Of a stretch of 64,000 bases of DNA, positions 1-64,000 are shown piece by piece (position 1 is the stretch's first letter; the number at the start of each line of letters is the position of its first letter). This DNA is from Latilactobacillus sakei. GTDB lineage: Bacteria > Bacillota > Bacilli > Lactobacillales > Lactobacillaceae. The stretch spans positions 1,922,001 through 1,986,000 of the forward strand of contig CP025839.1 in NCBI GenBank assembly GCA_002953655.1, given 5' to 3'. The notes below the pieces were generated by a model. That model did not search any database, was not told where the DNA came from, and was given only the letters and a program-made list of their open reading frames with translations. Made by a program: the position numbers and the translations under genes.

Positions 1-157
1 CACGGTCTCCCGGTAAAATCTTGATGTAATTCTTACGGATTTTACCTGAAACGTGTGCCAAAATCACAGCACCATTTTCAAGTTCTACTTTGAACATTGC
101 ATTTGGTAAAGTATCAGTTACTTTACCTTCAATTTCAATGACGTCATCTTTTGCCAC
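1..157 (-). CDS. infA: Translation initiation factor IF-1 (partial)
   Basis: IF-1 occupies the ribosomal A site during 30S initiation. The visible N-terminal 52 codons carry the OB-fold pattern of the family, including [19 protein letters not shown] and ILPGDRV. The reading frame runs off the left edge of the window; the full protein is normally about 72 residues. The start is a GTG at 157, preceded by an AAGGGGG ribosome-binding site; no in-frame ATG lies near it. It follows adk, which is the usual order where the spc operon meets the alpha operon. Confidence 0.95.
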
Positions 158-178
158 GCAAAAGTACCCCCTTGTGGT

Positions 179-224
179 TATGAAAATTCATACAGAAAAA
201 TGGTGAGAGCTCTCCGCACTCACC
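179..224 (-). other. Inverted repeats between adk and infA
   Basis: Two inverted repeats fill the 191-nt gap between adk and infA. One is TATGAA/TTCATA at 179-192. The other is GGTGAG/CTCACC at 202-224, followed on the minus strand by ATTTTTC, so it resembles a weak terminator or attenuator ahead of infA. Function is inferred from shape only. I see nothing else in 225-348. Confidence 0.4.
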
Positions 225-348
225 CTAGTGTCATACCGAGATATTATATCACAAGCATTAAATTTTTAAAAGCACTGAGTACTTAGTCATTAACCACAAG
301 TCAGGCTTTTACGTGAATAATGACCTAAAAGATCACTTGAGTTGATGA

Positions 349-1005
349 CTAGTCTTTAATGGTATCAAGTACTTTTTTAACGGCAGCGAACACGTCATCA
401 ATTTCTTGATTCCCATCTACCGTGTAAAGCAGGTTACGTTTTTCATAAAAATCAAGTAAAGGTGTATTCATTTCGATATTGACCTTTAAGCGATTCTTAA
501 CCGTTTCAGGTTTATCATCTTCTCGTTGGAAGAAGACGTGGCCGCCACAGCGATCACATGTGCCTTCCACTTGAGTTGGATGGTAAAGCTTGTGGTACGT
601 TGCGCCACAAGTTTTACAAATGAAGCGACCAGATAAACGATCAGCCAAGATTTCAGGATCAACATCAATGTTAATCACACCATCTAAAGGTTTGTTCAAT
701 TTATCAGTAATGACCGCTAAAGCATCCGCTTGGTCAAGTGTCCGAGGAAAACCATCAAGAAGATAACCTACATTAGTATCTGCTTGTGAAAGACGTTCCT
801 CGACAATTCCGTTTGTCACATCGTCTGGTACCAATTCACCTTTGTCGATGAAGGCCTTAGCTTTAACACCAAGGTCTGTTTGATCTGCCATAGCAGCTCT
901 AAACATGTCACCAGTTGAAATGTGTGGAATATGATAAGCGTCAACAATCTTTTCAGCTTGTGTTCCCTTACCAGCGCCAGGAAGTCCCATTAACATGAGA
1001 TTCAT
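349..1005 (-). CDS. adk: Adenylate kinase
   Basis: Converts ATP + AMP to 2 ADP in the cytoplasm. The 218-residue protein has the P-loop GLPGAGKGT at residues 7-15, the AMP-site segment STGDMFRAA (30-38), DGFPRT (84-89), and a long LID with four cysteines (C130, C133, C150, C153), the structural zinc site of Gram-positive adenylate kinases. Length is normal. It sits between secY and infA, the standard position in the spc operon. Its 53-nt gap to secY has no terminator, so co-transcription is likely. Confidence 0.98.
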
Positions 1006-1058
1006 GCCTTTGCCTCCTATTTAAAACAAGGATTCAATACTTTTTAAACGATAATTGC

Positions 1059-2354
1059 TTATCGAATGAAGCCAACGTATTTCCGTTTCATGAGTAAACC
1101 TTCGAGTTGACGTGTGCTTTCAAGCGCCACACCAACGACGATTAGTAAACTAGTCCCACCTAAACCAATTGATTGAGGTAGACCACCGAGGTTTGCTGCT
1201 AATTGAGGTAATAATGCAATTACCCCTAAGAACAACGCACCGACAGTCGATAGTCGCATTAATACGCCGGAGAGATATTTCTCGGTACCTTTACCCGGCC
1301 AAACACCTGGGATATAACTCCCTTGTTTGGTCAAGTTCTCAGCAACTTTTTCAGGGTTAACCTGAACAAACGCGTAGAAGAAGGTAAAGAGAATAATGAG
1401 CACCGTATAAACGATCGAACCTGTCACAGTTTGCATACTGAAAATGTCTGACATAACTTTGAACCAAGCATCTTCACCATGGCTTCCCTGGAAGGCCATT
1501 AAGATTGTTTGAGGTGTCATAATAAATGAACTAGCAAAGATAACCGGAATCACACCAGCAACATTGACCTTTAGTGGTAAGTAACTGTTGTCACCTGCAC
1601 CTGCTTCGCGACGTGTATATTGAATTGGAATCTTACGGTTCGCCTGTTGCACCCAAGTAACGAAAGTCACAATGACTAAAACCGCTACAATCAAGCCAAC
1701 AACGAACAAGATACCAAGCCACATTTCACCTTTAGAAGCATTCAAGACATGTTCCTTGATGATTTGATGAAGGCCACTTGGGAGGCGCGCAATGATACCC
1801 GCGAAGATAATCATTGAAACACCATTCCCTAAACCTTTATCAGTTATCTGTTCACCTAACCAAGTAATTAACATCGTCCCACCCGTCAGGATGATCCCGA
1901 TGCTAACGAAGGTCTTAATTCCTGGATCCTTAACCAAACCCATTTGACTGAGTGAGTTAAAGCCAGCAGTAATCCCAATTGATTGGATAAACGCTAAGAT
2001 GATCGTTAAGTAACGCGTCACTTGGTTAAGTTTACGTCTCCCAACTTCACCTTGCTTGCTCCATTCTACAAATTTAGGCACAATGTCCATTTGTAGTAAT
2101 TGAACCACAATTTGGGCCGTGATGAATGGTGAAACCCCCATCGAGAAGATGGAGTAATTCGCCAAGCCACCACCACTAACAGTATCAAGTAAAGGAATCA
2201 AACCAGTTGATCCTAACTTGGTTAACGCGCCAGCGTTAACACCTGGTACCGTAATTTGTGCACCTAAACGATAAACGATCAAAACGCCTAAAGTAAACAA
2301 AATCTTACTACGGATTTCCTTGACTTTAAATGCGTTTCTTAGTGTTTTAAGCAA
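1059..2354 (-). CDS. secY: Preprotein translocase subunit SecY
   Basis: Central channel of the Sec translocon in the cytoplasmic membrane, partner of SecE, SecG and SecA. The 431-residue protein shows about ten hydrophobic segments, the plug-region GGGLANYSIFSMGVSPFI near residue 60, and the cytoplasmic loops IPIQYTRR and KQGSYIPGVWPG typical of SecY. Length is normal. The start abuts the rplO stop (2355), which suggests translational coupling with the ribosomal protein genes upstream. Confidence 0.98.
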   Translation of the reverse strand: MLKTLRNAFKVKEIRSKILFTLGVLIVYRLGAQITVPGVNAGALTKLGSTGLIPLLDTVSGGGLANYSIFSMGVSPFITAQIVVQLLQMDIVPKFVEWSKQGEVGRRKLNQVTRYLTIILAFIQSIGITAGFNSLSQMGLVKDPGIKTFVSIGIILTGGTMLITWLGEQITDKGLGNGVSMIIFAGIIARLPSGLHQIIKEHVLNASKGEMWLGILFVVGLIVAVLVIVTFVTWVQQANRKIPIQYTRREAGAGDNSYLPLKVNVAGVIPVIFASSFIMTPQTILMAFQGSHGEDAWFKVMSDIFSMQTVTGSIVYTVLIILFTFFYAFVQVNPEKVAENLTKQGSYIPGVWPGKGTEKYLSGVLMRLSTVGALFLGVIALLPQLAANLGGLPQSIGLGGTSLLIVVGVALESTRQLEGLLMKRKYVGFIR

Positions 2355-2789
2355 TTAAATCACCTCAATTGAACCGCCAGCAGCTTCTACAGCAGCTTTT
2401 GCAGCTTCAGAATACTTGCTTACCTTAATGTTCAATTTTTTGTTTAATTCACCATTTGCTAATACTTTAACACCTGAAAGTTCGTTCTTAACAACACCTG
2501 CTTCGATTAATACAGTTGCTGTGATTTCTGTACCGTCTTCAAAACGATTTAAATCGTTAAGGTTAACGATAGCATATTCTTTGCGGTTGATGTTCTTGAA
2601 GCCGCGTTTTGGCATACGACGGAATAAAGGCATTTGCCCACCTTCAAAGCCTAAACGTACCTTACTACGAGCCTTTTGGCCTTTTTGTCCACGGCCAGCT
2701 GTTTTACCAGTACCTGAAGACGTACCACGACCGACACGCTTGCGAACATCGCGAGCACCTTCGTTAGGTTTCAATTCATGTAGTTTCAT
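2355..2789 (-). CDS. rplO: 50S ribosomal protein L15
   Basis: Late-assembly protein of the large subunit that binds 23S rRNA. The 144-residue product starts [14 protein letters not shown] and has the Gly/Arg/Lys-rich extended N-terminus ([18 protein letters not shown]) of the family. A GTG further upstream at 2801 is in frame but overlaps the AGGAGG ribosome-binding site, so the ATG at 2789 is preferred. It lies in the invariant rpmD-rplO-secY order. Confidence 0.97.
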
Positions 2790-2823
2790 TATTGTGCGCA
2801 CCTCCTTGCAATATATGTTGAAA

Positions 2824-3009
2824 TTAGTCTTTAATTTCTTCGACTGTTACTAAATGTGCGAGTTTGAAAATCACACCGCGAGTTGCAGCATCATCTGGTT
2901 TGATTACAGAACTATTTACTCGGTTCAAGCCAAATTCTTTGACCATTTTACGTTGTTCTGGAAGACGATGAGCAGCACTTTTTCTTAAAGTAATCTTTAA
3001 TTTAGCCAT
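2824..3009 (-). CDS. rpmD: 50S ribosomal protein L30
   Basis: Small (61-residue) large-subunit protein. The motif [21 protein letters not shown] and the C-terminal [10 protein letters not shown] are characteristic of bacterial L30. The length matches the family norm of about 60 residues. It is 14 nt downstream of rpsE and 34 nt upstream of rplO. Confidence 0.97.
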
Positions 3010-3023
3010 GTTCAGTTATCCTC

Positions 3024-3524
3024 CTAGTTTTGTAAGCTTTCTACAGAGATGTTACGCAATTCTGCGATTTGTTCAGCAGTCTTCATACGAGTTAAACCGT
3101 CAATTGTGGCACGAATAACGTTGATAGCAGTTTTGCTACCCAATGTTTTACTTGTCACATCATCGATTCCTGCTAATTCCATGACGGCACGAACAGCGCC
3201 ACCAGCGGCGATACCAGAACCTTCAACGGCTGGTTTTAATAGCACACGACCAGCGCCGAAGCGACCGATAACTTCATGAGGTAAGGTTGTACCAACCTTA
3301 GGCACATTGATTAGATTCTTTTTAGCGTCTTCAACGGCTTTACGAATAGCTTCAGGTACTTCTTGAGCTTTACCAGTACCGAAACCAACGTGACCGTTTT
3401 TATCACCAACGATTACGATAGCAGCAAAACGTAGACGACGTCCACCTTTAACAACTTTTGTAACACGGTTGATTGAAACAACGCGATCTTCTAAGTCTAA
3501 ATGAGTTGGATCAATGTAAGTCAT
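3024..3524 (-). CDS. rpsE: 30S ribosomal protein S5
   Basis: Small-subunit protein at the back of the 30S head-body junction, involved in decoding accuracy and mRNA unwinding at the entry channel. The 166-residue protein has the S5 RNA-binding fold ([20 protein letters not shown] near residue 10; [16 protein letters not shown] near 48) and the C-terminal domain with [19 protein letters not shown]. Normal length. A strong GGAGG site precedes the start. Confidence 0.98.
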
Positions 3525-3542
3525 AAATGGTTTTCCTCCTTA

Positions 3543-3911
3543 TTAGAATTCTAGTCCGTTTTCACGAGCAGCTGTAGCTAAAGCTTCGATACGACCATGA
3601 TATAAATAGCCGCCACGATCAAAGACAACAACTTTGTGGCCTGCTTTAACTGCACGTTGTGCAACTAATGCGCCGACTTGTTGTGCTTGTTCGACTTTAG
3701 TTCCTTCTACTTTTACTTCTTTATCTAATGTTGAGGCACTTGCTAGCGTCACACCCGCTACGTCATCAATAAGTTGAGCGTAGATGTTTTTGTTAGAACG
3801 GAAAACGTTCAAGCGTGGGCAGTCAGCAGTACCAGAGATCTTGCCACGAACGCGTGTATGGCGTTTTTGACGTGTCTTATTCTTGTCTGGTTTTGAAATC
3901 ACAATTTTCAC
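3543..3911 (-). CDS. rplR: 50S ribosomal protein L18
   Basis: Binds 5S rRNA together with L5 and L25 in the central protuberance. The 122-residue protein shows [27 protein letters not shown] and the C-terminal [18 protein letters not shown], both diagnostic. The length matches the family. It lies between rplF and rpsE as usual. Confidence 0.98.
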
Positions 3912-3942
3912 CTCTTAATGTTGTTTAAACAGCTAGGCTGCT

Positions 3943-4473
3943 TTATTTACCAGTTTTACCTTCTTTACGGCGAACATGTTCATCAGTATAACGAATACCT
4001 TTGCCTTTGTAAGGTTCTGGAGGACGTACATCACGAATTTCAGCTGCGAATTGGCCAACTTTTTGTTTGCTAATACCGCTGATGATGATGTTTGTATTTG
4101 ATGGCACTTCTACGTTAACACCTTCTGGTGCTTCCATTTCAACTGGATGAGAGTAACCAACATTTAATACTAAAGTTTTACCTTTTAATTGGGCACGGTA
4201 ACCAACACCGATAAGATCCAATGTCTTCTTGAAGCCTTCCGTAACACCCAAAATCATGTTATTTAAGTTAGCACGCATAGTACCGTGCATTGCACGATCG
4301 CTTTCACTCTTACGTGTAAAGTTGATAAGGTTTCCTTCTTGGTGCATTTCAATGATTGGATTGAAATGACGAGTTAGTTCACCTTTAGGTCCCTTAACAG
4401 TGATGTTTTCACCGTCTTTTGTTACGGTAACACCTGCAGGGATTTCAATTACTTTTAATCCGATACGACTCAC
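3943..4473 (-). CDS. rplF: 50S ribosomal protein L6
   Basis: Binds the 23S rRNA sarcin-ricin region near the factor-binding site. The 176-residue protein starts [15 protein letters not shown], has the two tandem L6 domains (GPKGELTR near 29-36; [23 protein letters not shown] near 90) and ends with the signature [11 protein letters not shown]. Normal length. Confidence 0.98.
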
Positions 4474-4504
4474 GTTAATGACACCTCCTTATTTAAAGTT
4501 TAGA

Positions 4505-4903
4505 TTACCAGACGTATGCGAGAACTTCGCCGCCGGCAGCCTTTTCACGAGCTTCTTTGTCAGTTACGACGCCGTTACTTGTTGAGATAATAGCAATTCC
4601 TAAACCATTTAATACCTTAGGAACTTCGTTAGCTTTTACGTAATTACGTAAACCAGGTTTTGAAATACGTTTCAAACCAGAGATAACACGTTCGTTATTC
4701 TTACCATACTTCAAGAATACACGGATGATACCTTGTTTGTCGTCTTCAATCACTTCGTAATCACGGATGAAGCCTTCGCGTTTCAAAATTTCAGAAATAT
4801 CTTTTTTAATACGTGAAGCAGGAACTTCTAAAGATTCGTGACGTACCATGTTGGCGTTACGAATACGTGTTAGATAGTCTGCGATAGGATCTGTCATGAC
4901 CAT
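4505..4903 (-). CDS. rpsH: 30S ribosomal protein S8
   Basis: Primary 16S rRNA binder; in E. coli it is also the translational repressor of the spc operon. The 132-residue protein shows [15 protein letters not shown] near the N-terminus and [19 protein letters not shown] at the C-terminus. Two ATGs are in frame (4903 and 4897). The AAAGGAGGT site lies about 8 nt from the first and about 14 nt from the second, so the first was chosen. Confidence 0.97.
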
Positions 4904-4934
4904 GTGGATTAACCTCCTTTATTGAATCTTTTGA

Positions 4935-5120
4935 TTACCAGCTGGCTTTTTTCATGCCTGGAATTTGGCCCTTATGAGCTAATTCACGGAGGCAAACCCG
5001 GCAAAGCTTAAACTTACGATATACAGAATGTGGACGTCCACAACGTTCGCAACGTGTGTATTCTTGTGTTGAGAATTTTGCAGGACGATGATTCTTTACA
5101 ACTAAAGATTTTTTAGCCAA
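4935..5120 (-). CDS. rpsN: 30S ribosomal protein S14, zinc-binding type
   Basis: The 61-residue zinc-ribbon form of S14. Four cysteines (C24, C27, C40, C43) sit in CERCG and CRVC. It lies between rplE and rpsH, the canonical place for the zinc form. Many Lactobacillales also carry a longer zinc-free paralogue elsewhere; none is seen in this window. Confidence 0.97.
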
Positions 5121-5137
5121 GAAATTGACCTCCCTTT

Positions 5138-5680
5138 TTATTTAGCAAATGGCATGCCGAATTGTGTTAACAATTCGCGTGCTTCTTCGTCAGTGTTTGA
5201 AGTTGTTACAATAACAACATCTAAACCACGAACGCGATCTACCTTATCATAATCGATTTCAGGGAAGATCAATTGTTCGCGTACACCTAATGTATAATTA
5301 CCGCGACCATCGAATGATTTTGCACTAACACCGTGAAAATCACGAACACGAGGTAAAGATACGTTAACTAATTTATCTAAGAAATCGTACATTCTTTCGC
5401 CACGTAAAGTTACTTTAGCGCCGATTGGCATACCTTCACGTAAACGGAAGCCGGCGATTGATTTCTTAGCTTTTGTGATTAATGGTTTTTGACCAGCAAT
5501 CAAACCTAATTCTTCAACAGCTTTGTCCAAGTTCTTAGCGTTAGAAACAGCATCACCAACACCCATGTTAAGTACGATCTTTTCGATCTTAGGTACTTGC
5601 ATGCTTGATGTGTAGTTGAACTTTTCGATCAACGCTGGTGTCATTTCTTTAACATATTTTTCTTTTAAACGGTTAGTCAT
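5138..5680 (-). CDS. rplE: 50S ribosomal protein L5
   Basis: Binds 5S rRNA and contacts the P-site tRNA and the 30S head. The 180-residue product begins [21 protein letters not shown] and contains [14 protein letters not shown] and the C-terminal [21 protein letters not shown]. The open frame continues upstream to 5782, but that stretch overlaps rplX and lacks homology-like features. The ATG at 5680 has a GGAGG site about 11 nt upstream. Confidence 0.97.
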
Positions 5681-5708
5681 GTAAAAAGTGCCTCCTTTCC
5701 CCAAAAGA

Positions 5709-6020
5709 TTATTTATCGATTGATTCTCCAGTTTTCTTTGACACGCGTACTTTCTTGCCATCGACAACTTTGTAGCCAACACGTGTTGGTTCGTTGTTTG
5801 ATGGATCGATTAGCATGACGTTTGAAGCATCGATACTTGCCTCTGTATCAACAATCCCACCATTAGGATTTTGAGCATTTGGCTTAACGTGCTTTTTAAT
5901 GGTATTGATACCTTCAACAACAACTCGACCTTCTTTAGGCATAGCTTTGATGATTGTACCTTCTTTACCTTTATCTTTACCGCTGATTACTTTTACTTTA
6001 TCACCAGTTTTAACAAACAT
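5709..6020 (-). CDS. rplX: 50S ribosomal protein L24
   Basis: Assembly-initiator protein of the 50S subunit. The 103-residue product starts [23 protein letters not shown] (KOW motif) and has [14 protein letters not shown]. An in-frame GTG at 6032 overlaps the AGGAGG site, so the ATG at 6020 is the likely start. Normal length. Confidence 0.96.
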
Positions 6021-6050
6021 TGATATACGCACCTCCTTGGTAGTCTGTAA

Positions 6051-6419
6051 TTATAGAACTTCAGGCGCTAAGGAAACGATCTTCATGAAATCACTGTCAC
6101 GTAATTCACGTGCAACTGGTCCGAAGATACGTGTTCCTTTTGGAGTCTTGTCATCATTGATGATAACAGCAGCGTTTTCATCGAACTTGATGTAAGAACC
6201 GTCTACACGACGAGCACCTGACTTAGTACGAACGATAACAGCCTTGACAACTTCACCTTTTTTGACAACGCCACCTGGTGTTGCCTGTTTAATTGTTGCA
6301 ACGATAACATCACCAATATTGGCAGTCTTGCGACCTGAGCCACCTAAAACTTTAATAGTTAAAATTTCACGGGCACCTGAGTTATCAGCAACTTTAAGAC
6401 GACTTTCTGATTGAATCAC
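6051..6419 (-). CDS. rplN: 50S ribosomal protein L14
   Basis: Forms part of an intersubunit bridge with 16S rRNA. The 122-residue sequence starts [19 protein letters not shown] and contains the family signature region [18 protein letters not shown]. The length is the invariant 122 residues. It lies between rpsQ and rplX. Confidence 0.98.
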
Positions 6420-6459
6420 TTATAGGTCCTCCTTCCGTCACTTTTATATGAGTAACGAT

Positions 6460-6729
6460 TTAGATAATAACTGCTTTTTCAACGACATCTAATAAACGGA
6501 ACCGTTTTGTACGTGACAAAGGACGAGTTTCCATAACACGCACAACGTCGCCAACCTTTGCTTCGTTGTTGTCATCTTGTGCATAATATTTCTTTGAATA
6601 TTTAACACGTTTACCGTATTCAGGATGTGTTTTATAAGTTTCAACCATGACAGTGATTGTTTTATCCATTTTGTCTGAAACAACACGGCCTTGGTACACT
6701 TTACGATGGTTACGACTTTCTTCGCTCAA
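6460..6729 (-). CDS. rpsQ: 30S ribosomal protein S17
   Basis: Primary 16S rRNA binder with an OB-fold. The 89-residue protein has the signature [19 protein letters not shown] and the basic tract [11 protein letters not shown]; the C-terminal [22 protein letters not shown] is typical. Normal length, in the rpmC-rpsQ-rplN order. Confidence 0.98.
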
Positions 6730-6752
6730 AGTAAATAGCTCCTTTCCATTTA

Positions 6753-6947
6753 TTATTTGTTAAGTTCTTGTTGACGTAATACAGTTTTAATCCGTGCAAT
6801 GTTCTGACGAACTTGCTTTAAGCGGGCGGTATTTTCTAATTGACCGGTAGCTTGTTGGAAACGAAGATTGAATAATTCTTCTTTGTATTGGTGTTCTTTT
6901 TCAAGCATTTCAGCAGTGGTTAATTCAATAATATCTTTAGCCTTCAT
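6753..6947 (-). CDS. rpmC: 50S ribosomal protein L29
   Basis: Large-subunit protein next to the exit tunnel, part of the docking site for trigger factor and SRP. The 64-residue product starts [14 protein letters not shown] and has the L29 signature [22 protein letters not shown]. It overlaps the end of rplP by 11 nt, implying coupled translation. An in-frame GTG at 6959 would add four residues; the ATG matches usual family length. Confidence 0.95.
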
Positions 6948-7371
6948 TTGACTCGCCACCTACTTCCTCGCGTTTTACGATCTTAGTTTTAACTGGCAAT
7001 TTATGTGATGCCAAGCGTAATGCTTCACGAGCAACTTCTTCAGAAACGCCGCCGATTTCAAACATGACTTTTTCACGTTTTACTACAGCAACCCATCCAG
7101 CAGGAGCACCCTTACCTGAACCCATTCGAACGCCGACACCTTTTGCAGTGTATGATTTATGAGGGAAAATTTTAATCCACACTTTCCCACCACGTTTCAT
7201 GTAACGAGTCATGGCAACACGGGCAGCTTCGATTTGACGGTTGGTAATCCAACTTGATTCTAATGCTTGTAACCCGAATTCACCAAAAGTGACTTCTTTG
7301 CCACCTTTTGCAGCACCGCGCATCTTCCCACGGAATTCACGACGATGTTTTACACGTTTAGGTACTAACAT
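6937..7371 (-). CDS. rplP: 50S ribosomal protein L16
   Basis: Organises the A-site region of the peptidyl transferase centre. The 144-residue protein begins [19 protein letters not shown] and contains [26 protein letters not shown], the L16 signature. Normal length. Its start lies 2 nt from the rpsC stop, so the pair is probably translationally coupled. Confidence 0.98.
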
Positions 7372-7373
7372 GT

Positions 7374-8033
7374 TTATTTCCCTCCTTTCGTATTGTTGTT
7401 GGCTTTAGCAGGTAATACTTCGCCCCGATAAATCCAAGTCTTAACTCCTAATTTACCGTAAGTAGTCATGGCTTCGTCCCATGAATAATCGATGTCTGCA
7501 CGTAACGTATGCAAAGGAACAGTTCCTTGAGCATGTGTTTCGACACGAGACATGTCAGCACCGTTCAAACGGCCGGCAACTTGAGTTTTGATACCCTTAG
7601 CACCAGCGCGCATTGTACGTTGCATAGCTTGGCGTTGAGCGCGACGGAAAGCAACACGTGCTTCCAATTGACGAGCAATACCTTCGCCTACTAAATGAGC
7701 GTCTAAATCAGGTTTCTTGATTTCCACAATGTTGATGTGTACTTTCTTGCCTGTTAAGTTATTTAAAGCTTTACGTAGATTTTCTACTTCTGAGCCGCCT
7801 TTACCAATGACCATACCAGGTTTAGCAGTATGGATTGAAACGTTCACGCGATTTGCAGCACGTTCGATTTCAATAGTAGAGACAGATGCGTCAGCTAATT
7901 TTGTGTTGATATATTTACGAATCTTAAGATCTTCGTGTAAGAATGTTGCGAAATCTTTTTCTGCATACCATTTAGCGTCCCAATCACGGATGACGCCAAC
8001 ACGAAAACCGGTTGGATTAATCTTTTGACCCAC
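7374..8033 (-). CDS. rpsC: 30S ribosomal protein S3
   Basis: Part of the mRNA entry channel in the 30S head. The 219-residue protein starts (GTG) with [19 protein letters not shown]. The KH domain is centred on [14 protein letters not shown] near residue 75, followed by the C-terminal domain with [17 protein letters not shown]. The open frame extends upstream to 8069, but AAGGAGGG lies 7-8 nt before the GTG at 8033, which decides the start. Confidence 0.97.
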
Positions 8034-8046
8034 GCGATATCCCTCC

Positions 8047-8400
8047 TTATGCTTCTTTTTCTGATACAACTACAGTGATATGACTTGTACGTTTGTTGAT
8101 TGGTGATGCTGAGCCTTTAGCGCGAGGACGAAAACGTTTCAATGTTGGTCCTTCGTTAGCGTAAGCTTTCGTAACAACCAAGTTTTCTGCGTCTAAGTCA
8201 TAATTGTGTTCTGCGTTAGCGATAGCTGACTTCAAAACTTTAATAACAACTGGTGAAGCAGCTCTTGGTGTAAATTCTAAGATTGCAATTGCTTCTGCAA
8301 CACTCTTGCCTCTGATCAAGTCGATTACCATACGCACTTTACGTGCAGGCATGCGAACTGATTTAGCACTAGCTGTTGCACTAGTAATTTGATCTGCCAT
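8047..8400 (-). CDS. rplV: 50S ribosomal protein L22
   Basis: Lines the nascent-chain exit tunnel with L4. The 117-residue protein has [24 protein letters not shown] near the N-terminus and [24 protein letters not shown] at the C-terminus; the beta-hairpin region reaches the tunnel constriction. Normal length. No insertion or deletion of the kind linked to macrolide resistance is apparent. Confidence 0.98.
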
Positions 8401-8418
8401 TGAGATTCATCCTCCTTT

Positions 8419-8700
8419 CTAGCGTGCTTTTGTTTTCTTATCGTCATTTCCATGACCATGGAAAGTTCTTGTTGGTACAAATTCGCCTAATTTATGGCCT
8501 ACCATATCATCTGAAATGAAAACGGGAACGTGTTTCCGTCCATCATAAACAGCGATTGTGTAACCAATAAAGCTAGGGAAAATTGTCGAGCGACGGGACC
8601 AAGTCTTGATGACTTGTTTCTTTTCGCTGTCGGCTTGTGCTTCAATCTTGTTGAGCAAGTGAGCGTCTGCGAATGGTCCTTTTTTCAAACTACGACTCAT
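8419..8700 (-). CDS. rpsS: 30S ribosomal protein S19
   Basis: Head protein of the 30S subunit near the A/P-site tRNAs. The 93-residue protein starts [16 protein letters not shown] and has [27 protein letters not shown] and [12 protein letters not shown]. The frame is open upstream to 8730, but the ATG at 8700 has a GGAGG site and gives the family length. Confidence 0.98.
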
Positions 8701-8784
8701 TATGAAACCTCCTTCGAATGAAAAGTGCAACGTGCCCTAATTGCTTAGGCCGCGTTGGCTTTGGATAAGTTCAATTTAAATTGA

Positions 8785-9618
8785 TTATCTTGATTTACGA
8801 TGACGAATAATAAGTTTCTCTGAACGAGCCTTACTACTACGAGTTTTCTTACCAAGTGTCTTCTTACCCCATGGAGACATAGGAGAAGGACGACCGATAG
8901 GAGCTTTACCTTCACCACCACCATGAGGATGATCGTTAGGGTTCATTACTGAACCACGAACTGTAGGACGAATACCCATCCAACGTTTACGGCCAGCTTT
9001 ACCAATCTTGATTAATTCGTGTTGACCGTTACCAACTGTACCGACCGTTGCACGACATGTAAGTAGGATCATACGTGTTTCGCCTGAAGTTAAACGAACG
9101 ATAGCGTATTTGCCTTCTTTACCTAATAATTGAGCTGATGTACCAGCTGAACGAACCAATTGGCCGCCTTTACCAGGTTTTAATTCGATATTGTGGATAA
9201 GAGTACCATCAGGAATATTAGCTAATGGTAATGCGTTACCTACTTTGATATCAGCATTAACACCAGATTCAACGATCATACCTACTTCAAGGCCTTTAGG
9301 GGCGATGATGTATGATTTGATACCATCTGGATATTGGATTAATGCGATATTTGATGTTCTATTTGGATCATATTCGATTGACTTAACAGTCGCTTTGATA
9401 TCATCCTTAATACGCTTGAAGTCAATGACACGGTAATATTGTTTATGACCGCCGCCACGATGACGAACAGTGATATGACCATGTGCATTACGACCAGCAG
9501 TATGGCTTTGGGATTCCAACAACGTCTTTTCAGGGGTTGTCTTTGTGATCTCAGCAAAATCTGAGCTGGTCATGTTACGACGACCATTTGTGGTTGGTTT
9601 GTACTTAATAATTCCCAC
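8785..9618 (-). CDS. rplB: 50S ribosomal protein L2
   Basis: Essential for peptidyl transferase activity and subunit joining. The 277-residue protein starts [17 protein letters not shown] and carries [26 protein letters not shown] near residue 45. The C-terminal signature is [19 protein letters not shown], which includes the conserved histidine. Normal length. An 84-nt gap to rpsS contains no terminator. Confidence 0.98.
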
Positions 9619-9656
9619 GTGTATGCCCTCCTATAATTTATTCTATTTAATGTTAA

Positions 9657-9941
9657 TTAATCTTCAAAAATCTTGATTTCTTTTGAGTCAGCTGTTAATG
9701 TCACGATTGCTTTACGGCGTTTCTTAGTGTAACCCGCATAGCGACCTTGGCGTTTTAACTTGCCACGGACGTTCATGATATTAACGTTTTTAACGTTGAC
9801 ACCAAAGATTTCTTCGATTGCGTAACGCACTTGTGTTTTGTTGGCACGAACATCAACATCAAATGTGTATTTCTTGTCGTCCATTGCAGCCATTGAGCTT
9901 TCAGTAACTACTGGGCGTAAAATAACATCGCGTGCTTCCAT
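9657..9941 (-). CDS. rplW: 50S ribosomal protein L23
   Basis: Sits at the tunnel exit and docks trigger factor. The 94-residue protein shows the family pattern [23 protein letters not shown] and [20 protein letters not shown]. Its ATG overlaps the rplD stop codon by 1 nt (TAATG), so translation of the two is coupled. Confidence 0.97.
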
Positions 9942-10564
9942 TATGCAAGCACCTCCTCAATTTTAGAAAGAGCAGCTTGAGTAAGGATTAATTTTTGGTT
10001 GCCTACAACGTCTAATACGTTGATACCATCAGCAGGAACAACAGTTACGTTAGGTAAGTTGCGAGCTGATAAAGCAGTAAAATCATTTCCGTCTTCAAGA
10101 ACTACTAATACTTTAGTATTAACATCTAACTTGTTAAGTACTTCGGCGAATTCCTTAGTCTTAGGTGCATCAAAGCTAAATGAATCAACAACGATTAAAT
10201 CATTATCGATAACCTTTTGTGAAAGTACTGACTTAATTGCAAGACGACGTACCTTACGAGGTAATTTATAGCTGTATGAACGAGGTGTAGGTCCGAAAAC
10301 AACACCACCGCCACGCCATTGAGGTGAACGGATTGAGCCTTGACGAGCACGACCAGTACCTTTTTGACGCCAAGGTTTACGACCACCACCACGAACAGCT
10401 GATCTGTTCTTAACAGCGTGTGTTCCTTGTCTTAATGATGCACGTTGCATGATGATAGCATCAAATACAACATTTTCATTAGGTTCGATAGCCCAGATTG
10501 AGTCGTTTAATTCAACGTTCCCATTTTGGCTACCATCTTGTTTAAATAATGTTACGTTTGCCAT
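9941..10564 (-). CDS. rplD: 50S ribosomal protein L4
   Basis: Tunnel-lining 50S protein; in E. coli it also represses its own operon through the S10 leader. The 207-residue protein has the extended loop region [19 protein letters not shown] near residue 60 and the globular Rossmann-like part thereafter. Whether L4 autoregulation operates on the structured leader upstream of rpsJ here is open. Confidence 0.98.
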
Positions 10565-10587
10565 TGGTAAAATCCTCCCTTCTCAGA

Positions 10588-11220
10588 TTATTTATGAGCT
10601 TTAACGGCTGTTTTAATTGTAACCATTGAGTTTTTAGCGCCTGGTACGTTACCTTTAACAAGAATAACGTTCTTTTCTACGTCTGTACTTACAACCACAA
10701 GGTTTTGAACAGTACGTTGGTTGTTACCCATGCGTCCAGGTAATAATTTACCCTTGAAGACACGGTTGATAACAGCACCCATTGAACCAGGACGACGGTG
10801 GTAACGAGAACCGTGACCCATAGGCCCACGTGATTGTCCGTCTTTTTTAATGTTACCTTGGAAACCATGACCTTTCGTTACACCAGTAACGTCAACGACG
10901 TCGCCGGCTGCGAAAGTATCAACTTTGATTTCTGTTCCTACTTCGTAATCTCCTAATGCGACATCTCTGAATTCTCTAATGAAGCGCTTAGGAGTAGTAT
11001 TTGCTTTTGCTACATGACCTTTAGCAGGTTTGTTTGACAAGACTTCGCGTTTATCTTCAAAACCGACTTGGATGGCTTCATAGCCGTCTGTTTCGTTTGT
11101 TTTAACTTGTAAAACAACGTTTGGAGTTGCTGCGATAACTGTTACGGGAATTAATTCACCGTTTTCAGTAAAGACTTGTGTCATACCTACTTTTCTACCT
11201 AAGATTCCTTTTGTGGTCAT
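10588..11220 (-). CDS. rplC: 50S ribosomal protein L3
   Basis: Assembly-initiating 50S protein with a finger reaching the peptidyl transferase centre. The 210-residue protein starts [21 protein letters not shown] and has the signature [14 protein letters not shown] plus the finger [14 protein letters not shown] further in-frame start at 11238 is possible, but the ATG at 11220 has the better-placed ribosome-binding site and matches family length. Confidence 0.98.
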
Positions 11221-11264
11221 GGTAACACCTCTTTTCAATTATTTTTTTATTTGGATAATACTAA

Positions 11265-11573
11265 TTAAAGCTTGATTTCGATGTCAACGCCACTAGGTAA
11301 GTCAAGTTTCATCAATGAATCAACTGTCTTAGGTGTTGGGTTAACAATATCGATTAAACGTTTGTGAGTACGCATTTCAAATTGTTCACGTGAATCCTTG
11401 TGCTTATGTGGTGAACGGAGAACTGTGTATAAAGTTCTTTCAGTTGGTAATGGAATTGGACCAGAGATTGAAGCTCCTGTTCTCTTTGCTGTTTCCACAA
11501 TCTTATCAGCTGATTGATCTAAAATACGGTGTTCGAATGCTTTCAAACGAATACGAATTTTTTGTTTTGCCAT
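11265..11573 (-). CDS. rpsJ: 30S ribosomal protein S10
   Basis: Head protein of the 30S subunit, also the NusE partner of NusB in rRNA antitermination. The 102-residue protein starts [21 protein letters not shown] and has [39 protein letters not shown]. First gene of the supercluster, behind a hairpin-rich leader. Confidence 0.98.
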
Positions 11574-11747
11574 GTTTTTCCCTCCTTCGTCTATTTTAAA
11601 AGTAGACTAGCTCCGTGAAAATTTTTCCGGCACGCCCGCCCATGGCAAAGCGGCCGGGTGTGTCGCAACCTCTCACATCTTAGCTACTCGGGGTATCTTG
11701 CGACCCCCATGTGTGCAAACCTCTGCTATAGAAATAGCACCTTATAT
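11574..11747 (-). promoter_or_regulatory. Structured 5' leader of the S10 operon
   Basis: About 170 nt separate the predicted transcription start from rpsJ. Visible inverted repeats: GTCTA/TAGAC at 11589-11607 next to the ribosome-binding site; CACGCCCG/CGGGTGTG at 11631-11662 (one G-U pair in RNA); an outer CACAT/ATGTG (11673-11713) enclosing GGGGT/ACCCC (11690-11707); and GCTAT/ATAGC at 11725-11738. Leaders of this kind in other bacteria bind L4. Here that is inference; I cannot match it to a named family. Confidence 0.6.
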
Positions 11748-11776
11748 ATCTTACAAGATAGAGCGCGATAACGCAA
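11748..11776 (-). promoter_or_regulatory. Promoter of the S10 operon
   Basis: Minus-strand -35 TTGCGT (11771-11776), 17-bp spacer, -10 TAAGAT (11748-11753). It is the only well-spaced sigma-A-like site found between rpsJ and the divergent gene, and is placed to transcribe the structured leader. Confidence 0.65.
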
Positions 11777-11907
11777 CCCCTTTTTTGCTGATTTATCAAA
11801 GTTTTTCATGACATTTTCATTACAAAAAAGCCCACAGCGTGTTAGTAGCCTTTTACATTGGTTTTCGTTAAACTAAAGTTAATTTTAAACCTCAGGAGGC
11901 TCTTCCA

Positions 11908-12459
11908 ATGGATAAAGCTGCGTTATTGATTATCGATTACACAAATGACTTCGTCGCGCCAGACGGTGCCTTGACAGCTGGTAAGCCGGCTCAAGACATC
12001 GCATCTACCATTGTAACACTTGCGGATCAATTTTTAGCCCAAAAACAATTTATTATTTTACCAACTGACTTACACGTTGCCAACGACCCTTTCCATCCAG
12101 AGTCTAAACTCTTCCCACCCCACAACCTCGCAGATAGTCGCGGACGTGCTTTTTACGGCCCACTAGCTAATTGGTATGCTGAGCATCAAGACAGCCCCTA
12201 CGTCTACGCATTTGCCAAGAATCGCTACTCTGCGTTTGCTAACACCAATCTCGATAATTTCCTACGCGAACGGCAGATTACCGATCTGCATTTAACCGGT
12301 GTCTGCACGGACATCTGCGTGTTACACACAGCCGTTTCAGCTTATAACTTAAATTATCCACTGACTATCCACCAAAAGGCTGTCGCTACTTTCACGCCAA
12401 ACGGCCAAGGATGGGCGCTGGCACACTTCAAAAATAGTTTAGGTGCCACAATTGTCTAA
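11908..12459 (+). CDS. pncA: Nicotinamidase-like cysteine hydrolase (isochorismatase fold)
   Basis: Probably deamidates nicotinamide to nicotinate for NAD salvage. The 183-residue protein has the cysteine-hydrolase triad D10, K104 and C137 (GVCTDIC, 131-137) in the right order. It also has a likely metal site of D54, H56 and H72, perhaps with H63, as in nicotinamidases; simple isochorismatases lack such a site. AGGAGG precedes the ATG. It is divergent from rpsJ and ends 18 nt before the predicted -10 box for rsgA. The family also holds other amidases, so substrate is inferred. Confidence 0.85.
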   Translation: MDKAALLIIDYTNDFVAPDGALTAGKPAQDIASTIVTLADQFLAQKQFIILPTDLHVANDPFHPESKLFPPHNLADSRGRAFYGPLANWYAEHQDSPYVYAFAKNRYSAFANTNLDNFLRERQITDLHLTGVCTDICVLHTAVSAYNLNYPLTIHQKAVATFTPNGQGWALAHFKNSLGATIV

Positions 12460-12480
12460 CAGTCACACATATGGTATATT
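12452..12480 (+). promoter_or_regulatory. Promoter of the rsgA leader
   Basis: -35 TTGTCT (12452-12457), 17-bp spacer, -10 TATATT (12475-12480) with an upstream TGG. The -35 overlaps the stop codon of the nicotinamidase-like gene. Predicted start of transcription is near 12487, which leaves a leader of about 145 nt before rsgA. Confidence 0.65.
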
Positions 12481-12511
12481 ATGACCAATCTAATCATTAA
12501 GGAGATTTTTT

Positions 12512-12565
12512 ATGTTAAATAATAATTCGGCAATTGTGCTATCTATGGCGGTATTTTCTGCATAG
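12512..12565 (+). CDS. Putative 17-residue leader peptide upstream of rsgA
   Basis: An ATG ORF of 17 codons (MLNNNSAIVLSMAVFSA) with an AAGGAG site 7 nt upstream. Its last codons overlap the left arms of two competing hairpins, and its TAG stop lies inside a right arm. That geometry is typical of translated leader ORFs that control hairpin choice. The run of three Asn codons is the only compositional oddity. No similarity is recognised and translation is unproven. Confidence 0.45.
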   Translation: MLNNNSAIVLSMAVFSA

Positions 12566-12616
12566 ATAGCTAATATACCGCCATATTTATACTCTACTAT
12601 AGAAGTATTATAAATA
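12538..12616 (+). promoter_or_regulatory. Competing hairpins in the rsgA leader
   Basis: Hairpin A pairs GCTATCTATG (12538-12547) with CATAGATAGC (12561-12570), 10 bp perfect. Hairpin B pairs TATGGCGGTAT (12544-12554) with ATACCGCCATA (12575-12585), 11 bp perfect. The left arms share 4 nt, and the rest of B's left arm is in A's loop. The two either exclude each other or form a pseudoknot. A third repeat, TATTTATA/TATAAATA (12584-12616), ends just before the rsgA ribosome-binding site. Confidence 0.6.
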
Positions 12617-12630
12617 CGGAGGTTTTTAAA

Positions 12631-13635
12631 TTGAATCAACAACTCACCGGCTACGTTATTTTTCAAAGCCAAGATCATTATCGCGTTTTAATTAACGATA
12701 TCGAAATGAATGCCATCCTCAGCGGTCGTTATCGTCACGAGGCCCAAAGCAACGTCGACTTACCACTGGTCGGCGATCAAGTTTATGGTCAGCTTTACGA
12801 TGACAATCGCCGTTTTCAAATTATGGGTTATGCAAAACGCCGCTCACTCATTCAAAGACGTAGCACAAAACAACAGAGTCATCTCCAACCACTAGCTGCC
12901 AACATCGAGATCCTCTTCATTGTGACGTCAGCTAATAAAGAATTTAATGAAGCGCGTCTTCAACGTTATCTAGCGATGGCTTGGGAAAGCGGCGCCAATC
13001 CCGTAATCATCCTCAGTAAAATCGATTTAATTAGCACCAATGAATTAACCGACTATTTGAATCAGATTAGTGCAATCACTTTCGATAGCGTACCGGTCAT
13101 GACAACCGGCGCTAACCACGATCAACTTGCGGCACAATTCGCAAGCTACCTCGCTCCCGATAGTTGGGTGGGCTTTGTCGGCTCATCAGGGGTTGGTAAA
13201 TCGACGCTGATTAAGCACATTATTGGTGACCAGCAGCTAACAACGCGTAGCATCCGTTCAGATGATGATAAGGGGCGCCATACGACAACTAGTCGTCAGG
13301 CATACCGGACGCCATCAGGAGCTTTCATCGTTGATACACCGGGCATGCGTGAACTTGGTATGACTAGCGAAATGGGCGCAACACTTAACGATGTCTTCAC
13401 TGATATTGAGACCTTTGCCCAAAACTGTCGCTTCAACGACTGCCAACATAACGGCGAGCCTGGTTGCGCAGTTGCCGCAGCGATCGAAACCCATCAACTA
13501 ACAGCCAAACGTTTAAGTGATTACCAGAAACTAAAAATCGAAGCTGAATATAGCCAGCTCTCCCCTAGAGAAATAGAACGTGCTAAGGTCACTCGTTTAT
13601 TGGGTAGTTTAAAAACAAGGCCCGGCCAGAAATAA
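12631..13635 (+). CDS. rsgA: Ribosome small-subunit-dependent GTPase RsgA
   Basis: Checks late 30S assembly and releases maturation factors. The 334-residue protein has an N-terminal OB-fold (to about 70) and a circularly permuted GTPase: G4 SKID at 129-132, P-loop GSSGVGKST at 184-192, GRHTTT at 215-220, DTPG at 235-238. A zinc knuckle follows with C266, C271, H273 and C279. The start is TTG with GGAGG about 9 nt upstream. Somewhat longer than the usual 290-300 residues, so it could be a second RsgA paralogue. Expression is probably set by the leader. Confidence 0.93.
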   Translation: MNQQLTGYVIFQSQDHYRVLINDIEMNAILSGRYRHEAQSNVDLPLVGDQVYGQLYDDNRRFQIMGYAKRRSLIQRRSTKQQSHLQPLAANIEILFIVTSANKEFNEARLQRYLAMAWESGANPVIILSKIDLISTNELTDYLNQISAITFDSVPVMTTGANHDQLAAQFASYLAPDSWVGFVGSSGVGKSTLIKHIIGDQQLTTRSIRSDDDKGRHTTTSRQAYRTPSGAFIVDTPGMRELGMTSEMGATLNDVFTDIETFAQNCRFNDCQHNGEPGCAVAAAIETHQLTAKRLSDYQKLKIEAEYSQLSPREIERAKVTRLLGSLKTRPGQK

Positions 13636-13637
13636 CT

Positions 13638-13675
13638 AAAAAACACCGTCAATTTAAAATTGGCGGTGTTTTTTT
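13638..13675. terminator. Bidirectional terminator after rsgA
   Basis: AACACCG...CGGTGTT arms with an extended stem (one G-U), 3-nt loop, and A6 before / T7 after. It can end rsgA rightward and the candidate RNA leftward. Confidence 0.85.
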
Positions 13676-14010
13676 ATTTAAGTATTATCGACGAAAAAAT
13701 GTTATGCCAGGGCGGTGGCAATCGAGTTAGTAGGAATTGAACCTACATCAACCATCTTAAATACATCAGCTCATTTCCATTGTGCCACTTTAATTGTGCC
13801 TTCGAAAGCAATTAAATACGGCCAGACAAACAGATCATAAGTGATATGTTTTGATTTTCTTGGGAGGAATTTCAAATGATGGTCCGTTCTACCGATTGAA
13901 CTATAACTCATTGGTGTTGCTTGCGATAGCTAATTCTTTCTAGGGAGAGCTACCACACAAAATTAACAAAATCAGATGATTCTTGGGAGGAATTTATCTG
14001 ATGTATAAAG
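13640..14010 (-). ncRNA. Candidate non-coding RNA with tRNA-like body and C-rich hairpin loops
   Basis: The 540-nt gap between rsgA and fusA holds no credible protein gene. On the minus strand the order is: hairpin I (14002-13971, ATCAGAT/ATCTGAT stem); hairpin II (13952-13927, TAGCT/AGCTA stem); a tRNA-like fold (13910-13723) containing hairpin III (13876-13850, TTTGA/TCAAA stem); hairpin IV (13720-13705, TGCCA/TGGCA stem); then the bidirectional terminator. Loops I and III share AATTCCTCCCAAGA, loop II has CTCCC and loop IV CCGCCC, all complementary to Shine-Dalgarno sequences. The stems of I and III differ in sequence but keep pairing. A regulatory RNA is inferred; transcript ends are unmapped. 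Confidence 0.55.
13723..13910 (-). ncRNA. tRNA-like fold with about 125 nt in place of the anticodon loop
   Basis: Starting at 13910: acceptor TGAGTTA pairs with TAACTCG (13729-13723, one G-U); then TA; D-stem GTTC/GAAC with loop AATCGGTA; anticodon stem GACCA (13884-13880) pairs with TGGTT (13754-13750); T-stem GTAGG/CCTAC with loop TTCAATT. All stems are in tRNA order and size. The anticodon loop is replaced by 13879-13755, which holds the C-rich hairpin III and an 8-bp hairpin TTTAATTG/CAATTAAA. No CCA is encoded. D- and T-arms recall tRNA-Trp of this group. It cannot decode as it stands. Confidence 0.7.
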
Positions 14011-14018
14011 AATAACAA

Positions 14019-14085
14019 TTAGTTGTGAACAAAATGTGAACATTCAATTATGAAACTGTAAAAGAATGACATCGCTCACAACTAA
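14019..14085. promoter_or_regulatory. Possible operator region upstream of the candidate RNA
   Basis: A 10-bp perfect inverted repeat TTAGTTGTGA (14019-14028) / TCACAACTAA (14076-14085) flanks two direct repeats of TGTGAAC (14024-14030 and 14035-14041), spaced 11 bp. A weak minus-strand promoter (TTGTTC, 18-bp spacer, TTATAC) lies in the same stretch. The repeats look like a protein-binding site for the RNA promoter; the regulator is unknown. Confidence 0.35.
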
Positions 14086-14116
14086 AAAAACCGAGTTGCT
14101 TTTGACAGCAACCCGG
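14084..14116 (-). terminator. Terminator of the str operon
   Basis: Stem CCGGGTTGCT/AGCAACTCGG (one G-U) followed on the minus strand by seven T. It lies 62 nt after the fusA stop. Confidence 0.88.
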
Positions 14117-14177
14117 TCACAAAAAACGATATTAAGCAATTAGTGCAGTCAAACGACCGTTCTGACGAACGATTCGC

Positions 14178-16265
14178 TTATTGGCCACCGTTCTTCTTAA
14201 TGATTTCTTCTTGGATGCTCTTAGGAACAGCTGAGTAGTGGTCAAATACCATTGTAAATGTCCCACGACCTTGTGTAGCTGAACGTAATGTTGTCGCATA
14301 ACCAAACATTTCTGACAATGGTACCATTGCATTAACGATTTGGGCATTACCACGTGCTTCCATACCTTCAACAGCACCACGACGAGCAGTTACTTGTCCC
14401 ATGATATCGCCAAGATATTCTTCAGGAGCAATAACTTCAACCTTCATGATAGGTTCAAGGATTTCAGCGCCAGCTTGTTTAGCAGCGTTCTTCAATGCCA
14501 TTGATGCAGCGATCTTAAATGCTGATTCATTAGAATCGACATCATGATAACTACCATCATATAACTTAGCTTTAACGTCAATCAATGGGTAACCAGCTAA
14601 GACACCGTTTGCCATTGATTCTTTCAAACCTTGTTCAACTGATGGGATGTATTCACGAGGAACAACACCACCGACGATAGCGTCTTCGAATTCGAAGCCT
14701 TTACCTTCTTCATTAGGTGTAAATTCAACCCAAACGTCACCATATTGACCTTTACCACCGGATTGACGAACGAATTTACCTTGTGCAGATGCTTGTTTTG
14801 TGAATGTTTCACGGTAAGCAACTTGAGGTTCACCAATTTTGGCAACCACTTTAAATTCACGTCTCATACGATCAACCATGATATCCAAATGCAATTCACC
14901 CATACCAGAAATAAGCGTTTCGCCTGTTTCATTGTTGGTTTCAGCCTTGAACGTAGGATCTTCTTCAGCAAGTTTTTGTAAAGCAAGATCTAACTTATCA
15001 CGATCTTCTTTTGATTCAGGTTCAACAGAAACTTGGATAACTGGGTCAGGGAATTCCATTGATTCCAAGATTAATGGATGATCAACGTCAGTCAATGAAT
15101 CACCAGTTGTTGTATTCTTCAAACCGATTGCAGCAGCGATATCCCCAGAGAATACTTCAGGAATTTCGTTACGGTGATTTGAATGCATTTGTAATAAACG
15201 ACCAACACGTTCACGTTTGTCTTTAGTTGCATTCAAGATGTATGAACCAGATTGTAATGTACCAGTATAAACACGGAAGAATGTTAAACGACCAACGAAT
15301 GGGTCAGTAGCAATCTTAAATGCTAAACCAGCAAATGGTTTGTCATCGCCAGCCATCAATTCAACTTCTGAATCGTCTTCTGGGTTTTTAGCGTTATAAG
15401 GGCGTACGTCTAATGGTGATGGTAGGTAATCTACAACACCATCCATTAACATTTGAACACCCTTGTTTTTGAAAGCTGAACCAGCGAAAACTGGGAAGAA
15501 TTTCAAATCGATAGTTGCTTGACGGATCGCAGCTTTCAATTCTTCTTTAGAAATTTCTTCGCCTTCTAAGTACTTGTCCATAATGTCGTCATTAACATCA
15601 GCAACAGCTTCAACTAATTCGGCACGACGTTTTGTAGCTTCTTCAAGGTAGTCAGCAGGTACATCAACTGTATCCCACTTAGCACCTAATTCATCTTCGT
15701 CATAGATATCAGCTTGCATTTCGATCAAATCAATCACGCCTTGGAATTCATCTTCAGCGCCAATTGGCATTTGAACGGCATGTGCGTTAGCTTGTAGGCG
15801 ATCTTCCAATGTTGTCATTGAATAATCAAAGTTAGCGCCAAGTTTGTCCATCTTATTAACGAAAACAATACGAGGTACACCATAAGTAGTAGCTTGACGC
15901 CAAACATTTTCAGTTTGAGGTTCAACCCCTGATTGAGCATCTAAGACAGTGATAGCACCATCTAAAACACGCAATGAACGTTCAACTTCGATTGTGAAAT
16001 CAACGTGACCTGGTGTATCAATGATATTTACTCGATTACCTTTCCATTCAGCAGTTGTAGCAGCTGATGTGATTGTAATCCCACGTTCTTGTTCTTGTTC
16101 CATCCAATCCATTTGTGAAGCACCTTCATGTGTTTCACCGATCTTATGGATTTTACCAGTATAGTACAAGATACGTTCTGTAGTCGTTGTTTTACCAGCA
16201 TCAATATGAGCCATGATACCAATATTACGCGTTTTGTCTAACGGAAATTCACGTTTGTTTGCCAT
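14178..16265 (-). CDS. fusA: Elongation factor G
   Basis: GTPase that drives ribosomal translocation and, with RRF, recycling. The 695-residue protein has [19 protein letters not shown] near residue 20, [20 protein letters not shown] and NKMDKLGA, followed by domains II-V. The domain IV segment [13 protein letters not shown] and the C-terminal [15 protein letters not shown] are intact. Normal length. Third gene of rpsL-rpsG-fusA; tuf does not follow, as is common in lactobacilli. Confidence 0.98.
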
Positions 16266-16360
16266 AAGTGAATGTTACTCCTCTCGAATATTAACCTAAA
16301 GACAACAAGAGGCCATTATATGATTTTTTAAAAAACATACAATAGCCAACCTTGATAATC

Positions 16361-16831
16361 TTACCAGCGATAATGTGCAAATGCGCGGTTGGCATCAGCC
16401 ATTTTATGTGTATCTTCACGTTTCTTAACAGCAGCCCCAGTGTTGTTGGCAGCATCCATGATTTCACGTGCAAGACGTTGATCCATAGTATGTTCCCCAC
16501 GTAAGCGTGCGTAGTTAACTAACCAGCGTAAACCTAAAGTTGTACGACGTTCTGGGCGAACTTCAATTGGCACTTGGTAGTTAGAACCACCGATACGGCG
16601 AGCTTTAACTTCAAGTACTGGCATGATGTTGTTCATAGCTTCTTCGAACACTTCTAATGGTTCATTACCAGTTTCTTCTTTAATAATATCAAATGCGTCA
16701 TATAAGATTGTTGACGCTGTACCACGTTTACCATCAATCATTAAGCGGTTGATTAAGCGTGAAACCAATTTAGAATTGTACATTGGATCAGGTAAAACGT
16801 CACGTTTTGCAACATAGCCTTTTCTTGGCAT
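16361..16831 (-). CDS. rpsG: 30S ribosomal protein S7
   Basis: Nucleates assembly of the 30S head and contacts the E-site tRNA. The 156-residue protein starts [21 protein letters not shown] and has the signature [19 protein letters not shown] and the C-terminal [14 protein letters not shown]. The frame is open upstream to 16873, but the ATG at 16831 has a GGAGG site and gives the invariant family length. Confidence 0.98.
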
Positions 16832-16920
16832 CCTGATAACCTCCTCAAGATATTTAAGTCCTTGAAGTAACACACAGTGTCATTTAAACTTCAATCGACT
16901 TTTTCAAATTTTTTTGTGTG

Positions 16921-17334
16921 TTATTTTTTAGGTCTCTTAGTACCATATTTAGAACGGCTTTGCATACGACCGTCAACGCCGGCTGTATCTAAAGCACCAC
17001 GAATAACGTGATAACGAACCCCAGGTAAATCCTTAACACGGCCCCCACGGATAAGAACAACACTATGTTCTTGTAGGTTATGACCAATACCAGGAATATA
17101 AGCTGTGACTTCGATTAAGTTAGATAAGCGCACACGAGCATACTTACGTAAAGCAGAGTTAGGCTTTTTAGGTGTCATAGTACCGACACGAGTAGCGACC
17201 CCACGTTTTTGTGGTGCTGGATTATCTGTAGCTTTTTTCTTCATACTATTGTAGCCAAAGTTTAATGCAGGTGCATCAGACTTTGAAGTTCTTGATTTAC
17301 GACCCTTACGTACCAATTGGTTAATTGTTGGCAT
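16921..17334 (-). CDS. rpsL: 30S ribosomal protein S12
   Basis: Decoding-centre protein. The 137-residue sequence has [19 protein letters not shown] near residue 55 and [17 protein letters not shown] near 105. The lysines where streptomycin-resistance substitutions arise (TPKKPNS and GRVKDLPG) are the wild-type residues. First gene of the str operon. Confidence 0.98.
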
Positions 17335-17513
17335 TTGAAGGTTCCTCCTTCCTTGAGCTGAAAGTTATTTTTGAGTTTTAAGTCCACACATCCAGGTGGT
17401 TCTTTTTTTGCGATAAAAAAATGGCAACCTAGATTGCGCGGATTGAGATGCATTTTTAGACGTCAGTCAGCATGTCTGTTATCCAGAAAACCTCCGTAAA
17501 AAGCACATCTATA
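17335..17513 (-). other. 5' leader of the str operon
   Basis: About 170 nt of leader between the predicted start of transcription and rpsL. A short hairpin GCAA/TTGC followed by seven T (about 17406-17435) could be a weak attenuator. Nothing else recognised. Confidence 0.4.
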
Positions 17514-17542
17514 AGAATAGCATGCAAAAAATCGAAAGTCAA
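17514..17542 (-). promoter_or_regulatory. Promoter of the str operon
   Basis: Minus-strand -35 TTGACT (17537-17542), 17-bp spacer, -10 TATTCT (17514-17519) preceded by TGC. A near-consensus sigma-A promoter. Confidence 0.75.
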
Positions 17543-17614
17543 CTCGATTTCGGTTACTTTTCTGAAAAAAACACTCCCCCTTTACCGTAGTCTAAGAGTA
17601 AGGAGGAGTCACTT

Positions 17615-18322
17615 ATGTTACTTTATTTAATCATCTTTTACAGTGGTGCTTGTTGCGCCTCATTTCTAACAGTTTGCGCCTGGCGCTTACCCATCGAAAA
17701 GTCCATTATCACACCACGATCGCATTGCGATTGCTGCCAGCAACCACTGGCTTGGTACGACTTATTACCACTATTCAGTTACTTATACTTGCGTGGCCAC
17801 TGCCGCACTTGTCACGCCCAGATTAAGCCCACTTTTTTATTCAGCGAACTAGCTGGTGGTCTATTAGCCTGCTTCATTTTTAGCCAAGCCCTTTCTTGGG
17901 ACTTCGATTACTTACTCGTGATTCTCTTTTATATCAGCCTCGTCGATCTCTTCTACTACATTCTCTACCCAATTCCTTTATTTGCGTCGTTAGCCCCCCT
18001 CTTTTATTTGTATTGGCCCCAGAATCATTGGCTAGGGGCAGTTGCCTTTTGCTGTGGGCTGTTACTCACCACCTTCTGGGCGCCCGGTTTTGGCTTTGGT
18101 GATGTTGAGTTGCTCACTATTCTAACCTTGTGGGTCGGCCTCGAACCCGTTTTGCGAATTCTCTTGGCAGCCTGTTTAATCTGCATTCTATTTCAAGGCA
18201 TCAAAAAAATCTGGCCATCGCCTAAACAAGCGACGCGCCAGATTCCGTTTATTCCTTATATATCGATGGGTGTAATCATATCACTCCTACAAACACCGCC
18301 CCAGCACTTATTCCTTTTGTAA
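17615..18322 (+). CDS. comC: Prepilin peptidase (type IV leader peptidase, A24 family)
   Basis: Membrane aspartyl protease that processes pseudopilins; in lactobacilli the substrates are the ComG competence pseudopilins. The 235-residue protein has the N-terminal domain with two cysteine pairs (C38/C41 and C63/C66). Several membrane segments follow, with catalytic aspartates D111 and D163, the latter in GFGFGDVE. The ATG has a GGAGG site. Monocistronic, divergent from rpsL, and its terminator is shared with rpoC. No competence genes are adjacent. The symbol follows Bacillus usage. Confidence 0.9.
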   Translation: MLLYLIIFYSGACCASFLTVCAWRLPIEKSIITPRSHCDCCQQPLAWYDLLPLFSYLYLRGHCRTCHAQIKPTFLFSELAGGLLACFIFSQALSWDFDYLLVILFYISLVDLFYYILYPIPLFASLAPLFYLYWPQNHWLGAVAFCCGLLLTTFWAPGFGFGDVELLTILTLWVGLEPVLRILLAACLICILFQGIKKIWPSPKQATRQIPFIPYISMGVIISLLQTPPQHLFLL

Positions 18323-18333
18323 AAATGAATAAG

Positions 18334-18365
18334 TAAAAAAGAGGCCCCTAAGGACCTCTTTTTTA
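18334..18365. terminator. Bidirectional terminator between the prepilin peptidase gene and rpoC
   Basis: AAAAAGAGG and CCTCTTTTT arms around a 10-nt loop, with A-rich and T-rich flanks on both sides, so it works in either direction. Confidence 0.85.
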
Positions 18366-18370
18366 ACGTG

Positions 18371-18396
18371 CAATTTAGAGCATCTGCTCTAAATTG
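18371..18396 (-). other. 12-bp perfect hairpin just after rpoC
   Basis: CAATTTAGAGCA and TGCTCTAAATTG are exact complements around 2 nt, 9 nt beyond the rpoC stop. Probably a stabilising or processing hairpin upstream of the terminator. Confidence 0.6.
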
Positions 18397-18404
18397 ACAC
18401 TTCT

Positions 18405-21400
18405 TTATTCTTTTGTTTCTTCTTGTTTCATTTGTGCTTCAATGTCACTGATTGAGTAAACATTTTCTGAGACAGCACCGACTGTCTTAGGTTCCATATG
18501 ACGATACTTCGCCATACCAGTACCAGCTGGGACAATCTTACCAATGATAACATTTTCTTTCAAACCAAGTAATGGATCGCTCTTACCGCGGATAGAAGCA
18601 TCCGTTAAGACACGCGTTGTTTCTTGGAATGATGCGGCTGATAAGAAACTATTTGTTTCCAATGATGCTTTAGTAATACCAAGCAAGACCGGACGACAAG
18701 TAGCAGGTACGCCACCGCTAATTAAGGTATCGTGGTTACGGTCTGTAAATTCACTAATATCCATTAATGTACCAGGTAAGATTTCTGTATCACCTGGGTC
18801 CATGACACGGACTTTACGTAACATTTGACGGACCATAACTTCAACGTGTTTATCGCCGATTTCAATCCCTTGCATACGGTAAACTTTTTGGACTTCATGC
18901 AAGAGGTAGTTTTCAGTTGATAACACATCGCGAACTTTAATTAATTGCTTAGGATCGACAGACCCACCAGTGATTTTTTCACCACGATGAATCATGTCGC
19001 CTTCGCTAACAATGATATTTGACGTATAAGGCACGCTGTATGAACGTGTATCAGTTTCGCCTTGAACTGTGATTTCACGTGTGTGTTCTGCGGGATTTTC
19101 TTCAACCGCAATCACTTCACCCGTTACTTCAGTAATAGTAGCGATCGCTTTAGGATTACGTGCTTCAAAAATTTCTTGGATACGAGGCAACCCTTGCGTG
19201 ATATCTTCGCCACCAGCAACCCCACCAGTATGGAAGTTACGCATTGTTAATTGCGTACCAGGTTCACCGATTGATTGGGCAGCAACAGTACCAACTGCTT
19301 CGCCAACTTCAACTTCTTCGCCGTTAGCCATGTTACGGCCGTAACATTTCTTGCAGACACCGTGTTTTGTGTTACATGTGAAGACGGAACGAATTGTTAC
19401 TTCTTCAACACCAGCATCAACAACCGCTTGAGCAAGTTGTTCATCCATCAATTGGTTCTTAGCAACCATTACTTCACCGGTTGTTGGGTTAACAATCGTC
19501 TTCATTGCACAACGGCCGACAAGACGGTCATACAATGGTTCGATCATTTCATTACCTTCACGGAGTGAGTGAATTAGAAGACCACGATCAGTACCACAAT
19601 CTTCTTCACGAATGATAACATCTTGTGCAACATCAACTAAACGACGTGTTAAGTAACCAGAATCGGCAGTCTTAAGAGCCGTATCAGTCATCCCTTTACG
19701 GGCACCATGGGTAGACATAAACATTTCCATGACAGAGAGACCTTCACGGAAGTTTGATGTAACAGGGACTTCCATCATCCCACCATTAGGAGCGGCCATC
19801 AAGCCACGCATACCAGCAAGTTGCGTAAAGTTAGAGATATTACCACGGGCACCAGAATCAGACATCATTGAGATTGGGTTCGTTGGGTCAAATGAATCCG
19901 TTAAACGTTGTTGGATATCATCTTTAGCATCGTTCCAAATTTCAATAACACGCGCATGGCGTTCTTCATCTGTGATCAAACCGCGACGGAATTGTTTAGA
20001 AATTGTTGTAACTTTCTTATGAGCGTCATCAACAATTTCTTGTTTTTCAGGTAATTGAGGAACATCGGCAACCCCAACTGTTAAACCAGCATGAGTCGCT
20101 TGAACGTAACCTAAGGTCTTCATGTCATCTAATAAATCAGATGTCCGTTGAACCTTATATACCTTGAAGACTTGTGCAATGATATCACTTAAGAAACCTT
20201 TCTTAAATGGTAGGATTACGGGTGCACCAGCTAAGTAATCATGAATATCTTCACCGTTGTCGATGAAATACTTGTCAGGAACACCATTCATTAAGTTATC
20301 GGTTGTTGGTTCATTTAAATATGGGAAGTCAGCTGGCATGATTTCGTTGAACATCACTTTACCAACACTCGTTACCATAATCTTGTGACGTTGATCATCT
20401 GTAAATGGACGGTTAGCCATATCAGCAACTGATAAACCAATCCGACTGTGCAAATGAACGTGGCCAGTTTGATAAGCCATCAAGACTTCGTTTGTATCTT
20501 TGAAGATCATGCCTTCGCCGAGACGATTCTTTTGTTCAAGGGTTAAGTAGTAGTTCCCTAAAACAACATCTTGAGATGGTGTAACGATTGGCTTACCATC
20601 TTTAGGTGCCAAGATATGATGAGCGGCTAGCATTAACATTCTTGCTTCTGCTTGGGCTTCGTCAGATAAAGGTACGTGGATCGCCATTTGGTCCCCATCA
20701 AAATCGGCATTGTAAGCTTCACAAGCTAATGGGTGAAGACGGATTGATTTACCGTCAACCAAGATTGGTTCGAAGGCTTGAATACCAAGTCTATGCAATG
20801 TAGGTGCTCGGTTCAATAGAACTGGGCGTTCCTTGATGACATCTTCTAAAACGTCCCAAACATCGTCGTCTTGACGATCAATTTTACGTTTAGCATTCTT
20901 GATGTTTGAAGCCATATCGCGTTTAACCAATTCGTGCATCACGAATGGTTTGAACAATTCAAGGGCCATTTCACGTGGTAACCCACATTGATAGAACTTC
21001 AATGTAGGGCCAACGTCGATAACTGAACGACCAGAATAATCGACACGTTTACCAAGTAAGTTTTGACGGAAACGACCTTGTTTCCCTTTCAACATGTGTG
21101 AAAGTGACTTCAATGGACGGTTACCAGGTCCAGTAACTGGACGGCCACGACGACCATTATCAATCAAAGCATCAACGGCTTCTTGAAGCATCCGTTTTTC
21201 ATTTTGAACGATGATGTTTGGTGCCATTAAGTCTAACAAGCGTTTCAAACGGTTGTTACGGTTAATAACCCGACGATACAAATCATTCAAATCAGAAGTT
21301 GCAAAACGGCCACCTTCAAGTTGAACCATCGGACGTAAATCCGGTGGAATAACTGGAATAGCATCCATTACCATCCAGTCAGGACGGTTCCCTGACTTAC

Positions 21401-22049
21401 GGAAGGCATCTAAGATGTCTAAACGACGGATAGCACGTGTTCTCTTTTGGCCTTGCGCTGACTTCAAGTTTTCCTTCAATTCAGCGACTTCGCCTTCAAG
21501 ATCAACGTCTTGTAACAATTCTTTAATGGCTTCAGCACCCATTTTGGCGTTGAATTTGTTGCCATATTCATCTAATTTTTCACGGTATTCGCGTTCTGTC
21601 ATCAATTGTTTCTTTTCAAGTGCTGTATCACCTGGGTCGATAACAACGTATGATGCGAAGTAAATAACTTCTTCCAAAGCACGAGGGCTCATGTCTAAGA
21701 CAAGACCCATCCGACTAGGAATACCCTTGAAATACCAGATATGGGTAACAGGGGCTGCTAATTCAATATGACCCATTCGTTCACGACGAACTTTTGAGCG
21801 TGTTACTTCAACGCCACAACGGTCACAGACGATTCCTTTATAACGAATCCGTTTGTACTTACCACAAGCACATTCCCAATCTTTTGTAGGGCCAAAGATT
21901 CTTTCATCAAAAAGGCCATCGCGTTCAGGTTTTAAGGTACGGTAATTGATTGTTTCTGGCTTTTTAACTTCACCATATGACCAACTACGGATTTTGTCTG
22001 AAGATGCTAAACCAATTTGCATGCTTTCAAACTTATTGACATCTATCAA
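18405..22049 (-). CDS. rpoC: RNA polymerase subunit beta-prime
   Basis: Catalytic subunit with the Mg site. The 1214-residue protein has an N-terminal zinc ribbon ([20 protein letters not shown] near 60), the lid/rudder region, and the active-site motif [12 protein letters not shown] near 450. The second zinc site, CGTDRG through CKKCYG, lies near 820-900, and the trigger loop and bridge helix are present. Length is normal for Firmicutes. Follows rpoB by 70 nt in one operon. Confidence 0.98.
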
Positions 22050-22119
22050 AGGGCGACCTCCTCATTATTTGTAAGATAGTCAAGTGTTTTACGCACTCTA
22101 CTAATCCGATATCAAACGC

Positions 22120-25100
22120 TTATTCTGCTGATGGATCTTCGGCACTTGCTGCTTGTGCTTTTTCAGCTTCTTGTTGCGCTTTCTTTTCTTCTTGTTCTTT
22201 TGCGTATTTAGATAAGGCATCAACGTTCACAACATCGTCATCGTCGTCATCCATATCGCGCAATTCAATTTCTTGATTATCGATATCTAAGACTTTCATG
22301 TCTAAACCAAGTGATTGCAATTCTTTAACCAATACTCGGAATGATTCCGGTACACCAGGTTTTGGAATTGGTTCACCCTTAACGATTGCTTCGTATGTCT
22401 TCACACGACCCACAACGTCATCAGACTTGTAAGTTAAGATTTCTTGTAAGGTATAAGCGGCACCGTAAGCTTCAAGGGCCCAAACTTCCATTTCACCGAA
22501 ACGTTGGCCACCAAATTGTGCTTTACCACCCAATGGTTGTTGCGTAACAAGTGAGTATGGTCCGATTGAACGGGCATGAAGTTTATCGTCAACCATGTGG
22601 GCTAGTTTCATGTAGTACATGACACCAACTGACACACGTGTATCGAATGGTTCACCGGTCCGACCATCATAAAGAATGCTCTTACCATCAGAAGGCATGT
22701 TTGCTTCACGAACAGCAGCCCATAAATCTTTATCTTGCGCACCATCAAAAACCGGTGTTGCAACATGGATACCTAAGTTTCTAGCAGCCATCCCAAGATG
22801 TAATTCGAGCACTTGTCCGATATTCATACGAGAAGGCACACCCATGGGACTCAATAAGATATCAACTGGGGTACCATCTGGCATGTATGGCATATCTTCT
22901 TCAGGAACCACGATTGAAACAGTCCCTTTGTTACCATGACGTCCAGCCATCTTATCGCCGACTTGAATCTTACGTTTTTGTGTAATGTAAACACGAACCA
23001 TCATGTTAACACCTGGTGATAATTCATCGCCAGCTTCACGCGTAAAGATCTTAACGTCTTGGATAATACCGCCGCCACCATGAGGTACTTTCAATGATGT
23101 ATCGCGAACTTCGCGGGCTTTTTCACCGAAGATAGCATGCAATAGACGTTCTTCAGCTGATAATTCTGTCACACCCTTAGGCGTTACCTTACCAACTAAA
23201 ATGTCGCCGTCTTTAACTTCTGCACCAACGCGGACAATCCCAAATTCGTCAAGATCCTTCAATGAATCTTCACCAACGTTAGGAATTTCACGTGTGATTT
23301 CTTCAGGTCCAAGTTTGGTATCGCGGGCTTCTGATTCGTATTCTTCAATATGAATTGATGTATACAAATCTTCTTTAACTAAGCGTTCTGAAAGAACGAT
23401 CGCATCTTCGTAGTTATACATATTCCAAGTCATGAAAGCGATCAATGGGTTTTGACCTAAGGCTAATTCGCCTTTTTCCATAGCTGGTCCATCAGCGATA
23501 ATTTCATCAACATCAACGTGATCGCCTTTTGCAACGATTGGGCGTTGGTTGTAGTTTTTACCAGCATTTGAACGACGGAATTTCATTAATTCGTACGTAT
23601 CTAATGAGCTGTCTTCACGACGAACACGAATCACTTTCGCATCGACATATTCAACAGTTCCGGCATGTTGTGCTAATAAAGCAATCCCTGAATCGTGGGC
23701 TGCTTTGTATTCCATCCCAGTCCCAACAAGTGGTGCATGTGGGTTAACCAAAGGAACAGCTTGACGTTGCATGTTAGCACCCATCAAGGCCCGGTTTGAA
23801 TCATCGTTTTCCAAGAAAGGAATGCAGGCCGTAGCGACAGCAACTACTTGCTTAGGCGAAACGTCCATGTAATCTAACTTGTCGATTGATGTTTCGATAT
23901 TGTCATCCTTGTAACGGGCCAAGACCGTGTTATCAACGAATGAACCATCATCGTTTAATGGTGAGTTGGCTTGCGCAATGACATAGTTATCTTCTTCGTC
24001 GGCTGTTAAGTAGTCGATCTTATCAGTAACTTCATGCGTATCCCAACTAACACGACGATATGGTGTTTCAATGAAGCCATAACGGTTAACAACAGCGTAG
24101 CTCGCTAAACTATTGATCAAACCGATATTAGGGCCTTCAGGTGTTTCGATTGGGCACATACGACCATAATGCGTATAGTGAACATCTCGAACTTCATAAC
24201 CGGCACGGTCACGAGTCAAACCACCAGGTCCTAAGGCAGATAGACGACGTTTATGCGTCAATTCGCCAAGCGGGTTGGTTTGATCCATGAATTGTGACAA
24301 TTGTGATGAACCGAAGAATTCCTTGATTGAAGCAACAACTGGCCGAATATTGATCAATTGTTGTGGTGTGACGGTGCTTGTGTCTTGGATTGACATCCGT
24401 TCCCGAACCACACGTTCCATCCGTGATAAACCGATCCGGAATTGGTTTTGTAATAATTCACCAACTGAACGGATCCGACGGTTACCTAAATGATCAATAT
24501 CATCCGTTGAACCTAAACCTTCTTGTAAGTTAAAGAAGTAGTTCATTGAAGCGATGATATCAGCAGGAATCACATGTTTCACTTTGGCATCGATATGACC
24601 ATTACCAATTAAGTTAATTTCTTTATCAGGTGTCTTTTGTGAGTAAACTTTAATGACTTGGAGGGTCATTGGTTCTGGCAAGACGCCTTCATCAGAAGGT
24701 TGGTAAGTAACAGCTTTGAAGTCTTCACGATCTAAGTAAGGTGCCAAGGCATCCATCACTTGACGATCAACAACAGTATCTTTAGCAGCAATTACTTCGC
24801 CGGTGTCAGGATCAGCTAATGTTTCAGCCAATGTTTGACCCAATAAACGTGTCTTCAAGCTTAATTTCTTATTGATCTTGTAACGACCAACAGAAGCTAA
24901 ATCATAACGTTTAGCATCGAAGAAACGGGCAAAAAGTAATGAACGTGAGCTGTCAGCTGTCTTAGGTTCGCCGGGGCGAAGTCTTTCATAGACATCTTTC
25001 AAAGCTTCTTCCGTTCTTGAGTCGTCAGTATTCTTATGGATATCTTTTTCTAACGTCAACATTAATGAATCGTTGTCGCCCAAGATATCGATAATTTCTT

Positions 25101-25722
25101 GATCAGACCCGTAACCTAAAGCACGCACTAAAACAGACATTGGAATCTTACGTGTCCGATCGATACGAACGTAGGCAATATCCTTAGCATCTGTTTCAAA
25201 TTCTAACCAAGCACCCCGGTTAGGGATGACAGTTGTGCCATAAGTTGTCCGGCTATTTTTATCAATAGCACTGTTGAAATAAACACCTGGTGAACGTACT
25301 AATTGAGAAACGATAACACGTTCGGCACCATTAATGATGAAAGTCCCTTGGTCAGTCATCAATGGGAAGTCCCCAAAGAAGACGTCTTGAGATTTAATTT
25401 CACCAGTTTCATGGTTTGTTAATTTCAAAGTAACGTGTAATGGTGCTGAATAGTTGGCATCATGTTGTCTTGCTTCTTCGACCGTATATTTAGGTTCAAG
25501 AAGTTGATAATCAACGAATTCTAATGATAAGTTACCAGCAAAATCGTCGATTGGCATGATGTCATCAAACATTTCACGAAGCCCTTCGTCTAAAAACCAT
25601 TGATAGGAATTAGATTGGATTTCGATCAAGTTTGGTAGTTCCAACACTTCTTTAATCCGTGCATAGCTTCTACGTGTCCGATGTTTACCGTAATTGACTA
25701 AGTGTCCTGCCAAATTGTTCAC
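22120..25722 (-). CDS. rpoB: RNA polymerase subunit beta
   Basis: The 1200-residue protein has the rifampicin-pocket segment [28 protein letters not shown] with wild-type residues. It also has the conserved [17 protein letters not shown] and the C-terminal [26 protein letters not shown]. The C-terminal tail is acidic (MDDDDDD) and then Glu/Lys/Ala-rich, as in other lactobacilli. A long leader with a terminator-like hairpin precedes it. Confidence 0.98.
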
Positions 25723-25936
25723 CCCTCTATAAGTTTTCCGCAGTACTTAATGTTACAAAAACATGACAAAGATTAAGAAAAGATTACATCGCCATATTTT
25801 CGAGTTTTTAAGCAGAAAAAAAACAAAAATAGTTGATTTGCTTGATTAAAATCAGCCTCACTATTTTTGCTTTTCATGAATACCGTGCTGGACAATAGAT
25901 CAGCACAATAAATTTTTCTACGGATTTTCGCAGTTA
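25723..25936 (-). promoter_or_regulatory. rpoB leader with terminator-like hairpin
   Basis: A leader of about 214 nt. CAAAAATAGT (25824-25833) and ACTATTTTTG (25860-25869) are perfect complements, extended by TGATTT/AAATCA with a 5-nt bulge. On the transcript the stem is followed directly by eight U (25816-25823), about 90 nt before the rpoB start. This has the form of an intrinsic attenuator. A structured RNA called the Lacto-rpoB motif is known upstream of rpoB in Lactobacillales; this may be a member, but I cannot confirm it. Confidence 0.6.
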
Positions 25937-25942
25937 ACTGAT

Positions 25943-25971
25943 AATATACCTTATTTCCTATTAAAAGTCAA
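25943..25971 (-). promoter_or_regulatory. Promoter of rpoBC
   Basis: Minus-strand -35 TTGACT (25966-25971), 17-bp spacer, -10 TATATT (25943-25948). The -35 directly abuts the stop codon of the AhpD-like gene. Confidence 0.75.
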
Positions 25972-26304
25972 TCACTGACGCTCATCGAAATAGGCCAAGG
26001 CTTTACCCCCATAAACCGTCCCAGGACCGCCCGACATCATGACTGCTGTGTTGATAGTTTCGATTACTTCATCCCGACTAACGCCTTCTTTAATGAGGCG
26101 ATTCATGTGACTGAGAATGCAGCCTTCACACCGCGTCGCAATCGCAATCCCTAATGCAATCAATTCTTTTTCCTTCACCGTTAAGGCACCATCTTTGACG
26201 TTGGCCTTGTGCAAGTCACCAAACGCCCCCATGACTTCGGGCGACGCTTCTTTGAGTGCTGCATATTCCTTTTTACCGGTTTGTGCCTGTTCTGAATAAG
26301 TCAT
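25972..26304 (-). CDS. Carboxymuconolactone decarboxylase / AhpD-like protein
   Basis: A 110-residue all-alpha protein of the CMD/AhpD family. The redox motif C59-x-x-C62 followed by H66 (RCEGCILSH) is the AhpD-like peroxidase/disulfide-reductase signature, so a thiol-redox role is likelier than decarboxylation. GAFGDLHKANVKDGALTVKEKELIALGIA is typical of the family. It stands alone upstream of the rpoBC promoter and no peroxiredoxin is adjacent. Substrate unknown. Confidence 0.85.
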   Translation of the reverse strand: MTYSEQAQTGKKEYAALKEASPEVMGAFGDLHKANVKDGALTVKEKELIALGIAIATRCEGCILSHMNRLIKEGVSRDEVIETINTAVMMSGGPGTVYGGKALAYFDERQ

Positions 26305-26374
26305 CTGAATACCTCCTTGTTTTAATAAGTCTACTATAACAGAGAAAGCGTTTATATCGAGTTGATATGCATTT

Positions 26375-26411
26375 TTTACAATTTCGTCACACTACTTTTA
26401 CCATCTTTACA
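26375..26411 (+). promoter_or_regulatory. PhoP-box-like repeats upstream of pstS
   Basis: Four hexamers resembling the TT(A/T/C)ACA unit of Gram-positive Pho boxes: TTTACA (26375), GTCACA (26386), TTTACC (26397), TTTACA (26406), spaced 5, 5 and 3 nt. A -10-like TATACT lies at 26444-26449. Control by PhoP is inferred from the repeats and the gene downstream. Confidence 0.5.
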
Positions 26412-26486
26412 GTAAATACCGGTCAATCTTTACACTGGCCCGCTATACTTTTGTTTGTACCTTAATTCAGGCTGGGAGGCTTCATT

Positions 26487-27371
26487 ATGAAAAGAATAAG
26501 TACTGCATTACTATCAATCGGCGCTATCGCCCTCTTACTAGCGGGGTGTCAAGGCAAACAAGCAAATCAGGGTGAATCCAAAGAACAGTCGGCTAAAATC
26601 ACAGCGGTTGGCTCAACAGCACTCCAACCCCTCGTTGAACAAGCTGGCGCAACCTATCAAACAAAACACGCCGGGATCGATATCACCGTTCAAGGTGGCG
26701 GCTCCGGGACCGGTCTGGCACAAGTCAGCGACGGCAGCGTCACAATCGGCAACTCAGACATCTTTGCCGAAGAAAAAGCCGGCATCAACGCTAAGCAGCT
26801 CGTTGATCACAAAGTCGCAGTCGTCGCAATTGCCCCCGTCGTGAACGAAAAACTCGGTATCAAATCATTAACCCAGGCACAACTAAAAGACATCTTTACT
26901 GGTAAAATTAAGAACTGGCACGCAGTTGGCGGCCCTGACCAATCAATTACCGTCGTTAACCGCGCACAAGGTAGCGGCACACGCCAAACTTTCGAAAATC
27001 TCGGTCTGAAAACGAATAAAGTCATGACCAGCCAAGAACAAGATTCATCGGGCACTGTTCAAAAAATCGTGCGCCAAACTCCGGGGGCCATTAGTTACCT
27101 CGCCTTTCCTTATATTAAGGATGGTTTGAAAGCTGTCGCACTTAATAAGGTTCAACCAACCACTAAAAACGTCCTCACCAACCAATGGCCTATCTGGTCT
27201 TACGAACATGCTTATACGAAGGGGGCGCCTAATTACCAAACCGCTAAATTTATTAATTACCTTCAATCTAAAGACGTGCAAAAAACACTTGTGCCAAAAC
27301 TCGGTTACATCCCAATGACGCAAATGAAAGTGGAACGGCATGCTGATGGCAGCATCCAAGACGTTAAATAA
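26487..27371 (+). CDS. pstS: PstS-type phosphate-binding lipoprotein
   Basis: Surface lipoprotein that delivers phosphate to the PstCAB ABC transporter. The 294-residue precursor has a signal peptide ending in the lipobox LLAGC (C21) and a periplasmic-binding fold. The phosphate-binding segments are AVGSTALQPLVEQ, GGGSGTGLAQV and AQGSGTRQTF. Length is normal. No permease or ATPase genes follow; a terminator comes 10 nt after the stop, so it is a stand-alone binding protein, possibly a second copy. A Pho-box-like array lies upstream. Confidence 0.9.
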   Translation: MKRISTALLSIGAIALLLAGCQGKQANQGESKEQSAKITAVGSTALQPLVEQAGATYQTKHAGIDITVQGGGSGTGLAQVSDGSVTIGNSDIFAEEKAGINAKQLVDHKVAVVAIAPVVNEKLGIKSLTQAQLKDIFTGKIKNWHAVGGPDQSITVVNRAQGSGTRQTFENLGLKTNKVMTSQEQDSSGTVQKIVRQTPGAISYLAFPYIKDGLKAVALNKVQPTTKNVLTNQWPIWSYEHAYTKGAPNYQTAKFINYLQSKDVQKTLVPKLGYIPMTQMKVERHADGSIQDVK

Positions 27372-27378
27372 TAATTCT

Positions 27379-27409
27379 TTAAAGACGGCTAAAATCAGCC
27401 GTCTTTTTA
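27379..27409 (+). terminator. Terminator of pstS
   Basis: Perfect stem AAAGACGGCT/AGCCGTCTTT with a 6-nt loop and T-rich tail. Confidence 0.9.
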
Positions 27410-27508
27410 TATTGGTATAGACAAAAATATTAAGCGAAATAATAAACTTAACATTCAATCGCAAAATTGGTATAATTTAAACTATCAGTTTATGAAGGAG
27501 TCTTATTC

Positions 27509-29434
27509 ATGATAAACAATAAAATGAAAACGCTATCCGATAAATACCCAACGAAAATGGCCGTTACTTCTGAAATCATCAATCTCAAGGCTATCTTAAA
27601 CTTACCCAAACCAACCGAGGCCTTTATGAGCGACCTCCATGGTGAATACGATGCTTTCCAACATCTCATCCGGACCGGTGCCGGTAACTTACGCCAAAAA
27701 ATCAATGAGCTCTTCTCCGGTGAGATGACCCCTGAGACGATGCAGGCCTTCGCTTTTCTCGTCTACTATCCCACCGAACGATTAGCGCTCAAACACAAGG
27801 CCCTCTCAGAAAATGAATTAAATCAGTGGTACCTGACGACTTTTAAACGGATGATTGACCTGCTTAAATTCGTTTCAACGAAATACACGCGTTCTAAAGT
27901 CCGTAAAGCGATGGCCCCCGACTTCGTCTACATCACCGAAGAATTAATGTATGGCGATGTCGCCAACGTTGATAAAAAGCGTTATTTCCAAGAAATCACC
28001 GCCACCATTATCGAATTAGGCCAAGCCGACGCGTTAATCATCGCCACAAGTCACACGATTCAGCGCCTCGTTGTTGACCAATGGCACATCATTGGTGATA
28101 TTTACGACCGGGGGCCACATCCCGATTTGATTGTTGACCAATTGACCCAACTGCCAGCAGTCGATGTCCAATGGGGAAATCATGATATTTTATGGTTCGG
28201 GGCAGCCAGCGGTTCTGAGCTTTGCTTATTGAACTTGCTACGAATTTGCGCCCGTTATAATAACCTCGCCATCATCGAGGAAACTTATGGGATTGATTTA
28301 ACTGACTTAGTCCGGTTTGCAGCCCAACACTATCAGGCTAACCCCGCCTTCATGCCGGTTGAAGATCCTAACCAAGGCCCACTAACGCTGGCAGAAAAGC
28401 TAAAAATCAGCCAAGTCCAACAAGCCTTAGCTATCATGCAATTTAAACTCGAGTTAACAGTCATTAAACGCCACCCGGAATTCAACATGGATCACCGGCT
28501 TCTATTGTCACAAGTCGACTTTAAACGCCGGGTCTTACACCTTAACGGACAAGAATACCCACTCGAAAATACCTGTTTCCAACTGGTCGATCCTGAGAAT
28601 CCTGAAGCTTTAACGGCAGAAGAAAGCCAAATCATCGCGGATTTACTAGCTGCCTTCACCCGCTGTCAGAAGTTACGCAAACACCTGACCTTTTTAATTG
28701 ATCACGGTAGTATGTACCGCATTTACAATCAAAACTTACTCTTCCATGGCTGCTTACCCGTCGATGCCCAAGGACACTTCCTAACACTGACCCTCGCTAA
28801 TCAACACTATGCTGGTAAGCAACTACTCGATTTCTTCGATCAACAAATTCGCTCGTGTTTCAACCACCCCTTACACCAGGCAAATCTCTCGACTGATTTA
28901 CTATGGTATTTATGGACAGGGCCGCTCTCACCACTTTTTGGTAAGAACGCGATGACGACCTTTGAACGTTATTTCTGCCCAGATCCTGAGACCCACGTTG
29001 AAACTAAGAACGCCTATTACAGTCTGCGCCACGACACGGACTTTATTCAAGAACTCCTTGCCGAATTCAACCTTTCGCCTGAAAACGGCCATATCTTAAA
29101 CGGCCACACGCCGGTTAAAAAAGGCCACGACCCGATTATGGCCAACCGCCAGATGATTGTGATTGATGGTGGTTTTTCAAAAGCCTACCATCACACAACT
29201 GGTATTGGCGGCTTTACCCTACTCTATAATTCTTACGGGATGCAGCTGGTGACCCACCAACCTTTCACCACCAAGGCGGATGCGATTGCCAATATGAAAG
29301 ATATCATCTCCACACGACGAGTCATCGATCAAGTTAGCCAACGCCAACGGGTGAGTCAAACCAATATTGGTGCAGCCATCAAAACCGAAATCGAACAACT
29401 CCAAACATTACTAACGATTCAACCGGATCATTAG
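27509..29434 (+). CDS. fbp: Fructose-1,6-bisphosphatase, class III
   Basis: Gluconeogenic hydrolysis of fructose-1,6-bisphosphate to fructose-6-phosphate. The 641-residue protein belongs to the large Firmicutes class III, a metallophosphoesterase fold. Metal-site motifs SDLHGEYDAF (near 42), GDIYDRGPHPD (near 196), WGNHDILWFG (near 223) and LNGHTPVKKG (near 535) are all present. Start ATG with GGAG upstream. Monocistronic. Confidence 0.96.
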   Translation: MINNKMKTLSDKYPTKMAVTSEIINLKAILNLPKPTEAFMSDLHGEYDAFQHLIRTGAGNLRQKINELFSGEMTPETMQAFAFLVYYPTERLALKHKALSENELNQWYLTTFKRMIDLLKFVSTKYTRSKVRKAMAPDFVYITEELMYGDVANVDKKRYFQEITATIIELGQADALIIATSHTIQRLVVDQWHIIGDIYDRGPHPDLIVDQLTQLPAVDVQWGNHDILWFGAASGSELCLLNLLRICARYNNLAIIEETYGIDLTDLVRFAAQHYQANPAFMPVEDPNQGPLTLAEKLKISQVQQALAIMQFKLELTVIKRHPEFNMDHRLLLSQVDFKRRVLHLNGQEYPLENTCFQLVDPENPEALTAEESQIIADLLAAFTRCQKLRKHLTFLIDHGSMYRIYNQNLLFHGCLPVDAQGHFLTLTLANQHYAGKQLLDFFDQQIRSCFNHPLHQANLSTDLLWYLWTGPLSPLFGKNAMTTFERYFCPDPETHVETKNAYYSLRHDTDFIQELLAEFNLSPENGHILNGHTPVKKGHDPIMANRQMIVIDGGFSKAYHHTTGIGGFTLLYNSYGMQLVTHQPFTTKADAIANMKDIISTRRVIDQVSQRQRVSQTNIGAAIKTEIEQLQTLLTIQPDH

Positions 29435-29440
29435 GATTTA

Positions 29441-29480
29441 AAAAAACGCCCAGACAAATTAATCTTGTCTGGGCGCTTTT
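29441..29480. terminator. Bidirectional terminator between fbp and clpC
   Basis: CGCCCAGACAA/TTGTCTGGGCG, 11-bp perfect stem with A6 before and T4 after; serves the two convergent genes. Confidence 0.88.
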
Positions 29481-29501
29481 GAATATTATTGGTATTCGCT
29501 C

Positions 29502-31970
29502 TTATTTAACAGTTGTTTTTTCTTTTTTACTATTAATCGTAATTTCACCTTTGGTAGCGCCAATTGTGACTGGCGTATCCGTTGTGATTTCACCAGCTAA
29601 TAGGGCTTCACTCAAGCGATCTTCAACTTGGGTTTGTAATGCACGGCGAATTGGACGCGCACCGTATTCTGGATCAAAACCGGCTTTAGCCACAACATCC
29701 ATCGCTGCCGCAGTCATTTTGATCTTGACACCTTGTTCCGCTAAACGGTTTAAGATGCCTTTGGACATAATCTTGACGATTTCACGCAATTCAGGTTGCG
29801 TTAATGAGTGGAAGACCACCGTTTCGTCGATTCGGTTTAAGAATTCTGGGCGGAATGACTTCTTCAATTCTTCCAAAATCCGGCCTTGCATTGCTTTGTA
29901 ATCCGCAGTGACATCTTTGACCCCAAAACCAACTGACTTGTCATCACGTAAGGCGGTTGCCCCTAAGTTAGACGTCATAATCATGATTGTGTTCCGGAAA
30001 TCAACTTTCCGCCCCTTAGAATCCGTCAAATAGCCATCATCTAAGACTTGTAACAAGATATTGAAAACATCTGGATGAGCCTTTTCAACTTCATCAAAAA
30101 GAACAACGGAATACGGCTTATTACGAACTTTTTCAGTTAATTGGCCACCTTCGTCGTAACCGACGTAACCAGGTGCTGCCCCGACTAACCGGCTCGTACT
30201 GTAACGTTCCATGTATTCTGACATATCAACCCGAATCAGGTTGTCTTCAGACCCAAACATCGCTTCTGCCAATGCTTTGGCCAACTCAGTCTTACCAACC
30301 CCAGTAGGGCCTAAGAACATGAATGAACCGATTGGCCGTTTAGGATCCTTCAAACCACTACGAGCCCGTCGAATTGCGCGAGCGACAGCTGAAATCGCCT
30401 CTTCTTGGCCAACAACCCGTTCATGCAAGACTTTTTCAAGCTGCAACAAACGTTCGCTTTCCTTACGTTGCAATTGTGTCACTGGGACACCCGTCCATTG
30501 GGCAACAACTTGCGCGATATCTTCTGGTTGGACTTGAATATCTGTTCGAACACCATTTTCTTGTTCAGCCGCTTGGCGTTTAGCCATTTTAGCCTTAGTG
30601 ATAATTTCTTTTTCGTGAATAGCAGCGGCTTTTTCGAAGTCTTGCGCACCGACTGCTGCTTCTTTTTCTTTGGCTAACGCTTGCAGTTCAGCTTCTAAGC
30701 GATCGATTGGTGATTTTTGGTTGACCGCATCTAAGCGGACCTTCGCAGCCGCTTCATCCATCAAATCAATTGCCTTATCAGGTAAGAAGCGATTGGTGAT
30801 ATACCGGTTCGCTAAAACAACGGCTTCATGTAATGCTTCATCGGAAATCGTGATACCGTGATGTTCTTCATAACGTGGTCGTAACCCGCGTAAGATTTGT
30901 TCCGCATCTTCTGGTGTTGGTTCATCAACCGTCACTGTCGCGAAACGCCGTTCTAAAGCGGCATCTTTTTCGATGTATTTTTGGTATTCATCAAGGGTTG
31001 TCGCCCCGATTAATTGCAATTCGCCACGAGCAAGGGCTGGTTTCAAGATATTTGAGGCGTCAATTGCACCTTCTGCTCCACCAGCACCGATTAAGGTATG
31101 CAATTCATCGATAAAGAGGATTACTTGGCCATCTTCATGGATTTCTTCAATAATCTTCTTGAGACGATCTTCAAATTCCCCACGATACTTAGTGCCCGCG
31201 ACCAATGACCCCATATCAAGCATCATTAATCGTTTTTGTTGCATATCGCTTGGCACATCGCCATTGATAATCCGTTGGGCAAAACCTTCAGCAATCGCTG
31301 TTTTACCGACACCTGGTTCGCCAATTAAGACCGGGTTATTCTTGGAACGACGCGCTAAGATTTGCACGAGGCGTTTAACTTCCGAATCACGACCAACAAC
31401 TGGATCAATTTGGTTTTCGCGGGCCATTTGCGTTAAATCACGAGCCAATTGGTTCAAAGTAGGCGTGCCTTCTTGATCGACCTTTTTAGCACTGGCTTTA
31501 GCGCGTTTCTTAGCAGTCGCTGCATCAATCCCCATCTTTTGGAGTAATAATTGCCGGGTTTTAGCTAAACTAAGGCCCAAGTTCAATAGAATGCGGGCCG
31601 CAATAATATCATCATCGCGTAATAACGCTAATAATAAATGGGCCGTTCCAATTTTAACTGAGTTTGCTTGCTGGGATTCAACACGCGCTAAATCCAGCAC
31701 TTGCTTGGCTTTAGGTGAGTATGGCAAATAACCGCCTACACCCATAGCAACGATTGAATCGCCATAACCGGTCAAGCGTTCAATTTCTTCCAGGACATCA
31801 GTAGGTGTCACCCCTAACTCACGGAGTGCGTTCCCAGCAATCCCTTCGCTTTCGAGGACGAGCGCTAACAATAGGTGTTCCGTCCCTAATGCATGATGAT
31901 TAAACTTCTTAGCTTGTTCTTGCGCTAACATTAAAACGTTCTTGGCACTTGGTGTAAATAGATTATTCAT
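29502..31970 (-). CDS. clpC: ATP-dependent Clp protease ATPase subunit ClpC
   Basis: AAA+ unfoldase that feeds ClpP. The 822-residue protein has two N-terminal Clp repeats (1-145), a first ATPase domain with [13 protein letters not shown], and a middle coiled-coil M-domain with UVR-like sequence (near 420-460). A second ATPase domain follows with [14 protein letters not shown] and the [10 protein letters not shown] context. It follows ctsR directly (17 nt). The McsA and McsB adaptor genes found between them in Bacillus are absent, as in other lactobacilli. Confidence 0.97.
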
Positions 31971-31987
31971 GGATAATCCCCCACTCT

Positions 31988-32458
31988 TTACTTAATTTCG
32001 TAACGTAATCTTTCTAAGACAGCAATTAACATTCGTGCCCGTAATTGCTCTTCTAACTGCTTATCGTTAACCGCTAATGTTTGTGGGCTTAAGGTTGCTA
32101 AAACCAGATTACCCTCTTTTTGCGATAAAATTTGTTCATCATAGAGCTTCTGGATGATGGCCAGCGTATCAGCCTGCGAAATTCGCGACTCGACACTGTC
32201 AATTAATGCCTCTAAAAATTCACGATCATCTAAAAATTGAACTTTAACGATACGGATATAGCCGCCCCCACCACGTTTACTGTTAACGACATAGCCACGT
32301 TGCTCAGTAAACCGGGTATTAATCACATAATTGATCTGCGATGGGACACAGTTAAATAATTTGGCAATTTCGGAGCGTCGAATTTCAATCTGCTCGCTGT
32401 CAGCCAATATTTTTTTCAAATAGGCTTCAATAATATCTGAGATATTCTGACTTTGCAA
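31988..32458 (-). CDS. ctsR: Heat-shock repressor CtsR
   Basis: Represses clp genes at normal temperature. The product has the N-terminal winged HTH (SQNISDIIEAYLKKIL...IEIRRSEIAKLFNCVPSQINYVINTRF) and the glycine loop KRGGGGYIRI, known in B. subtilis as the heat-sensing element. I place the start at the TTG at 32458 (156 residues), which has AAGGGA about 8 nt upstream. The in-frame TTG at 32467 has no room for a ribosome-binding site. Autoregulated through the operator upstream. Confidence 0.95.
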   Translation of the reverse strand: MQSQNISDIIEAYLKKILADSEQIEIRRSEIAKLFNCVPSQINYVINTRFTEQRGYVVNSKRGGGGYIRIVKVQFLDDREFLEALIDSVESRISQADTLAIIQKLYDEQILSQKEGNLVLATLSPQTLAVNDKQLEEQLRARMLIAVLERLRYEIK

Positions 32459-32516
32459 ATAGATCAATCCCTTTTTTTCATTCTTCAGCGCTTATAATTC
32501 AGTCTAAAAATTTAAC

Positions 32517-32542
32517 TTTGACTAACGTTGACTATTATTATA
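32517..32542 (-). promoter_or_regulatory. CtsR operator and ctsR promoter -10
   Basis: On the minus strand AGTCAAC-gtt-AGTCAAA (32533-32517) matches the CtsR tandem heptad with 3-nt spacing, one mismatch. TATAAT (32542-32537) is just upstream, so bound CtsR would cover the start of transcription. Indicates autoregulation. Confidence 0.85.
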
Positions 32543-32581
32543 ACGATTATTTGTTCAAAAGGAAAGTTTGAAGAACTGCAC

Positions 32582-32611
32582 AAAAAAAGACTTGTTCGAC
32601 AACAAGTCTTT
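32582..32611 (-). terminator. Terminator of the rRNA-tRNA operon
   Basis: AAAGACTTGTT/AACAAGTCTTT, 11-bp perfect stem with a 4-nt loop, then T7 on the minus strand. Confidence 0.9.
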
Positions 32612-32616
32612 GAGAG

Positions 32617-32690
32617 TCGGGAAAACAAGATTTGAACTTGCGACCCCTACGCCCCGAACGTAGTGCTCTACCAAACTGAGCTACTTCCCG
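32617..32690 (-). tRNA. tRNA-Pro (CGG)
   Basis: Cloverleaf with anticodon loop TTCGGGG between CTACG/CGTAG stems. CCA not encoded. The acceptor, D-arm and part of the T-arm match the tRNA-Pro(TGG) of the same array, but the anticodon stem is different. Last gene of the array. Confidence 0.93.
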
Positions 32691-32723
32691 GAGAGTTATT
32701 TAATTATTTACGGGTACAAAAAA

Positions 32724-32795
32724 AGCGGAAGACGGGATTCGAACCCGCGACCCCCACCATGGCAAGGTGATGTTCTACCACTGAACTACTTCCGC
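32724..32795 (-). tRNA. tRNA-Gly (GCC), copy 2
   Basis: Cloverleaf with anticodon loop TTGCCAT. Identical over its full length to the copy at 33089-33160. CCA not encoded. Confidence 0.96.
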
Positions 32796-32821
32796 ATTTT
32801 TTATTAACTTTTTGTATCCAG

Positions 32822-32895
32822 TCGGGAAAACAGGATTCGAACCTGCGACCCCCTGGTCCCAAACCAGGTGCTCTACCAAGCTGAGCTATTTCCCG
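32822..32895 (-). tRNA. tRNA-Pro (TGG)
   Basis: Cloverleaf with anticodon loop TTTGGGA between CCTGG/CCAGG stems; reads all Pro codons by wobble. Confidence 0.96.
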
Positions 32896-32900
32896 TTATA

Positions 32901-32974
32901 TGCACCCAGTAGGAGTCGAACCTACAACCTTCTGATTCGTAGTCAGACACTCTATCCAGTTGCGCTATGGGTGC
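32901..32974 (-). tRNA. tRNA-Arg (ACG)
   Basis: Cloverleaf with anticodon loop CTACGAA; A34 is expected to be edited to inosine by TadA. Confidence 0.96.
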
Positions 32975-32988
32975 ATTTTTCATTATGA

Positions 32989-33074
32989 TGCCGAGGACCG
33001 GAATCGAACCGGTACGGTAGTCACCTACCGCGGGATTTTAAGTCCCGTGCGTCTGCCAGTTCCGCCACCCCGGC
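32989..33074 (-). tRNA. tRNA-Leu (TAA)
   Basis: Class II tRNA with a long variable arm; anticodon loop CTTAAAA between CGGGA/TCCCG stems. Confidence 0.96.
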
Positions 33075-33088
33075 TTAATCATAATGAA

Positions 33089-33160
33089 AGCGGAAGACGG
33101 GATTCGAACCCGCGACCCCCACCATGGCAAGGTGATGTTCTACCACTGAACTACTTCCGC
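33089..33160 (-). tRNA. tRNA-Gly (GCC), copy 1
   Basis: Cloverleaf with anticodon loop TTGCCAT, identical to the copy at 32724-32795. Confidence 0.96.
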
Positions 33161-33167
33161 ATCTTAA

Positions 33168-33240
33168 TGCCGACTAGACGATTCGAACGCCCGACCCTCT
33201 GATTACAAATCAGATGCTCTACCAACTGAGCTAAGTCGGC
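33168..33240 (-). tRNA. tRNA-Thr (TGT)
   Basis: Cloverleaf with anticodon loop TTTGTAA between TCTGA/TCAGA stems. Confidence 0.95.
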
Positions 33241-33275
33241 ATAATAAGATAACTTTCATTGAATATTCAATTGAA

Positions 33276-33359
33276 TGCGGGTGAAGGGACTTGAACCCCC
33301 ACGTCTATATAGACACTAGAACCTAAATCTAGCGCGTCTGCCAATTCCGCCACACCCGC
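33276..33359 (-). tRNA. tRNA-Leu (TAG)
   Basis: Class II tRNA with a long variable arm; anticodon loop TTTAGGT between CTAGA/TCTAG stems. Confidence 0.95.
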
Positions 33360-33382
33360 ATTTTGGCGTGTAACTTGGCCGA

Positions 33383-33455
33383 TGAGTCGTGACAGGCTCG
33401 AACTGTCGACCCTCTGATTAAAAGTCAGATGCTCTACCAACTGAGCTAACGACTC
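33383..33455 (-). tRNA. tRNA-Lys (TTT)
   Basis: Cloverleaf with anticodon loop CTTTTAA between TCTGA/TCAGA stems. Confidence 0.96.
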
Positions 33456-33457
33456 AA

Positions 33458-33530
33458 TGGAGGTTACAGGGCTCGAACCTGTGACCCTCTGCTTGTAAGG
33501 CAGACGCTCTCCCAACTGAGCTAAACCTCC
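33458..33530 (-). tRNA. tRNA-Val (TAC)
   Basis: Cloverleaf with anticodon loop CTTACAA between TCTGC/GCAGA stems. First tRNA after 5S rRNA, the usual position in lactobacilli. Confidence 0.96.
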
Positions 33531-33540
33531 ATCAAATATA

Positions 33541-33657
33541 GCGTGGCAACGTCCTATCCTCGCAGGTAGTTTCCCACCAACTACTATCGGCGCTAAGAAG
33601 CTTAACTACTGTGTTCGACATGGGAACAGGTGTATCCTTCTTGCTATCGCCACCACA
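33541..33657 (-). rRNA. rrf: 5S ribosomal RNA
   Basis: About 117 nt with the conserved GAACACAGTAGTTAAGC loop region and complementary termini (TGTGGTGGCGA at the 5' end, GTTGCCACGC at the 3' end). Ends are accurate to a few nt. Confidence 0.95.
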
Positions 33658-33693
33658 CTATTTGTGCTTACGCACTGAGAAGAACTTCGTTCT

Positions 33694-33746
33694 CTCAAAA
33701 CTGCATAATAAGTAATATTTCATTTCAAAAGCCAAACATTGCACCT
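33694..33746 (-). other. 3' arm of the 23S processing stem
   Basis: The sequence just after 23S (AAAACTGCATAATAAGTAAT side) is complementary to the spacer at about 36750-36811, forming the long stem cut by RNase III. Confidence 0.7.
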
Positions 33747-33748
33747 TT

Positions 33749-36664
<2,916 letters not shown>

Positions 36665-36837
36665 CTATCTTTACCTACGGTAAAGGGTTATTATTTGAGT
36701 TTAGCGATATGAACTAATTCATATTTCTATTATTAAAAAACTCTTTAAAACGCAATGTTTTTCTCGGCTTTTAAAACTAATATATTACTTATTATCCAGT
36801 TTTCAAAGAACAAAGTTACGATGACTATTGTCATCAA

Positions 36838-36910
36838 TGGAGGATAACGGGATCGAACCGATGACCTCCTGCGTGCAAAGCAGGCGCTCTCCCAGCTGAG
36901 CTAATCCCCC
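36838..36910 (-). tRNA. tRNA-Ala (TGC)
   Basis: In the 16S-23S spacer. Cloverleaf with anticodon loop TTTGCAC between CCTGC/GCAGG stems. Confidence 0.96.
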
Positions 36911-36936
36911 ATAATGAAACTATTAAATTGGTACAA

Positions 36937-37010
<74 letters not shown>

Positions 37011-37040
37011 AAAAACGTCCTTAATGATGAGAGTAGACCT

Positions 37041-37064
37041 CTCAAAACTAAACAAAGTTTTGAT
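37041..37064 (-). other. 3' arm of the 16S processing stem
   Basis: The ATCAAAACTTTGTTTAGTTT region after 16S pairs with the leader sequence at 38775-38800 to form the RNase III stem that releases pre-16S rRNA. Confidence 0.7.
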
Positions 37065-37094
37065 TTCGCAAATGTACAAGGTTTTCCGTATTAT

Positions 37095-38677
<1,583 letters not shown>

Positions 38678-38859
38678 GTTTGTAGCTCTTGTTTTGTTAC
38701 TTAATTTATTTGCTAGCGAAATTGACTTCGCAAATATGTTGTGCCCTAAAAGGGCGACCCTACACATTTGGTTTATCAAAACTTTGTTCAGTTTTCAAAG
38801 GTCTACCTTATATGAATCGCCGTTACTTGAAATTTAAAATCTCATAAGCAACGCAATTA
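38678..38859 (-). other. 16S rRNA leader
   Basis: The transcribed spacer before 16S. It holds the 5' arm of the RNase III stem (38775-38800) and a GCCCT/AGGGC hairpin at about 38743-38756. No gene. Confidence 0.6.
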
Positions 38860-38888
38860 ATCATATCATGCAATCAAGTTGATGTCAA
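38860..38888 (-). promoter_or_regulatory. rRNA promoter P2
   Basis: Minus-strand -35 TTGACA (38883-38888, perfect), 17-bp spacer, -10 TATGAT (38860-38865). Confidence 0.85.
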
Positions 38889-38953
38889 CTACTTTTTAAA
38901 AATAATTTTTATCAACTTATCAATCACACGTTCATCTCTCGACAACATAGAAT

Positions 38954-38982
38954 ATCTTACCATCCTAGTGGGACAACGTCAA
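38954..38982 (-). promoter_or_regulatory. rRNA promoter P1
   Basis: Minus-strand -35 TTGACG (38977-38982), 17-bp spacer, -10 TAAGAT (38954-38959), 94 bp upstream of P2. Tandem promoters are usual for rRNA operons. The AT-rich stretch 38983-39146 has no gene. Confidence 0.75.
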
Positions 38983-39146
38983 TCACTATTTTCACATTTT
39001 TTTAAAAAACTTGAAATTAACCTTTGTCGAACTTTAAAAAACCGTTTTAATTCCTTTAAAATTGACTTTAATTGCGTCACTGATTATCTCTTATAACACT
39101 TTTAAATCGCGATTTCGACACCATTTTATAGAATTGGTATAGGTAA

Positions 39147-39195
39147 AAGGCGGATTGGCTAACAAATCATGCAAATTTGTTAGCTAATCCGCCTT
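39147..39195 (-). terminator. Long hairpin terminator of the metal/redox operon
   Basis: A 21-bp near-perfect inverted repeat (39147-39167 with 39175-39195) with a short loop, followed on the minus strand by TTTT. It lies 8 nt after the stop of the Crp/Fnr regulator gene. Confidence 0.8.
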
Positions 39196-39203
39196 AATTA
39201 CCA

Positions 39204-39872
39204 TTAATAGAAGTCTTCCAAGCGTTCATAATCTAATATTTCCACTTGTCGACCTTGTCTTTTTATCAATTGACGTTGTTCTAATTGCTTTAATTGCCGC
39301 GATAAAGTTTCTGGCGTCGTCCCAATATATGTTGCTAATTCTTTTAACTTCATCGGGATTTTAACCGTCAATGTCTCACTGACCTTCACCAAAGCCAATA
39401 AATAAGTTACCAGTCGTGATTCTACCGAGTCGATATTCATTAGATTAGCTTGTTGTTCCAACTTAATCATCTTATTAGCCGTCACTTCTAAAAGTTTCAA
39501 ACTGATTTCCGGATAACTTAATAGTAGTTCTTGAAAAGGTGCGCGGGGCAATGTACAGATGACGCTGTCTTGAAGCGCCTCACCATATACTTGTTCCTCT
39601 TGGTTCGTAAAAAGCAGCTTCTCCCCTTCAAAGTCCCCCGGTTCCATAATCCGCAACAGTTGTTCTTTACCCGCTGCGGACAATTGATAAACTTTAATAC
39701 TCCCACTAGCCAGAATCACTAGGCGTTTTTGCGCAGTCGGACTAATGACTTGCTGCCCCTTAGCAACCTTTTCGTGGTGGGTTAGCGCCGAAATCTTCAA
39801 GAGACTGTCGTGATCAAGGTGACTAAATATCGGTACTAATTCCGCACAAATATGTTGTTCAACAGTTGCCAC
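39204..39872 (-). CDS. Crp/Fnr family transcriptional regulator
   Basis: A 222-residue protein with an N-terminal cyclic-nucleotide-type beta-barrel (about 15-130, with GSIKVYQLSAAGKEQLLRIMEPGDF). A dimerisation helix and C-terminal winged HTH follow (KELATYIGTTPETLSRQLKQLEQ near 180). It lacks the N-terminal cysteine cluster of oxygen-sensing FNR, so the signal is unknown. Last gene of a four-gene operon with a P1B-ATPase, an HMA chaperone and a Dps-like protein. A palindrome of FNR type sits near -41.5 of that operon's promoter, suggesting it activates its own operon. Confidence 0.88.
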   Translation of the reverse strand: MATVEQHICAELVPIFSHLDHDSLLKISALTHHEKVAKGQQVISPTAQKRLVILASGSIKVYQLSAAGKEQLLRIMEPGDFEGEKLLFTNQEEQVYGEALQDSVICTLPRAPFQELLLSYPEISLKLLEVTANKMIKLEQQANLMNIDSVESRLVTYLLALVKVSETLTVKIPMKLKELATYIGTTPETLSRQLKQLEQRQLIKRQGRQVEILDYERLEDFY

Positions 39873-39890
39873 ACGCCCACTTCCTTCTAT

Positions 39891-40439
39891 TTAGTCGTCA
39901 TCTTCTTCGTCTAAACCTTCACGCGCATCCTTACCGAGTTGATTTTGTAATACGCGAATTTGATGCTGGTTATACCCTAGCATATCAACCATATCAGCCG
40001 CTAAAGCAAAGCGTTCTTCTTTTTGGGCGAGCTTGATGGCCCGTGATACGAATAGGTTGGCGGTGTTAAAATCGTTGACCAATTCCGCCATCATGGCTGG
40101 CACATCCCAATACTTGATGCGCGCATCCTCAGTAAGCATCCCGTATTCAGTATATTCCGCTTGCGTCGTCGGGATTACTTCGCCCTCATCCAACAATCGT
40201 TCGGCCGTCTTATCTAATAGCATATCATTTTCAGTTAATAAAGTTGCCACCTGTGCCTTGAAGATTTCATTATTCATGCCTTTAGCAGCCCACTTCATCT
40301 GACGGAGTTTGCGTCGTTGGATTGTCAGGTTGGCCATAATGTGGCCAATCATCGCGCCAGCCGTTGGTGCACGGTGATCCACATCTGCTTGTTTCAGTTC
40401 TGCTTGGTAACGTGCTTCAATTGCCGCGGTTGTTAACAT
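39891..40439 (-). CDS. Dps/ferritin-like protein
   Basis: A 182-residue helical protein. The pattern IQRRKLRQMKWAAKG followed by LLDKTAERLLDEGEVIPTTQAEY matches the Dps layout (helix A/B, then the E-rich helix and the G-x-x-P loop). The classical iron-ligand His/Asp set is only partly recognisable. The C-terminus is acidic (EGLDEEDDD). Likely a DNA-protecting or iron-handling ferritin-like protein; the iron chemistry is uncertain. The reading frame ends 18 nt before the Crp/Fnr gene. Confidence 0.7.
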   Translation of the reverse strand: MLTTAAIEARYQAELKQADVDHRAPTAGAMIGHIMANLTIQRRKLRQMKWAAKGMNNEIFKAQVATLLTENDMLLDKTAERLLDEGEVIPTTQAEYTEYGMLTEDARIKYWDVPAMMAELVNDFNTANLFVSRAIKLAQKEERFALAADMVDMLGYNQHQIRVLQNQLGKDAREGLDEEDDD

Positions 40440-40451
40440 CTCAATGCCCCC

Positions 40452-40673
40452 TTATTTAACCTTCACACTTTTAACGTTGTAGCCCAGATCTGTGACAACT
40501 TGCGTCAATCGTTCCGGATTAGTCGTCGTTTCATCATATTCAGTTTTTACTTTGCTGGCATTAAATAGTACTTTGACTGCTTCGACACCGGCTTGTTGAC
40601 TCACACCGGCTTGAATCTTTTGCATACATGATGGGCATGAGAGTTCGTCTAATTGCATCACTAATTTTGCCAT
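40452..40673 (-). CDS. HMA-domain metallochaperone
   Basis: A 73-residue protein with the heavy-metal-associated fold. The metal motif SCPSC (C13, C16) lies on the first loop, followed by the usual beta-alpha-beta pattern ending GYNVKSVKV. CopZ-like in size. I chose the ATG at 40673 (AAGGTGG upstream) over the longer frame to 40709. Serves the P1B-ATPase upstream, whose own N-terminus lacks an HMA domain. Confidence 0.9.
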   Translation of the reverse strand: MAKLVMQLDELSCPSCMQKIQAGVSQQAGVEAVKVLFNASKVKTEYDETTTNPERLTQVVTDLGYNVKSVKVK

Positions 40674-40751
40674 AATAATGACCACCTTTTCTTTATTTGA
40701 TATCTTCACTATACTGCCAGTCGCATGATTAAAAATTGATCGCCATCAAGT

Positions 40752-42614
40752 TTAGTGAATTTTAAAGCGAATTAAGCGCATCGCGTTTAAAATGACGACT
40801 AAAATACTAATTTCGTGAACCAACATCCCGCTGGCCATTTGAACGTAGCCTAAAATCAATCCTAATAGAAGTAACGCGACTGTTCCAACCGCAATCACGA
40901 TATTTTGGACCGTATTACGGGCTGTTGCCTTAGTGAGGTAATCGGCGTAGACGACTTCAGAAAGCGTCGATTGCATCAATACAATATCCGACGTTTCAAT
41001 TGCGACATCCGTGCCCGAACCCATCGCAATCCCAATGTCCGCCAACGCTAATGACGGACTATCATTGATGCCATCACCGATAAAAGCCACTTTTTGACCT
41101 TTGGCTTGGTACCTTTTCAAGTAATCAACCTTCTCGACTGGTAACAAGTTCGCGTGAAATTCCGTAATCCCCACTTCGCGGGCAATAGCTGCAGCAGTTT
41201 GTTCATTATCCCCAGTCAACATCACGAGCTTTTTAACACCGGCCTTTTTCAAACGGGCTAAAGCCACCTTAGCTTCCGGTTTAACTGTATCCGCGATACC
41301 AATTACTAAGGCAAGCGTCTGATCAATCGCCACCAATACTATTGATTGACCCGCTCGTTGACTCGCTTCAATAGTAGCGAGTTGAGCAGCATTCAGTTTA
41401 ACCCCTGCATCAGTCAACAGTTTAGCCCGGCCAATCTGGATTAGGTGCTCCCCAACTTGCGCTTTAACCCCTAGTCCTTTGAGCGTTTCAATTTGCCCAA
41501 TCAGCGGTAAGTCAGTGACGCCTTGGGCTTGGGCATATTTGACCACTGCGGTTGCCAATGGATGATCCGATTGTTTTTCGACAGCGGCTGCTAATTTCAA
41601 AGCTTCGGCTTGGTTTTTTGTATAGTCGATGACTTGCGCCACCGCTGTTTCACCTTTAGTGAGTGTGCCCGTCTTATCAAAAACCATCGTGTCAATGCCA
41701 GCCATCGTGTTAACCACTTCGCCACCTTTAATTAAGACGCCATTTTTGGCACCATTGCCAATTCCAGCAACAATTGAAACTGGCGCCCCAATCACTAGGG
41801 CGCCTGGGCAGCCCAGTACTAAAATCGTAATCGCCAATTTAAAATCACGTGTGATTAGACCGACCACTAACGCTAGCACCAATACTGCGGGCGTGTAGTA
41901 AGTCGCAAAACGATCGATAAACTTTTCCGCCGGTGATTTACTATCTTGTGCTTCTTCCACTAATTCAACAATTTGGGCAAAAGTCGTGTCATCCCCGACT
42001 TGGTTCGCCACCACGGTCAGCGTGCCATTATCGACAATCGCCCCCGAATAAACGCTGGCCCCCACTTCTTTTTTAATTAACTGCGCTTCACCTGTGATAC
42101 TGGCTTCATTCACAAAAGCACTTCCCGTGATAACTGTCCCATCAACCGGCACCTGCCCCCCGGCTTTGACTAAAACGTGATCGCCAATTGCCACATCGTC
42201 GACATCAACTGTCGTCACAGTCCCATCTCCCGCAACCACTTGTGCGGTTTGAGGTGCCATTTCCGATAATGACCGAATTGATTCCCGGGTCTTTTTAAGC
42301 GTTCGCTGTTCAAGATAACTCCCGAATAGGAACAAAAAGGTCACAATCGCTGATTCATTATATTCGCCAATAATGAAGGCTCCGATTACCGCAATGGTCA
42401 CCAACAAATCGATGCTCACGACTTTAACCTTTAACGCTTGATAGGCTTGCATCAAAATCGGCGCCACCCCGAACACTGAAGCAACTAGCAGTAAGCCTTG
42501 CATTACAACAGTCGGCCCACCTAACCAGTACCAACTATACGCCACCACAATTAGCATTCCCACAGTCAACGCTATTTGATTCTTACCCGCCTGTAACCAT
42601 CTTTGAAATCGCAT
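40752..42614 (-). CDS. Heavy-metal P1B-type ATPase
   Basis: Exports (or imports) a transition metal at the cost of ATP. The 620-residue protein has TGEA (174-177), phosphorylation site DKTGTLT (D313), SDHP, MLTGDN and GDGINDSPSLA. The membrane metal motif is CPG (269-271) rather than the CPC of copper pumps, and there is no N-terminal HMA domain. The metal is not evident; zinc, cadmium, iron and copper all remain possible. First gene of the operon; start ATG with AAGAAGGGG upstream. Confidence 0.9.
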   Translation of the reverse strand: MRFQRWLQAGKNQIALTVGMLIVVAYSWYWLGGPTVVMQGLLLVASVFGVAPILMQAYQALKVKVVSIDLLVTIAVIGAFIIGEYNESAIVTFLFLFGSYLEQRTLKKTRESIRSLSEMAPQTAQVVAGDGTVTTVDVDDVAIGDHVLVKAGGQVPVDGTVITGSAFVNEASITGEAQLIKKEVGASVYSGAIVDNGTLTVVANQVGDDTTFAQIVELVEEAQDSKSPAEKFIDRFATYYTPAVLVLALVVGLITRDFKLAITILVLGCPGALVIGAPVSIVAGIGNGAKNGVLIKGGEVVNTMAGIDTMVFDKTGTLTKGETAVAQVIDYTKNQAEALKLAAAVEKQSDHPLATAVVKYAQAQGVTDLPLIGQIETLKGLGVKAQVGEHLIQIGRAKLLTDAGVKLNAAQLATIEASQRAGQSIVLVAIDQTLALVIGIADTVKPEAKVALARLKKAGVKKLVMLTGDNEQTAAAIAREVGITEFHANLLPVEKVDYLKRYQAKGQKVAFIGDGINDSPSLALADIGIAMGSGTDVAIETSDIVLMQSTLSEVVYADYLTKATARNTVQNIVIAVGTVALLLLGLILGYVQMASGMLVHEISILVVILNAMRLIRFKIH

Positions 42615-42644
42615 TTGAACCCCTTCTTTCTATCTGTTGTCTCT

Positions 42645-42687
42645 ATTATAGAAGGCACAACATTGAAAGAACTTGACGGTTATCAAG
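42645..42687 (-). promoter_or_regulatory. FNR-type operator and promoter of the metal/redox operon
   Basis: The palindrome CTTGA-N6-TCAAG (42672-42687) resembles FNR boxes (TTGAC....ATCAA). TATAAT (42645-42650, minus strand) puts the start of transcription near 42638. The palindrome centre is then at about -41.5, the class II activator position. No good -35 is present, which fits activator dependence. Confidence 0.65.
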
Positions 42688-42836
42688 TTATATTGAAAAA
42701 AAAAATTCAATTTTATTAGTAAAATTAATTGCTTATAATTATTTTTACTAAAAATAAAAATCGATAAAAACGCTTTTAAAATCGCAATTTAAAGCAATTA
42801 TCAGTTAACTTAACTAAAATATACCGGAATTAGTTA

Positions 42837-42886
42837 TTTACTTTTTTACTAAAAAACACTATTATAAACTCAAGAAAACGTTTTCA
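42837..42886 (+). promoter_or_regulatory. Promoter and cre-like site of the GH88 operon
   Basis: -35 TTTACT (42837-42842), 17-bp spacer, -10 TATTAT (42860-42865). The palindrome AGAAAACGTTTTCA (42873-42886) matches the CcpA cre consensus except the first base and starts at about +1. CcpA repression is inferred; a LacI-type regulator could use the same site. Confidence 0.65.
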
Positions 42887-42922
42887 AATAAAAATAGACT
42901 ATTTAAATTCGAAGGTGAGTAT

Positions 42923-44098
42923 ATGGTAACCACTTGGTTTCAAGACGCAAAAACTTATATTGAACAAAAAGCAGCACATAACGCGACGACTATCGGTCCG
43001 TTTTTCCCCCATACCACACTTGCTGGCCACTATCAGTTAGCAGAACCCCAATGGTGGACGGCTGGTTTCTGGCCCGGCATTCTCTGGCATCATTACAATG
43101 CCACGCAAGACCAAGCAACCGCCACTTTAGCTGAGCAACTTGAAGCAAAGATGCAACCACTCTTAAGCGACCCTAGCAAACTCGATCATGACATGGGATT
43201 CATGTGGACCCTAACCAGTTTAGCGCGCTACGATCTAACGCACGATTCAAAGGCCAAAACAAACGCTTTGTTAGCAGCCACCTTGTTACTCGGCCGCTTC
43301 AATAGTGCTGGTCGTTATTTAGAAGCTTGGAATAGCTGGCAAGGTGCCGACGACACTAGCGGGATTGTTATCATCGACAGTTTAATGAATATCAGTCTCC
43401 TTTATTGGGCCAGCGAAGAAACGAGCGATCCCCGTTTTGCAGTTGCGGCAACACAACATGCTGAAACTATCTTGCGTGAATTCGTTCGCGAAGACGGTTC
43501 CGTCCATCACATGGTCAACTTCGACTCTGCTACTGGCGAAGTACTTGAAAAAATTGGTGGTCAAGGGTTTGCCGAAATGAGTGCTTGGTCTCGCGGTTGC
43601 GCCTGGGCCATTTATGGTTTTGCCATTGCTTATCACTACACACAAAAGCTTGAATTCTTAGCGGCTTCAATGAAAATTGCAAATTACTTCTATTTACACA
43701 CCGCCAATAGTGCCGTACCTCTGTGGGACTTCAAAATTCCAGCTAATACGACCCAAACAAAATACGATTACCCCGATTCTTCGGCCGCAGCAATTGCCGC
43801 TTGTGGCTTCCTACTATTAGGTCGCATCGCCGCTCCTGAAGAACAGGCCTTTTACCACGATGCCGGCGCCGATTTATTGAAACGCCTTTACGACCATGCC
43901 ACAACACCAACAACTGATGCTGCATTGATCACTCACGGTACCGGTCACTGGCCAGAACAAAAGAATCTGGACACCGGTCTGATTTACGGCGATTACTTCT
44001 TCTCCGAAGGCATTTATCAATTAAATGACATTTATAACATTTTCTGGTTAGGAGGCCACTGGCAAGATGCAACCTTACAATCAAACACTCAAGCATAA
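42923..44098 (+). CDS. Unsaturated glucuronyl hydrolase (GH88)
   Basis: Removes the 4,5-unsaturated uronic acid left at the end of oligosaccharides by polysaccharide lyases. The 391-residue protein is an alpha/alpha barrel. WWTAGFWPGILWHHYNAT, LDHDMGFMW, DDTSGIVIIDSLMN and SRGCAWAIYGF match GH88, as does KYDYPDSSAAAIAA. No signal peptide, so it acts in the cytoplasm after uptake. First gene of a three-gene operon with a DUF2264 protein and a GPH transporter. Substrate could be glycosaminoglycan or pectin fragments. Confidence 0.9.
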   Translation: MVTTWFQDAKTYIEQKAAHNATTIGPFFPHTTLAGHYQLAEPQWWTAGFWPGILWHHYNATQDQATATLAEQLEAKMQPLLSDPSKLDHDMGFMWTLTSLARYDLTHDSKAKTNALLAATLLLGRFNSAGRYLEAWNSWQGADDTSGIVIIDSLMNISLLYWASEETSDPRFAVAATQHAETILREFVREDGSVHHMVNFDSATGEVLEKIGGQGFAEMSAWSRGCAWAIYGFAIAYHYTQKLEFLAASMKIANYFYLHTANSAVPLWDFKIPANTTQTKYDYPDSSAAAIAACGFLLLGRIAAPEEQAFYHDAGADLLKRLYDHATTPTTDAALITHGTGHWPEQKNLDTGLIYGDYFFSEGIYQLNDIYNIFWLGGHWQDATLQSNTQA

Positions 44099-45917
44099 TT
44101 CTTTAAAAACACGCACCGATTATGAACAAGCGTTAATTTCATTAATCGATCCCGTCTACAACTTAATGGCGGCTCAAAAAGCTACCGGCCGTGTCCACCT
44201 CGGCACAAGTGGCGCTGTTTATGATGAACCACGGCGCGATATCGAAGGTTTTTTACGCAGTTTATGGGGCTTAGGCCCTTTGTGTAGCACACCCGAACGA
44301 GCAGCCACTTATGCAACCTATTTTAAAGTTGCCACGGATGGCATTCTAGCAGGTACTGATCCACAATCACCTGATTATTGGGGACAACTGACCGATTACG
44401 ATCAACTTTTTGTTGAAATGGGGTCTTTAGCAACCTTTCTAACCTTAACGCGTGATTTCTTCTGGGAGACATTAACTGACCAACAACAAATCAACATCCA
44501 CCAATGGTTAGATCAAATTAACCATCGGACAATTCCACCCACTAACTGGTTATTCTTCCGGATCCTAGTTGATTCCTTTTTCGAAACAGTTGGTTTACCA
44601 GTCCCCAATGACCAGATCACCCATGATTTAGCCGACATCGATGGTTACTACCTAGCTGATGGCTGGTATTTCGATGGTTATCGCAATCAAATCGATTACT
44701 ATATCGCCTGGGGAATGCAGTATTACGGCTTACTCTTTAGTACGCTCACACCGGAAAAAGACAATCCTCACAGCACCACTTTCCGCGAACGGGGCGCACA
44801 ATTTGCCGCCACTTTTAAAGATTGGTTTGCCGCTGACGGTGCTGCATTACCTTTTGGTCGTAGTCAGGCCTATCGTTTCGCTCAATCCTCATTCTGGGCA
44901 GCCGCCGCTTTCACGCACACACCTTTAAATGACGTTTCACTTGGCGAAGTAAAATATCTACTTCTAAACAATATGCGCCAATGGTTCCAAAAACCAATTT
45001 TCAATAGCGACGGGACCCTTTCAATCGGCTACGGTTACGCTAATTTAAATATGGCAGAAGGTTACAACGCGCCTGGTTCCCCTTATTGGGCGCTCAAAAA
45101 CTTCATTATTTTGGCCCTCCCAGATGACGATCCATTCTGGCAAGCCCCAGAAGTCCAACCCACATTCACCACACTTGATCAAAATGACTATAGTCGCATG
45201 TTGCTGATTCACAGCCAAGATGGCCAAGAACTCCAAGCATTTACAGCCGGTCAACATTCTCATGAACACGCACATGGCGCAGCCAAGTATGAAAAATTCG
45301 TTTATTCAACAACCTTTGGCTTCAGTACGCCTAAAGATACAGTCCTCCCTAAACAAGGGGCCTTCGATAATACGCTCGCCGTTTCCGAAAACGACTATCA
45401 TTATCAAACTGTCTTCGGTTACCAAGCCTTCCAAACGCACAGTCATTACGTTTATGGTCAATGGCAACCTTGGCCCGATGCCACAGTCAAAAGTTTTATC
45501 ATCCCTTGTTACCCTTGGCACATCCGGATTCATGTGATTGATAACCAACGGCCCATCAATCTCATCGAAGGTAGCTTTAGCGCCCCTTCCGATGGTCAAC
45601 CAATCACTAGCCAGTTAGCCAATAGCTGTTTCTACGCAAGTTCCATCGGTACTACCGGGATTGTTTCGCTAACACCAGACTTAACCACCGAGCTCACGGC
45701 ACCAGAACCAAACACGAATTTTATTTATCCTAAAACAGTCTTACCACAACTGACAGGTCATTTGGCAGTCGGTCACCACACCTTGATTTCAGCATACTTG
45801 GGCACACCAGTTCAAGATGTCGCACTACCAGAGACCATCGACGTCCAACTCAAGCAAGACCAAGTCACAATCACAATCGATAAGCAACAAACCCGCATCA
45901 AACTGACTGAAATTTAA
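44067..45917 (+). CDS. DUF2264 domain protein, probable carbohydrate-active enzyme
   Basis: A 616-residue cytoplasmic protein. The N-terminal RTDYEQALISLIDP, RRDIEGFLRSLWGLGPL and GYYLADGWYFDGYRNQIDYY mark the DUF2264 family, thought to be alpha/alpha barrels near uronate-using genes. The C-terminal half is beta-rich. The ATG overlaps the end of the GH88 gene by 32 nt and has AGGAGG about 10 nt upstream, implying coupled translation. Enzymatic role unknown; processing of lyase products is inferred from context. Confidence 0.85.
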   Translation: MQPYNQTLKHNSLKTRTDYEQALISLIDPVYNLMAAQKATGRVHLGTSGAVYDEPRRDIEGFLRSLWGLGPLCSTPERAATYATYFKVATDGILAGTDPQSPDYWGQLTDYDQLFVEMGSLATFLTLTRDFFWETLTDQQQINIHQWLDQINHRTIPPTNWLFFRILVDSFFETVGLPVPNDQITHDLADIDGYYLADGWYFDGYRNQIDYYIAWGMQYYGLLFSTLTPEKDNPHSTTFRERGAQFAATFKDWFAADGAALPFGRSQAYRFAQSSFWAAAAFTHTPLNDVSLGEVKYLLLNNMRQWFQKPIFNSDGTLSIGYGYANLNMAEGYNAPGSPYWALKNFIILALPDDDPFWQAPEVQPTFTTLDQNDYSRMLLIHSQDGQELQAFTAGQHSHEHAHGAAKYEKFVYSTTFGFSTPKDTVLPKQGAFDNTLAVSENDYHYQTVFGYQAFQTHSHYVYGQWQPWPDATVKSFIIPCYPWHIRIHVIDNQRPINLIEGSFSAPSDGQPITSQLANSCFYASSIGTTGIVSLTPDLTTELTAPEPNTNFIYPKTVLPQLTGHLAVGHHTLISAYLGTPVQDVALPETIDVQLKQDQVTITIDKQQTRIKLTEI

Positions 45918-45981
45918 AAGCCCAATCTTTGGGCTACCTCAAAATATAAGCGGATTATATATGATGAAGGAGTGAATTCTT

Positions 45982-47259
45982 TTGGCTAAAACCAATCAAG
46001 CAGAGATCGATATTGCAAATGCAAACGCGAAAGTAAAAGATGAACAGCAACCCAAACTTCCTTGGATGTTCTCCTGGGCGATGTTCCTGGCGCCAATGGT
46101 CTGGTATGGCCCGAACATTGCCGTGCGCAACACCTTAATTCCCCAACTATTCGGTCAAATCGACCCAGCTAATAAAGTCTGGGCTTTCGGAATTATTAGT
46201 GCCGCAGCGACGTTTACCGGCGCTATTACCAATTTATTGTTTGGCGCCTTTTCAGATGTGACGCGCTCCAGATGGGGGAGTCGGAAACCTTACATTACCA
46301 TCGGTACCCTCGTAATGGCGGCCATGATGGTGATTATTGCCAATTCAGCATCGGTCATGACGATTATTTTCCTTTGGATTATCTGTGCAGCCGGTGAAAA
46401 TGCGGTGGCCGCTTCAATCTATGCGCAAATTTCCGATCGTGTTGCGCCTAAATGGCGGGGCACCGCTTCAACTTTCTACGGTGTTGGCTTCACGATTTCG
46501 CAACAAGCGTTCACCATCTTAGCTGCGCAATTCTTGGGTAATATTAAATTTGGGATCTACGCAATGGCGTTAATCTCCGTTATCCTCGGGATTGTCCACC
46601 TATTATTGGCGAAAGAACCTAGCAATCTCGACGAACCTAAGATTTCGATCAATAAAGAAACTTTTGCGAAGTACTTCTTCTTCCCAACCAAAGGTGCACG
46701 TGATTTCTACCTCGCCTTGTTCGCAAAATTCTTCATGGTTGTTGGTAGCACGATTATTACTACCTATACCTTATTCATTTTCACTGATTATATGGGCGTT
46801 ACAAGCCAACAAGCCGGCAAATCAATTTCGATTTTCTCAACCTTAATGCTTGTCTTCGGTGTGATTTTCGCCCTGATTTCAGGCCCGTTAGCTGATCGTG
46901 CTAAACGGGTGAAGATGCCCGTCTTATTCGCGATTTTCTTGTTAGGGTTTGCCGCCTTATTCCCACTCTTTATCGCGCATCCTTGGGCCATGTATGCTTA
47001 CGCCGTTTTCGCAGCAATTGGCAACGGCATCTTCAACTCAGTGGATGGCGCCTTAAACCTCAACGTACTGCCTTCGTCTGATACTGCCGGCAAGGATTTA
47101 GGCCTAATTAACCTTGCCAATACCCTTTCTCAAATGATTGGCGCACTCGCTGCTTCCGCAATCGTTTCAACTATGGGCTATCAAAAGATTTTCTTAGTCG
47201 CCATTATTCTTGAACTAATCGGCGCAGCTCTCATTGCAATGATTCGTTCCGTTAAATAA
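45982..47259 (+). CDS. Sugar transporter, GPH (glycoside-pentoside-hexuronide) family
   Basis: A 425-residue membrane protein with about twelve hydrophobic segments. GAFSDVTRSRWGSRKPYI is the GPH-family cytoplasmic loop motif. Start TTG with AAGGAG 8 nt upstream. Third gene of the uronate cassette, so it probably imports the unsaturated disaccharides used by the GH88 enzyme. A small hairpin AGCCCA/TGGGCT (45919-45935) in the 64-nt gap may tune mRNA stability. Confidence 0.88.
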   Translation: MAKTNQAEIDIANANAKVKDEQQPKLPWMFSWAMFLAPMVWYGPNIAVRNTLIPQLFGQIDPANKVWAFGIISAAATFTGAITNLLFGAFSDVTRSRWGSRKPYITIGTLVMAAMMVIIANSASVMTIIFLWIICAAGENAVAASIYAQISDRVAPKWRGTASTFYGVGFTISQQAFTILAAQFLGNIKFGIYAMALISVILGIVHLLLAKEPSNLDEPKISINKETFAKYFFFPTKGARDFYLALFAKFFMVVGSTIITTYTLFIFTDYMGVTSQQAGKSISIFSTLMLVFGVIFALISGPLADRAKRVKMPVLFAIFLLGFAALFPLFIAHPWAMYAYAVFAAIGNGIFNSVDGALNLNVLPSSDTAGKDLGLINLANTLSQMIGALAASAIVSTMGYQKIFLVAIILELIGAALIAMIRSVK

Positions 47260-47261
47260 CC

Positions 47262-47304
47262 AAAAAAACCCTGATATTGGCTAAAGCTAATATCAGGGTT
47301 TTTT
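47262..47304. terminator. Bidirectional terminator after the uronate operon
   Basis: AAACCCTGATATTagc / gctAATATCAGGGTTT stem with A7 and T6 flanks, between convergent genes. Confidence 0.88.
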
Positions 47305-47311
47305 AGATACT

Positions 47312-48970
47312 TCAACTATGACGATATTGTTCTTTGTAAATGATCAGCATTAATCCACCAAAACTAATCACACTGATTAAATATCCAATCTTCTGTAAGC
47401 GAGTTGTCTGGTAAAAGACGGTCACCTTTCCTTTGCCCTTTAAGGTAATTTGCGTTAAACCGTTTTGCGGGTTCATTTGCATCGGTCTCAGTCGCTTCTC
47501 ATGATTAATGTTAGCAACATAGCCTTTGTAATAAATAAACGGTACCTCGACCACCGCTTTTTGATGCTTAAGTGTCGTAAATTCGAATTGATACTGCCCC
47601 CATGTATGTCGCACGTTAGTGATTTTGACTTTATCAGGTTGGTACTGAACCACTTGTTTTTTATGCTTCAGAATCTTTTGATAATCAGTCTGTGCGGGTA
47701 GATACTCATGTCCCGCACCAATATAGTACGGGTTAGGTTGATTGTATTGCGCATTCGTTCTAAAACGCCAACTTTGATTTTGAATACTATTTGTCGCGTA
47801 AATAACATTGCCGACGCCCAACATCAGAATAATGGCGTAAAAATAGTACTTGTTATTTAACAACTGCAAATCATCTTTAGCAATCAAGTAACTGACAATC
47901 GCTGTGATGATTGCAAAAAAACGCCACGGAAATTGGATTGTATTAATAATCGTATGGTCGAATAATTGCCAAGGCATCAACGGCGTGACCATTATGAACA
48001 AACCGAGTGCGATCGCAATCAAATCACGGTCATTTTTGGACCGCCAAAATAGGTAACACGCTAATCCCAATCCTAGTAAAATCGTGATCCCCACATTAAC
48101 TGTATTCGCATGGAAAACGGCGTTGATTAACGAATTACGGACCACTTCTTTAAAAGCTAGCGTACGATCTGATAAAAAGGCTAGCGGTTGGGAAGAAACT
48201 TGAAACGTTGTGGTCGCCATTTGTTCACCCACCGCTAAGAAATACTGCGCTAATAAACCCAATGATAACCCACCAGCTGCGATTAAATACTTAAAACTGC
48301 CATTTTTATAAAGCGTCTTAAGGTTCAACAACGTGTAGATCACGATGAAAATCCCCGTCATTTCCACAGAAATCATATGGCTATAACCAATCGCAACCAT
48401 CCCTACAGCTAGCAAGTACCAATACTGGTGCTTACCAGCCTTCAATCTGGTCATCATTACAATGACTAACGGGAAAAAGGTCAAGGCAATGACTTCCCCG
48501 ATTGCCTGCCGGTTAACTAAATCAGCAAAGCGATAGATACTAAGGCCATATAACAAAGCAAATATGACGGCCTTCTTCCTTGTAAACCCCGCTAATTTCC
48601 CAGAGCCATAAGTCACCAAAAAAGTACTTAAATTAATAAAAATTGCGAAGATCACGAAACTTTCTTTAATCGACAAGCCCATCACTCTTAAAATTGCTGG
48701 TAGATAAAGAAAGGCATCTGGGTAAAAAAGACTTGCGGCATAGCCCATCCCGCCAATAAAAAAGTAACTTATTTTAGGGAAAAAGTCGCCATGTTTAATT
48801 GAGAGTGCTAAATTTTCCACTCTATTCATGTGAAAATGATAATCGGCTCCAGATAAAATTTTATTAGGTTGTAAATAAACAATAGCGACCATTGCAATAC
48901 TAACAATTAGAAAAAATAATAGCGTTACAGCTACCACATGTTGACGATAAAAATGCTTTAATCTTGTCAT
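47312..48970 (-). CDS. Polytopic membrane protein of unknown function
   Basis: A 552-residue protein with about twelve hydrophobic segments. A first extracytoplasmic loop contains SGADYHFHMNRVENLA, and a soluble C-terminal part precedes a last membrane segment and short basic tail. The layout resembles YfhO-like or GT-C glycosyltransferase-type membrane proteins, which transfer sugars from lipid carriers. I do not recognise a catalytic motif with certainty. Start set to the ATG at 48970 (GAGGTG upstream) rather than the GTG at 48979. Monocistronic. Confidence 0.7.
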   Translation of the reverse strand: MTRLKHFYRQHVVAVTLLFFLIVSIAMVAIVYLQPNKILSGADYHFHMNRVENLALSIKHGDFFPKISYFFIGGMGYAASLFYPDAFLYLPAILRVMGLSIKESFVIFAIFINLSTFLVTYGSGKLAGFTRKKAVIFALLYGLSIYRFADLVNRQAIGEVIALTFFPLVIVMMTRLKAGKHQYWYLLAVGMVAIGYSHMISVEMTGIFIVIYTLLNLKTLYKNGSFKYLIAAGGLSLGLLAQYFLAVGEQMATTTFQVSSQPLAFLSDRTLAFKEVVRNSLINAVFHANTVNVGITILLGLGLACYLFWRSKNDRDLIAIALGLFIMVTPLMPWQLFDHTIINTIQFPWRFFAIITAIVSYLIAKDDLQLLNNKYYFYAIILMLGVGNVIYATNSIQNQSWRFRTNAQYNQPNPYYIGAGHEYLPAQTDYQKILKHKKQVVQYQPDKVKITNVRHTWGQYQFEFTTLKHQKAVVEVPFIYYKGYVANINHEKRLRPMQMNPQNGLTQITLKGKGKVTVFYQTTRLQKIGYLISVISFGGLMLIIYKEQYRHS

Positions 48971-48997
48971 TATCTGCACCTCGTAAAGTCTTCGAAG

Positions 48998-49044
48998 TAT
49001 CGACTACCATCTATTCCTGAATGGATGAATCTGATGGTGGATAC
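48998..49044 (-). other. Long hairpin upstream of the membrane protein gene
   Basis: GTATC/GATAC (48998-49002 with 49040-49044) encloses ACCATC/GATGGT (49006-49011 with 49033-49038). It lies about 30 nt before the start codon. Possible leader structure. The rest of 49045-49158 is AT-rich without a gene. Confidence 0.45.
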
Positions 49045-49158
49045 TCGTTATAGATTAACTTTACCGAATTGCACTTGAAAATGTACAGTAATTTGTTTTG
49101 CGATTAATAAGATAAAAATTAATATTTTAAATATAACTAGACACTAATGCTTTTAACG

Positions 49159-49203
49159 ATATACAAAAACGAGCTAATAATTAATTAACCCGTTTTTGTA
49201 TAT
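49159..49203. terminator. Terminator downstream of the GH25 gene
   Basis: 13-bp perfect arms ATATACAAAAACG/CGTTTTTGTATAT around a 19-nt loop, 28 nt after the GH25 stop. Confidence 0.6.
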
Positions 49204-49230
49204 GTGGTTTATAAATGAATATAATAATAA

Positions 49231-50058
49231 TTAACTAAAAGCGTTTAAATAATCCGTACTGATATCAAACTGGCGAGTACGACCTAATTCTGGAAAATAT
49301 AAGTCACTAGCCCATTGCCAAGAAGCATTGCCAGTGTGTAATAATTGGTCATTAGAAGGGTTCAGGGGCCATTCAGCGACCCAGCAGGTCTTTGCGCCTA
49401 ATTTAGTCATATCCAACACTGAAGAAAACCACGATTTAGAGGAATAATGATAGACATTTTTAAAACCGGCCGCTTTTAAAGTGTCGGCGAATTTCAAAGC
49501 ATTGCTAGTCGCATTCGGACTGTTAACTGATTCGTAATCATTCACAAAAGATGTATTTTGCGCTAACTTCAATTCTTTGGCATAGTTCATAAAGTAAGTG
49601 GCCTCTTCCGCAGCTTCTTGGGGATTAGCGAACCAACTAAAATGGTAGACACTCACTTTTAACCCGGCTGCCTGGGCATTTGCAATCTGTTCAGGGGCTA
49701 AGGGATTGCGGTAAGAATCCCCCTCCGTTAATTTAACGATGACGCCTTTAATCCCGTATTGATTCTTCATTAATTGGAATTCATCTTTTGAGATGCTGCC
49801 ATTATTACTCGAAATATCAATAAAATCTTTCGCCGGACGACCAGTTTCAGCCGCTGAGATCCCTGATTCATCGGCAAAATACGCGGGACCATTTTGTTTG
49901 ATCAAATCACCCAGCGCATGATTATTATTCTCATTAATAATAGTGTGCGTTATGGCACCTGAACTGCCAGTCTGGTTAGTCGCATACACCGTATTTTGTG
50001 TCAGCAAAGCACTCGATAGTAATAGCGTTCCTAAAGTTAACGTCACAATTTTTTTCAT
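49231..50058 (-). CDS. Secreted GH25 muramidase
   Basis: Cleaves peptidoglycan between MurNAc and GlcNAc. The 275-residue precursor has a signal peptide (MKKIVTLTLGTLLLSSALL, cleavage likely after VYA near 26). The GH25 barrel follows, with catalytic-type acidic residues in DISSNNG (near 78) and NDYES (near 167). Other family motifs are KLTEGDSYRNP, YHFSWFANP and WQWASD near the end. No cell-wall-binding repeat is attached. Likely autolysin or bacteriolysin. Confidence 0.88.
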   Translation of the reverse strand: MKKIVTLTLGTLLLSSALLTQNTVYATNQTGSSGAITHTIINENNNHALGDLIKQNGPAYFADESGISAAETGRPAKDFIDISSNNGSISKDEFQLMKNQYGIKGVIVKLTEGDSYRNPLAPEQIANAQAAGLKVSVYHFSWFANPQEAAEEATYFMNYAKELKLAQNTSFVNDYESVNSPNATSNALKFADTLKAAGFKNVYHYSSKSWFSSVLDMTKLGAKTCWVAEWPLNPSNDQLLHTGNASWQWASDLYFPELGRTRQFDISTDYLNAFS

Positions 50059-50187
50059 TGTTGGCCCCCTGCGTATTCTTTTAGATTATGATTATCCATC
50101 AGTATGAATAAGATTTACACTATAGATACCATATGTATATTATTAAATAGCGCCGATTTAAAATCAACTAATAACCCTTTTAGATAA
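50059..50187. other. Gap between the GH25 gene and the LacI gene
   Basis: AT-rich, presumably holding the GH25 promoter on the minus strand. I see no convincing -35/-10 pair or gene. Confidence 0.4.
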
Positions 50188-50192
50188 GCCAA

Positions 50193-50223
50193 ACAAAAAA
50201 GACCTGCGTCAAAGACTCAGGCC
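50193..50223 (-). terminator. Terminator of the LacI-type regulator gene
   Basis: CCTGAGT/ACGCAGG stem (one mismatch) followed on the minus strand by TCTTTTTTG. Confidence 0.55.
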
Positions 50224-50245
50224 CTACATTGTATATGTCCTACTA

Positions 50246-51280
50246 TTAGCGGATGCATTTAGTCGTTGATTGTCTCACGACAAGTTCTGTGCTCAAAACA
50301 ATCCGTTGAGCAATTGACGGGTTTTCAATTCGTTTTTGTAATAACGCCATACCGACCTCACCCATTTCTTCAGTAAAGGTCTTAACTGTCGTCAGCGGCG
50401 GGTTCAGATAACGCGCAAAGGACAGGTCATTAATACCGACTACCGAAATCGTCTCTGGTACCTTAATCTGTTGAGCTGCTAATTCATTCATCACACCAAT
50501 CGCCATCGCATCGTTGGCGGCTAGAATCGCCGTTGGTAATTCATCCCCCCAACTGGCTAGTGCCTGTTTAGTTAATGTTTCGCCTAAACTGACTGACAAA
50601 CGCGCATTAGTATCGACAAAAAAATAGTGCTCATCAAATAATTGATAATGCTGCATAATATCACGATACGTATTTACAACCGGTGTCCGGTATGGACGGT
50701 AACCATGTAAGTTATCGTGTTCCTCAGCCCCGATAAAGGCAATCTTTTGATGCCCTAACTGAATTAAGTGCTCAATTGCCAACTCAGCCGCTTGTTCATA
50801 ATCACTGTTAACCGTATCAAAATTCTGAAGCGGAAAATTAGTCCCAATAAAAACAGCATTCTCGCTCAGCTTAACAATCCTTTTGATGGTTTGCTCGTCA
50901 AACTTCCCAATACAGATACTACCAACAACTGACTGCATAGCATCTGAAGCTGTATCTCCCTTAATCAGATTATATCCCAGCTGTTGGGCTGCTTTTTCAG
51001 CACCAATTCGAATCGACATATAATAAAGATCATCGAATTCTTCATCACCTTGCCGCCATTGGAATAAAGCAATATTCTTTTCCGTAGCTTTGGTACTCTT
51101 GACCTTACGCTTCTTATGTTTCTTCGTTTTATATTTTGTGTAGTTTAGCGCTTCGGCGGTTTCAAACACCTTACGCTTAGTCGCTTCAGTAACGCTCAAT
51201 GATGCATCGTAATTTAAAATTCGCGATACAGTCGCAATTGAGACATTCGCTTGTTCCGCAATGTCGCTAATCGTTGCCAT
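50246..51280 (-). CDS. LacI/GalR family transcriptional regulator
   Basis: A 344-residue repressor. N-terminal HTH MATISDIAEQANVSIATVSRILN, then a long basic linker (KTKKHKKRKVKSTK), then the sugar-binding domain with FQWRQGDEEFDDLYYMSIRIGAEKAAQ, typical of GalR/EbgR-type members. The frame continues upstream to 51361, but the ATG at 51280 starts the HTH and has GGGAGT upstream. No sugar operon is immediately adjacent, so its targets lie elsewhere or are the genes further along. Confidence 0.85.
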   Translation of the reverse strand: MATISDIAEQANVSIATVSRILNYDASLSVTEATKRKVFETAEALNYTKYKTKKHKKRKVKSTKATEKNIALFQWRQGDEEFDDLYYMSIRIGAEKAAQQLGYNLIKGDTASDAMQSVVGSICIGKFDEQTIKRIVKLSENAVFIGTNFPLQNFDTVNSDYEQAAELAIEHLIQLGHQKIAFIGAEEHDNLHGYRPYRTPVVNTYRDIMQHYQLFDEHYFFVDTNARLSVSLGETLTKQALASWGDELPTAILAANDAMAIGVMNELAAQQIKVPETISVVGINDLSFARYLNPPLTTVKTFTEEMGEVGMALLQKRIENPSIAQRIVLSTELVVRQSTTKCIR

Positions 51281-51430
51281 GGTGACTCCCTTCGATAACT
51301 TAACTAAAAAAATAAGCCACGACTTATTTTGAGGCATTCGCAATCGCACCAAAGTGATCATGCCTATCCTCTATTATAGACTATTTCAAGCCTAATATAA
51401 CAGGAATTAGACGAGTATTCCGGTCAAAAT

Positions 51431-51455
51431 AAAAAAGCCATCGCTAGGATGACTG
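51431..51455 (-). terminator. Terminator of the anchored-protein gene
   Basis: AGTCATC/GATGGCT stem (one G-U), 5-nt loop, then TTTTTTA on the minus strand, 12 nt after the stop. Confidence 0.7.
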
Positions 51456-51466
51456 CTTAAAATTTA

Positions 51467-52456
51467 TTATTCATCTAACGTATACACCTTAGGGTTCTGT
51501 GCAGCGTTGATGACAGCATCTGAATATTCATATCGAGTCCCAACATCATGCCAATTTAACGCGTTTATCTCTTCAAAACTAATATCATCAATTGGCCGTA
51601 ATCCCAATGCTTCCGACGGCGATTGCCAGTAATAGCTGATTGTCTGATTACTATTCACGAGATAACCACCGATTGTTGAGCCATTCCCTGAATTACCGGA
51701 TAGAATATAATGCATTTCTTCATTTGGCTTCGTTTGAACATGGAATTCTATATCATTTTCAAAACCATTAACATGCTCTGTAAAATCAGTCATTTTTAAC
51801 AAGTACCCCACAATATTTGCATCTGTCGGTCTGTTTTGTGTATTATGTTGTCCCTTTTTCTGATAACCGGCGATAACCTCTGCTTTTGTTGTTTTCTGAA
51901 TACTTGATAACGTTAGCCAGTCGCCATTTCCGAACCGCGACCCACTTTGACCCGATAAATTACGAATTTGGTATTGCCCATTATTATTCCTTAAATCAAA
52001 TTTCGATACGCCTTTTGCAACATGTTGCTCTCCAGTATCAGTATCTACCATAATTAAGCCATTACTTCTCAATTCATAATACCCAGCATTTTTATAAATA
52101 ATTGTCCCCGAACTCATGATTTGAGTAGTACCGTCTGCAGGATAGACAATGCTAAATTGCCCATCATCTTCTAGCGATTCAATATTAACCGCCAAATAAT
52201 TTGATGTGGTCCAAGAACCAGTTGTTAAATTCTGGTGCGCCACCGTTGATTCTTTTTTAGCCGTGATCACTTTTTTCCGCGTCATACTAGATGTGGTCGT
52301 CGTAACTTTCTTTTTCTTTATATTATCCTGTATTTTATGATGCTGCGTATCAGGCGTTGCTTGCGTTCGCATCATGCCGCCTAGTTTGAACCCGGCAATA
52401 ATAATTAGTCCCAAAATTAAAACAGCCCCAATAATCTGCTTCATTTGCTTTGTCAT
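51467..52456 (-). CDS. Membrane-anchored extracellular protein of unknown function
   Basis: A 329-residue protein not recognised. A single N-terminal hydrophobic segment (residues 8-27, IIGAVLILGLIIIAGFKLGG) with no clear cleavage site is followed by a Thr/Ser/Lys-rich linker (about 30-80). A predicted beta-rich extracellular region runs to the end, with repeated SGSRFGNGDW- and SGNSGNGSTIGG-type Gly/Asn turns. No cysteines are evident. Such lipoprotein-like stalk proteins are common in lactobacilli, but no function can be assigned. Monocistronic. Confidence 0.7.
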   Translation of the reverse strand: MTKQMKQIIGAVLILGLIIIAGFKLGGMMRTQATPDTQHHKIQDNIKKKKVTTTTSSMTRKKVITAKKESTVAHQNLTTGSWTTSNYLAVNIESLEDDGQFSIVYPADGTTQIMSSGTIIYKNAGYYELRSNGLIMVDTDTGEQHVAKGVSKFDLRNNNGQYQIRNLSGQSGSRFGNGDWLTLSSIQKTTKAEVIAGYQKKGQHNTQNRPTDANIVGYLLKMTDFTEHVNGFENDIEFHVQTKPNEEMHYILSGNSGNGSTIGGYLVNSNQTISYYWQSPSEALGLRPIDDISFEEINALNWHDVGTRYEYSDAVINAAQNPKVYTLDE

Positions 52457-52556
52457 TTACTTACTCCCCCGTAAAAGTATTAATAATTCCGCTATCTATC
52501 GCTTCAGTATACCTGATGTTAATCACAAATAAAATATCAGCTAAATCACAACAAAT

Positions 52557-52586
52557 AAAAAAACTAGGTTTCAGAATCAACCTAGC
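52557..52586 (-). terminator. Terminator of the sucrose PTS operon
   Basis: CTAGGTT/AACCTAG perfect stem, 8-nt loop, T7 on the minus strand, 13 nt after the fructokinase stop. Confidence 0.88.
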
Positions 52587-52598
52587 ATTTCTCAATTC

Positions 52599-53486
52599 TT
52601 ACTTCTGATTATATTGTTTTAACGCTAATGCAAAGTCTCCAAGTGTTGCCGATCCATTGTTCTCAACTAACGGCATCGTTATATAATCTTCTAACTTAGG
52701 GACTTCAACATAATTGTTTAATTGCTCCTTAAATTGCAATCTAACTTTATCTAAGAAGATTTTATTAACTACCCCGCCTCCTAAAACAATTTTATTAGGG
52801 CGAATAATCAAGGTTTGTTGCACCACAGCTTGTGCTAAATAGTAGGCCATAATATCCCAAACCGGGGCTGACTGATCGACATCCTGTCCTTTTTTGCCTA
52901 ATCGCTTCTCAAAAGTGGGCCCAGCAATCAATCCCTCTAGGCAATCACCGTGAAATGGGCAGATACCTTTGAAATTTAAATCATCTGGATGTCGCTTCAC
53001 GAGGACGTGTCCCATTTCAGGATGGCCCAAGGTTCCGATTAATTGACCATTGATAATAGCACCAGCACCAACCCCCGTCCCCACCGTATAGTAAACTAGC
53101 GAATCAACAGGCTCCTGCGATATCTGAGCAGCTACATATTCACCATATGCTGAACCATTGACATCCGTTGTAAAAATAATTGGGCGTGCAAGTTCCTTCT
53201 TTAGATAACCCACAAAATCGACATCATGCCACCCAAGCTTGGGAGTATTTGTAATATATCCATATTTGGCGTGATTTTTCCGTAATTCGATTGGCCCAAA
53301 TGAAGCGACTGTTATTACTGTCACATTTGGGAATTTTTTAAAAAAGGTGACTACTCGCGCTAAAGTTTCTTGTGGCGTTGTCGTCGCAAATGTTACTTTA
53401 TCCTTAACTTGATAGTACTCATCGCCCACGGCACAAACAAATTTAGTTCCGCCGGCTTCTACACTGCCCACTAATAATTCACTCAT
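52599..53486 (-). CDS. scrK: ROK family fructokinase
   Basis: Phosphorylates the fructose freed from sucrose-6-phosphate. The 295-residue protein has the ROK ATP motif GSVEAGGTKFVCAVG near the N-terminus, TGVGAGAI, and the zinc-site region HPEMGH with CPFHGDCLEG. Start set to the ATG at 53486 (GAGGAAA upstream), 1 nt after the stop of the GH13 gene; the ATG at 53501 would overlap it. Last gene of the scrA operon. Confidence 0.9.
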   Translation of the reverse strand: MSELLVGSVEAGGTKFVCAVGDEYYQVKDKVTFATTTPQETLARVVTFFKKFPNVTVITVASFGPIELRKNHAKYGYITNTPKLGWHDVDFVGYLKKELARPIIFTTDVNGSAYGEYVAAQISQEPVDSLVYYTVGTGVGAGAIINGQLIGTLGHPEMGHVLVKRHPDDLNFKGICPFHGDCLEGLIAGPTFEKRLGKKGQDVDQSAPVWDIMAYYLAQAVVQQTLIIRPNKIVLGGGVVNKIFLDKVRLQFKEQLNNYVEVPKLEDYITMPLVENNGSATLGDFALALKQYNQK

Positions 53487-53487
53487 G

Positions 53488-55134
53488 TTACTTTTCCTCA
53501 TTCCCGATAGCTACAACCAACGCATCATACGGCTGTAATACACCACTTGTCGCTATTTTATTTAATAATAAATTATTACTAATAATTTTTTGGTTAGGTC
53601 CGAAGTGCTGAATGGGTAACGTATAACTTTCTCTATTCTTAGATAAGTTAATAATAACTAACCAACTCTGTTCTCCTAACATCCGTTTGTAGCTAATCAC
53701 ATTTTGATTACCTGTCGGTACATTTTCAAACCGACCTTGGCGAATAATTGCGTTACGTTTTCGTAACTTTATTAACTGCTGGTAAGTCGCATAAATAGAG
53801 CGTTCATCTTGTTTGGCCAATTCAACATTGATTTCTAAATAGTTAGGGTTTACCGGTAACCATGGCGTCCCATCTGTGAAACCTGATTGATTCTTACCAT
53901 TCCATTGCATCGGATGCCGCGCGTTGTCTCGACCTTTAGCATTAATCCCATTTAAGATATCACTTATCGCATAGCCTTGTTGCTGTCGTTGTTGGTAAAC
54001 GCGCCGACTCTCAATATCCTCAATTTCGTGATAACTCGTAATTGGATAATTGGTCATGCCAATTTCCTCACCCTGATAAATATACGGGGTTCCTTTAAGC
54101 ATATGCAGGTAAATTGCTAATGCTTGCGCACTTTTTTCACGATACTGGCTATCGTCTCCCCAACGTGACACAATTCGCGGTAAATCATGATTACTCCAAA
54201 ATAACGAGTTCCAACCAACGCCATCTAGCGCTAATTGCCATTTACTAAATACCGCATGTAACTCTGCTGGAATAAGTGGTTTTAAATCCCAGCGAGTCAT
54301 CCCTGGTTGTTTATCTAAATTAATTTGTTCAAATTGAAAAATCATCGATAGTTCGTGGCGATTAGGATTACTGTACAGCTGGCCAATTTCAGGTGTTGCC
54401 CCCCATGTCTCTCCAACCGTTACTACATCATACTGTGAAAGCACCCTTGCATTCATCTCTTGGAGATACGCATGTAATTGCGGTCCGTTTTCCTTAATTT
54501 TGTGGTCGGGTTCCTTCCCTATCAGATCAATAACGTCCATCCTAAAACCACCAATCCCTTTTTGAAGCCACCAAGTCATCATCTGGTAGACGGCTTCTCT
54601 AACTTTAGGATTTTGCCAATTTAAATCTGGTTGTTCTTTCGCATAAAAATGTAAATAATATTGCCCAGTAACCGCATCAAACGCCCAAGCTGATCCTTTA
54701 AAATTACTTTGTAAATCATTCGGAACACTACCATCGGTTGCAGGGTCTCGCCAAATATAGAAATCACGATACGGATTATCTTTTGATTTTCTTGCTTCTA
54801 AAAACCATGGATGTTGGTCACTTGTATGATTAACAACTAAGTCCATAACAATTTTAATCTTACGAATCTTCGCCGCTTCAATTAACTGCTCCATATCCAC
54901 CATAGAACCATATTCCGGATTAATTGCCTGATAATCTGAAATATCATAGCCGTTATCAACATTAGGAGATTGATAAACTGGTGACAGCCAAATTACATTT
55001 ACACCCAGATCAACTAGGTAATCTAATCTTTGAATAATACCCTGAATATCACCAATTCCATCGCCATTACTATCTTGAAAACTTCTTGGATAGACTTGAT
55101 AAAATACTGCATTTTGCCACCAGTTAGTTTGCAT
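53488..55134 (-). CDS. GH13 alpha-glucosidase (oligo-1,6-glucosidase type)
   Basis: Hydrolyses alpha-1,6- or alpha-1,4-glucosidic bonds of short, probably phosphorylated or imported, sugars. The 548-residue protein has the GH13 regions: VVNHTSDQHPWF, catalytic nucleophile in GFRMDVID (near 200), acid/base in VGETWG (near 255), and WSNHDLPR (near 325). It sits between a sucrose-type PTS and a fructokinase, so sucrose isomers such as isomaltulose are plausible substrates. Exact specificity is not evident. Confidence 0.9.
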   Translation of the reverse strand: MQTNWWQNAVFYQVYPRSFQDSNGDGIGDIQGIIQRLDYLVDLGVNVIWLSPVYQSPNVDNGYDISDYQAINPEYGSMVDMEQLIEAAKIRKIKIVMDLVVNHTSDQHPWFLEARKSKDNPYRDFYIWRDPATDGSVPNDLQSNFKGSAWAFDAVTGQYYLHFYAKEQPDLNWQNPKVREAVYQMMTWWLQKGIGGFRMDVIDLIGKEPDHKIKENGPQLHAYLQEMNARVLSQYDVVTVGETWGATPEIGQLYSNPNRHELSMIFQFEQINLDKQPGMTRWDLKPLIPAELHAVFSKWQLALDGVGWNSLFWSNHDLPRIVSRWGDDSQYREKSAQALAIYLHMLKGTPYIYQGEEIGMTNYPITSYHEIEDIESRRVYQQRQQQGYAISDILNGINAKGRDNARHPMQWNGKNQSGFTDGTPWLPVNPNYLEINVELAKQDERSIYATYQQLIKLRKRNAIIRQGRFENVPTGNQNVISYKRMLGEQSWLVIINLSKNRESYTLPIQHFGPNQKIISNNLLLNKIATSGVLQPYDALVVAIGNEEK

Positions 55135-55145
55135 GTAACTACCCC

Positions 55146-57086
55146 TTAATCCTTTTTAGCGTGTAATTGAATAATTTCTTCACCTTGCATAGCAGCCCTG
55201 TCGACTGTTAAAAGCGAATCAACTTGTGCATATCCCGCTGTATTCGTCACAATAGTCATTGTTAGCGGTGTTAGCCCTGCCTGTTTAATCTTATCAATAT
55301 CAAAATGACCTAATAAATCGCCTTCGCTAACATGTTGTCCCTGTTGGACAATCTTTTCAAAACCTACACCATTTAAATTAACTGTATCTAAACCAATATG
55401 AATTAGCACTTCCGCACCATCATCCGATTTTATCCCGTATGCGTGACCTGTATCAGCCGCAATTGTTATCACACCGGTAACTGGTGCAAGTACATCTTGA
55501 GAAGTTGGCATAATCGCAATACCTTTTCCCATTGCTTCACTTGCAAAAACTGGATCGGGTACTGATGCTAAGTCAACAATTCGTCCGGTAACTGGTGCAC
55601 TAATCTTTTCATCTTGTAATCTCTCCACTACTTCTGGGGTAGCTGGTGCTTCATTGATTATTTCTTCTTCAGTTGTCTTCATTGCCTTTTTACCATATAA
55701 GTATGTCCCCACAAATGCGATTACGAAACTAATAATAGCTCCCATCATAAAACTAGGGATACTCTTAGGTGCAATCGCAATAAACCCAATAATTCCTGCA
55801 GGTCCCATTGATACTGATAAAACATGTAATAAACCAATAATAAATGATGAGATTCCTGATGCAATTAAACCAATAAAGAATGGAAACTTCAATTTTAAAT
55901 TAACTCCAAATAATGCTGGTTCAGTAATTCCCAACATCGCAGAAATCCCAGCAGAAGTCGTTAATGACTTTTGTTGTTTATTCTTAGTAACGAAGAACAC
56001 AGCGAAAGTTGCAGCCCCTTGAGCAATATTTGCCATCGCCGCAACGGGAAAAATAAACGATCCACCAGTTTTGGCAATATCTGCCAAAAGTGTCGTTTCA
56101 ATTGCCGGGAAGCTTTGATGCAAGCCAGTTAAGACAATTGCTGAATATCCCAGGCCAAAAATCCCCATACCGACTGCACCTAACGTTTGATAAGCCCATA
56201 CTAAACTATCAGTAACACCATTTGAAACAATTCTCAATGCAGGACCAACTAATGTAAAGGTTAAAAATCCTGTGATAATAATCGATAACATTGGTGTAAA
56301 CGTAAAATCAACAGCATCATTTAAATGTTTATGGAAGAATTTCTCTAAATTAGCAAGAATGAAGGCAACTCCGATAACCGGAATTACTTGACCTTGATAA
56401 CCAGCTTGCGCAATATTCAATCCAAAGACATGCCAATACGTCATATGCCCTGTAGCAATACTTTCAGCAACCCCATAACCATTAACTAGGTTAGGCATAA
56501 CTAACATCATTCCTGCTGCCGCACCTAGATATGGGTTCCCACCAAATCGCTTAGTTGCAGAAAATGCAATTAAAATTGGTAAGAAGGTAAATGGCGCTGA
56601 CGACATCATATTGACAATCTCAGCGAATCCTTTCCACTGTGGAAACATCTGGACAATTGATTGTGCGCCAAACAAGCCTTGACCTGTCAAAACATTATTA
56701 ATAGCCATTAATAGGCCGCCAGCAGTTAAAGCTGGTATTAATGGCACAAAGATATCGCTTAAAACCTTAATGAATTTCATAATAATATTGTCTTTATTAT
56801 CAGCCGCAATATTTTTTAATTCTTCTTTAGAAGCTTCTTTAATATTTACAATCTTAATAAATTCGTCATAAACGGTGTTAACATCCCCTGGACCAACAAT
56901 AATTTGATATTGGCCATTCGCATTAAACGTACCCTTTAGATCTGGATCATTATCTAATGCTGCTTGGTCTATTATTTTCACGTCCTTCACAACTAATCGT
57001 AACCTAGTCGCACAATGAGCAGCCGCAACCACATTGTCTTTTCCAACTGCCTGAGCTATTCGTTTCGCTACTTCCTTATGATTCAT
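55146..57086 (-). CDS. scrA: Sucrose-type PTS transporter, EIIBCA
   Basis: Imports and phosphorylates sucrose or a related alpha-glucoside. The 646-residue protein has EIIB (1-85, phospho-Cys C25 in HCATRLR), a membrane EIIC (about 100-460, with [13 protein letters not shown] and GITEPALFG), and EIIA (about 490-640, phospho-His in [13 protein letters not shown]). The start is the ATG at 57086 (AAGGAGTG upstream). First gene of the minus-strand operon, divergent from scrB. Confidence 0.93.
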
Positions 57087-57124
57087 GCCGAACACTCCTT
57101 TTAACATTATTGTTTTACATATTT

Positions 57125-57175
57125 TTGCAAACGCTTTTCAAATACGATAATACAACCGTTTACATTTTATGTCAA
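57125..57175 (-). promoter_or_regulatory. scrA promoter and operators
   Basis: Minus-strand -35 TTGACA (57170-57175), 17-bp spacer, -10 TATTAT (57147-57152). CGTTT/AAACG half-sites (57156-57178) lie over the spacer, and a cre-like TGCAAACGCTTTTC (57126-57139) lies downstream of the start. ScrR and CcpA control is inferred. Confidence 0.75.
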
Positions 57176-57240
57176 ACGATTATCATATTTTATAAAAAAT
57201 ACATAACATACTTATTTATAAAGGTTTTAAAGAATGATAT

Positions 57241-57273
57241 ACGTTTGACATATCAAACGTTTACATTTATATT
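57241..57273 (+). promoter_or_regulatory. scrB promoter with 20-bp palindromic operator
   Basis: ACGTTTGA-CATA-TCAAACGT (57241-57260) is a perfect dyad covering the -35 TTGACA (57245-57250). After a 17-bp spacer comes -10 TATATT (57268-57273). A LacI-type repressor, ScrR, is the obvious candidate. Confidence 0.8.
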
Positions 57274-57308
57274 ATATTTATTAATACCATGTCACAAAGG
57301 AGTTTATT

Positions 57309-58784
57309 ATGCCATTAATTACAAACTGGACACGTCAAATACGCTATCAACCTTACTCAGATTGGTCCATCGATTATCAACAACAATTGTTGAATCGTGT
57401 CCAAAATTCACCCTATCGTCTCAATTACCATATTCAGCCAGATACAGGTTTATTAAATGATCCCAACGGTTTCTCTTATTTCAATCACCAATGGCACTTA
57501 TTTTATCAAAGTTATCCTATGGGACCAGTTCACGGTCTAAAATCCTGGCACCATCTTATTTCAGATGATCTTATTGATTGGCGCAAAGCAACTCCTTTAT
57601 TACCTGGCGGAAATTACGACAGTCACGGCGCATATTCTGGTAGTGCATTACCAATTAATGATAGACTCTTCCTTTTTTATACTGGTAACGTCAGAAATAG
57701 TGACTGGGAGCGAACACCTTTTCAAAACGGTGCATGGCTCAGTCAAGCAGGTACCATCAGCAAAATATCTGAGCCTCTAATCAAACAACCACGCCATTAT
57801 ACTGATCATTTCCGAGATCCAATGATTTTTAAGTATCAAGACCAAATCATGGCGCTAATTGGCGCTCAAGATAACAATAAAATTGGTAAGATTGCCGTTT
57901 TTAAAGCGGATCACAATAACATTAATAATTGGCGCCCGCTCGGCGAATTAACTTTTACAAGTGAAAAACTAGGTTACATGGTTGAATGTCCTAATCTCAT
58001 CTTTATTAATCATCAGCCGGTTTTAATTTTTTGCCCACAGGGTTTAACATCCGAAGTTATTTCTTACCAGAACATCTATCCAAATATGTATGTGGTTGGT
58101 CATTCATTCGAACTCAATACAACCACCATTACGCAGCCTTCTGAGCTTACTAATCTTGATGACGGCTTTGACTGTTACGCCACACAAGCTTTTAATGCTC
58201 CAGATGGTCGTGCACTGGCAGTAAGTTGGTTAGGTTTACCTGAAATTGAATATCCAACTGATAAAGACGGTTGGGCTCATTGCCTAAGCCTAGTTAAGGA
58301 ATTAACACTCCATGATAATCAACTTTATCAATACCCCGTCGAAGAAACAAAAGCGCTCCGCCAAACAAAACAAATCGTATCACTCAGTAAACAAAGCACA
58401 ATACCTACAACTAACGCTTATGAATTAGAACTCGAAGTGCCGGCAAACACTAGCCAAACTCTTCACGTCTTTAGCAATCCCTCGAAATCAAATAGTTTAG
58501 TACTTACTATTGATACAACAAATGGTAAAATTACAATGGATCGTTCTGCTGCTGGGGTCTCATTTGGCCAACAATATGGTCAAATCAGAACAACTAATGT
58601 TCAACCCCATCATCCTATTCACATTAACTTATTCGCAGATCAATCGGTCGTTGAACTTTATATCAACCATGGTGCCAAAGTTATGAGTAGTCGCTTATTC
58701 CCAGCGGAAAATCAAAATACAATCTGGGCAGAGATACCACAAAAAGCACAACTTTGGCCTTTATCTAAAGTAAATAACAACTGA
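57309..58784 (+). CDS. scrB: Sucrose-6-phosphate hydrolase (GH32)
   Basis: Splits sucrose-6-phosphate to glucose-6-phosphate and fructose. The 491-residue protein has the GH32 beta-propeller with LLNDPNG (nucleophile D51), FRDP (near 170) and the acid/base in MVECPNL (near 223), followed by a beta-sandwich domain. Cytoplasmic; no signal peptide. The ATG at 57309 has GGAG upstream. Divergent from scrA, and 26 nt upstream of scrR. Confidence 0.95.
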   Translation: MPLITNWTRQIRYQPYSDWSIDYQQQLLNRVQNSPYRLNYHIQPDTGLLNDPNGFSYFNHQWHLFYQSYPMGPVHGLKSWHHLISDDLIDWRKATPLLPGGNYDSHGAYSGSALPINDRLFLFYTGNVRNSDWERTPFQNGAWLSQAGTISKISEPLIKQPRHYTDHFRDPMIFKYQDQIMALIGAQDNNKIGKIAVFKADHNNINNWRPLGELTFTSEKLGYMVECPNLIFINHQPVLIFCPQGLTSEVISYQNIYPNMYVVGHSFELNTTTITQPSELTNLDDGFDCYATQAFNAPDGRALAVSWLGLPEIEYPTDKDGWAHCLSLVKELTLHDNQLYQYPVEETKALRQTKQIVSLSKQSTIPTTNAYELELEVPANTSQTLHVFSNPSKSNSLVLTIDTTNGKITMDRSAAGVSFGQQYGQIRTTNVQPHHPIHINLFADQSVVELYINHGAKVMSSRLFPAENQNTIWAEIPQKAQLWPLSKVNNN

Positions 58785-58810
58785 TATGACTAGCTTTAGG
58801 GGGGGAAAAC

Positions 58811-59791
58811 GTGCCTACAAAACTAACGGATGTTGCCAAATTGGCAAAGGTCAGTCCGACAACAGTTTCTAGAGTCATTAACAACTATGGTTATCTTAGC
58901 CAAAAAACAATTGATAAGGTTCATGCCGCTATGGCCGAATTAAATTATCAACCTAATAATTTAGCAAGATCGTTACAAGGAAAGAAAGCACAAATGATAG
59001 GGCTTATTTTTCCTTCTGTTAGTAATCCGTTTTTTGGAGAATTAATTGAACGCCTCGAAAAGAAACTTTTTGATAAAGGCTACAAGAGTATTCTTTGTGA
59101 TAGTAACCGTGAGCCTGAAAAAGAAAAAGCATATCTAGGTATGTTAGCCGCAAATCAAGTAGACGGTATTATTGCAGGAGGTCATAATACCGAACTACAA
59201 GAATATGAAAAAATGAGTGCACCCGTTATTTCATTTGATCGACTATTGAGTACACACATTCCCATTATTTCCAGTGATAACTTTGCCGGCGGTCAAATCG
59301 CCACCAACACCTTGATTAACCTCGGCGCTAAACGGATCGGTATTATTACTGGTAGTAACGAAACTAATTCACCGACGCTTTTACGACTTAATGGCTATTT
59401 AGATGCACTACAAAAAAGGGGCTTAGATCCTTTTGTCTTCCAAGTTAAAAGCACCACTTCAGATAGTCTTAAAAAAATCGAAATTGCGCGTATTCTCCGT
59501 GAAGAACACTTAGATGGCCTTTTTTGTACTGATGATTTAACTGCTATTTCCGTAATAAATGAAGCCCAAAATCAAAATATTAAGATTCCTCAAGATCTTA
59601 AACTAATTGGCTATGATGGTACCGAGCTAATTCAAAAATACTTTCCACAGCTAACAACGATTATTCAACCGATTGACGAGATTGCCTCACTATTAGCAGA
59701 ACTAATTACTCTACGGATTGAAGACCCTAGTGCCCCATTAGAGACGCGCTACACTCTACCCGTAAAATTATTACAATCTAATTCAATTTAA
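58811..59791 (+). CDS. scrR: Sucrose operon repressor (LacI family)
   Basis: A 326-residue repressor with N-terminal HTH PTKLTDVAKLAKVSPTTVSRVIN, hinge NNLARSLQGKKAQMIGLIFPS, and a periplasmic-binding-type effector domain. The start is GTG with GGGGGG 5 nt upstream. Position after scrB and the palindromic operators between scrA and scrB make it the local repressor. Confidence 0.92.
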   Translation: MPTKLTDVAKLAKVSPTTVSRVINNYGYLSQKTIDKVHAAMAELNYQPNNLARSLQGKKAQMIGLIFPSVSNPFFGELIERLEKKLFDKGYKSILCDSNREPEKEKAYLGMLAANQVDGIIAGGHNTELQEYEKMSAPVISFDRLLSTHIPIISSDNFAGGQIATNTLINLGAKRIGIITGSNETNSPTLLRLNGYLDALQKRGLDPFVFQVKSTTSDSLKKIEIARILREEHLDGLFCTDDLTAISVINEAQNQNIKIPQDLKLIGYDGTELIQKYFPQLTTIIQPIDEIASLLAELITLRIEDPSAPLETRYTLPVKLLQSNSI

Positions 59792-59839
59792 AAAGAGGTA
59801 GTCGGGATAAAATTATTTTATCCCGACTACCTCTTTTTT
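59790..59839. terminator. Bidirectional terminator between scrR and the alpha-galactosidase gene
   Basis: A 20-bp or longer perfect stem (AAAAAGAGGTAGTCGGGATA and its complement) with A- and T-rich ends, between convergent genes. Confidence 0.92.
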
Positions 59840-59844
59840 ATTTA

Positions 59845-62019
59845 CTAACAAGACTTAAAATGATAAACAACTGTATGAAAATCGGTCTTATTTCGAGGTA
59901 ACGTTAATCCAACATTCATTAACTCGTCCCCACCATATTGTTCACCTGAATCAGATTGATATACCTTGTTAGGATCTAAATAATTTAATTTAAATACCGG
60001 ATAATGCGGTGCTGCTTGTGCTAGTTCACTGTAAATCAACACATTAAATTCACTACGATTTTCATTGATGATCAACCAAGCAGTGTAGTTATCATCAGTA
60101 ACAACTAAGCGATAGAACCGACCAAACTGAGTTAATTGCCGTTCTTTTTTTGCGATTTTGGTTTGTTGTTTAATCTGTTGTTTCTCATCAGCACTTAATT
60201 GCGTTAAATCAAGTTCATAACCTAGGTTCCCAAACCTCGCAATATCAAACCTCGTCTGTACATCTGTTGTTCTACCTACTTGATGATTAGGAACTGCACT
60301 CACATGTGCGGCCATCGTAACTGGTGGGTATAATAAACTATAGCCATCTTGGATAACAACTCTGCTTGGTGCATCTGTATTATCACTCGTCCAGGTCTGT
60401 GGCATGTAATATAGCATGCCCGGATCAAACCGTCCGCCTCCACTTGAACAACCTTCAAATAATACTGTTGGAAATTCATTCGTAATCACTTCTAACACAT
60501 GATATAAACCTAAGATATAGCGGTGCCAAACCTCACCTTGTTGACTATCATCAACTGCCGTACTATAAACATCTGACATATGTCGATTCATATCCCATTT
60601 AATATAATCAATTTTTCCAGTACTAAGATGTTGTCTCAGCATTTGTATTAGATAATCTTGAACCGCTGGGCGTGTCAAGTCTAACACTAATTGATTTCTA
60701 CCTTCCATCGGTTCGTAATTTGGAACATGTAAACACCAATCTGGATGCTGACGATATAGATTACTTTTCCGCGAAATCATCTCAGGTTCAAACCACAGTC
60801 CAAATGACAAACCATATTGCTTAATCTTATCCGCTAACTGTCCAATTCCATGCGGTAATTTGGTCTGATCAACTGACCAGTCCCCCAAAGATGTCGTATC
60901 ATCGTTACGTCCAACAAACCACCCATCATCCAAAACAAATAATTCGATACCAACATCGGTCGCTTCTTGCGCCAATGCTTCACATTTAGCATCGTCGATT
61001 GCAAAATACATTGCTTCCCAAGTATTAATTAAAATCGGCCGCTCCTGGTGACTAAAACGCTGCGGTACTAAATGATTCTGGTACAGTTGATGAAAATTCT
61101 GACTCATTCCGTTTAACCCAGCCATACTATAGTTCATGATAGCCTCTGGTGCGATAAATGTTTCGTTCTGTGCCAAGCGCCAATCAAATGTATCTGTATT
61201 CAAACCTAGCTGTGCGCGAATATTACCGTATTGATCTTGTTCAACCTGTCCCATAAAATTACCACTATAAACCAAATGAAATCCATAAACCACACCGGTA
61301 TATTCTGTTGTTTCAGGAGATAAAAGTGCGAAGAAAGGTTGGTGTTGCGGACTACTTGCACCGCGAACACTTTCTATTTTTTGGATGCCTGGATAAATAG
61401 GATGTTGATTGCGATTAGCTTCATTAATATGTGCTCCATATAATGATAACCAGGATAGCTTTTGCGGTGTAAAATCGATTGATAAACTTTGACAATTCTG
61501 AATTGTAATTGCTTGTTGCCCAATATTTGTCACTTCTTGATGCGTTGCGATAATATCTAAACCCTTAAAAATTGTATAATACATCGCTACCCGCACACCG
61601 GCTTTCAAATCCTCCAAATTAATGCGTAGTGTTTGTGCATCATTATCACTAACAATATAAGTTGACGGTAAGCCATTTAGCTTAGGTTTCCCAGTAATAA
61701 TTTGGTAATCCCGATATTCTAAGTCAAGGTGAGTATTATGACTTGCTTGCCGAATTGTTAAAGCAGGAATTCGATAATCCCCCGTATCTCGTGTTGGACA
61801 AATTAGTGGTAACTCACCTAACGAAAACGTTCGATCTGTCGAAGGATTAACAGCTAATCCACGGTCCGTAAACCGGATAGTGTTACTTTCATGATACTGA
61901 CGAATATGAGCACCAAAATAGCGATGAATTACATATTTTTGTTGAACGATTGCTAAGACCATACTGATACGCCCATTATCTAGGTAAAATATTGCCTTTT
62001 TTTCATCAAAACTAATCAT
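59845..62019 (-). CDS. Alpha-galactosidase (GH36)
   Basis: Releases galactose from melibiose, raffinose and related sugars. The 724-residue protein has the beta-sandwich N-domain and the catalytic barrel with WEAMYFAIDDAK, LDDGWFVGRNDD and KWDMNRH (nucleophile Asp, near 475). The acid/base region is WTSDNTDA (near 540). Start set to the ATG at 62019 rather than the GTG at 62040. Raffinose hydrolysis would yield sucrose for the adjacent scr system. Divergent from an AraC-type regulator. Confidence 0.93.
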   Translation of the reverse strand: MISFDEKKAIFYLDNGRISMVLAIVQQKYVIHRYFGAHIRQYHESNTIRFTDRGLAVNPSTDRTFSLGELPLICPTRDTGDYRIPALTIRQASHNTHLDLEYRDYQIITGKPKLNGLPSTYIVSDNDAQTLRINLEDLKAGVRVAMYYTIFKGLDIIATHQEVTNIGQQAITIQNCQSLSIDFTPQKLSWLSLYGAHINEANRNQHPIYPGIQKIESVRGASSPQHQPFFALLSPETTEYTGVVYGFHLVYSGNFMGQVEQDQYGNIRAQLGLNTDTFDWRLAQNETFIAPEAIMNYSMAGLNGMSQNFHQLYQNHLVPQRFSHQERPILINTWEAMYFAIDDAKCEALAQEATDVGIELFVLDDGWFVGRNDDTTSLGDWSVDQTKLPHGIGQLADKIKQYGLSFGLWFEPEMISRKSNLYRQHPDWCLHVPNYEPMEGRNQLVLDLTRPAVQDYLIQMLRQHLSTGKIDYIKWDMNRHMSDVYSTAVDDSQQGEVWHRYILGLYHVLEVITNEFPTVLFEGCSSGGGRFDPGMLYYMPQTWTSDNTDAPSRVVIQDGYSLLYPPVTMAAHVSAVPNHQVGRTTDVQTRFDIARFGNLGYELDLTQLSADEKQQIKQQTKIAKKERQLTQFGRFYRLVVTDDNYTAWLIINENRSEFNVLIYSELAQAAPHYPVFKLNYLDPNKVYQSDSGEQYGGDELMNVGLTLPRNKTDFHTVVYHFKSC

Positions 62020-62051
62020 TTTATCACATCCTATTTCCACTTATTTATTCT

Positions 62052-62080
62052 ATGATAAAATGAATACTAATCCACAACAA
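62052..62080 (-). promoter_or_regulatory. Promoter of the alpha-galactosidase gene
   Basis: Minus-strand -35 TTGTTG (62075-62080), 17-bp spacer, -10 TATCAT (62052-62057). The imperfect -35 suits an activator such as the neighbouring AraC-type protein. Confidence 0.55.
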
Positions 62081-62110
62081 GAGTAACAAATTTAATGGGA
62101 GGGTAATAAA

Positions 62111-62974
62111 TTGGGGCTCAATCATTCTTTTCAGCTGCACTATGATCACACACAGTACTTTCATTTAATCGGTGGTGGAAATGAAACTGTCACTGCGAAT
62201 TATTATTGGGACTGTCGCCAAAGAACTGGGAACTATTGCCTTTTTCAATATACAATTAAAGGACAAGGTCATTTACAAATTGGCGATAGTCATTACACCC
62301 TAAAACCCGGTGATGCCTTTTTAGCGACAATTCCTGGTAACCAAATTTATTCATTAGCACCAGATAGTATAAATTGGCAATTTATCTACTTGGAATTCTC
62401 ACCTCATTTTATTGATCAATGGCACCAAATGACACAAGATACGCCCGTACTGAATTTTAAGGAACATCCCCTATTCGTTAAAAGTTGTCTAACGTTAAAT
62501 CAAATAGGTCTCCAAAATGCGTTTAGTGATTATTTCGAAAATACAAGTCGATCAGCGCAATTTTTCTTTGATCTCTTACGAATTAGTCAATATACTAACC
62601 AATCAGCTCAAGATAAATATCCAGAATGGTTAAGCCGTTACCGTCAGTGGCTAGATACCCATTACGATCAGGATGTTTCATTAGAAGAGGCGGCCAATCT
62701 TTTCAATAAGTCAAAATACACACTTATTAAGACTTTTAAACATCATTATCAACAATCACCGAAACAATACTTAATTGATTTGCGTATTAAAAAAGCAATG
62801 CGTTTACTCATTGAGCATCCTGACTTAACCGTCAAAGTGGTGGCACAAAAGTGTGGCTTTCAGTCGGCTAATTACTTCACCAAAGTTTTCCATAAAAAAA
62901 CAACGTACCCTCCTCTAAAATTTGCTCAAGAAAATACATTGCACAATAGTAGTGTTCATTATTTTAATAACTAA
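62111..62974 (+). CDS. AraC family transcriptional regulator (MsmR-like)
   Basis: A 287-residue regulator: N-terminal cupin sugar-sensing domain (GQGHLQIGDSHYTLKPGDAFLATIPG near 55-85) and C-terminal double HTH (SLEEAANLFNKSKYTLIKTFKHHYQQSPKQYLIDLRIKKA near 195-235, then VKVVAQKCGFQSANYFTKVFHK). The start is TTG with GGGAGGG upstream. Divergent from the GH36 gene and likely its activator, as MsmR is for raffinose/melibiose systems. Confidence 0.9.
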   Translation: MGLNHSFQLHYDHTQYFHLIGGGNETVTANYYWDCRQRTGNYCLFQYTIKGQGHLQIGDSHYTLKPGDAFLATIPGNQIYSLAPDSINWQFIYLEFSPHFIDQWHQMTQDTPVLNFKEHPLFVKSCLTLNQIGLQNAFSDYFENTSRSAQFFFDLLRISQYTNQSAQDKYPEWLSRYRQWLDTHYDQDVSLEEAANLFNKSKYTLIKTFKHHYQQSPKQYLIDLRIKKAMRLLIEHPDLTVKVVAQKCGFQSANYFTKVFHKKTTYPPLKFAQENTLHNSSVHYFNN

Positions 62975-62998
62975 ATCTGCGCTTATTAATAAACTTAA

Positions 62999-63445
62999 TT
63001 ATTTTAGCGTTCGTTTATATTCCTCATGTCTTTTAGGATCAACCTGCGTTGTGCCTGGCATGAAATGGATAGCTTCTGTCCCTGCTTCTTTGGCTTGGTG
63101 GTAATACCATTTCTTCCACCGCAAGAAAGCTAGGTTGGTTTCTAATACTTTAATTTTAGCTTCTAACTGCTGTTCGTGTTCGACCATAAAATCGTAACGG
63201 TCAGGTAGTGTTTCGTCGCCTATCATACACCAATCAATAAACTGACCAATTTCTCTAATCGGAATCGCTGATTTTTTCAAGCAGTCGATTACTTCGAGAT
63301 AACCTAAATCATCATCCGTAAAAATCCGGTGGCCAGCTGTATTCCGTTTGGCAAATGGTAATAAACCTTCCTTATCGTAATAGCGGAGCGTATCGACCGA
63401 AACACCCATTTTAGTTGCAATCTCACCGATTAAATAAGTTGTCAT
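62999..63445 (-). CDS. MerR family transcriptional regulator
   Basis: A 148-residue regulator: N-terminal winged HTH IGEIATKMGVSVDTLRYYDKEGLLPF...GHRIFTDDDLGYLEVI, then a helical dimerisation region (110-130) and a short C-terminus. No metal-binding cysteine pair, so it resembles organic-stress members rather than metal sensors. Divergent from an SDR oxidoreductase gene, with a MerR-type 19-bp spacer promoter between them. Confidence 0.92.
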   Translation of the reverse strand: MTTYLIGEIATKMGVSVDTLRYYDKEGLLPFAKRNTAGHRIFTDDDLGYLEVIDCLKKSAIPIREIGQFIDWCMIGDETLPDRYDFMVEHEQQLEAKIKVLETNLAFLRWKKWYYHQAKEAGTEAIHFMPGTTQVDPKRHEEYKRTLK

Positions 63446-63454
63446 CTTTTCTCC

Positions 63455-63485
63455 TTGACCTGGAGCTAACTCCAGGTAGTATGCT
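63455..63485 (+). promoter_or_regulatory. MerR-type promoter with 19-bp spacer
   Basis: -35 TTGACC (63455-63460) and -10 TATGCT (63480-63485) are separated by 19 bp, with the dyad CCTGGAG-ctaa-CTCCAGG (63459-63476) in the spacer. MerR regulators activate such over-long promoters by twisting the DNA. Confidence 0.88.
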
Positions 63486-63523
63486 TTTTTATAGCATAAT
63501 ATAGAAAGCAGGTTTTGACCACT

Positions 63524-64000
63524 ATGAATAAACCATTAATCGTTATTACAGGCGCTAGCTCAGGATTTGGCGCCGAAATCGCTAAAATTTTTAATACTGC
63601 TGGCTATCCAGAATTACTGCTTGGTAGACGGGCTGATAAAATCGCTAACTTACCTTTAAACTTTGAAAACGTCTTAATCGAATCAGTCGATGTCACTAAT
63701 CAAGCGGAATTTAAAATTGCGATTCAAAAAGCAGAAGCGAAATTTGGGCCGACCGACTTACTGGTCAATAATGCTGGTGTTATGTTACTAGGGAATGTCT
63801 TGACCCAAGACGCCAAGGAATGGCAAACAATGCTCGACACGAACGTCATGGGCGTTCTAAACGGCATGCAGATTGTATTACCTGCCATGGTTGAACACCA
63901 ACATGGGACAATCATCAACATGTCTTCATTAGCTGGTCGTAAGACTTTCGTAAACCATGCTGCCTATGTCGCTTCTAAATTTGGCGTTCATGGTCTAAGC
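63524..64000 (+). CDS. SDR family oxidoreductase (partial)
   Basis: An NAD(P)-dependent short-chain dehydrogenase. The visible 159 residues have the nucleotide motif TGASSGFG (9-16), NNAG (82-85), catalytic-type S134 in INMSS, and Y148-x-x-x-K152. The start ATG is at 63524 with a weak AGG upstream. The gene continues beyond the window; about 85 residues are missing for a typical length. Substrate unknown; controlled by the divergent MerR regulator. Confidence 0.92.
   Translation, partial: MNKPLIVITGASSGFGAEIAKIFNTAGYPELLLGRRADKIANLPLNFENVLIESVDVTNQAEFKIAIQKAEAKFGPTDLLVNNAGVMLLGNVLTQDAKEWQTMLDTNVMGVLNGMQIVLPAMVEHQHGTIINMSSLAGRKTFVNHAAYVASKFGVHGLS

Follow-up and report, generated by a model that had tools for sequence, protein, structure and literature searches.

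The csRNAs of streptococci, which belong to the CiaRH regulon, occur in several copies per genome and are preceded by direct repeats, spaced by 5 nt, just before the −10 element (excerpts of PMC3091779). LhrC of Listeria is also multi-copy, and is described as binding, through several CU-rich sites, the ribosome site of a surface-protein mRNA (lapB) and of other mRNAs, under control of the two-component system LisRK (excerpts of PMC4132741 and PMC8383071); a LisR consensus was not known to the authors of PMC4132741. RNAIII and RsaE of Staphylococcus block translation through base-pairing of a C-rich loop motif to the ribosome-binding site (PMC8383071, in part). The csc/WxL surface proteins of L. 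plantarum are reportedly under catabolite control (PMC1534035, in part), and a search of the open-access literature for a link between WxL genes and small RNAs led to PMC5593968, which in its excerpted text lists a WxL gene only as changed in expression.

We analysed a 64,000-nt stretch of the Latilactobacillus sakei genome (contig CP025839.1; hereafter, the window), in which the minus strand of positions 13640–14010, between rsgA and fusA, carries a candidate regulatory RNA. We consider it about 70% probable, taking the reading as a whole, that the minus strand encodes a small RNA of ~364 nt, starting near 14003 and ending at about 13640, which is a member of a multi-copy family of trans-acting antisense RNAs of Latilactobacillus and likely represses csc/WxL translation. 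Folding recovered all four minus-strand hairpins of the original prediction in their places with C-rich loops, including the CTCCC and CCGCCC expected in loops II and IV (Table 1). The AATTCCTCCCAAGA reported as the shared loop of hairpins I and III does occur twice; as a 14-nt loop it is partly paired, given that an inner UUC/GAA helix in both predicted folds closes a 7-nt apical loop, CUCCCAA. Because this helix pairs part of the C-rich core, a hairpin test that demanded a wholly unpaired core was too strict, and plain folds were used instead. The 364 nt of 14003–13640 fold with a minimum free energy of −85.8 kcal/mol, below all of 100 dinucleotide shuffles (mean, −69.8; z, −2.99). Hairpins I and III had also been offered as a case of pairing kept while the sequence changes; they are two different hairpins, so that their comparison is no test of covariation, and such changes are instead seen across species in hairpins II and III, hairpin II of the sister units being retained despite different stems. 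The terminator thought to close the unit jointly with rsgA is bidirectional at this locus; it is no fixed part of the family, because three of the other five genomes have some other gene there in place of rsgA. None of the Rfam families reached its gathering score in 13640–14010, in agreement with the earlier statement that no named family with this layout is known, and the sub-threshold matches, nearly all of which span the terminator hairpin, look like chance. Elsewhere in the window, the minus strand of 25862–25921 matches the Rfam Lacto-rpoB element (44 bits; cut-off, 40).

Table 1. Features of the candidate RNA gene and its promoter, in window positions.
Feature	Position	Strand	Description
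Direct-repeat boxes	14024..14062	−	TTCACA at 14040-14035 and TTCACA at 14029-14024, 5 nt apart
Far box	14062-14057	−	TTTACA, 22 nt further up; present in 5 of 17 units
Extended −10	14009..14017	−	TGTTATTCT; follows the second box by 9 nt, with transcription predicted to start near 14003
Hairpin I	13971..14002	−	Stem AUCAGAU/AUCUGAU; loop region AATTCCTCCCAAGA; predicted 5′ end (fold)
Hairpin II	about 13925..13954	−	Stem GGUAGCU/AGCUAUC; CTCTCCC in loop region (fold)
tRNA-Trp-like cloverleaf with insert	13722..13910	−	Between hairpins II and IV (fold, ARAGORN, covariation)
Acceptor stem	13910-13904 / 13729-13723	−	
D arm	13901-13886	−	
Anticodon-stem arms	13884-13878 / 13756-13750	−	
Antisense segment	13862..13879	−	18-nt exact match to GGGAGGAATTTCAAATGA, SD to AUG of WxL genes G000:C1:170551 and 181460
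Hairpin III	13850..13876	−	Stem UUUGA/UCAAA; within the anticodon-loop insert (fold)
T arm	13746-13730	−	
Discriminator A	13722	−	
Hairpin IV	13705..13720	−	UGCCA[CCGCCC]UGGCA, loop CCGCCC; T-run a few bases further on
Terminator hairpin and T-run	13640..13677	−	Bidirectional, also serving rsgA (basis includes fold)

The unconstrained minimum-energy fold yields a cloverleaf between hairpins II and IV, and ARAGORN, with introns allowed, places at 13910–13722 a tRNA whose anticodon loop holds an insert of 116 nt, hairpin III included. Anticodon-loop inserts of differing lengths are present in all 13 cloverleaf units recovered, and the seven-base loop with its anticodon is absent. A MAFFT alignment of the 13 bodies (six genomes, decayed unit L043 included; a hand-made pair table covered 11 of the 13) gave 97.3% pairing over 20 pairs and 259 cells. 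Eight pairs are altered on both sides, with such changes in the acceptor, D, anticodon and T stems (for example, acceptor pair 3 as A-U or C-G, D-stem pair 13-22 as U-A, C-G or U-G, and T-stem pairs 2 and 3). For four of the five measures, no shuffle out of 500 matched the cloverleaf; for the fifth, further pair types, it scored no higher than shuffles (132/500). Moving the partners by 1 to 3 columns lowered pairing to 26–48%, a control that favours the cloverleaf because the structure was drawn from those same sequences. Of five sister loci scanned with the Rfam tRNA model, three (L033, L035 and L042) reached its gathering score; L036, L040 and the body in the window fell below it. ARAGORN with introns missed several units and named meaningless 'anticodons'. 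Within the insert, TTTYGAAGGC (13807–13798 in the window, minus strand) is kept in 8 of the 13 units.

Comparison with real tRNAs indicates, on the basis of sequence and covariation, that the body is related to tRNA-Trp. A covariance model of the 13 bodies, run with stricter filters against 397 Lactobacillaceae genomes sampled from a larger group, scored its training units at 102.6–163.7 bits and its next matches at ≤52.2 bits; all 14 of the next-best matches for which loci are given (L150–L163) are tRNA-Trp genes. Conversely, tRNA-Trp was the best-scoring tRNA, and thus the closest real one, for each of the six bodies compared (of 13), narrowly so in G003b. The body differs from tRNA-Trp in carrying the hairpin III insert in place of the anticodon, in having A rather than G at position 73 and in opening the acceptor stem with U-G rather than A-U. 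Both the anticodon and position 73 have a role in tryptophan charging; with the one absent and A at the other, charging of this RNA is unlikely. A tRNA-like part within a larger RNA is also found in tmRNA, and tmRNA was rejected: ARAGORN (-m) found none, and there was no Rfam tmRNA match in the window.

The family appears to be confined to the genus among the genomes searched. Strong DNA matches were found in all six Latilactobacillus genomes (G000, analysed here; G001, L. fragifolii; G002, probably L. curvatus; G003, L. fuchuensis; G004, L. graminis; and G005) among 60 relatives, and the other 54 gave no match except for a weak one in G036 at the terminator end of the query. The covariance-model search, built on Latilactobacillus genomes as the original prediction had suggested, placed all 13 cloverleaf units, among the 397 Lactobacillaceae genomes, in the same six. 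Counting units by their promoter gives 17, of which 13 have the cloverleaf. The position after fusA (locus 1) is occupied in all six genomes; locus 2, flanked by genes for an LPXTG-type surface protein and an NAD(P)H-binding protein, in five, with a related neighbourhood in the sixth; and locus 3 in two. Three of these neighbours were identified through Pfam, and those we take to be fusA and rsgA carry the names given in the original prediction. In this genome, locus 2 comprises a unit that lacks the cloverleaf and a deletion derivative, whose intact counterpart is present in G005. In the derivative (second unit of L031, at about 6129; G000:C1 about 614.1 kb), loop I abuts loop III, the cloverleaf having lost its 5′ half. 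The original prediction had named homologues that keep neither stems nor C-rich loops as the outcome that would speak against it, and on this point the comparison came out in favour of the RNA. A phage origin was rejected, as no phage match was found; so was a plasmid origin, the single plasmid-set record being a 592-kb one of L. curvatus in which the match is surrounded by ordinary genes of metabolism and transport. The exact pattern TTGAAATTCCTCCCWAGAA occurs at 11 loci in genome contigs, six in Latilactobacillus and five in unrelated organisms; after viewing all five contexts we took the latter for chance, and at the Enterococcus lemanii site the other strand is a likely gene start (TTG and a long open frame).

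All 17 units share one promoter layout with constant spacing: a box, 5 nt, a second box, 9 nt and a −10 element with TG one base before it. The first box is TTCAYA in 14 units and GTCACA in 3, the second TTCAYA in 16 and GTCCCA in 1, and the −10 is TATTCT in 16; the start near 14003 follows from this spacing. The units had been selected in part on a fuzzy pattern for the −10 and hairpin I (24 matches, of which 7 elsewhere were dropped and 17 kept), so that it is the boxes that are independent of the selection. The strict box pattern has 13 occurrences across the six genomes, against 1 for the reversed control; 7 precede units of this family and 6, one per genome, a second conserved RNA. A looser pattern added one site in this genome, upstream of a protein-coding gene (L047) for which Pfam gave no match. 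Two pst promoters of the same genome have a similar layout, TTTACA-N5-TTTACA and TTTACA-N9-TATACT, and the boxes of the RNA have C for T at position 3. One PstS-type phosphate-binding protein gene lies in the window itself (26487–27317), with TTTACA-type repeats upstream, the last 9 nt before TATACT. We take these pst repeats to be PhoP boxes. The two-box layout, shared in kind by the pst promoters, points to a regulator of the OmpR family, with PhoP as one candidate.

The second conserved RNA (L044, about 1260–1530; G000:C1 about 22893–22620, minus strand; also L213, L216, L217, L218 and L219) occurs once in each of the six genomes, shares the two-box promoter and, like the first RNA, forms hairpins with C-rich loops. 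The block CTTTTTCATTTTACTCCTCCAAAG within it is antisense to SD-ATG-AAA-AAG, the antisense reading CTTTGGAGGAGTAAAATGAAAAAG, from the SD to the AUG and two codons. DNA matches were found in 19 of 60 relatives, the 13 outside the genus having short stretches only. Outside the genus, G051 and G057, from another family, have five copies of the block each (L233, L234, L240, L241, L242 and L235–L238); these copies give weak, sub-threshold Rfam Ref84 matches (40–41 bits; cut-off, 52), and several, judged by eye, have a box-N5-TTCACA-N9-(−10) promoter. The 22-mer CTTTGGAGGAGTAAAATGAAAAAG has no match at a gene start within two mismatches in the six genomes, and long start matches are therefore not automatic for RNAs of this kind.

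Hairpin III, in contrast, is antisense over 18 exact nucleotides to the starts of two WxL genes of this genome (170551 and 181460) and over 12–13 nt to three other WxL starts beginning MKF; 12-nt matches also lie at the csc gene start 175619 and at the non-WxL start 2016121. Pfam gave 29 WxL matches in this genome, and the paralogous WxL genes beginning MKF have a common start region like agggaggaatttcNNATGAAATTC. The 14-nt TCTTGGGAGGAATT has four exact sites in this genome, all within RNA genes, and two one-mismatch sites, both spanning SD to ATG of WxL genes; target prediction with the loop motif, also suggested in the original prediction, thus led outside the RNA genes to WxL starts. Once two mismatches are allowed the search is at chance level (21 sites, 15 of them with two mismatches; reversed control, 16). 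Across the six genomes, the 10-nt core GGGAGGAATT has 61 sites (reversed control, 24): 29 in RNA genes, 17 at MKF/VKF WxL starts, 1 at a csc-cluster LPXTG-type gene (1578997), 8 at other starts and 6 elsewhere. A search for MKF-type starts returned 17 sites, of which 14 were read as MKF/VKF WxL starts and 2 as RNA hairpins, the other site being L126. Predicted duplex energies with hairpin III averaged −27.9 for 5 MKF starts, −14.0 for 24 other WxL starts and −11.1 for 173 other starts; as it was complementarity that had led to these genes, the test is partly circular. The 202 starts came from a simple caller of our own applied mostly to stretches chosen for WxL genes and to the window, with one gene in an overlap counted twice. 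Hairpin II of the window showed no preference for MKF starts (p = 0.13), and hairpin II of G005 locus 2 is antisense to GGAGGAATGTCTAATGAAATTCA, covering the start codon and the next codons of these WxL genes. Promoter, synteny, covariation and the long antisense to gene starts thus give good support to the earlier proposal of a trans-acting RNA that pairs with Shine–Dalgarno sequences. Its extension to 'possibly many mRNAs' needs narrowing, as the longest matches fall in one family of WxL cell-surface genes. The original prediction included neither the pairing to start codons nor the tRNA-like body, the other copies and the two-box promoter.

How narrow the target set is bears on whether the RNA might instead be a general anti-Shine–Dalgarno RNA, whose C-rich loops weakly pair with many mRNAs and for which WxL is merely the strongest match. 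This would suit the three or more C-rich loops per unit, the lack of a long match for hairpins I, II and IV, and the ordinary gene starts that make up 8 of the 14 core sites lying outside both RNA genes and csc/WxL starts. It would also suit the L. curvatus-like genome G002, where three cloverleaf units persist although just three WxL matches, and no start of MKF type, were found, one WxL gene having the shorter ggaggaatt. Either targets were lost in G002 or the RNA has other targets, and this genome counts against an exclusive WxL role. Against a general RNA stand the 18-nt match through the AUG, the complement of a start codon in hairpin II of G005 and the share of csc/WxL starts, 18 of the 32 core sites outside RNA genes; we regard this explanation as rather unlikely, while giving it some weight.

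The remaining explanations deny the minus-strand RNA a function, and both seem highly improbable. If the plus strand were what matters, GGGAGGAATTT followed by ATG would be real ribosome-binding sites of tiny open frames; GGGAG is indeed present in each of the three CCTCCC/CTCCC hairpins, two of them with ATG at a usable distance. The frames, however, end after a few codons (MYKE and MMVRSTD here; MKFTFVR and MKFMFVR in L129 and L130), and the conserved promoter and the tRNA fold are on the minus strand; these mini-frames were rejected as short and dissimilar. The locus might also be a decayed, functionless tRNA-Trp gene split by an insertion, as the L043 unit and the second unit of L031 do look decayed. 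Against this, the same locus is retained in six genomes, the promoters are retained, and pairs in all four stems have changed on both sides; it is because of this covariation that decay is disfavoured.

Returning to the antisense RNA as the preferred reading, the complementarity of hairpin III to surface-gene starts suggests that the RNA probably switches those genes off. Starting from the observed complementarity, structure, promoter pattern and conservation of the RNA, we propose that, under some nutrient or envelope stress, a two-component system would induce transcription, its OmpR/PhoP-type response regulator probably acting through TTCACA-N5-TTCACA, which would stand in for a −35 element. 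The C-rich loops, chiefly that of hairpin III, would then initiate pairing at GGGAG and extend it through the AUG, covering csc/WxL mRNAs from the SD to the start codon and keeping ribosomes off. The cloverleaf probably stabilizes the RNA or lets tRNA-processing enzymes excise it, presenting hairpin III; the simplest idea combines stability with cleavage at 13911/13910 and 13722, by RNase P and RNase Z. More tentatively, the RNA could be a reprogrammed tRNA, a relative of tRNA-Trp in which the anticodon gave way to an antisense hairpin, so that a whole gene start, SD to AUG, is read rather than a codon. Cut by RNase P and RNase Z and perhaps carrying CCA, it would be a stable RNA that, under two-component control, represses translation of surface proteins. 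In the open-access literature searched, we found no account of a tRNA fold that carries an antisense hairpin where its anticodon would be. If the preferred reading is true, a tRNA would have been turned into an antisense regulator.

LhrC is a family held by Rfam, and the window gave no Rfam LhrC match, sub-threshold scan included; nor does TTTAAG-N5-TTTAAG precede the −10 in any of the 17 promoters, which have TTCAYA/GTCACA-type boxes with N5 and then N9. Since both the CiaR box and an LhrC match are absent, we do not file the RNA under csRNAs or LhrC. The likeness to csRNAs is nevertheless close: both are multi-copy, have N5 direct repeats before the −10 and are complementary to SD and AUG, here by way of hairpin III. 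They differ in the repeats (TTTAAG for CiaR, TTCAYA here), in the anti-start sequences, which are unpaired in csRNAs and lie in hairpin loops here, and in the tRNA-like body, which the excerpts of PMC3091779 do not describe for csRNAs. With LhrC the RNA would share several copies, CU-rich sites directed against ribosome sites of surface-protein mRNAs and two-component control, the last deduced here from the promoter; the targets differ, and excerpts of PMC4132741 and PMC8383071 describe no cloverleaf for LhrC. RNAIII and RsaE resemble it in setting a C-rich loop motif against the ribosome-binding site (PMC8383071, in part), and no relation in sequence was found (no Rfam match). By analogy, then, the mode of action of the RNA is probably that of csRNAs and LhrC, and for its body no counterpart was found among described families; if so, lactobacilli would possess a csRNA/LhrC-like circuit whose target family is the csc/WxL surface proteins.
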